32,393 nt of DNA from Selenomonadaceae bacterium. Its GTDB lineage: Bacteria > Bacillota > Negativicutes > Selenomonadales > Selenomonadaceae. The translations under genes and the position numbers were made by a program. Within the stretch, counting starts at the first letter, position 1; each line of letters starts with the position of its first letter. Positions 1 through 32,393 of the stretch are shown in pieces. The DNA lies in the NCBI GenBank assembly GCA_017412925.1, contig JAFPVP010000089.1:1-32393 (forward strand), in the 5' to 3' direction. The notes under the pieces are model-generated. The model searched no databases. It saw only the letters and a list, made by a program, of their open reading frames with translations, and was not told the origin of the DNA.

Positions 1-2
1 AG

Positions 3-68
3 CCCGAAAACAACGAGGATTGGGTTGACAAGTGGATAAAGAAAAAGCAGAAGGATAAAAAGAAATGA
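3..68 (+). CDS. 3' end of an unknown gene (partial), possibly a paralogue of the next gene
   Basis: An open frame enters from the left edge and ends at a TGA that overlaps the ATG of the next gene (ATGA), so the two are probably translationally coupled. Only 21 residues are visible, and they are very rich in lysine. The pattern P-x4-DW-V-x2-W-I-x2-K-K also appears at the C-terminus of the following metallo-beta-lactamase-fold protein. The upstream gene may therefore be a tandem paralogue. This rests on very short similarity and is an inference. Confidence 0.5.
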   Translation, partial: PENNEDWVDKWIKKKQKDKKK

Positions 69-1090
69 CAGCTTACAAAAAAATTTTCTTAATGATGCTA
101 TTGGCGGCGGTGTTCGTCCTTGGCGGTTGCAATACACAGGCCGCGATTAGTGGGGAAGTTCACGACGCTAATTTAAAAATTTCTATGCTGAATATCGGGC
201 ACGGCGACGCGATTTTAATTCGCACGGAAGAGCAGACGATTCTAATTGACGCGGCGGACGTTAGCGAAATTCCCCGCTTTGTCAGCGAGCTGGAAAAATT
301 TTCCGTCACGAGAATTGACAAGCTGATTTTAACGCACCCGCACGCCGACCACATCGGCGGCTCAAATTTATTAATTAATCCGAGCGCAGAAAGACTTGCC
401 GAGTATCCTTACCTTGCAAAAATTTCCGTCGGCGAAATTTACGATAACGGCGTTGTCTACACCAGCGGGATTTATCGGAGTTACATTAAGAGTGCCAAAG
501 AAAAAGGCATTCCGCTCCGGAGCTTGAAGAGCGGCGACACGTTGGATTTCGGCGACGGCGTCAAGTTTAAGCTCTTCTGGCCGACTTCAGATTTCGTTGC
601 GACGGTTAGCGGCAAGACAATAGATAAAAAAGATAGGGAACACAACATTAACAACGGTAGCATGGTCGGCAAGCTCACTTACAAAAATTTTTCCATGATG
701 TTTACGGGCGATTGCGAAAAGGAATCCGAAGCTAAAATTGTGATGAGTAACGGAGCTGCGGATTTAAAATGCGACGTGCTAAAGAGCGGGCACCACGGTA
801 GCTGGACTTCTTCTTCTAAAGATTTTGTTGAAGCGGTCAATCCGAGCACGATTTTAATCAGCGCGGGCGACGAAAGCACCGCCGAAAATCCCTACAACGG
901 GCACCCGCACATTCACGTTTTGGAAGCTTACTTGGTAGCGGGCGTCGAAGCAAAAAATATTTTTTGCACGCGCTTTAATGATACAATCACAATAACCAGC
1001 GACGGCGAAAAGTTTTCTGTTCAGCCCAAAATTGATGTGGATTGGGTTGCATTTTGGATAGCTGAAAAGAAAGCTCGCATAAATAAATAA
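65..1090 (+). CDS. ComEC/Rec2-like metallo-beta-lactamase-fold lipoprotein
   Basis: This is a 341-residue exported hydrolase-like protein. The N-terminus is a lipoprotein signal with lipobox LGGC (cysteine 22), so it should be anchored to the outside of the cytoplasmic membrane. The metal-binding motif HPHADHIGG (HxHxDH) is present. Further ligand regions typical of the fold follow: TGDCEKE and SGHHGSW. The architecture matches the stand-alone soluble domain related to the C-terminus of the DNA-uptake protein ComEC. Such proteins are often found beside a DUF3006 gene, as here. The substrate is unknown; a phosphodiester or nucleic acid is possible from the family but is not shown. Start ATG 65 overlaps the stop of the upstream gene by ATGA. 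Confidence 0.85.
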   Translation: MTAYKKIFLMMLLAAVFVLGGCNTQAAISGEVHDANLKISMLNIGHGDAILIRTEEQTILIDAADVSEIPRFVSELEKFSVTRIDKLILTHPHADHIGGSNLLINPSAERLAEYPYLAKISVGEIYDNGVVYTSGIYRSYIKSAKEKGIPLRSLKSGDTLDFGDGVKFKLFWPTSDFVATVSGKTIDKKDREHNINNGSMVGKLTYKNFSMMFTGDCEKESEAKIVMSNGAADLKCDVLKSGHHGSWTSSSKDFVEAVNPSTILISAGDESTAENPYNGHPHIHVLEAYLVAGVEAKNIFCTRFNDTITITSDGEKFSVQPKIDVDWVAFWIAEKKARINK

Positions 1091-1118
1091 CCGCGTCAAA
1101 GAAGGAGGATTGATTATC

Positions 1119-1367
1119 ATGAATGGGGAAAAGGAAATCAGCGCGTACCTTGACAGAATCGAGGAATTGGAAGACAGTTCAGCGACGGCAGTTTTTTTAG
1201 TCGAGGAAGAGGAGGACGAGTTCCGCGAGTTTGTTTTGCCGGCAGATTTTTTGCCAGAAGACGCTGGCGAGGGCGAATATCTCACGATAAAAATTTCCCG
1301 TGCGCAAGAGAAAACTCAAGCGGCACTGGACGAGGCGCAGGAGCTTAGGAAAAATTTGGAGGAATGA
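1119..1367 (+). CDS. DUF3006 family protein
   Basis: This is a small acidic protein of 82 residues. It has the DUF3006 layout: an N-terminal strand with LDRIEE, an acidic hairpin, the LPADFLPEDAGEG segment, then a charged helical tail. The ATG at 1119 is preferred because GGAGG (1104-1108) lies 10 bases upstream; a TTG at 1110 is also in frame but sits too close to the ribosome binding site. DUF3006 genes commonly accompany ComEC-like metallo-beta-lactamase genes, which fits the neighbour 28 bases upstream. Its biochemical role is not known. The next gene starts 10 bases after its stop, so it is probably in the same operon. Confidence 0.8.
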   Translation: MNGEKEISAYLDRIEELEDSSATAVFLVEEEEDEFREFVLPADFLPEDAGEGEYLTIKISRAQEKTQAALDEAQELRKNLEE

Positions 1368-1376
1368 GGAGTTAAT

Positions 1377-2429
1377 TTGCTAAAAAAATTTTTAACGTGT
1401 TTCAGTCTGCTGTTCGTCTTGGCGTTGGCGTCGACGGCTCAAGCCAAACCCGCCGAGCTGACGGGGATAAACGCCTACGACTTGGACAGGGAAACCGTGC
1501 GGATTGAAATTTCTTATCGTGACGGGCGACTCGACACAAGCGACGTTTCCTCCGAATTTTCGGCGGCGGGCATGAAGCTTGACTTGGACAACGCCTTGCC
1601 GGGCAGAGTCAGTCGCGTCTCCGGCATTCAAATTCAATCGGGCGCGAAAAGTTTCATTGAAAAAATTTCCGTCAACGAAACCGCCAAGCGACACACGAGC
1701 ATACGAATCAATTTCAAGTCGGCGGTGAGCAGCGGCGACGCGACGATTAACTTTGAACCCGCTAACCGCTCCGAGAAAAAGGACGCGCGCATTATCGTCG
1801 ACGTGAAAAAATCTGCCGCGCGTAAAGAGTTGCTGACGGAAAATTTTAGCGGCGATGGCAGAATTATTGTCCTTGACCCAGGGCACGGCGGTTCTGACGC
1901 GGGAGCAATCGGACCGAGCGGCGTCACGGAAAAATATGTTTCTTTGGCGGTTTCGCTTAAGGCTCAAAGACTTTTGAACGCTTCGGGCTATCAAGTTGTC
2001 ATGACGCGCACGACCGACGTTGATGTTGCCGCGCCGGGCGTCCCCGATGCAACTGAACTTCAAGCGCGTGTCGACAAGGCTCCGCCCAACGCCGCATTGT
2101 TTATCAGCGTCCACTGCAACGCCTTCTCGAACGGCAAGGCAAACGGCATGGAAACTTATCACGCGCCGACCGCCGCCAAAGGTGCACGCCTCGCCCGACT
2201 TTTAAACGAGGAACTTGAACGGCTCGGCGGCTTGAGCAATCGCGGCGTCAAGGCGGCAAGATTTTATGTCATGACCCATTCAAAATGCCCCGCCTCGCTG
2301 ATTGAGCTGGGCTTCATCACCAATCCGCGTGAAGAAAAATTATTGGCAAGCGACGATTATCAACAGAAGCTTGCGCAGGCAATTACAAACGCCGTCAATC
2401 GCTATTTCAATCAAGGAGGATTTGATTAA
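1377..2429 (+). CDS. N-acetylmuramoyl-L-alanine amidase (Amidase_3) with N-terminal AMIN-like domain
   Basis: This exported peptidoglycan amidase would cleave the bond between N-acetylmuramic acid and L-alanine. A signal peptide ending in AQA (about residue 23) targets it to the periplasm. Residues about 25-145 form a beta-rich AMIN-like domain, which in this family targets the enzyme to the envelope. The Amidase_3 domain follows, with zinc ligands His170 (DPGHGG), Glu185 and His246 (SVHCNA), and catalytic Glu310 (LIELGF). All key residues are present and 350 residues is normal for the family. The start is a TTG at 1377, preceded by GAGGAG. The GerMN lipoprotein follows 2 bases later, suggesting joint expression in envelope remodelling. 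Confidence 0.93.
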   Translation: MLKKFLTCFSLLFVLALASTAQAKPAELTGINAYDLDRETVRIEISYRDGRLDTSDVSSEFSAAGMKLDLDNALPGRVSRVSGIQIQSGAKSFIEKISVNETAKRHTSIRINFKSAVSSGDATINFEPANRSEKKDARIIVDVKKSAARKELLTENFSGDGRIIVLDPGHGGSDAGAIGPSGVTEKYVSLAVSLKAQRLLNASGYQVVMTRTTDVDVAAPGVPDATELQARVDKAPPNAALFISVHCNAFSNGKANGMETYHAPTAAKGARLARLLNEELERLGGLSNRGVKAARFYVMTHSKCPASLIELGFITNPREEKLLASDDYQQKLAQAITNAVNRYFNQGGFD

Positions 2430-2431
2430 TC

Positions 2432-3073
2432 GTGAAGAAAATTTTAGTGCCGGCAATGCTCGCGCTGCTTTTGTTTACTGCGGGTTGTGAACAGCCCCCG
2501 ACTGAAGACTCGTCCACCGCGCCGCCTACCAAGCCCGCGCAGACGAATTCCGACGTTAAGCCAGAAAACAAACCCGAATCGCCGAAATCTGCGCCCGAAC
2601 CTAGAGACACCGTTAAACCTGCCGAGAATAAGCCCGCCCGCAATGAAAAGACGGAGCAAACGATTAAGGTTAAAGTTTATTATCCCGACGATTCGGGCAT
2701 GAAACTTGTCGAAGTCGAACGCGAAGTTCTCGTCGACGATTCTGTTGACAAGTACACCGCCGCCGTTGAAGCGTTGCGCGAGGAGCCCGACGAGGAAAAC
2801 TTGACGACGATTTTCCCGAAGAAGGCGGTTATTAGGAGCGTCACGGTTAGAAACGATCTGGCGACGGTCGATTTCGACGGGAGCATTTTAAAAGGTTTTG
2901 TCGGCGGCTCTACGGGCGAAGAATTTTTAATCGGCTCGATAGTTGACACGCTGACCAATTTCCCCGAAGTCAAGCGCGTAAAATTTTTGGTCGACGGTAA
3001 AGAAATTGAAACTTTATCGGGGCACATGGACTTGAGCACGCCGCTCGAACGCATGACTTCTTTAACTGAATAA
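2432..3073 (+). CDS. GerMN-domain lipoprotein
   Basis: The protein has 213 residues and starts at a GTG with AAGGAGG about 10 bases upstream, inside the end of the amidase gene. A lipoprotein signal with TAGC (cysteine 19) is followed by a proline-, lysine- and glutamate-rich linker to about residue 75. Residues about 75-205 form a GerMN domain, recognisable from its opening strand KVKVYYPDD, the TIFPKKAVIRSV segment, VDFDGS and the FPEVKRVKFLVDG end. GerMN domains are known from the germination protein GerM and from non-spore lipoproteins. Next to an amidase, a cell-wall role is likely. The gene is followed by a terminator, so it ends this operon. Confidence 0.87.
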   Translation: MKKILVPAMLALLLFTAGCEQPPTEDSSTAPPTKPAQTNSDVKPENKPESPKSAPEPRDTVKPAENKPARNEKTEQTIKVKVYYPDDSGMKLVEVEREVLVDDSVDKYTAAVEALREEPDEENLTTIFPKKAVIRSVTVRNDLATVDFDGSILKGFVGGSTGEEFLIGSIVDTLTNFPEVKRVKFLVDGKEIETLSGHMDLSTPLERMTSLTE

Positions 3074-3089
3074 CGCAGTATAAAAATTA

Positions 3090-3131
3090 AAATCGGTGCG
3101 AGAGATTAAACCCTCCGCGCCGATTTTTTAA
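3090..3131 (+). terminator. Rho-independent terminator after the GerMN gene
   Basis: A 10-bp stem (AATCGGTGCG with CGCGCCGATT, including one G-U pair) is followed by a run of T. It lies 17 bases after the GerMN stop and closes the first operon. Confidence 0.85.
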
Positions 3132-3294
3132 TCGGAAATTAGAAAGCGTTAAGTGTTGATTAAATGTTCCAGAATCTAAGCAAATTCTAAAAAAGACGTT
3201 CTATAAATGCGCTCGTGGAAAACAAGCTTCCAACTTCATCAGCGGCGCAAACAATCTCAGCAAAATCAATTCAAATAAAAGTACCCTCGGTTCC

Positions 3295-3331
3295 GAGAGC
3301 CACGAAAAAAATTTCGGCGGCTCTTTTTTTT
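3295..3331 (+). terminator. Intrinsic terminator in the intergenic region
   Basis: GAGCC pairs with GGCTC, extended by CGAAA with TTTCG around an A-rich loop, and is followed by eight T. It lies just upstream of the dehydrogenase promoter, with no gene immediately before it. Confidence 0.75.
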
Positions 3332-3332
3332 G

Positions 3333-3361
3333 TTGCACGAAACGCCGCAAGGTTGTAAAAT
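3333..3361 (+). promoter_or_regulatory. Candidate sigma-70-type promoter for the alcohol dehydrogenase
   Basis: TTGCAC (3333-3338) and TAAAAT (3356-3361) are separated by exactly 17 bases. They lie right after a terminator and about 35 bases before the dehydrogenase ATG. Confidence 0.5.
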
Positions 3362-3396
3362 TTCAGCGTAAAGATTTTTGAGTGGAGTGTTGAATT

Positions 3397-4566
3397 ATGC
3401 ACAGCTTTGAATATCATTGCCCGACGGAAATAATTTTCGGACGCGGCGCGGAGAACAGCGTTGCGGAAAAAATTCGCAAGTACGGCGGCTCGCGCGTGCT
3501 GATTCTCTACGGCGGCGGCAGTGCCGTTAAAAGTGGGCTTATCGGGAAAATCGAAAGGCTCCTCGGCGGCTTTGAAGTAAAAACTTTGGGCGGCGTCAAA
3601 CCGAATCCGCGCTTGAGTTTTGCTCGTGAGGCAGTTCGCGCGGCGATTGATTCGGAAATAAATTTCGTGCTAGCGGTGGGCGGCGGCAGTGTGATTGACA
3701 CAGCCAAGGCGGTCGCATTCGGCGCGGCGAATCCCGACGTTGACATTTGGGAGCATTGGACGGGCAAAGTTAAATTGAAAAAATCCTTGCCCGTGGGAGC
3801 GGTGTTGACGATAGCGGCGGCGGGCAGTGAAACTTCTGATTCAGCCGTTTTGACGGACGAGGACAGCGGGCTTAAACGCGGCTCAATTACTCCGCGCCCC
3901 GTGTTCGCGATTATGAATCCCGAATTCGCACTGACGGTTCCGCACTACCCGATGATTTGCGGTATCGCCGACATCATCATGCACACGCTCGAAAGATATT
4001 TCAGCAAGATTGAAGGCAACGAATTCACGGACATGGTTGCCGAGTCGCTGATTAAAAATGTGATGGCGCAGTCGAAAAACCTTTTGAAGAATCCGCAAGA
4101 CTTGCACGCCATGAGCGAGATAATGTGGTGCGGTTCGGTGTCGCACACGGGCTTCACGGGTCTTGGTCGCGACAGAGATTTTTCCGCGCACAAACTCGGT
4201 CACGACCTCAGCGGGCGTTACGACGTGATTCACGGCGCGAGCTTGACGACGGTCTGGGCTTCGTGGGCGCGAACAGTTTACAACGTCAAGCCCGAACGCT
4301 TTGCCAATTTTGCGGAAAAAGTTTTCGGCATAACGAGTGGCACGATTGACGAACGCGCCCGCGCAGGTATCGACGCCATGGAAAATTATTTCCGCGAGCT
4401 GGGCACGCCGACGAATTTTTCCGAGCTGGGAATCGGCGTTCAAAGCGAGGACGAATTAAATTTGCTGGCGGATATGGTTACGTCGAACGGCACCAAGAAA
4501 GTTGCGACGTTCCAGCCACTCGACAAAGCTTTGGTTTTAGAAATTTATCGCAAGGCGAATCATTGA
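3397..4566 (+). CDS. Iron-containing alcohol dehydrogenase (butanol dehydrogenase-like)
   Basis: This 389-residue cytoplasmic NAD(P)H-dependent oxidoreductase interconverts an aldehyde and an alcohol. The N-terminal nucleotide-binding half contains GGGSVIDTAKA. The C-terminal helical half carries the iron ligands: Asp and His in ADIIMHTLE, His in AHKLGHDL and His in VIHGASL. The full set is present and the length is normal. The opening residues (FEYHCPTEIIFGRG) are typical of the BdhA/YqhD branch. ATG 3397 has GGAGTG upstream. It has its own promoter, and kdsC starts 10 bases after its stop, so it may be co-transcribed with the LPS operon although its function is unrelated. Confidence 0.92.
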   Translation: MHSFEYHCPTEIIFGRGAENSVAEKIRKYGGSRVLILYGGGSAVKSGLIGKIERLLGGFEVKTLGGVKPNPRLSFAREAVRAAIDSEINFVLAVGGGSVIDTAKAVAFGAANPDVDIWEHWTGKVKLKKSLPVGAVLTIAAAGSETSDSAVLTDEDSGLKRGSITPRPVFAIMNPEFALTVPHYPMICGIADIIMHTLERYFSKIEGNEFTDMVAESLIKNVMAQSKNLLKNPQDLHAMSEIMWCGSVSHTGFTGLGRDRDFSAHKLGHDLSGRYDVIHGASLTTVWASWARTVYNVKPERFANFAEKVFGITSGTIDERARAGIDAMENYFRELGTPTNFSELGIGVQSEDELNLLADMVTSNGTKKVATFQPLDKALVLEIYRKANH

Positions 4567-4576
4567 GGAAAAAATC

Positions 4577-5149
4577 ATGAAAATTTCGGGCGATGCTCTT
4601 GACAGGGCGCGGCGTGTTAAGCTTATAATATTCGATGTGGACGGTGTCTTGACGGACGGCGGAATTTACCACGGCGCGAACGGCGAACTTTTCAAGGCGT
4701 TTCATTGCCGCGACGGTTTCGGGATAACGCTTGCGCATTCATGCGGACTGAAGACGGCGATAATCACGGGGCGGACTTCGGACATGACTACTTGGCGCGC
4801 CGCCGAGTTGAATATTTCCGCCGTCATACAGGGACAAATGAATAAACGCGACGCTTATAAAAAAATCAAGGCGCAATTCAACTTGACGGACGCGGAGATT
4901 TGTTACGTTGCTGACGACGTGATTGACTTGCCGGTTTTTGTTCAAGTCGGTTTTCGGGCGGCGGTCGGCGATGCGTCGGCGGAGGTTATCGAACGGGCGC
5001 ATTTCGTGGCGAACAATTTCGGCGGTCGCGGCGCGGTTCGAGAGATTATAGAATTTATTTTGAAGGCTAAAGGATTTTGGCAGGAGATTATCGAACGGTA
5101 TACTTTACCTGAATTCGACGACAAAGAATTGACTGCGCTTAATCAGTAG
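4577..5149 (+). CDS. kdsC: 3-deoxy-D-manno-octulosonate 8-phosphate phosphatase (KdsC)
   Basis: KdsC is a HAD-superfamily phosphatase that releases phosphate from KDO-8-phosphate, a step in making the inner-core sugar KDO. The HAD motif I FDVDGVLTDGG gives Asp20 and Asp22. Motif II is the Thr in IITGRTS, and motif IV is VADDVIDLPV. At 190 residues it has the small cap-less form typical of KdsC, which works as a tetramer. Its presence shows that the organism makes LPS. It starts the LPS gene run and is followed 9 bases later by the ATG of the poly-G gene. Confidence 0.93.
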   Translation: MKISGDALDRARRVKLIIFDVDGVLTDGGIYHGANGELFKAFHCRDGFGITLAHSCGLKTAIITGRTSDMTTWRAAELNISAVIQGQMNKRDAYKKIKAQFNLTDAEICYVADDVIDLPVFVQVGFRAAVGDASAEVIERAHFVANNFGGRGAVREIIEFILKAKGFWQEIIERYTLPEFDDKELTALNQ

Positions 5150-5158
5150 GAGGAAACT

Positions 5159-6344
5159 ATGATAGAAATTTCTAATTTACGCAAGTACCATACGGGGGGG
5201 GGGCATAGTAAGATTAGAAGTTGATATAAATTTCTTGGGCGGAAACCCTTACCCAGAGAAAACGATGTACTTTGACATTCGGGAAGATTGCGGCGACATG
5301 TTCAGTGAGGACACCTACGACGCTTTTGTCCTTGTTCCGCTTTTCCTGGCAATGTATAATAAAATTCCGTTGAAAATTCGCGGCAGGATTTCAAAAAAAC
5401 TTTATAAAAATCTGACGTGGTACGTCCAAAAAATTCTGTGCGACTTCATGGACAAGCTTGTGCCCGTGGATATTTCTGTTGAAGGTTTTGCGCCGACTAA
5501 GAGCGAAGGATATTTGATAGGTGCGCCGCTCTCTTGTGGCGTCGATTCACTCTCGACCGTTTACGACCGCTACATTAACGAAAACGACCCCGATTACAAG
5601 ATCAACGCGCTGTTTATTTTTAACAACGGAACACATCGTTCCAATGATGATACAGTTACTGTCACTAAAAAATTTTTTCAAAGTCGCATTGAACGTGTTG
5701 CCCGTGCCGCTAATGAATTGCGTTTGCCGTTGCTTGTAATAGATTCCAATCTTGACAAATTTACCTATAACAATGATTTGATAAATTTAGCGTTCTTGAT
5801 AAATTATTCGTGCGTGCTGAGCCTGCAGAATGCGATTCGGCGTTACTACGTTCCTAGTGCTTACAGCTATCAAGATATAAAAGAGTTCGGGCGCAAACCC
5901 CATGGCTATGATTTGGCTGAATTCTGCGATTCGTATTTTGTGCCGCTGATTCAAACAGAGCGCACGGAGCTAATCGTTGACGGTTGCCAATATCGGCGAG
6001 TTGATAAGGTTAAACGGATTGCCGAGTGGGACATTGCGCAAAAATATCTCAATGTGTGTTGCAAACGCGGGCGGGAGAATTCGGACAACTGCGGCGAATG
6101 CGATAAATGTGAGCGTACTTTGCTGACGCTGGATATTTTGGGCAAGCTAGACAATTTTTCTGAAGTCTTTGACCTTGATAAATATAAACGAGATTCTTTT
6201 ACTATAAAAGCGAAAAATATGCATTATATCAATGAAGATGCCTTTTGCAAGGAAAATTTTGATTTGGCGGTGGAGATGAATTTCCCGATGCCGACTAAAA
6301 GGGAATGTTTCGTCATGGATAAAAAGGTTTTGGTTGTTAAATAA
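5159..6344 (+). CDS. PP-loop ATPase-like protein with C-terminal Cys cluster; poly-G tract puts the start out of frame (phase-variable)
   Basis: The long frame (5235-6344) lacks a proper start: the only nearby candidate is a TTG at 5235 without a ribosome binding site. An ATG at 5159 with AGGAGG just before it reads 21 codons and then stops at 5222-5224, because the G10 tract (5194-5203) shifts the frame. With G9 the same ATG gives a continuous 394-residue protein whose junction reads GGGIVRLEVDINFLGG. In that numbering an ATP-pyrophosphatase (PP-loop) motif SCGVDS lies at about 125-130. A probable zinc site (CC-x9-CGECDKC) lies at about 299-317, as in QueC-like proteins. The substrate is unknown. 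Its position between kdsC and the lipid A acyltransferase suggests surface-sugar modification, but this is an inference. Confidence 0.75.
5194..5203 (+). repeat. Poly-G tract (G10), putative phase-variation switch
   Basis: Ten consecutive G lie 12 codons into the reading frame that begins at ATG 5159. G9 or G12 would join the start to the 369-codon downstream frame. G10, as sequenced, ends after 21 codons. Such tracts change length by slipped-strand mispairing during replication. Confidence 0.8.
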
Positions 6345-6365
6345 AAATTAAACTCGGAGGAAAAC

Positions 6366-7292
6366 ATGCTTTATAAAACGCTGATGATGATGAGCAGAAT
6401 AATACGGCTCCTGCCCTACGACGTTCTGTTAGCGTTGGGCTGGGTGTTCGGACATTTGTATTATCTGCTCGTCAAAAAGCAGCGGGAACGGGCAGTCGCG
6501 CAGATGATGCCCGCGCTGAACATTTCGGAGGCAGAGGCGCGAAAACTCGTAAAAGAATCTTTCATAAATTTGGCGCGAAACATGCTGGACATTTTGTACA
6601 TGCCCAACCTCAACGAAAAAAATTTGTCGCAGTTCATAGAGATTGACCACTTGGAACGAATGCGCGCGGCCTTGGCGGAAGGTCACGGCGTCGTGGTTTT
6701 GACGGGGCACGTCGGCACGTGGGAATGGTTGAGCGCGGCGTTTTCGTTGAACGGAATGCCCGTGACGGCGATTGCAAAACTTCAGCCGAACGCGGAATAC
6801 TCGCGGGCACTGGACGACTTGCGGGCGACGATTCACGTTGAAATTTTTAATCGCGGAACAAATGAACTGCGGGCGGCGGGTCGTGCACTCAAGGAAGGAA
6901 AAATTTTGGGCTTCCTAGCCGACCAAGACGCCGGACCGGGCGGAGCTTTTATAAATTTTTTGGGCAAGACGGCTTCGACGCCGCTGGGACCAGCTGTTTT
7001 CTCAAGGCGTTTCGGCGCACCAGTTTTGCCGGCGTTTATTCTTCGCAAGGAGGACGGGCGGCACCTTGTAAAAATCGGGGAAATAATGCACTTCGAGGAC
7101 ACGGGCGACACCGACGCTGACTTGTTGCGCTTTACGGAGAAGATGACTAAAATTTTGGAGCAGACGATTCGAGAAAATCCGACGCAGTGGCTGTGGTTTC
7201 AAAAACGCTGGAACACGCCGCCGGAAATGCAGAATAAAAATAAGCACCATACGGTTAAGGTGCGCAGAAAGTCTAAAGAGGAAACGACATGA
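6366..7292 (+). CDS. Lipid A biosynthesis acyltransferase (LpxL/HtrB family)
   Basis: This membrane-bound late acyltransferase adds a secondary acyl chain to KDO-lipid A, using acyl-ACP. The N-terminal hydrophobic anchor covers about residues 10-35. The catalytic HX4E motif is GHVGTWEW (His115 and Glu120). The DQDAGPGGAFINF segment and the arginine-containing region around FSRRFGAP are also typical. At 308 residues the length is normal. The ATG at 6366 has CGGAGG just upstream. Its stop overlaps the start of lptC by ATGA, so the two are coupled. Whether it prefers lauroyl or another chain cannot be told from sequence. Confidence 0.92.
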   Translation: MLYKTLMMMSRIIRLLPYDVLLALGWVFGHLYYLLVKKQRERAVAQMMPALNISEAEARKLVKESFINLARNMLDILYMPNLNEKNLSQFIEIDHLERMRAALAEGHGVVVLTGHVGTWEWLSAAFSLNGMPVTAIAKLQPNAEYSRALDDLRATIHVEIFNRGTNELRAAGRALKEGKILGFLADQDAGPGGAFINFLGKTASTPLGPAVFSRRFGAPVLPAFILRKEDGRHLVKIGEIMHFEDTGDTDADLLRFTEKMTKILEQTIRENPTQWLWFQKRWNTPPEMQNKNKHHTVKVRRKSKEETT

Positions 7293-8035
7293 GCACACGG
7301 GGCAAAATTTTAGCGGGAGTGGCAGTAATTTTTTTTGTGTGCTTGATTGTGTGGGTTGTGCGGACGACGCCAACAGAACCGCCGCCGCTAGAAAAATTCG
7401 AGCCGCCGACCGTCATGGAATACGAGGGCAACACCCTGACCGAAGAAAGAGACGGCAAAATAATTTGGGAGCTGACCTGCGACAAAATGCGCGTCGATTC
7501 GATAACGCAGGACATGGAGCTAACGAACGTCCGAGGGAAATTTTACGACGAGGAAACAACTTGGGAGCTGACAGCGGAGCGCGGCATTTACGACAGGACG
7601 GACAAGGTTATCTACGTTGAGGGCGACGTTTTTATAAGGGATAATGAAGGCTCGGAGTTGCGTAGCGAAGAATTGAGCTGGCTTACTGAAAAGGAAACGT
7701 TGACTGCGACGGGCGAAGTTAGCATTACAAAAGATGACGGCGCAAAGCTCAGCAGTGACGAATTAATTTGGTTTTCAAAAGAAGAGATCATCACCGCGAC
7801 GGGCAATGTTTACGTGATAAACGACGACGGCGCGAAACTTTTAAGCGACAAGCTGGAATGGTTCATCAGCGAGGAAAAAGTTATCGCGACGGGCAACGTA
7901 AAAATTGCCAAAGAAGACATGCGCGCTTTCGGCGACCTTGCCTATTCCGATAACGGCTTTAAACATTTCGGACTGATGGGTCATGCCAGAGTTTTAAAGG
8001 GCGTCAAAGATGACGACGAGTCGATGAAATTTTAG
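7289..8035 (+). CDS. lptC: LPS export protein LptC with an internal 30-residue repeat expansion
   Basis: LptC is the single-pass inner-membrane protein that passes LPS from LptB2FG to LptA. One membrane segment (about residues 7-25) is followed by a periplasmic beta-jellyroll domain. At 248 residues it is longer than the usual roughly 190. The extra length comes from a regular 30-residue repeat from about residue 110: units begin at bases 7616, 7706, 7796 and 7886, exactly 90 bases apart. Each carries a TATGxV-type strand and a DDGAKL-type turn. The repeats could lengthen the jellyroll groove. Start ATG 7289 overlaps the acyltransferase stop. Usually lptA follows directly; here two FkbM genes intervene. 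Confidence 0.85.
   Translation: MSTRGKILAGVAVIFFVCLIVWVVRTTPTEPPPLEKFEPPTVMEYEGNTLTEERDGKIIWELTCDKMRVDSITQDMELTNVRGKFYDEETTWELTAERGIYDRTDKVIYVEGDVFIRDNEGSELRSEELSWLTEKETLTATGEVSITKDDGAKLSSDELIWFSKEEIITATGNVYVINDDGAKLLSDKLEWFISEEKVIATGNVKIAKEDMRAFGDLAYSDNGFKHFGLMGHARVLKGVKDDDESMKF
7616..7905 (+). repeat. 90-bp coding repeat inside lptC
   Basis: Three diverged 90-base units and the start of a fourth can be aligned on the codons for (T)ATGEV / ATGNV at 7616, 7706, 7796 and 7886. The period is exact at 30 codons, and the protein similarity is clear between the second and third units (DDGAKLSSDELIWF and DDGAKLLSDKLEWF). Confidence 0.8.
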
Positions 8036-8046
8036 GGAGATGTTTT

Positions 8047-8876
8047 ATGAAAATTGAAGTTCAAAGAACTGTTTTTGTTAATAATACATCGATTAAGTTC
8101 CAAGAACAAATAAACGTTGTTCCGGAATATTATGGGTTACTTCGCGAGCGGCTTAAGGTTAAAAGAGTTCTTGGCAAAAATTTTGTTCGCGTCGGTAGAA
8201 AAAGCGATGGCGGCTATGTCATGGTTGACAATTTTAATACTTCGGGGGGGGTTGCATTGCGTATTCTTTTGGAATCAACGACGATGTTTCTTGGGATTTG
8301 GACATGGCACAGCACGGCTACGATATTTTCATGTATGACCCGACGGTTGACACATTGCCGGCGGAAAGCGATAAATTTCATTTCTTCAAGGAGGGCGTTT
8401 TCGGCGTTGAGGTTCCGGAAAAATCTTTGCACACGCTGGATTATTTCATAAAGCGCAATGGGCACGAAAATAAATCGAACATGATTTTAAAAATGGACGT
8501 AGAGGGCGCGGAGTGGAGCTTCCTGTCAACCGTCACCTCCGAGACACTGAATCAGTTTGACCAAATGGTTTTTGAATTCCATGACTTGACGGAGCCGAAA
8601 GACCAAAGCGTAATGAATGCGACGCTGGCTTGCATAAACAAGATAAATCGGACGCATTCGTTGGTTCATCTGCATGGAAATAGTTGCGGTGTTTCTTTAA
8701 TCTTGGACGATAAAATTTTATTCCCAGACACGCTTGAATTGACTTATGTTAAAACTTCAAATTATGAACTTGTTGACGATGAAAATATTTATCTTCCGAT
8801 TTCTCTTGACCGACCATGCAACGGTTACAATGAAATTCCTTTAGGCTATTGGAATAAAAAATTTTCTCACTGCTAG
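8047..8876 (+). pseudogene. FkbM-family methyltransferase, copy 1, frameshifted at a poly-G tract (probably phase-off)
   Basis: The ATG at 8047 (AGGGAGATG upstream) reads 134 codons and stops at 8451. The first 67 or so match the next gene and the rest are out of frame. The remaining C-terminal part is open from before 8298 to 8876. The frames meet at a G8 tract (8244-8251). One extra G (G9) gives a continuous 276-residue protein reading GGGCIAYSFGINDDVSW, which aligns with the 277-residue copy 2. The methyltransferase motifs DGGYVMVDNF and LKMDVEGAEW are intact on either side. It would transfer methyl from S-adenosylmethionine to an unknown acceptor, perhaps an LPS sugar. I read it as a reversible off state rather than dead, but a sequencing error is possible. 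Confidence 0.8.
8244..8251 (+). repeat. Poly-G tract (G8), putative phase-variation switch
   Basis: Eight G lie in codons that correspond to the Ser-Gly-Gly-Gly stretch of the intact copy 2, where the sequence is interrupted (GGGCGGCGGC). G9 restores the frame. The homopolymer exists only in copy 1. Confidence 0.78.
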
Positions 8877-8909
8877 TGGCAAAGTCATTGTGTTTAAGGA
8901 GATGTTTTA

Positions 8910-9743
8910 ATGAACGTCAGCGTTTTCAAGGTGATTCAAGTTGATGGCGAGATCGTTCGCTTGATTGACGAATTCAACGTAAACATGGAATATTACGAGT
9001 TGCTTCGCGAGCGACTCAAGGTTAAAAGAGTTATCGGCAAAAATTTTGTCCACGTCGGAGAAAAGTATGACGGCGGCTATGTCATGGTCGACAACTTTGA
9101 TACTTCGGGCGGCGGCATTGCGTATTCTTTCGGAGTGGATGATTATGTTTCGTGGGATTGGGAAATGACGTGGCGCAACTATGATATTTTCATGTACGAC
9201 CCGACGGTTGACACATTGCCGGCGGAAAGCGATAAATTTCATTTCTTCAAGGAGGGCGTTTTCGGCGTCGAGGTTCCGGAAAAATCTATGCACACGCTGG
9301 ATTATTTCATAAAGCGCAATGGGCACGAAAATAAATCGAACATGATTTTAAAAATGGACGTGGAGGGCGCGGAGTGGAGTTTCCTTTCGACCGTCACCTC
9401 CGAGACACTGAATCAGTTTGACCAAATGGTTTTTGAATTCCATGACTTGACGGAGCCGAAAGACCAAAGCGTAATGAATGCGACGCTGGCTTGCATAAGT
9501 AAAATAAATCGGACGCATTCGCTGGTTCACCTGCACGGAAATAATTGGAGCAAGACGTTGCACTTGGACAATAAGATTTTATTTCCGGGTGCGCTGGAGT
9601 TGACTTACGTTAAGACTTCAAATTATGAACTGGTTGACGACGAAAATATTTATCTGCCGACGCCGCTCGATTATCCTAACAATAGTAAATTTCCCGATAT
9701 TCCTCTGGGTTATTGGAACAAAAAATTTAATTGTGTCAGATGA
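8910..9743 (+). CDS. FkbM-family methyltransferase, copy 2 (intact)
   Basis: This is a 277-residue SAM-dependent methyltransferase-like protein. Motifs are DGGYVMVDNF (about 54-63), the SAM-binding region AYSFGVDDYVSWD (71-83), and LKMDVEGAEW (147-156), the signature of the FkbM family. Known FkbM members O-methylate small molecules or sugars; the acceptor here is unknown. Placement between lptC and lptA suggests an LPS substrate (inference). ATG 8910 has AAGGAG upstream. It is a tandem duplicate of the preceding frameshifted gene; the stretch from the DPTVDTLP segment to about residue 205 is nearly identical in DNA, while the ends have diverged. It has no homopolymer and should be constitutively in frame. 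Confidence 0.85.
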   Translation: MNVSVFKVIQVDGEIVRLIDEFNVNMEYYELLRERLKVKRVIGKNFVHVGEKYDGGYVMVDNFDTSGGGIAYSFGVDDYVSWDWEMTWRNYDIFMYDPTVDTLPAESDKFHFFKEGVFGVEVPEKSMHTLDYFIKRNGHENKSNMILKMDVEGAEWSFLSTVTSETLNQFDQMVFEFHDLTEPKDQSVMNATLACISKINRTHSLVHLHGNNWSKTLHLDNKILFPGALELTYVKTSNYELVDDENIYLPTPLDYPNNSKFPDIPLGYWNKKFNCVR

Positions 9744-9752
9744 GGTTTTGAT

Positions 9753-10604
9753 ATGACTAAGCTAAAAAAAATCTGCGCGGGCTGCGCGGCGATAATGTTG
9801 ATAAGTTCGGCGGCTCTGGCTGCTGATAAGGACAACTTGCCCTCCGAGGTGAACGCCGACGCAATCGAATACGACATGAACACCGGCGTTGTCGCGGCAG
9901 AAGGAAACGTTCTTTTAAAGCACGGCACGACTAAGGCGACGGGACTCCACGCAATGTACAACGTGAACACTCAAGAGGCGCACCTTATTGGCAACGTGAT
10001 TGTTGTTGATGAGGACATGCGCATAACTTGCGGGGCGTTGATGAGCAACGGGCAGGGGCACATGATTGCGGACGAAAATGTTATCGCTACGCAGACAGTC
10101 GCGCCCAATGAAAAATATCCCCAAGGCGACGTGCGCACTTTCACGGGCGAGCACATTGACTTTTTCCCCGACGACAGAAAACACGTCCTTATCCCGACGG
10201 GCGGCGTTGCGAGGAGCGAGGTCGAGGGAACTTTCACGGCGGACAAGCTGGAAGGTTGGATAGACGACGAACGCTATATCGGCACGGGCAATGCACACCT
10301 TATCAGCCCAGCGCGGAATTTGGAAGCGGGCGGCGACCAAGTTGACTATGACGGCAAGCAGGAGGGCAAAGCAGTCGTTAGCGGAAATGCCTGGGCGATT
10401 CAAGACAACAACACAATTCGCGGCAACCGGCTGACGGTTTATCTTGCTGACGACGGAACTTTAAAAGCTGAACCGCGCGTTCAAATGCCCGCTGATTTTT
10501 CGGGAGCTTTTGAGCCGAAATCCGAGCCCGCGCAGGCTGAAGAAAAATCTGCTGATGAAACTGTCGTAATTAATCCCGACGAGGCGACGAAAGATGAATC
10601 TTGA
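9753..10604 (+). CDS. lptA: LPS transport periplasmic protein LptA
   Basis: LptA forms the periplasmic bridge that carries LPS from LptC to LptD. A signal peptide ends at about ALAA (residues 21-24). The OstA-like beta-jellyroll follows, beginning [19 protein letters not shown] and continuing with repeated short strand pairs such as GNVLLKHG and ATGLHAMYN. At 283 residues it is longer than the E. coli protein (185), as OstA proteins of diderm Firmicutes often are. The last 35 or so residues are acidic and low in complexity. It overlaps lptB by 11 bases, so translation is coupled. Confidence 0.88.
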
Positions 10605-11313
10605 GGCGCGTGATTTAGTCAAGGCGTTCAAAGGGCGCACCGTCGTCAACAAAGTTTCGCTAAGAGTTGAGACGGGCGAAATTGTCGGCTTGCTCGGACC
10701 GAATGGCGCGGGCAAGACAACTTCCTTCTATATGATGGTTGGCTTGGAAAAACCCGACGCGGGCGACGTTTTCGTTTCCGACGTGAACATTTCCAAATTG
10801 CCGATGTACAAGCGCGCGGAGCTGGGGATAAGTTATCTTACGCAGGAGGCTTCGATTTTCCGCAAGCTGACCGTCGCCGAAAATATCATGGCGATACTTG
10901 AAACGTTGCACATGACAAAAGACGAACGCCGCAAGAAACTCAACGAACTTTTGCGCGAATTCAGCATACGTCACGTCGAGAAACGCAAAGGCACGGAACT
11001 TTCTGGCGGCGAGCGGCGGCGCGTGGAAATTGCCCGCTGTCTTGCCTTGGAGCCGAAATTTATTTTGCTTGACGAGCCTTTCGCCGGTGTCGACCCGCTG
11101 GCAGTCGCCGATATTCAAGAAATTATTATGTATTTGCGCAAGCGCGGCATGGGAATTTTAATCACCGACCACAACGTCCGCGAAACTTTGCACATCGTCG
11201 ACCGCGCCTATATTTTGAACGAGGGAAAAATTTTGCTGGAAGGATCCGCTAACGAAATTGCCAACAGCGATATTGCTAAGAAATTTTATCTCGGCAGTAA
11301 CTTCACGCTCTAA
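10594..11313 (+). CDS. lptB: LPS export ABC transporter ATPase LptB
   Basis: LptB is the cytoplasmic ATPase that drives LPS extraction from the inner membrane with LptF and LptG. Walker A is GPNGAGKTT (about 35-43), the signature is LSGGERRR, Walker B is [13 protein letters not shown] and the H-loop His lies in ITDHNVRE. At 239 residues it has the usual length and composition ([14 protein letters not shown] opening). The start overlaps lptA by 11 bases, and the lptF/G-type permease follows 15 bases downstream. All catalytic motifs are intact. Confidence 0.95.
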
Positions 11314-11328
11314 ATCGGAGGTCTTTGA

Positions 11329-12423
11329 ATGCGCTTTAGGATACTTGACAGATACATTTTTCAAGAAGTTGTCTTCGCGTTTATGTTTGCGATTTGCGCG
11401 TTTACGGCGGTTTTTATCGGTTCGGGCACGCTGTTTAGAATTGCGCGGTATATAACCGACTACGGCGCGAGCCTCTCCTCCGTGGTGAAAATTTTTGTCT
11501 ACGGCTTGCCGAATATCATCATGTGGACGTTCCCAATGTCCATGTTGCTGGCGACGCTTTTGACGTTCGGGAAATTGTCTAGTTCGAGCGAAATCACCGC
11601 GATGAAGTCTTGCGGGATAAGTTTCAGCCGAATAGCCGCGCCCGCGATTTTTTTGGGCGTTGTCGTCACGATTACCGCGATTCTCTTCAACGAGCACGTA
11701 GTACCTTGGGCGAACACCGCTTACAACAACGTCGTCTACTACGAAATTCAAGGCAACACCGAGCTTAAATCGCAAGACCACATTATCGTTAAGGAATTGA
11801 CCGGCGAGCGAATGGAGCGGCTGATTTACGCCCGCGAATACAAAGCGCAGAATGAAACTTTGGAAGGCGTGACGATGCAAGTTTTCAGCGAGGACGGCAA
11901 AGTTACGCACGTGGAGAACGCGACCTATGCCGAATGGAAAAACGATGAATGGGTTATGCATGACGGCATGATTTACGATTTGGCGGACGAACAGCGCACG
12001 CACACGATGAAATTCGACCGACAAATTTTGCCCGTCAAGGCAAGCCCGCGGCAAATCGTTCGCGAACAGAAAAAGCCCGAAGAACTCACAATGAGCGAGC
12101 TCAAGTCGCAAATCGAAATCATGAAGTCGCAATACGCCAACACGAGCAAACTTGAAACGGAACTTTATCAGCGCGTCACGGTGCCCATGGCAAGTTTAAT
12201 CTTCGCGCTGATTGGCGTGCCGCTGGGACTTCAGCCGACAAGAACTCCGTCTTCGGTGGGCTTCGCGCTCAGCGTCGTGATAATTTTCTTTTACTACGCG
12301 ATAATGACACTCGCCAACGCAATCGCCCGCAGCGGAGCAATTCCGCCAATGTACGCCGTCTGGTTGCCGAACGTCGTCGGCTTAATCGCAGGAATAATTT
12401 TAATTTATCGGGCGTCGAGGTAG
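11329..12423 (+). CDS. LptF/LptG-family LPS export permease
   Basis: This inner-membrane permease of the YjgP/YjgQ family forms the LPS-extracting channel with LptB. It has 364 residues, with membrane segments near both ends (about 15-120 and 275-360). A periplasmic beta-jellyroll lies between them (about 125-265), with the usual six-helix layout. ATG 11329 has CGGAGG upstream. Only one such gene is present here, whereas E. coli needs both LptF and LptG. Either a second copy lies elsewhere or the protein works as a homodimer, as suggested for some diderm Firmicutes. I leave the symbol open because F and G cannot be told apart. Confidence 0.9.
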   Translation: MRFRILDRYIFQEVVFAFMFAICAFTAVFIGSGTLFRIARYITDYGASLSSVVKIFVYGLPNIIMWTFPMSMLLATLLTFGKLSSSSEITAMKSCGISFSRIAAPAIFLGVVVTITAILFNEHVVPWANTAYNNVVYYEIQGNTELKSQDHIIVKELTGERMERLIYAREYKAQNETLEGVTMQVFSEDGKVTHVENATYAEWKNDEWVMHDGMIYDLADEQRTHTMKFDRQILPVKASPRQIVREQKKPEELTMSELKSQIEIMKSQYANTSKLETELYQRVTVPMASLIFALIGVPLGLQPTRTPSSVGFALSVVIIFFYYAIMTLANAIARSGAIPPMYAVWLPNVVGLIAGIILIYRASR

Positions 12424-12428
12424 CCGGC

Positions 12429-13100
12429 ATGAGAAAATTTTCTGTTGAGGCGGATATTGAGCGCGTCAAAAATCTTTACAAGCACGAGGACGATGCGCGT
12501 AACAAGGGCTTTGATTTAATCGCGGGCGTGGACGAGGCTGGGCGCGGCTCACTTGTCGGACCTGTCGTTGTGGCGGCGGTTATTCTGCCCGAAGATTTGT
12601 ATCTTGAGCGGCTTGACGATTCCAAAAAACTTTCCGCCAAAGTTCGCGAAATTCTCTACGAAAAAATTATTTCTGCGGCGATAAGTTTTTCCTGCGTCGA
12701 AGTTCCCGTCGAAGAGATTGACAGTCTGAACGTCTACCAAGCGACGCTGGAGGGCATGAAACGCGCCGTCGCGAGCTTAAACGTTCAGCCCGATTTTGTC
12801 CTTACCGACGCCATGAAAGTTGACTTCGGCGAAAAAATTTCTTCGCAATCTATTATTCACGGCGACGCGCTAAGTGCCTCCATTGCCGCCGCGTCGATTA
12901 TCGCCAAAGTCACGCGCGACCACCTCGCCGACAAATGGGCACTTGCTTATCCCGAATACGGCTTCGAACACAATCGCGGCTACGGAACCGCCCAACACCT
13001 CGCCGCCATAGAAAAGCACGGCTTTTGCGCGATTCACCGCCGCTCATTTAATCCCGTTAAAAGTCTCGTTGGAGGAACGACTAATGCAAAACTTCTTTGA
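12429..13100 (+). CDS. rnhB: Ribonuclease HII
   Basis: RNase HII cuts RNA in RNA-DNA hybrids and starts removal of misincorporated ribonucleotides. The catalytic motif GVDEAGRG (Asp35 and Glu36) is followed by DDSKKLS, LTDAMKVDF (third Asp) and the GDALSASIAAASIIAKVTRD region with the fourth Asp. The C-terminal EHNRGYGT motif is intact. At 223 residues it has normal length. The N-terminus has about 30 extra helical residues, as in other Firmicute enzymes. It follows lptF/G by 5 bases and overlaps the next gene by 17 bases. Its location in an LPS operon appears to be positional rather than functional. Confidence 0.94.
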   Translation: MRKFSVEADIERVKNLYKHEDDARNKGFDLIAGVDEAGRGSLVGPVVVAAVILPEDLYLERLDDSKKLSAKVREILYEKIISAAISFSCVEVPVEEIDSLNVYQATLEGMKRAVASLNVQPDFVLTDAMKVDFGEKISSQSIIHGDALSASIAAASIIAKVTRDHLADKWALAYPEYGFEHNRGYGTAQHLAAIEKHGFCAIHRRSFNPVKSLVGGTTNAKLL

Positions 13101-14469
13101 ACGAATCACTTGGCAAGGAATATTCGCCGCCTATTTGGCGATATTTTTTTTGCGCAACTTGTTAATGCCAAATGTCGCGGACGATTATTCCTACAAATTT
13201 ATTTGGGACGGCGCGGGCAAAGGAAATTTAATCAACGGCATTGACCCAAATCGCTTGCAACCCGTGGAAAGTTTCGCGGATATTTTAAATTCGCAATGGC
13301 AGCATTATTTTGCGTGGGGCGGGCGGACGATTGCTCATATCTTCGCGCAATTTTTTGTTTGGCAAGAAAAAATTTTCTTCGACGTGGCAAATGTCTTTGT
13401 GTTCGCGGCGTTAGTTTTATTGCTGTTCAAAGTCGGGACGGGCTTGTCGTTGCGCGAAATGAACAAAAGTTATCTGCTACTGATTTTGGCGGGAATTTAT
13501 TTCTGTGCGCCGTCGCTGATAATCACGACGGTTTGGCTGACGGGCACCTGCAATTACCTTTGGATGTGCACGCTCGAACTTTTATTTTTGTTGCCGTTCG
13601 CCGAAGCTTATCATCACAAAAAATCATTGCGCATTGCGCCTTACGCATTGCTCATTGCAGTTTTGGCGGGTTGGTCGATTGAACCGGGCGCGGCAGTCAC
13701 GATCTTTGTAACGTTTATGTTCGTCGTGCATTTCCGCCGCGAAAAAAATCTTCAGCCGTGGATGAAAGTTGGCTTTATATTTTTGCTCGTCGGCTTTGCG
13801 ATTTTAATGCTCGCGCCAGGGAATTTGCACCGCGCGGACTTGATAAGCGACCACCTGCCTCCCTCCAAACTCCAAATGCTTTACACAAATTTTGTCGGCG
13901 GATTCTTGCCGGTCTTCCTGCGCGAAATAATTTTGTTCGTGCCGATAATTTTTTACTTCGCCAAGGCAAAAACTTCGCCGGAAACTACGAAATTTATCTT
14001 GACGTTCGCGGCGGCGTCGATTTTAAGTTTGCTGGTGATGATGTGCGCACCGATGTTCCCTGAACGCGCGGGCTTTCCGTCGACGATATTTTTAATTGTC
14101 GCGTCGCTCGCCGCCCTGAAAGAAATTTTGCCGCTCGTCGAAAATTTTTTCCGCCGTCAAGTAGCGTTGGTAGCGATTTTAGCCGCTGTCTGGCTGGCGA
14201 GTTTGACGGGCTGCCTTTACGTCGAATACAGCTTCCACGCGCAGATGGCGGAGCGCATAAAAATAGTCACCGCTCACAAGAACGACGACTTGATTGTTGT
14301 CCCGTCGATTAAATTGCCCGATTGGTCGGAAAAACTTTTGGGCGCACGTACCTGGGACAAGCTGACACTTTTATTGGGCGGCGATTTGAAATCTTACGAT
14401 TCAAACAACCGCAACATACTTTTCTGCCGCTACTACGGTCTGAAAAAAATCGTGACGCCTAAAGAGTAA
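13084..14469 (+). CDS. Polytopic membrane protein, DUF6056-like
   Basis: This is a 461-residue protein with about ten to twelve hydrophobic segments. Near the N-terminus a conserved-looking NVADDYSYKF lies just outside the first membrane helix. Acidic DDY-type motifs there resemble DUF6056 and other GT-C-like glycosyltransferases that use polyprenyl-linked sugars. The assignment is tentative. ATG 13084 is chosen because GGAGG lies 8 bases before it; a TTG at 13069 is in frame but lacks a site. The start lies inside the end of rnhB. As the last gene of the LPS operon, a role in decorating a surface glycan would fit, but this is an inference. It ends 3 bases from a convergent gene. Confidence 0.7.
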   Translation: MQNFFERITWQGIFAAYLAIFFLRNLLMPNVADDYSYKFIWDGAGKGNLINGIDPNRLQPVESFADILNSQWQHYFAWGGRTIAHIFAQFFVWQEKIFFDVANVFVFAALVLLLFKVGTGLSLREMNKSYLLLILAGIYFCAPSLIITTVWLTGTCNYLWMCTLELLFLLPFAEAYHHKKSLRIAPYALLIAVLAGWSIEPGAAVTIFVTFMFVVHFRREKNLQPWMKVGFIFLLVGFAILMLAPGNLHRADLISDHLPPSKLQMLYTNFVGGFLPVFLREIILFVPIIFYFAKAKTSPETTKFILTFAAASILSLLVMMCAPMFPERAGFPSTIFLIVASLAALKEILPLVENFFRRQVALVAILAAVWLASLTGCLYVEYSFHAQMAERIKIVTAHKNDDLIVVPSIKLPDWSEKLLGARTWDKLTLLLGGDLKSYDSNNRNILFCRYYGLKKIVTPKE

Positions 14470-14472
14470 AAT

Positions 14473-14676
14473 TTATCTGCCGCCACGATAGCCGTTGCCT
14501 TGACCTTGCCCGCAACCGTAGCGTCCGCAATATTCTCCGTCGTTGTTGTCGCAATCTTGGTAGCAGTAGCCTCTGCAACAAATATTTTCCTGTTCAATCG
14601 AAGTTGCTTCCGTCAACGCGCCGAAACTCATCAGCATGACAGCCGCCAACGCGCCGATAAAAAACTTTTTAAACAT
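14473..14676 (-). CDS. Small secreted Cys- and Gly-rich protein
   Basis: This is a 67-residue protein with a clear Sec signal peptide (MFKK start, hydrophobic core, likely cleavage near LTEA at residue 24). The mature part of about 43 residues contains six cysteines within 24 residues, beginning with a CC pair. It ends in a Gly/Arg/Gln-rich tail (GQGQGNGYRGGR). GAGGTGAT lies just before its ATG. I do not recognise a family. It could be a disulfide-stabilised or metal-binding secreted peptide, or a second product handled by the adjacent exporter. It is the last gene on the minus strand after the radical SAM, precursor and ABC genes, 57 bases after the ABC stop. Confidence 0.65.
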   Translation of the reverse strand: MFKKFFIGALAAVMLMSFGALTEATSIEQENICCRGYCYQDCDNNDGEYCGRYGCGQGQGNGYRGGR

Positions 14677-14733
14677 GATAAATCACCTCGGCGGTAATGA
14701 TAAATTTTTTAGGCAAAAATATCAAGCGTCTTC

Positions 14734-16203
14734 TCAAAAATTTATAACCTCGTCGGCGATTTTTATAAGCCGCTCGTCGTGGGAGATAATCAGCGTGATT
14801 CGATTCAGCTTGCTGCGGCGAATTTTTTCTGTAAGCTCGGAAATTGCCTTCGCGTCCAAATTATTGTCCGGCTCGTCCATAATCAAAACATCGGAAAATT
14901 TTTTAAAGGCAACGTTGATTGAAACTTTGCGCCGTTCGCCGCCTGAAGTCGTGTCGCTTTTGATAAAATCTTTTTGTTCGACGACCGCGATTAAATTTTT
15001 TCGCAAGGAAATCATATCGACTTCGGCAAGCGGCACGCCGTCAAAAAAAATCTCGCCGCCATTCGGACGAATCATTCCGCAGATTAAATTTATCAGCGTC
15101 GATTTACCCGCGCCGTTCTTGCCGACTATGCAGTAGATTTTCCCGCGCTTAAAATTTTTGCTGAAGTTCGTTAAAATTTTTTGTTCGCCGAAACTGAAGC
15201 TGACGTTGGAAATTTCAATGGAGTTGACGTGTTCCAAAATTTTCGTGCCGTTAATTTCCGTCGGCAAATTTTTTATTTCCATGATTCGCACGTAAGCCGC
15301 CAGCGCGTTTTGATAAAGTTGTCCGACACTCATGAAATACGCCACGCTCTGCATCGCTAAAAGATAGTAGCCGTTGAGCGCAACAAAATTTCCGACCGTC
15401 AATGTGCCGTCCAAAACATCCAGCCCGCCGAGCAAAAATATCAGCACCTTAAAAATTGCGTTGGCGTTCAGCGCACTCGTCGAGAACCAAAAAACAATTT
15501 TGACTTGTTGCATGACCGCGACAAAATTTTTTTCAAATGCTGCCCGAAATTTTTTCAGCCAATCGTTGTAAAGACTGTGAAGTTTTATCGAGTAAACGTA
15601 AAGCAAAATGTCGCTCAAACACGTGAAATATTTTGAATCGGTCTCGCGCACGGTCGTCGAGCGGTCGAATAAAACTTTTTCCAGCGCACGATAAGCACCG
15701 CCGTGGAGAATCGCAATAATCACAAAGAGGACGCCCCATTTAATGCCAATCGAACAGAGCAACCCGAACGCCATACACAACAGCGCAAAATTTATGCAGA
15801 TGTCAACCATGCTGCCGATTGCGAAATGAATCAAATCAATCGCGTCTTGGTCAAGGCGTTTGGAGAGGTAAACCATGTCCGTCTTGAAAATAAAATCGCC
15901 GCGCACTTTGTAGACGTGATTCATGACGCCTTCGACGACGCGGTTATTTATTCGCAAACGCATTTTCGAAGATAAAATTGTGCTGAGCCAATTTGCCGCA
16001 ATCGCCGTTATGCTTATCGTTGCAAGTGCCGCAATAAAAATGTAAAAGGTCGCCGTGTCTTTGCCGATTAAAATTTCGTCGATGAATTTCGCTGTTAGAA
16101 AAGGTTCCATCAAATTCACCGCCGCCGTCAAAATCGAACAGAGCGCGACGACCAAAAGCGATGCCTTATAATTTTTAAAATGCTCCCAAAGAAATTTTAT
16201 CAT
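14734..16203 (-). CDS. ABC exporter (membrane-ATPase fusion) of the RiPP locus, with shortened ATPase domain
   Basis: This 489-residue half-transporter joins a six-helix exporter membrane domain (about 1-300) to an ATPase domain (about 325-489). Walker A is GKNGAGKST, the signature TSGGERRKVS, Walker B VLIMDEPDNNLD and the H-loop LIISHDE. Only about ten residues separate the Q-loop (VVEQ) from the signature, where exporters usually have about fifty. The helical subdomain is therefore almost absent, which is odd for a working transporter. There is no C39 peptidase domain, so leader removal must be done by another protein. It lies directly downstream of the precursor, so export of the modified peptide or self-protection is likely. 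No good ribosome binding site precedes ATG 16203. Confidence 0.82.
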   Translation of the reverse strand: MIKFLWEHFKNYKASLLVVALCSILTAAVNLMEPFLTAKFIDEILIGKDTATFYIFIAALATISITAIAANWLSTILSSKMRLRINNRVVEGVMNHVYKVRGDFIFKTDMVYLSKRLDQDAIDLIHFAIGSMVDICINFALLCMAFGLLCSIGIKWGVLFVIIAILHGGAYRALEKVLFDRSTTVRETDSKYFTCLSDILLYVYSIKLHSLYNDWLKKFRAAFEKNFVAVMQQVKIVFWFSTSALNANAIFKVLIFLLGGLDVLDGTLTVGNFVALNGYYLLAMQSVAYFMSVGQLYQNALAAYVRIMEIKNLPTEINGTKILEHVNSIEISNVSFSFGEQKILTNFSKNFKRGKIYCIVGKNGAGKSTLINLICGMIRPNGGEIFFDGVPLAEVDMISLRKNLIAVVEQKDFIKSDTTSGGERRKVSINVAFKKFSDVLIMDEPDNNLDAKAISELTEKIRRSKLNRITLIISHDERLIKIADEVINF

Positions 16204-16217
16204 AATAATTTTTTGTT

Positions 16218-16239
16218 AAGCTCGTCAGAGTCGGAGAAC
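16218..16239. repeat. Left copy of a 22-bp imperfect inverted repeat flanking the precursor gene
   Basis: The sequence begins aagctcgtc and continues gagtcgg after one base. It matches the reverse complement of 16480-16501 at 20 of 22 positions. It ends 14 bases before the ABC exporter start codon. Confidence 0.75.
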
Positions 16240-16322
16240 CGCCGCGTAGAAGTTATCGTGTCGAAAGATTCAACTGCCCGCCCGCCGCCTCGTTTTTTAG
16301 GAACGATTAACCTATAATTCTT

Positions 16323-16448
16323 TTAACGTTCGTTGTGGGAGACAGCCTTGCCGCACGTGCCCCAGTTGGAGTTCATGCCACAGCCGGCACCATAAATGCG
16401 CCCCTGTTCCTTTTTGACAAGGACAGGTTTCTGATACGTCTTCTTCAT
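16323..16448 (-). CDS. RiPP precursor peptide, 41 residues, two cysteines
   Basis: This short gene starts at ATG 16448 with an excellent ribosome binding site (AAAGGAGGTG). It lies between the radical SAM enzyme and the ABC exporter on the same strand. The N-terminal half is a charged leader with Y5-x2-P8-x-L10, the pattern that PqqD-like recognition domains bind in lasso and related leaders. The C-terminal part has the core-like segment CGMNSNWGTC (cysteines 23 and 32) within a Gly-rich region and ends in VSHNER. Two cysteines and acceptor residues fit a radical SAM-made thioether (sactipeptide or ranthipeptide) or a C-C crosslinked product; the bond type cannot be predicted. There is no GG cleavage site of the classical bacteriocin type, although GAG precedes the first Cys. 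Confidence 0.82.
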   Translation of the reverse strand: MKKTYQKPVLVKKEQGRIYGAGCGMNSNWGTCGKAVSHNER

Positions 16449-16479
16449 GGTTAGCACCTCCTTTGCCGTGATGTCGACA

Positions 16480-16501
16480 GTTCCCCGACTCCGACGAGCT
16501 T
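16480..16501. repeat. Right copy of the 22-bp imperfect inverted repeat flanking the precursor gene
   Basis: Reverse complement of the left copy (16218-16239) with two mismatches. It lies 3 bases after the radical SAM stop codon. The two copies bracket a 240-bp segment that contains only the precursor gene. Confidence 0.75.
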
Positions 16502-16504
16502 GAA

Positions 16505-17833
16505 TTATAACTTTGCTTCGGCGGCGGCTTTTGCTCGCGTTAAAGTCTCGCCGCAGTCACAAAAATTTTCTCCTCTATCCAAAATCAATTCGGCGACGCA
16601 AACTTGGCAATGCTGAAGATATTCGCAGGTCTCACATTGCGGAGTTACCTTGCGCATTAAACGGTTTCGCAAATATTTCAAATCGCGCACACGCTCCCAA
16701 AGATTTTCCAAAGTATCTTCACGAACAGAGCCGAACGCCTCGGTGAATGACAGACAAGGTCGCACGCCACCGAACGGATCAACGGACATGGAACTAAGCC
16801 CCGCGCCGCAAACTCGCCCGTTAAGAATTTGTTCGCGAGAAATTTTTTCGTCAGTTGTATCGGCGGGCACATAGCGCGATTGCATTTCGTAAAATTTTTT
16901 GTAAAGTTCCACGTCACCCAATGCATAATCAGCGGCGCATTTTCCGTTGCGTCCCGAAATAATTCGCGGCGAAACGCCCACATAAAAATTCAACCGCTTG
17001 CCGAGTTCGTAAAGACTTTCCAGCGAATCGAGATTTTGTTTCATGGCGACGCACTTTATAAAAGTGTTGACACCCGCCGCTTTGAACATAAGCAGAGCTT
17101 TAAGCGTTTTATCGAATGAACCCTTGACGCCGGTAATTTTGTCGTGTTCGGAGGCGATGCCGCTGTAGAGGCTGACAGAAATGCCGTTGACCTGCGCGGC
17201 GCAAAGTCGGTCGAAAACTTTTTCCGTGAGCCCGACGCCCGTCGTGTAAACATCTACGATAAAACCGAGCTTAACGGCTTCTTCGACGATGTCGCACAGG
17301 TCGGGGCGCAGGAGAACTTCGCCGCCCGTGAACAAAATTTGCACGCAACCCATTTCCCGCGCCTGGCGCAAAATATTTTTATATTCGTCAAGCGTGAGTT
17401 CGTCTTTGGCGCAAAATTTCGGTGCGTCGTCAATGTAGCAGTGAATGCATTTTTCCACGCAACGATAAGTCAGCTCGAACGTCATAGAAAATAATTTGTG
17501 TTCTCGCGCAAAAATATTGGCAACCTCCATGGGAATTTTATTTGACCACGGCTCCTCGGTGTAGGGGTTTGCACCTTCGTACAAAATTTTTTCGTCTAAA
17601 AGTTGCCCGACGAATTCGCGCATGTCGTTTTGAAATTCTTCCGCGTCGTCAATCGCGTATTCCGCCGAAAGTTTTTCGCAAAGATTTTCAAATGAGGCGT
17701 CGTCATGCTCCGCGAAGAAATTTAGCACGTCAAGCGCAATGCCCTCGAAAATATAATCGTGCTGGCTGTCGACGCTGTGGACGTAAACTTTCTCCGCGTA
17801 GGGGTGCCACGTCACGCCCGGAAAAATTTTCAC
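16505..17833 (-). CDS. Radical SAM/SPASM peptide maturase with PqqD-like leader-binding domain
   Basis: This 442-residue enzyme should modify the adjacent precursor. Residues about 1-88 form a PqqD-like domain (RiPP recognition element) that binds leader peptides. The radical SAM core follows, with its [4Fe-4S] cysteines 125, 129 and 132 in CVEKCIHC and the SAM-binding FTGGE motif. A C-terminal SPASM region binds auxiliary clusters: cysteines 342 and 360 (C-x12-G-x4-C), then 400, 403, 409 and 412 (CETCEYLQHCQVC), then 425 and 427. GTG 17833 is preferred because GGAGG lies 8 bases upstream; the GTG at 17842 overlaps that site. The chemistry (thioether, C-C or other crosslink) cannot be fixed from sequence. 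Confidence 0.9.
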   Translation of the reverse strand: MKIFPGVTWHPYAEKVYVHSVDSQHDYIFEGIALDVLNFFAEHDDASFENLCEKLSAEYAIDDAEEFQNDMREFVGQLLDEKILYEGANPYTEEPWSNKIPMEVANIFAREHKLFSMTFELTYRCVEKCIHCYIDDAPKFCAKDELTLDEYKNILRQAREMGCVQILFTGGEVLLRPDLCDIVEEAVKLGFIVDVYTTGVGLTEKVFDRLCAAQVNGISVSLYSGIASEHDKITGVKGSFDKTLKALLMFKAAGVNTFIKCVAMKQNLDSLESLYELGKRLNFYVGVSPRIISGRNGKCAADYALGDVELYKKFYEMQSRYVPADTTDEKISREQILNGRVCGAGLSSMSVDPFGGVRPCLSFTEAFGSVREDTLENLWERVRDLKYLRNRLMRKVTPQCETCEYLQHCQVCVAELILDRGENFCDCGETLTRAKAAAEAKL

Positions 17834-17859
17834 GCTGCTCACCTCCCGTGATTAAAATC

Positions 17860-17980
17860 GTACACTTTTTAGTTGGCATAATTTTTCCGTTAAAATTTAC
17901 TTAAATCGTCTTTAAAGTCTTGCACCGCTCAAAAGTCTGTGATAAAATTCGTTTGATTTTAGAATAGTTAAAAAGTGTAC
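17860..17980. repeat. 12-bp perfect inverted repeat upstream of the radical SAM gene
   Basis: GTACACTTTTTA at 17860-17871 recurs as its reverse complement at 17969-17980, with weaker matches beyond. About 97 A/T-rich bases lie between them. It sits in the presumed promoter region of the RiPP genes, so paired operator sites or the ends of a small element are possible. Confidence 0.55.
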
Positions 17981-18002
17981 TTTTTTGCGAATATAAAAGC
18001 CC

Positions 18003-18037
18003 TCGTTTAAATGCACGGGGGCTAAAAATTTTTTATC
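18003..18037. terminator. Terminator-like hairpin, probably bidirectional
   Basis: GCCCTCGT pairs imperfectly with ACGGGGGC, with T-rich sequence on the plus side and a short T run on the minus side. It lies just after the recombinase remnant and before the RiPP promoter region, so it probably separates the two units. Confidence 0.5.
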
Positions 18038-18539
18038 AATTTTCATCGGAACGAGTCCAACGTAAAAAAGTTTGAGGACTGACGCCGAGAATTTTTCCCG
18101 CCTTGTGAGCAGAAATTTTTCCTGACTTCCACTCGTCACGGACGGTAAAATAATTTTCGGGGCGTTTTTTCGGCGGACGACCAAATTTAACTCCGCGAGC
18201 TTTGGCGGCGGCGATACCTTCCGCTTGCCGGTTTTTTATAAAATCCAGTTCAATTTGCGCGAACGCGGACATAATTTGTAACGCCAAATCCGCAATGAAC
18301 GTGCCGAAGAAATCTTTTTTGTCGCGCGTGTCCAAGAGCGGCATATCCAAAACGACAATCGCCACGTTTTTTTCTTTGGTAAGAATGCGCCATTGCTCCA
18401 AAATTTCCGCATAATTTCTGCCGAGGCGGTCTATGCTCTTGACTACCAAAACATCTTCTGGCTTTAATCGGCGCAAAAGTTTTCTATACTGCGGGCGATT
18501 AAAATCCTTGCCGCTCTGTCTGTCGATAAAAACTTTTCC
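18036..18539 (-). pseudogene. Serine recombinase (resolvase/invertase) remnant lacking the catalytic N-terminus
   Basis: The frame reads GKVFIDRQSGKDFNRPQYRK, then VVKSIDRLGRNY, SAFAQIELDFIKNRQAEGI and AKARGVKFGRPPK. It ends in a helix-turn-helix segment (KAGKILGVSPQTFLRWTR). This matches small serine recombinases of the Hin/Tn3-resolvase type from about residue 33 onward. The first 30 or so residues, with the Y-x-R-V-S motif and the active-site serine, are absent. The frame is interrupted exactly at the TGA stop of the TVP38 gene, which lies in the same frame immediately upstream. A TTG at 18476 could start a 146-residue product, but it would lack the catalytic residue. I call it a 5'-truncated remnant. 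Confidence 0.82.
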
Positions 18540-19211
18540 TCAATGATTATGCTTTTTTTGATAATGCCATGCCCATGCGATTAAGACAATAGCAAAAATC
18601 ACGACGACGATTATCCGAAACATGCCTTCTTCGTGCAAGATAGCATCGTGACCGATTATCGCTTCAATGCCCGTCGACGGGAACTTGCCGACCAGCGACG
18701 CCAAAAAATAATCCCACAAGCTCATCGAACTCAACGCGCCCGCCGCATTTAAAATCCCGCTCGGCACGTAGGGAACCATGCGCGCTATCAACATGACCGT
18801 GAAGCCGTTTTTGGAGCTGTATTTGTCCACCGAACTCAAGCGTTTGCTTTTCTTGATAATTTTCTTTGCACTGTCACGGAAAAAAAATCTTAGCAACTGA
18901 AAACTTATCGTCACGCCGACAGTCTCCGCTATTACCGATAAAATTATTCCAGGCACGATTCCGAAAATCAGCGTGTTCGCCGTGGAAAAAATTATCGCGG
19001 GCGGGAAGCCGATTGCGTTGACAAAAAGCGTCAGAAAAAAGCTGAATACCAACGCCAACGAGCCGTAGCTTTGAATATAATTCGCCGTCTCGACTATGTC
19101 GCCGCGTGATAAAAGCTCGACGACTTCGGGCAAAAATTCCGGCGCGGCAAGGTGAATTGCTCCGAACAGCCCGACAATCAGCAGTGCGGCGACGATTTTG
19201 ACTATGAACAT
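18540..19211 (-). CDS. TVP38/TMEM64-family membrane protein (SNARE-associated domain)
   Basis: This 223-residue integral membrane protein has about five to six hydrophobic segments. The VTT/SNARE-associated core is visible: FPPAIIFSTANTLIFG, the re-entrant region with LIARMVPYVPSGILN, and SLWDYFLASLVGKFPS. Bacterial members are DedA-like; roles in lipid transport or membrane homeostasis have been proposed, but the substrate is unknown. ATG 19211 is chosen because GAGAGG lies 8 bases before it. An upstream ATG at 19253 (with AGGA 9 bases before) would add 14 residues and cannot be excluded. It is divergently oriented from the large Hsp70-like gene. The recombinase remnant is joined directly to its stop codon. 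Confidence 0.85.
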   Translation of the reverse strand: MFIVKIVAALLIVGLFGAIHLAAPEFLPEVVELLSRGDIVETANYIQSYGSLALVFSFFLTLFVNAIGFPPAIIFSTANTLIFGIVPGIILSVIAETVGVTISFQLLRFFFRDSAKKIIKKSKRLSSVDKYSSKNGFTVMLIARMVPYVPSGILNAAGALSSMSLWDYFLASLVGKFPSTGIEAIIGHDAILHEEGMFRIIVVVIFAIVLIAWAWHYQKKHNH

Positions 19212-19279
19212 GAAAATTTCCTCTCTTGTCAAAAAAATCTTTTGCGTCGCCATTATAACACGTCCTGCCCGCTTTGCGC

Positions 19280-19301
19280 GGGATTTTTTTTCTGCTATAC
19301 T
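19280..19301 (+). promoter_or_regulatory. Weak candidate promoter for the large ATPase-fold gene
   Basis: A clear -10-like TATACT (19296-19301) lies 31 bases before the ATG, but no good -35 element is visible; T-rich sequence precedes it. A CCCGC/GCGGG hairpin followed by T (19268-19290) overlaps this stretch. Confidence 0.3.
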
Positions 19302-19331
19302 TTGCGCGGAAAACTTTTTGGAGGTATGTTT

Positions 19332-22300
19332 ATGGCGAATTCATATTTCCCGATGCTGCCGAAGGTCAACGAAGACGTTTCAAAAATTTTAAAAGACCAG
19401 GCGGGCATTTGGAAGGAAACGGATATAAATTTCTTGCTCGGACTGTCAAACAGCCTCGATTGCGGCGAATCAATCAAAGACATGGGCTCGGTCGATTCAA
19501 TCCCCGACATGTGGGCGCGCCCGTTGCTGTTCAAAATGGCTCTGTTCGATTTGGAGCCGACGAAACAATTTGTCACGGGCTTGCACGAAAAAGTTCGCGG
19601 CGAGTGGCGGGCACTTTTGGCGATGTTCGCGCTGAAAGATTTCAAGCGGCTCGATTTAAAGGCGGAGCAAGTAAATTTGCTTGAAGACAATTCAGACCTT
19701 GCCGAAATTTTAAAATCGCTCGCGCCGCAAGAATCTTTGATAGGCAACAAAGACGCTTGGCTCACCGACGTTTACATAATTTTTTTCAACGGGCGACCGC
19801 TGGCTTTGACTTCGCCGACGACGCTTTTAACCTGCGCGGCTGACTACGAAAATATTTTTGACGGGAAAATTTTCGCGCCGTGGAGCATAAATCAACGCAC
19901 TTTAACCGATCCGATAAAATTTTTGTCGCCCGCCGAACTCGCCGCGTTAAAAATGTGGTTGGATAATCTTTACAGCAAAATTCAGCGGCTGAATAAATTC
20001 GGGAGCAACGCCAAAGAAATTTCCAACGCTTTATTGAAATGTATCGCCGATTACCAAGCCGATATTGCCGACGTTTCGCCCGCGAATTTTGAATTTGTCC
20101 CGTCGAATTTGAATTTGCACGCCGGAATTGCCCGTTTACTCGACGAAACGATTAAAGGTCGCGAACCGCGCTTTGAAGACTCCGCCGTCCGTTTGCTCAA
20201 TAAAAAAAGAAATATTTTGCTGATTTCGCCCGAATTTGTCCGCGATTTTGCGCGTTTTGAGGGCGTTGAAGCCTCGCAACTCGTTATTTGGCAGGGAATT
20301 AGCGCAAACGAAATTTCCGACGATAAATTAGCTGATAATAAAAAAATTGGGCGCGTAAATTTAAACGGCGCGGAATTTCGTCGCCCAGAAGATTTTTTTT
20401 ATGACAGAATGGCGGTTGTTGAGCCCGCAAACGCTTTTCCGAATTCGCCGTCGCTTACAGGTTATGATTCGCTTTTAGAAAAAGATTTAACGCCAATTCT
20501 GCCGATTAAGCGCGAATTATTAAATCTTTTTACTCCAGAAGAGATTTCCGCGCGAATTTCCATTTCTGATGACGCCGAAAACTTTTATTTGCACTTTATT
20601 TTTCCGTTAAGTGGCGTAAATGGCGACGGAAAAGATTTTCGTTGGACTAAAAAATATCCGAAACGCGATTTAATTTATATCGACCAGGAAGTTCCCGTTA
20701 TCGAGCTTTATCCCAATTTCCGCCGCGCAGATTGGAAAAATTACTACCTTTACTACGAAAATTACAAATCGAATGACATTTCGCCCGCCGCAGATATTTA
20801 TTTTGTTGCTCCTTATGCTGACGACGAAAAAACTTTTTTGCAAAACAGATTCACCGTTAAACTTGATAATTTCCCCGAAATTTTAATCGTAACGTACAAT
20901 CCGCCCGCTCATCTCGGCAAAAATCCCTTTGAAGTCGGCGCAATTTTGCTTAATAAGCCCGAAATTGTCGAACGCAATGCTAATTTAAAGTGGAAAATCG
21001 GCGTGGATTTCGGCACAAGTTCCACAATGATTTTTTACGCCGAAAATCAAAATTCGCCGCGTCCGTTAAATTTTTCGCCGCATTTATTCCAAATTACGGC
21101 TTCGGGCGGCGCACGCGCTCAAACTTATCGCAATTTTATTCCCTCGCAAATACCAAATCGCGCTGACGGCTCCTTTTTAAGCATTTTTCACTTGCTTAAC
21201 GTCGAAAATTCCCAAAATATTCGCCCGTTAATTGACGGTCACGTTTTTTTATTGAGTTCCGAGAACGTAAGAGTTTTTGAAAAGCTCGCCGCGCGCATTG
21301 ACGCAAATTTAAAATGGCAAGATGATGACCGGCAAAGGCGCAAAACGGCAGCTTATATCAAACAAATTTGTTTTCAAGCGGCTGTAGAGGCTTTTTCGAG
21401 CGGCGTTGACATAATTAATTGGAATTTTTCCTATCCAACTGCGTTTTCTCAGGCTCAAAAGGTCTCTTTTCAAGAAATTTGCCGCGAATCAGTCGAAAAT
21501 ACGCCGGATTTTTGGGCGGAGAGTAAAGCGGCGGCGTATCATTTCAACAAACTGAACGGTAAAAGCGGGAATTTTGCTCAAGGTGCAATTTGCGTTGATA
21601 TTGGCGCGGGAACCACAGATATTAGCGTTATAAGCGGCGAATCGCCCCGAATTATTTATCACACGTCGATTAAATACGCCGCGCGACAACTTTTTAAGCC
21701 GATTTACGATAATTACGCGCTTTTTGCGGGCGAAAAAATTTCCGGTAAATTTAATGACGAAACTCAACGTCAAGCAGTTATTGACGCGGATTTACGCGAG
21801 AATTCCGAGAAATATTTGGCTGATTTAAAATTTAAAACGGGCACGGAGCAAATTAAAAACGTTTTACAAGCCGCGCAGTTCGCTACGGCGGGTTTATTCC
21901 ACTATTTAGGCGAATTAATTAAAATTTTGCACGACTACGGACATTATCGCGAGAAAAAAATACCGCATTTATTTGTCGGCGGCAACGGCGCGCGAATTTT
22001 TAAATGGCTCACGGGCGGTACGGAAATTGACGGAAATATTTATTTAAACGTCCTAGAAAAAGTTTTTGTGGCGGCGAGCGGGCTTGAAAACTACAAAAAA
22101 TTTAATTTACACTTCAGCGAACAGCCGAAAATTGAGGTTGCGGCAGGTATGATTGTCGAAAAACCTGCAAATGACGCGGAATTTTTTGATGAGAATAAAA
22201 TTAATCGCGAAATGTTCGGAGACGCGGACGAAATTATTTATTCTGCGGTTTTGGCGGGCGAAAATTTCGTTCAAAGCGGCGAAAATCAATCTGCGGGCGC

Positions 22301-23021
22301 GTTCATCAGTGCACATGACATTTCGGAGGGCGTCACGATTAGAAATATTAGCGAGTTTAAAATTTTCGTCGACAGATTTAATTCCGCGCAAAAACTTTGG
22401 TCGGAGGGAATTTCTTTCGACGAGGAGGAACTTATCGGCGACGTTAATAACTTTTTTGTCGACAAAAAGGGGCGCGACGTAAAAAATTTGTCCGTTGAGC
22501 CGATTTTTATTGCCGAATTAAAAATGTTTTTACAGGATAAAATTAAGGGCGTGCAAGGCGGAAAAATTATTTCTGCAGAAAAAAAATCGCCGAACGTGGA
22601 GATTTCCGTCGGTGAAAATTTTGTAAACGATTTCAACGCGCTGGAAAAATTGAGCGGCTTCAGTGCGCGTCAAGCTCGTGAAAAATTTTTGCGCCGCTAT
22701 AAAATTCGCGCGTTCAGTTGCACAAACGTTGAAGAGCGCATGAATCGCCCGAAACTCGCGCCGAAATTCGCGGAAACGGCGAGTGTAGTCGGCGGCGATT
22801 TTTGGGCGTGCGCGATTGACGAAAATATTTTCGCGGTCGTGCCGAATCTCAAAACTTACACGGAAAATCATCACGCGGAGCGGGCGTTCGGGCTGATCTT
22901 TGAATCGAATTTCGACGGCGGCACCTATTCAAAACTCTGCGTGGAGCGGGCGGCAACCTTCGAGTTTCTCGGCGATAAATGGAAACTTAAAAGCGCGGGC
23001 AAAATTATTTTGAACAGATAA
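19332..23021 (+). CDS. Giant protein (1229 residues) with central actin/Hsp70-type ATPase core
   Basis: The start ATG 19332 has GGAGG 7 bases upstream; the frame is open further upstream, but that part overlaps the divergent gene. The centre carries the three nucleotide-binding motifs of the actin/Hsp70/sugar kinase superfamily. Phosphate 1 is GVDFGTSST (about 557-565), phosphate 2 is VDIGAGTTD (about 755-763) and the adenosine loop is VGGNGAR (about 882-888). About 550 residues before and 270 after the core match nothing I recognise. No membrane segment or signal peptide is evident, so it is probably cytoplasmic. The middle of the gene looks richer in A/T than its neighbours. It appears to be a single-gene unit. 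A chaperone-like or filament-forming ATPase is possible, but the function is unknown. Confidence 0.8.
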   Translation: MANSYFPMLPKVNEDVSKILKDQAGIWKETDINFLLGLSNSLDCGESIKDMGSVDSIPDMWARPLLFKMALFDLEPTKQFVTGLHEKVRGEWRALLAMFALKDFKRLDLKAEQVNLLEDNSDLAEILKSLAPQESLIGNKDAWLTDVYIIFFNGRPLALTSPTTLLTCAADYENIFDGKIFAPWSINQRTLTDPIKFLSPAELAALKMWLDNLYSKIQRLNKFGSNAKEISNALLKCIADYQADIADVSPANFEFVPSNLNLHAGIARLLDETIKGREPRFEDSAVRLLNKKRNILLISPEFVRDFARFEGVEASQLVIWQGISANEISDDKLADNKKIGRVNLNGAEFRRPEDFFYDRMAVVEPANAFPNSPSLTGYDSLLEKDLTPILPIKRELLNLFTPEEISARISISDDAENFYLHFIFPLSGVNGDGKDFRWTKKYPKRDLIYIDQEVPVIELYPNFRRADWKNYYLYYENYKSNDISPAADIYFVAPYADDEKTFLQNRFTVKLDNFPEILIVTYNPPAHLGKNPFEVGAILLNKPEIVERNANLKWKIGVDFGTSSTMIFYAENQNSPRPLNFSPHLFQITASGGARAQTYRNFIPSQIPNRADGSFLSIFHLLNVENSQNIRPLIDGHVFLLSSENVRVFEKLAARIDANLKWQDDDRQRRKTAAYIKQICFQAAVEAFSSGVDIINWNFSYPTAFSQAQKVSFQEICRESVENTPDFWAESKAAAYHFNKLNGKSGNFAQGAICVDIGAGTTDISVISGESPRIIYHTSIKYAARQLFKPIYDNYALFAGEKISGKFNDETQRQAVIDADLRENSEKYLADLKFKTGTEQIKNVLQAAQFATAGLFHYLGELIKILHDYGHYREKKIPHLFVGGNGARIFKWLTGGTEIDGNIYLNVLEKVFVAASGLENYKKFNLHFSEQPKIEVAAGMIVEKPANDAEFFDENKINREMFGDADEIIYSAVLAGENFVQSGENQSAGAFISAHDISEGVTIRNISEFKIFVDRFNSAQKLWSEGISFDEEELIGDVNNFFVDKKGRDVKNLSVEPIFIAELKMFLQDKIKGVQGGKIISAEKKSPNVEISVGENFVNDFNALEKLSGFSARQAREKFLRRYKIRAFSCTNVEERMNRPKLAPKFAETASVVGGDFWACAIDENIFAVVPNLKTYTENHHAERAFGLIFESNFDGGTYSKLCVERAATFEFLGDKWKLKSAGKIILNR

Positions 23022-23045
23022 ATTTTTATTTCCGTTAATTTTTGC

Positions 23046-23074
23046 TTGACATTGAAATAATTTGCATATATATT
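23046..23074 (+). promoter_or_regulatory. Strong sigma-70-type promoter
   Basis: A perfect TTGACA (23046-23051) and TATATT (23069-23074) are separated by 17 bases, 26 bases before the DUF1294 start codon. It should drive DUF1294, the ybaK-like gene and the pilN-like genes. Confidence 0.8.
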
Positions 23075-23100
23075 CCAATAAAAAGTTTTGCGGAGGCTTT

Positions 23101-23430
23101 ATGCAGGATAGATTTTTGCTCGTGGGAATTTATTTGGTAGCCGTCAACGCCGTGACGTTCGCGCTTTTTGCCTACGATAAGTGGTGCGCCAAGCACGACA
23201 AATGGCGCGTTCGTGAAAGTACGCTGTTGTTTTGGGCGGCGATAGGCGGGGCGGTCGGTGCGGGCGTGGCGATGGAAATTTGCCACCATAAAACCTTGCA
23301 CTTGAAATTCAAATTCGGCGTGCCGCTGCTTTTGTTCGTGCAGATAATTTTAATCGGGCTGTTGCTCGTCAATCCGAACAATATCGTCGGGAAAATATTT
23401 TCAATTATATTGGAGAGGATTTCACTTTGA
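23101..23430 (+). CDS. DUF1294 family membrane protein
   Basis: This is a 109-residue protein with about three hydrophobic segments and the DUF1294 features: an AYDKWCAK motif after the first helix, RVRESTLLFWAAIGGAVGA, and the HHKTLHLKFKFGVPLL segment. ATG 23101 has GGAGG upstream, making the longer in-frame ATG at 23062 unlikely. The family is widespread and uncharacterised. Its TGA stop overlaps the TTG start of the next gene, so the two are probably coupled. It is the first gene after a strong promoter. Confidence 0.87.
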   Translation: MQDRFLLVGIYLVAVNAVTFALFAYDKWCAKHDKWRVRESTLLFWAAIGGAVGAGVAMEICHHKTLHLKFKFGVPLLLFVQIILIGLLLVNPNNIVGKIFSIILERISL

Positions 23431-23909
23431 CTAAAAAAATAAAAAAGACGAACGCCGCGCGAATTCTCGACGGGCTGGCGATTGCTTACGAGATAAAAAA
23501 TTATGCCGTCGACGAGAGCGATTTATCGGCGGTGCACGTGGCGCAAATTAGCGGACTTGATATTAAAATGATTTTTAAAACTTTGGTGGCGCGCGGCGAT
23601 AAGTCGGGCGTGATAATGGCGGTTATCGGCGGCGACGATGAACTTGACTTGAAAGCTCTGGCGAAGGCGAGCGGTAATAAATCGGTCGAAATGATTGCGC
23701 TGAAGGAGCTTTTGCCGCTGACGGGCTATGTTCGCGGAGGATGTTCGCCACTCGGCGCGAAGAAAAATTATCCCGTCTACCTCGACGCCCGCGCCTTGAC
23801 GCTGGAGAAAATTTCGATAAGCGCAGGGCAACGCGGAATGCAAATAATTCTTGCGCCGCAAGATTTGATTAGGGCAGTGAATGCGACGGTCGCACAGCTC
23901 GTACAATGA
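23427..23909 (+). CDS. ybaK: Cys-tRNA(Pro)/Cys-tRNA(Cys) deacylase, YbaK/EbsC family
   Basis: YbaK removes cysteine wrongly attached to tRNA-Pro and so protects translation accuracy. The protein has 160 residues and the typical motifs: the VFKTL-like MIFKTLVARGD, DLKALAKASG, and the family signature GYVRGGCSPLGAKK. It starts at a TTG (23427) with GGAGAGG upstream, overlapping the preceding stop. The TGA at its end overlaps the ATG of the truncated pilN-like gene. All conserved motifs are present and the length is normal. Confidence 0.9.
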   Translation: MTKKIKKTNAARILDGLAIAYEIKNYAVDESDLSAVHVAQISGLDIKMIFKTLVARGDKSGVIMAVIGGDDELDLKALAKASGNKSVEMIALKELLPLTGYVRGGCSPLGAKKNYPVYLDARALTLEKISISAGQRGMQIILAPQDLIRAVNATVAQLVQ

Positions 23910-24128
23910 TTAGAGGATTGAAGAAATTTTTCCGCGCAGACACGAGCGAGATTATCAGCGCGTATTTCGACGGAGAAAAAATTTTTATCGCGCGGCTGAC
24001 GGAGAAATTTGAGACGGTTGAAGTTGAAGCGGACGGCGCGGAAATCGAACAGCTTGCCGAAAAAATTTCGCGCGAGTGTCGTCAACGCGGCTGGAAAACT
24101 TCGCTGGTCGGCTTTTGTCTTCGCGAGG
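23902..24128 (+). repeat. Direct repeat, copy 1 (227 bp)
   Basis: This segment is repeated at 24135-24361 with eight differences that I count, at a period of 233 bases. It contains the first part of a pilN-like gene, including its start. Confidence 0.9.
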
Positions 24129-24142
24129 GCGGCATACAATGA
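23906..24142 (+). pseudogene. Truncated N-terminal duplicate of the pilN-like gene
   Basis: This frame of 78 codons is nearly identical to the first 76 residues of the next gene (start MIRGLKKFFRADTSEI), then reads GGIQ and stops. The stop TGA overlaps the ATG of the full-length gene, and its own ATG overlaps the TGA of ybaK, giving an ATGA-linked chain of three. It arose by tandem duplication of a 233-bp unit. Since it keeps an intact start and frame, the fragment may still be translated. It would lack the membrane segment and all later domains. I know of no function for it. Confidence 0.8.
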
Positions 24143-24361
24143 TTGGAAGATTGAAGAAATTTTTCCGCGCGGACACGAGCGAGATTATCAGCGTGTATTT
24201 CGACGGAGAAAAAATTTTTATCGCGCGGCTGACGGAGAAATTTGAGACGGCGGAAATTGAAGCGGACGGCGCGGAAATTGAACAGCTTGCCGAAAAAATT
24301 TCGCGCGAGTGTCGTCAACGCGGCTGGAAAACTTCGCTGGTCGGCTTTTGTCTTCGCGAGG
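24135..24361 (+). repeat. Direct repeat, copy 2 (227 bp)
   Basis: Second copy of the unit at 23902-24128, separated from it by six bases. It forms the 5' end of the intact pilN-like gene. Confidence 0.9.
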
Positions 24362-25158
24362 AAGACGCGGTTACTTTCCAAACGGAGGTCGCCAACGTTC
24401 CCGAAAAGGAAATTCCCGCGCTCGTCAAAAGTTGGGCACTTGCTCAAACGGGTGCGGGCGCGGCTTTTTCTTTTGCCAAAATCGGCGAGGAACTTTGGAT
24501 GGAAACTGTGCCGCGTGCCAAGGTCGAAGAATTCAGCGCGGCGTTTGAGAAATTCAACATGAATCTGCGCGGGCTGTCGGTCATGCCCGTTGACATGCTC
24601 AGCAAAATTTCGCCGTTCGACAGGACGGAATTTATAACAGAAGTCGTTCGCGACAGAAAATCGCCGAATCTTTTATCGGGGCATGGCGGCGCGTGGAATT
24701 GGAAAAAAATTTCGCTGGCGATTGCGGCAATTTTTTTTATCGCGATATTTATCGGCTCGGCGAAACTTTTCTTTGATTACAGCGTGGCTTCAAATAAACT
24801 CGACGCGGCTAAAACTTCAATCGACGAAGTGCGCGAAGACCTTGCCTTGAAAGAAAATCTCGACGCCACTGTCGCTGAACTGCGCAAAATAAATCAGCTC
24901 GCCGCGCAGATTGAAATTAAGCCCAATTTTAATCTCCTCGTCAATCTCGGAAAAATCGTGGGCGGCGATGTTCACTTGACGGAAATCCGCGTGGACGGAG
25001 ATGCTTTGGAGCTTAAAGGCGTGGCAGATAATTCTGACGCCGTGAAATCTTATCTTAGCCGCGTGAAAAATTCTGTTGTGAACTCCGCGCGCCTTGAAAG
25101 TTCCGCTGAAAGTGACGACGGCGAAATTATTTTTGTAATTCGCGCCAACCTTAAATGA
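24139..25158 (+). CDS. PilN/GspL-like type IV pilus or secretion assembly protein
   Basis: The protein has 339 residues. About 1-180 is a cytoplasmic part with an opening (FRADTSEIISVYFDGEKIFI) reminiscent of the actin-like PilM/GspL fold, though shorter than a complete one. One membrane segment follows at about 190-212. A helical coiled-coil stretch (about 215-265) precedes a C-terminal ferredoxin-like PilN domain with LLVNLGKIVGGDVHLTEIRV. The layout resembles a PilM-PilN fusion or GspL. Such proteins link the inner-membrane platform of type IV pili or type II secretion to the cytoplasmic ATPase. No other pilus gene is nearby, so the partner genes must be elsewhere. It is followed by a terminator. 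Confidence 0.72.
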   Translation: MIGRLKKFFRADTSEIISVYFDGEKIFIARLTEKFETAEIEADGAEIEQLAEKISRECRQRGWKTSLVGFCLREEDAVTFQTEVANVPEKEIPALVKSWALAQTGAGAAFSFAKIGEELWMETVPRAKVEEFSAAFEKFNMNLRGLSVMPVDMLSKISPFDRTEFITEVVRDRKSPNLLSGHGGAWNWKKISLAIAAIFFIAIFIGSAKLFFDYSVASNKLDAAKTSIDEVREDLALKENLDATVAELRKINQLAAQIEIKPNFNLLVNLGKIVGGDVHLTEIRVDGDALELKGVADNSDAVKSYLSRVKNSVVNSARLESSAESDDGEIIFVIRANLK

Positions 25159-25179
25159 CACGGCAACTGCGCGAGCAAT

Positions 25180-25216
25180 AAAAAAAACCCCGCTGACTTG
25201 GCGGGGAATTTTTTAT
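25180..25216. terminator. Bidirectional terminator between convergent operons
   Basis: CCCCGC and GCGGGG form a 6-bp G/C stem with a 7-base loop. A-run and T-run flank the two sides (AATTTTTTATT after it on the plus strand, eight A before it). It serves the pilN-like gene on the plus strand and the tolC-like gene on the minus strand, and overlaps the tolC stop codon. Confidence 0.85.
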
Positions 25217-26691
25217 TCGTCGAAGGGCTCCGGCAACTCGGCAGAAATTTCGTCATAAATATTTTCGACGGTCGCCGCCTCCAACGATTTGGGCGAAGAC
25301 TTGCCGGACTGTTCAGCCTCGGCATAAAGTAGCGCGTCAATCGTGACGGGCACGCCCATTGCCTTTTCCAGCTGGGCGCGGCTCGTGCTGTAGGTGTAAA
25401 GCGCGGCGTAGTAATTGCTGCGCGTCTCGACAACTTTTTCCTGCGCGTTCATGACGTTCAAGTTTGTGTCGACGCCCTCGATATAGCGAATCTGCGCGAT
25501 AGCAAATTCTTCCTCGGCCTTGTCGACGGCGGAGGCAGTCACCGCGATATTTTTTTCCGCAGTCTTGAGGGCAATGTACGCGCTGTGCACTTCAAGCTGA
25601 ATCGTTTCAATCTGCTGACGGGCTAAAGAATCTGCGCGGCGTTCCATGGCCTTAGCTTGATTAACGTTGGCGGAAGTGACGCCGTTGTCGAAAATATTCC
25701 AGTTCATCTGCAAGCCGACCGACCATTGCTCGGCGTTGTGATTGGAGCCGAAAACATTTTCGCCGGACATATTCCCTTGCACGACGGCGTTGACTTCCGG
25801 ACGATAACCGCTCTTTGCGGCGGCGGTTTGGGCTTTGGCTTGTTTAAGGGTGTAAACCGCAGCGATACCGTCGGGGCGATGAGCCAGCGCGTATTCCAAA
25901 CATTGATCCTCCGTCAAGTCGTAGTGAACAAAATCTATTTTATCGCTCGTGGCAATTTCCGTGCTGATGGGCAAGCCAATAATGTTGTTGAGTTGCGCGA
26001 CGGCGGTTTGATAATTTCCCTCCGCAGTGTTCAAACTCTGTTGGCTGTTGGCGAGCTGAACGTTTGTAGATAGCACGTCTGATTTGGCGACGGTGCCGAC
26101 CTCGTATTGAATGGAAACGGTGTTTAAATGCTCCTGCAGAAGTTGAACCGCCTGCTTCTGAACGTCAACCAATGCCGCACGCTGAAGAACTTGATAATAA
26201 GCCGCCGCCGCCTGATACTTGACTTGTTGGCGAGAATTCTCTAGCGTCAAATCCGCCGCGTTCAAAGCGTAGCGAGCAGTTTTGCGCTGATTTTCCAATC
26301 GCCCGCCCGTGTACAGCGGCATGGACAAATTCGCGCTGTTGTAGTTTTCGTTTTCGTAGGACGGGTCGAGGCTCATGTTCACATCATACCCCATGCTCTT
26401 GTAAAACTTGGCTTGGTCGTGATTACTACGTCGACCGCTCCTGCGATAATATCTGCCGCCGATACGATTGAGCGTCGACGACCAACTGAACCTCGGACCG
26501 GAAGACCTGCGCACGGCTGATAAATTCCAACGCGCCGCCTCTCTACTTTCCGCTGACTGTTCGATTAGCCGATTATTTTTCAGCGCAAGGGCAATGGCTT
26601 CGTCGAGCGTCAACGGTACACCTTCGGCGGCGAACGTCGAATTCGGGAGAAGGACAATCGCCGCCGCCAATGTCGCTAAAAATTTTTTCAT
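25213..26691 (-). CDS. TolC-like outer membrane efflux protein
   Basis: This 492-residue protein forms the outer-membrane channel of a type I-like export system. A signal peptide (MKKFLATLAAA to STFAA) is followed by two outer-membrane-efflux-protein repeats. Each has long heptad-like helices, and they start with LTLDEAIALALKNN and LTEDQCLEYALAHRP. The YTGGRLENQ and QMNWNIFDNG segments are the typical beta-strand entries. ATG 26691 is chosen because GGAGGAG lies about 10 bases upstream and it opens the signal peptide. It follows the second ABC transporter by 16 bases. Presence of a TolC shows that this export operon spans two membranes. Confidence 0.9.
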   Translation of the reverse strand: MKKFLATLAAAIVLLPNSTFAAEGVPLTLDEAIALALKNNRLIEQSAESREAARWNLSAVRRSSGPRFSWSSTLNRIGGRYYRRSGRRSNHDQAKFYKSMGYDVNMSLDPSYENENYNSANLSMPLYTGGRLENQRKTARYALNAADLTLENSRQQVKYQAAAAYYQVLQRAALVDVQKQAVQLLQEHLNTVSIQYEVGTVAKSDVLSTNVQLANSQQSLNTAEGNYQTAVAQLNNIIGLPISTEIATSDKIDFVHYDLTEDQCLEYALAHRPDGIAAVYTLKQAKAQTAAAKSGYRPEVNAVVQGNMSGENVFGSNHNAEQWSVGLQMNWNIFDNGVTSANVNQAKAMERRADSLARQQIETIQLEVHSAYIALKTAEKNIAVTASAVDKAEEEFAIAQIRYIEGVDTNLNVMNAQEKVVETRSNYYAALYTYSTSRAQLEKAMGVPVTIDALLYAEAEQSGKSSPKSLEAATVENIYDEISAELPEPFDE

Positions 26692-26707
26692 AAGCAATTC
26701 TCCTCCG

Positions 26708-29401
26708 TCAAGCCGTCTGGCGTTTAACCAAGTTGGCAAAAATTCCGCCGCGTGCAACCAGTTCGTCGAAGCCGCCGCTCTCGACAATTCTGCCCGCGTC
26801 CATGACCAAAATCCTGTCGCAATTTCTAATCGTCGACAAGCGGTGCGCCACGATAATCCGCGTGGCGTTGAGTTTATCCAAGCTGTTCGTGACGATTGCT
26901 TGCGTGCGGTTGTCAAGTGCGCTGGTCGCCTCGTCGAAAATTAAAATCGCGGGCTTAGTGACAAGTGCGCGGGCGATTAAAATTCTCTGGCGTTGACCGC
27001 CGCTGATATTCGTGGAGCCTTCGCTGATGACGGTTTGCATACCCATCGGCATGAAAGCAATATCTTCGGCAATGCCCGCCGCCTCAGCCGCTTGCCAGGC
27101 GTCCTCCTGCGTCAAGGCGTTCGTGCCGATTATGTTCGTGAAAATGTCGCCCTGCATTAGCTGACCGTTCTGGAGGACGACGCCCATTTGAGTGCGCACG
27201 CTCGGCAAGTTCAAATCCGCCAAATCTTGTCCATCGAAATAAATCGAACCTTTGCGCGGAGTTTCAAAACCCAGCAAAAGTCTGACCAAAGTTGACTTGC
27301 CGCAACCACTGCGCCCGACGATAGCCACGTTCTCGCCGGCGGAAATTTTAAAGCTCACGTCGTGCAAAACGTCGCGCCCCTCCGTGTAGCCGAAAGTCAC
27401 GTTGCTAAGTTCAATCGCGCCGCTCAAAATTCCCGCGTCCGCCTTCTCGCCGACACTTTCCGGAACTTCTTTAAGAATCGGGCGGAGATTTTCAATGTGC
27501 GGCTGAATCGCGAAGTATTGACCGACGAGCGGAATGATTCCGTTGAGCGTGGCGTTAAAACTGCTGAACGCGCCCTGAAACGCAATAAACTGCGCGTAAG
27601 TGATGCCTTGAATCGTCTGCCCGTTCGGACCGACCTCGTTCATGCCGTAGACCGCGATATAGTACAGGCACATCGTCAAGATAAACGGTTGCACGCTACC
27701 GATAATCATATTGTAGTTGCTCTGCCAACGCAATTTCAAATTCCATTTCCACGTTTCGCCGAAGACGCCGCTCCACAGCCAGAACGCCTGATTCTCCGCG
27801 CCGTGCTCACGGAACTTGGCAAGCCCCTTGAAAATCTGTTGGACAATGCCCGCCTCTTTGTTGCCGGCGGCGATTAAGTTGCGTTGAAAGTTGATGACGC
27901 GCCGATAAATAAACGCGGTGATGATTGCGTAAACAAACCACACAGCCACAGCCGCCGCCGTGAGCTTGAGGCTGTAGTAGCACATCAAAAAAATGCTCCA
28001 GAAGCTGAAGACGAACCCGAACAGCCCGCCGATAAACTCCGCGCTGACCAAACCTTTGATGACGCTGATTCCGCCCATGCGACTTGCCAGCTCGCCCGAC
28101 GTGAACTTTCGGAAAAATCCCGTCGGCAAAGTTAGCAGTCGTGCCCAAAGTGCCGCTTCGGTCGCCATGTTCATTCGCGTGGTTATTCGCATGACGGCTA
28201 TCGTCCGCACAATGCCCAAGCTCGCCGTCGTGAAACTCGTGACCATGATAACTTGCGTCACCGTCGCCAAACCTTGACGGTCGAGAATCGGGATTATGTC
28301 CGCGAAAATTGTTTCCGTGACGATTGGCATTGCAAGCGGAATGATTCCCGCGACGAGACTTATCAAGATGACCGTCCGATAATCGGCGAACCAACACTGC
28401 TTGAAGATGAATTTTATCAAGTCGAAAATTTTCAGCTCCCGCGAAGGGAAGCCCCCGTAACATTCAAACGCGCTCTTGTCAATCTGCGCGGCAACGTCGT
28501 CAGTTATCGGGAAGCCGTCGGGTTTGTCTTTGTTGATGAGTTTGTATTTGCCGGGCGCAATCGGCACGAACACCGATAAAACTTTTTCCGCGCCGTAGTA
28601 GCCGATGATGACGCCGCTGTCGTTCTTGTGCCAATCTTCGACGAGTTCAATCAGCCGCATTTGCATGTTGCCCTTTTGAACGAGCCGCCGAATCAATCTG
28701 ATCTGGTCGAGTTTGCGGACAAGTTCCGCGTCGAGTTTTATGTTATCAGTCGGCATGTTCAGCGCGACTGCCGCCCGCCGCACGATAAACGACGCCTCCT
28801 CCAAACGAACCGCGCGTTCTGTAGTTTCGGAGTAATTCGTCGTCTCCTCGCCGAGCAGATTTGAAATTGAATTGTCTAAAATTCTCTGCTGATTGCGTGT
28901 GCGAACTTCCACGCGATTGGAAAATCTTTTGTCCTCCGCTTGAAAGCGCACGCCCAACAGCATGGAAAAAATTTCTTCGTTCTCGCGGAAGGCTTCCGTT
29001 AAATTCTCCGCGCCCTCCAAAACTGTGCCGTCCAGCCACGGGATTAAAGTGTCGTCGCCCTTGTCCGCCATGAGCCGCAGCCACGGCAACTTTATCAGCT
29101 CGGCGAACCAATGACGCATTAAAACTTTTAATTCTTCGGGAGGCACTTCGTCGAATGTCAAAATTTTTATCCGCGTGTCTTCGGTGGCGTAAATGAGCGT
29201 CTCGGTCTGTTCAAATTGGTCAAGCGACGGGAACGCCGCGCCGCCCGACTCCAGCTCAACCAAAAATTGCTGACGGAAGGAACCTTCAGCGCGTGTCACG
29301 GCGTAAACTTCGACTTTGCCGGATTCAAGCAGCGCAAGCCGTTCGCCGTCCTCAATTCGAATTCGTTCGCCCGCCATCAAAAATTTTTCAAAGCGGCTCA
29401 A
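26708..29401 (-). CDS. NHLM/NHLP-type peptide export ABC transporter, second subunit (ABC2)
   Basis: The protein has about 897 residues. An N-terminal half (about 1-330) without peptidase includes a cyclic-nucleotide-binding-like fold (GERIRIEDGERLALLESG). The membrane domain follows (about 335-650), then an ATPase domain with Walker A GRSGCGKST, signature ISGGQRQR, Walker B ILIFDEATSALD and H-loop VAHRLS. This layout is that of the NHLM-system ABC2 protein, which pairs with the peptidase-bearing ABC1. TTG 29401 is favoured by AGGAG 8 bases upstream; TTG 29422 or ATG 29377 are alternatives. It overlaps the end of ABC1, so the two are translated together and probably form a heterodimer. Confidence 0.87.
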   Translation of the reverse strand: MSRFEKFLMAGERIRIEDGERLALLESGKVEVYAVTRAEGSFRQQFLVELESGGAAFPSLDQFEQTETLIYATEDTRIKILTFDEVPPEELKVLMRHWFAELIKLPWLRLMADKGDDTLIPWLDGTVLEGAENLTEAFRENEEIFSMLLGVRFQAEDKRFSNRVEVRTRNQQRILDNSISNLLGEETTNYSETTERAVRLEEASFIVRRAAVALNMPTDNIKLDAELVRKLDQIRLIRRLVQKGNMQMRLIELVEDWHKNDSGVIIGYYGAEKVLSVFVPIAPGKYKLINKDKPDGFPITDDVAAQIDKSAFECYGGFPSRELKIFDLIKFIFKQCWFADYRTVILISLVAGIIPLAMPIVTETIFADIIPILDRQGLATVTQVIMVTSFTTASLGIVRTIAVMRITTRMNMATEAALWARLLTLPTGFFRKFTSGELASRMGGISVIKGLVSAEFIGGLFGFVFSFWSIFLMCYYSLKLTAAAVAVWFVYAIITAFIYRRVINFQRNLIAAGNKEAGIVQQIFKGLAKFREHGAENQAFWLWSGVFGETWKWNLKLRWQSNYNMIIGSVQPFILTMCLYYIAVYGMNEVGPNGQTIQGITYAQFIAFQGAFSSFNATLNGIIPLVGQYFAIQPHIENLRPILKEVPESVGEKADAGILSGAIELSNVTFGYTEGRDVLHDVSFKISAGENVAIVGRSGCGKSTLVRLLLGFETPRKGSIYFDGQDLADLNLPSVRTQMGVVLQNGQLMQGDIFTNIIGTNALTQEDAWQAAEAAGIAEDIAFMPMGMQTVISEGSTNISGGQRQRILIARALVTKPAILIFDEATSALDNRTQAIVTNSLDKLNATRIIVAHRLSTIRNCDRILVMDAGRIVESGGFDELVARGGIFANLVKRQTA

Positions 29402-31592
29402 CTTCCTGGCTCCTCTCCTCAATCAGTCTTTTATAAGGTCCGTCGTGTTGAATCATTTGGCGGTGCGTGCCGCGCTCCACGACGACGCCTTTATCCAAAA
29501 CAATTATCTCGTCAGCGTCGCGAATCGTGGAAAGTCTGTGCGCCACAATCAAACATGAACAGCCGCGCCGACGAATATTTTCCAAAACCGTCTGCTCAGT
29601 CATCGGGTCAAGCGCGGAAGTTGCCTCGTCCAAAACCAACAGCGACGGATTATTTGCAAGGGCGCGGGCAATCTCCAAACGTTGACGCTGACCGCCCGAA
29701 AAATTCAAGCCGCCCTCCGAAACTTCAGAATCGTAGCCCTTTTCGAGTTGCAAAATATCTTCGTGAATGCAAGCGTCCTTCGCCGCTTGAATCACGTCGC
29801 TGCGTCGAACCGAATCATCAAACAGCGTCAAGTTCTGCGTAATCGTGCCGGTAATTTGGAAAACATCTTGGTCGACGGCGGAGATTGAATTGACAATGAC
29901 TGCGCGGGGCAGTTCGCGCCGAATCACGCCGTCGAAACGAACCTCGCCGCTCCATTCCTCGTAAATGCCCGTGACGATTTTTGAAACCGTCGACTTGCCA
30001 GAACCGCTCGCGCCGACGACCGCCACCCAATGACCCGGCTCAATGTGCAGAGAAAATTTATTTATCAGCGGCTTTTCCAGCGGGCTGTAGCCGAAATCAA
30101 TATCTTTAAGCTCAAGTTCGCCATTCAAGCGCGCGACCGGCTCATCAGAAATTTTTTCTTCGCGGCAGTTAAGGTCGTCAATTTCATACTTGCGCACGTC
30201 GTTTAGGCGTTGCATTTGCATTTCCGTTGATTGAAGCGTCGAGCCTAAGCCAAGCAGTGAATTTACCGGAGCTTGAAAACTTCCCATCAACGATTGAAAC
30301 GCCGTGAACATGCCCGCCGTCAGCACGCCGTCCATTATCGAGAAGCCGCCGATTGTCATAATCAGCGCGCCGTTTATGCCGCCCAGTAGCGTCGGGACAA
30401 TCGTCGCCGTCATCTGCCAAATCGCTACGTCTTGACTTGCTTTAAGAACTTTCGCACGATAGCCCGCCCACTTTGCAAAGAAATCGGCTTCGTTGCCGTT
30501 CGCCTTAATCGTCTCAATCATCATCAAGCCGTTCATCGTCGTGCCGTATTCCTTGCCGGCGTCCTGCTGAATTTTCATATTCATATCGGTTAGGTGGCGT
30601 CTCAGCGCGAAGAAGACGATTATATTAATGCTGGAGAAAAATACGCCGATTAGCGTCAACCCTACGTGATATTGCAGGAGCAACAGCAGATAAAAAATCG
30701 CGACGAGGAAATCTAAAATCGCCAGAGCCGCCGGACCCGATAACACGCCCGCGATTGATTCATTGTAGCTGACACGCGACGCAACTTCGCCGGCGAATCG
30801 CTGATTAAAGAATGCCATGGGCAATCGGAGCAAATGCCAAAAGAAACTCGCCGAATCAGCCAGCGTCAATTTTTTCTGCCAGCGCGTCAAGATTACCGCC
30901 TGCAACCAAGTCATGACGCCGCACACGACCCAAGAAACCGTCATCGCCAGGCAAAAGTTGAACATCCAATCCGTGTGCTTTTTGGCTAAAATGTCGTCGA
31001 GGAAAATTTGACTGAAGACCGGCGACGCAAGCCCCGGAATTATCATGCCGAGGTTTAAAAGCAAAATAAAAAGCACAGCCCATTTATCTTGAGCGAGCTT
31101 TTCTGCGACGGCTTTAAAAATATTGTAGCGTTCACCTTCGGGCTTGAAGTTTTCGTTGGGGACGACGTGCAAGGCAACGCCGGTGTAGGACGTGCGGAAC
31201 TCGTCCCATTTAACAGTTCGCCGCCCCATTGCCGGATCGTTCAAATAAACCGTGTCGCCCTTAATGCCTTCCATAACGACAAAGTGATTGAACTCCCAAT
31301 GAATAATCAGCGGGTATTCGCCGACTTCCTTAAGCCTGTCCGCGTTCCAACGGTAGCCGTTAGCAGTGCAACCACGATTTCTTGCCGCGCGGATAACGCA
31401 ACTTGCCTTGGAGCCGTCACGGTTGACGCCGCATTCTTGACGCAACTTTTCCAGCGGCAACCACAGATTATAATGCGCCAAAATCATAGACAGTGACGCC
31501 GCGCCGCACTCGGTCGCCTCCATCTGCAAAATCGTCGGCACTTTGATTCGCGTCGAGTTTATCCCGAAGAATTTTTTTATCTTGTCAATCAT
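29388..31592 (-). CDS. NHLM/NHLP-type peptide export ABC transporter with C39 peptidase domain (ABC1)
   Basis: This 734-residue protein both cleaves the leader of a peptide and exports it. The N-terminal C39 peptidase has catalytic Cys29 (ATECGAASL), His103 (FNHFVVMEG) and Asp119 (LNDPAMG). The six-helix membrane domain spans about 160-440. The ATPase has Walker A GASGSGKST, signature FSGGQRQR, Walker B LVLDEATSALD and H-loop VAHRLS. All catalytic residues are intact. C39 transporters of the NHLP branch cut after a double-glycine-type site in nitrile-hydratase-like or Nif11-like leaders. ATG 31592 overlaps the adaptor stop by one base (TAATG) and has AGGAG upstream; six earlier codons starting at 31610 are less likely. 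Confidence 0.93.
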   Translation of the reverse strand: MIDKIKKFFGINSTRIKVPTILQMEATECGAASLSMILAHYNLWLPLEKLRQECGVNRDGSKASCVIRAARNRGCTANGYRWNADRLKEVGEYPLIIHWEFNHFVVMEGIKGDTVYLNDPAMGRRTVKWDEFRTSYTGVALHVVPNENFKPEGERYNIFKAVAEKLAQDKWAVLFILLLNLGMIIPGLASPVFSQIFLDDILAKKHTDWMFNFCLAMTVSWVVCGVMTWLQAVILTRWQKKLTLADSASFFWHLLRLPMAFFNQRFAGEVASRVSYNESIAGVLSGPAALAILDFLVAIFYLLLLLQYHVGLTLIGVFFSSINIIVFFALRRHLTDMNMKIQQDAGKEYGTTMNGLMMIETIKANGNEADFFAKWAGYRAKVLKASQDVAIWQMTATIVPTLLGGINGALIMTIGGFSIMDGVLTAGMFTAFQSLMGSFQAPVNSLLGLGSTLQSTEMQMQRLNDVRKYEIDDLNCREEKISDEPVARLNGELELKDIDFGYSPLEKPLINKFSLHIEPGHWVAVVGASGSGKSTVSKIVTGIYEEWSGEVRFDGVIRRELPRAVIVNSISAVDQDVFQITGTITQNLTLFDDSVRRSDVIQAAKDACIHEDILQLEKGYDSEVSEGGLNFSGGQRQRLEIARALANNPSLLVLDEATSALDPMTEQTVLENIRRRGCSCLIVAHRLSTIRDADEIIVLDKGVVVERGTHRQMIQHDGPYKRLIEERSQEVEPL

Positions 31593-32393
31593 TATCTGCT
31601 CCTGAGCCACTGACTTAGTTTGTAGAAAACTTTTTCAATCGGCGGCTTGCGCTCAATGATAATCGAGCCGGTGCAAAAACTGCCCGGCGTTATCATTTTG
31701 TGTTCGCCGACTTTGGAAGTCCAAAGGTAGCCCGACTTGTCAGCTGAATCTTTAACTAAATCAAAAGTTACTTCCATGAGCGACGAGTTTTGAGCTTGCA
31801 AAATCCACTGCGCAAGCTGCGCGTTACCGAGGTGCTGTTGAATACCCTGCGCGGTTATCGGGTATTGCGAGACGGAGCGAACGACGCCAATTAAACTACC
31901 CGTCTGCGAAACGTCCGCGCCATTTGGAGCAAGCTGAATTGTCATGCCGGCTTCAACGCGCTTGCCTTTGTCAACCGGAATGTATAAAAGTCCCGTCATG
32001 TCTTCGCGATCCTGCGTCATGCGCACGGAGCAAATCGGAGTGCCCGCGCTAACCATCGTGCCGACATCGACCATGACTTCATCAACAATGCCGTCGTAGT
32101 CGCTGTAAACATCTTCCGCCACGTCCTGTTGATAGCGTTTGGCGTCGTATTGATAAGCACGCCCCATAGCGTCGCGGTCAGAGGAGGCTAGCCCCATGCC
32201 GTATTGCGCCATGCGTGTATCTGCCGATTGCGTCGCCTGCTCCATGTGCGCTATCAAGTCGCCTTTCTTAATCGTCATGCCCGGCTGAACATAGAGGTGG
32301 GCAATCTTCCCGTTGGCTATGTGCGTTACATTCATCACGCCCGCCGAATCCATGATTAAACCCATGCCCTCCGCCTTGACTGTGAACGCGCCA
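31592..32393 (-). CDS. HlyD-family secretion adaptor of the NHLM export system (partial, N-terminus beyond the window)
   Basis: The frame stays open to the right edge, so the start lies outside. The visible part, about 266 residues, contains a biotinyl-lipoyl-like half-motif (GKIAHLYVQPGMTIKKGDLI). A helical hairpin region follows, then the second lipoyl half (YDGIVDEVMVDVGTMVSAGT). After these come a beta-barrel and the C-terminal LWTSKVGEHKMITPGSFC segment. It forms the periplasmic adaptor that links the ABC transporter to TolC. Unlike most HlyD proteins its helical part is short. It is the first of the four co-directional genes seen and ends in TAATG with the ABC1 start. Confidence 0.87.
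   Translation of the reverse strand, partial: GAFTVKAEGMGLIMDSAGVMNVTHIANGKIAHLYVQPGMTIKKGDLIAHMEQATQSADTRMAQYGMGLASSDRDAMGRAYQYDAKRYQQDVAEDVYSDYDGIVDEVMVDVGTMVSAGTPICSVRMTQDREDMTGLLYIPVDKGKRVEAGMTIQLAPNGADVSQTGSLIGVVRSVSQYPITAQGIQQHLGNAQLAQWILQAQNSSLMEVTFDLVKDSADKSGYLWTSKVGEHKMITPGSFCTGSIIIERKPPIEKVFYKLSQWLRSR

Follow-up and report, generated by a model that had tools for sequence, protein, structure and literature searches.

The question raised by this locus is whether a run of eight guanines that interrupts one of two adjacent methyltransferase genes, the other being intact, is a switch or a defect. The window (the whole stretch of DNA that was analyzed, 32,393 nucleotides) is the entire contig C62 of a draft, metagenome-type assembly (G000; 2,585,550 bases in 211 contigs, 94.9% complete). 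The nearest named relatives of this genome are metagenome assemblies of Selenomonadaceae from the sheep reticulum and the goat omasum, which places the source among the LPS-bearing Negativicutes. All genes of the region lie on the forward strand and run from a kdsC-like KDO-8-phosphate phosphatase (4577-5149) through a gene that carries a G10 tract (5160-6344), an LpxL/HtrB-type lipid A acyltransferase (6366-7292) and lptC (7289-8035) to the interrupted FkbM-type methyltransferase gene (8047-8876, copy 1), which lptC immediately precedes. They continue with the intact FkbM-type methyltransferase (8910-9743, copy 2), an lptA-like gene immediately 3' of it (9753-10604), lptB (10594-11313) and an LptG/LptF-type LPS export permease (11329-12423). 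Because these genes are closely spaced from the kdsC-like gene through the permease, their arrangement suggests that the KDO, lipid A and LPS-export cluster is a single operon. A search of IMG/VR gave no indication of a viral origin or of phage carriers.

The G8 homopolymer in copy 1 (8244-8251), which is the proposed switch and lies just 5' of the conserved IAYSFG strand, and the G10 tract at codon 12 of the upstream gene (5194-5203, tract 1) are the only G or C runs of at least seven bases within the window, and the probability of finding two or more runs of at least G8 inside it is P ~1e-4. The reading frame from the ATG at 8047 comprises 66 native codons, passes across the tract and ends at 8451, giving 134 amino acids. 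The remainder of the gene (8253-8873), which holds the Pfam Methyltransf_21 domain, is out of frame yet intact, being stop-free in another frame where the other two frames contain 13 and 18 stops. The length of the tract sets the frame of an otherwise intact copy 1, and the two halves fuse whenever that length is a multiple of three (6, 9, 12), with a product of 276 amino acids at G9. As assembled, copy 1 would be in the OFF phase. The original prediction had copy 1 split at G8 and restored to 276 residues at G9, and the frames bear out both the split and the arithmetic. It also had both tracts restored at exactly G9; this length does work, but every multiple of three restores the frame, so that G9 is merely the nearest such length, for tract 1 as well. 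The homopolymer is indeed confined to copy 1, with GGC codons in its place in copy 2, which reads TCGGGCGGCGGCATT at this position. One detail of the claimed match between the two proteins along their whole length needs correction: on the 3' side of the tract copy 1 exceeds copy 2 by two bases, and an in-frame copy 1 is therefore one residue longer there.

Assignment of the two genes to the FkbM family depends on the model consulted, because both copies exceed the Pfam gathering threshold for PF05050 (Methyltransf_21; 31.2 and 30.2 bits against 22.7) and both miss the NCBIfam cut-off for fkbM_fam, TIGR01444 (25.4 and 26.3 bits against 37.7). For copy 2, the quality of the AlphaFold model was too low for it to be used (pLDDT 47.7), its strand order being compatible with a Rossmann SAM-binding fold; a fold search with this low-confidence model returned no PDB match at E 0.001 or better, and a PDB sequence search of copy 2 gave no match either. 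FkbM-type enzymes elsewhere methylate sugars or other hydroxyls. Since the gene sits inside the LPS-export cluster, between lptC and lptA, its position points to LPS as the substrate, and the enzyme encoded by copy 1 most likely O-methylates an LPS sugar.

One way to explain the interruption is to regard copy 1 as a pseudogene of recent date: as a redundant duplicate in tandem, it would have suffered an ordinary homopolymer frameshift and would now be decaying. This would agree with the presence of an intact copy 2, near-identical in the core, and with the single gene found in the closest relative, G023. To this explanation we can oppose the sequence of the shifted part itself, which has remained stop-free and, compared with the G023 orthologue across 206 codons, shows 48.5 synonymous changes against 25.5 non-synonymous ones (dN/dS 0.095). 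The value is 0.146 when the region near-identical to copy 2 is left out, as was done because gene conversion could preserve the sequence there. These ratios show purifying selection on the out-of-frame portion of copy 1; a dN/dS of 0.095 indicates that copy 1 is not an old pseudogene, and it is compatible with a very recent break. Other inactivating mutations, which the original prediction had raised as a possible sign against switching, were found neither in copy 1 nor in its closest orthologue (G023). The two copies share 95-99% identity in the core (about 8341-8650) and 41-84% in the flanks, and the single gene of G023 matches copy 1 at the 5' end and copy 2 at the extreme 3' end. This pattern fits a tandem duplication followed by recombination or gene conversion between the copies in the core, and the near-identity of the core next to diverged ends is likely to reflect gene conversion.

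If switching is under selection, the tract is expected to recur in the same gene with both frame states, and we therefore consider its distribution among the relatives of copy 1. Eleven further species of the genus have this methyltransferase gene in the same position, flanked by lptC and lptA. Three of these carry a tract at the same codon (G010, G9 in frame; G024, G13 in frame; G047, G11 shifted), and the other eight orthologues at the lpt locus have no long run at that codon. G049 and G046 have homologues at loci other than this one, each with an in-frame G9 at the same codon. In more divergent homologues from G014 (G10), G015 (G12) and G016 (G10) the tract comes about 25-30 codons later, and in one of the three the frame is shifted. 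Among the orthologues, and in comparisons between species only, the tract is thus found at lengths of 8, 9, 11 and 13, with in-frame as well as shifted states. Parsimony on the protein tree, in which many forks are weak, gives at least seven gains or losses of the tract. This count scores as tract-bearing a homologue from genus g23 (G172), whose G8 follows the conserved methyltransferase region and which we left out of the same-tract argument. The tree rows G018a and G018b represent the same paralogue and are identical for that reason; both are tract-free in their own sequences, so the tract count is unaffected. Orthologues in which tracts of other lengths are maintained in frame do not agree with the decay of a redundant duplicate, and neither does the frequency of such runs, which far exceeds chance; we regard a pseudogene as an improbable explanation of copy 1.

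The excess of long runs is apparent when the source genome is considered as a whole. The exact run lengths are G6 50, G7 7, G8 7, G9 6, G10 8, G11 6, G12 2 and G17 1, and extrapolation of the decay from G6 to G7 gives an expectation of ~1.1 runs of at least G8, against 30 observed (P ~6e-32). Runs of at least G8 form a separate class in this genome, with a gap at G7. When the flanks are read, the intragenic tracts mostly shift the frame, with both sides belonging to one gene. The genes whose frame is shifted include a TylF-type methyltransferase, a methyltransferase with a regulatory domain, a CitMHS transporter, a hexapeptide-repeat protein and an Asp/Glu racemase in which the tract lies just 5' of the GCTELP motif. 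They also include a tandem pair of similar genes without a Pfam assignment (L079, contig C170) whose tracts (G9 and G11) occupy the same codon and leave both genes out of frame. The tract in a TupA-like ATP-grasp protein is in frame. The tract of copy 1 is therefore one of a class. We also considered whether the tracts stem from a loss of mismatch repair and rejected this, because the source genome has an intact mutS, so the tracts are left unexplained by such a loss. As a separate observation, three tracts outside obvious genes (G10, G10 and G8 at L066, L073 and L078, on contigs C69, C131 and C159 of G000) share the flank ACGGGGCATT-Gn-(A)GATAAT, and one of them lies upstream of an RTX-repeat protein.

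The genome-wide data also bear on the explanation that the G8 is a sequencing or assembly error, with a true length that is in frame and a copy 1 that is constantly on. In favor of an error, the assembly is a metagenome-type draft in 211 contigs, and two contigs of G000 end within ~60 bases of a G17 (C75, 19-35) and a G11 (C147, 44-54). Such contig ends are expected if assembly breaks at variable poly-G. The existence of a long G run is itself undoubted, short poly-G has been reported to be read accurately on Illumina (PMC6321876), and the tracts found out of frame in this genome are many, not one or two. A miscall of a single base would, moreover, leave the contingency reading standing. These observations make an error even more improbable than a pseudogene.

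A further alternative would have the G8 state itself yield some full-length protein because the ribosome (or the transcription machinery) makes a programmed -1 slip within the G run. The sequence G GGG GGG does conform to a slippery heptamer, and both frames would be joined by a -1 shift. There is, on the other side, no stable RNA structure 3' of the tract (z-scores 0.37 to 0.69), tract 1 would require the opposite shift, and the in-frame orthologues retain the tract without any need of a shift. We rejected programmed frameshifting because the downstream RNA structure is absent, and among the alternatives it appears to us the least credible, with hardly any chance of being correct. In the tract-1 gene, the frame from the ATG at 5160 runs into the G10 and meets a stop codon, TAG, just 3' of it, so the gene is out of frame as assembled. 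Its product gave no match in Pfam or NCBIfam and none in a PDB sequence search; an SCGVDS motif and CxxC pairs resemble those of PP-loop ATPases. Of the 66 genomes in the genus, 27 have relatives of this gene, some of which lie in the same gene cluster and most of which lack a tract. A nearby run of seven or more Gs is present in no more than one of 19 relatives, so tract 1 is not conserved in its family.

Copy 1 is, in our judgment, very probably a translational phase-variation (contingency) locus for an LPS-modifying methyltransferase that operates through slipped-strand mispairing. The contingency system put forward in the original prediction gains support from the recurrence of the tract at the same codon in varied lengths and frames, from purifying selection, and from a genome and genus rich in tracts. 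Slipped-strand mispairing at replication would add Gs to the tract of copy 1 or remove them. A tract length divisible by three would turn the gene on and give the full methyltransferase, and any other length would leave only 66 native residues, stopping before the conserved IAYSFG and LKMDVEGAEW motifs. The ON state would lead to O-methylation of an LPS sugar and the population would be mixed for that mark, with copy 2 remaining constantly on. The benefit would presumably be escape from phage, protozoa or host antibody. Weighing against the reading as a switch, eight of the 12 species with the lpt-locus gene have no tract, and tract 1 is unconserved in its own family. G8 is also near the lower limit for efficient slippage, and this in a genome whose mutS is intact.

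In mucosal Proteobacteria and Campylobacterota, phase variation through poly-G tracts is a textbook matter, with a mechanism known in Campylobacter and Neisseria. In C. jejuni a poly-G of at least 8 is an experimentally established switch, and its homology groups contain variable members next to non-variable ones, with the tract present in some and absent from others (PMC6321876). As in the phasome of C. jejuni and its relatives, the G tracts here are mostly 8-12 long and lie in coding sequences, many of them in surface-glycan and methyltransferase genes, and there are homologues with and without a tract and tens of loci per genome (PMC6321876). Unlike C. jejuni, the lineage considered here belongs to the Negativicutes (Bacillota with LPS), is uncultured and of gut or rumen origin, and has mutS, with switching here a prediction. 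The closest parallel to the gene itself is NTHI0694 of H. influenzae 86-028NP, a member of the FkbM family with a G12 tract close to the 5' end of the gene, which is likewise an FkbM-type methyltransferase with a coding poly-G and a proposed role in LPS O-methylation (PMC2651432). NTHI0694 is a single strain-specific gene in another phylum, whereas the gene described here lies between lptC and lptA, has an intact second copy and shows recurrence of the tract across species. A literature search in which subscription journals were thinly covered returned no paper on phase variation in the Selenomonadaceae and none specific to poly-G in the Negativicutes; with those journals largely uncovered, this is not proof of absence. 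The mechanism is already known, and the apparent novelty lies in the lineage and in the scale reached in this genus.

That scale varies widely, with 2 to 88 tracts of at least G9 per genome (median 15) among the 66 genomes of the genus, compared with a median of 3 in the other genera of the family (123 genomes, 29 genera; Mann-Whitney P 2e-18). Some sister genera (g13, g14 and g23) also attain 17-26. The largest number, 88, occurs in G018, a genome of the same genus scored as 100% complete with 2.4 Mb, and thirty tracts sampled from it (L119-L148) have lengths of 10-14 with a mode of 12. These counts raise a broader proposition, for and against which we see equal reason, that the poly-G phasome of this uncultured genus of the Selenomonadaceae may rank among the larger ones in bacteria as a whole (as many as 88 tracts of at least G9 in 2.4 Mb), with switches in the core LPS-export cluster and in promoter spacers and with recombination between copy 1 and copy 2 as a second layer of variation. 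If phase variation is confirmed, abundant Negativicutes of gut and rumen would diversify their LPS by the same, convergent mechanism, which in the rumen would affect resistance to phage, grazing by protozoa and recognition by antibodies. Many of the 'pseudogenes' in draft genomes of gut and rumen Negativicutes would then be genes that are switched off.

G018 also has about seven glycosyltransferase-like paralogues with a tract at one codon, in a mixture of in-frame and shifted states, and several of its sampled tracts are intergenic. At L119 and L122, near base 1500, the poly-G lies between TTGACA and TATACT/TATAAT-like boxes, as in TTGACAct-G11-caacTATACT with its 17-base spacer, and these two tracts are possible promoter-spacer switches.
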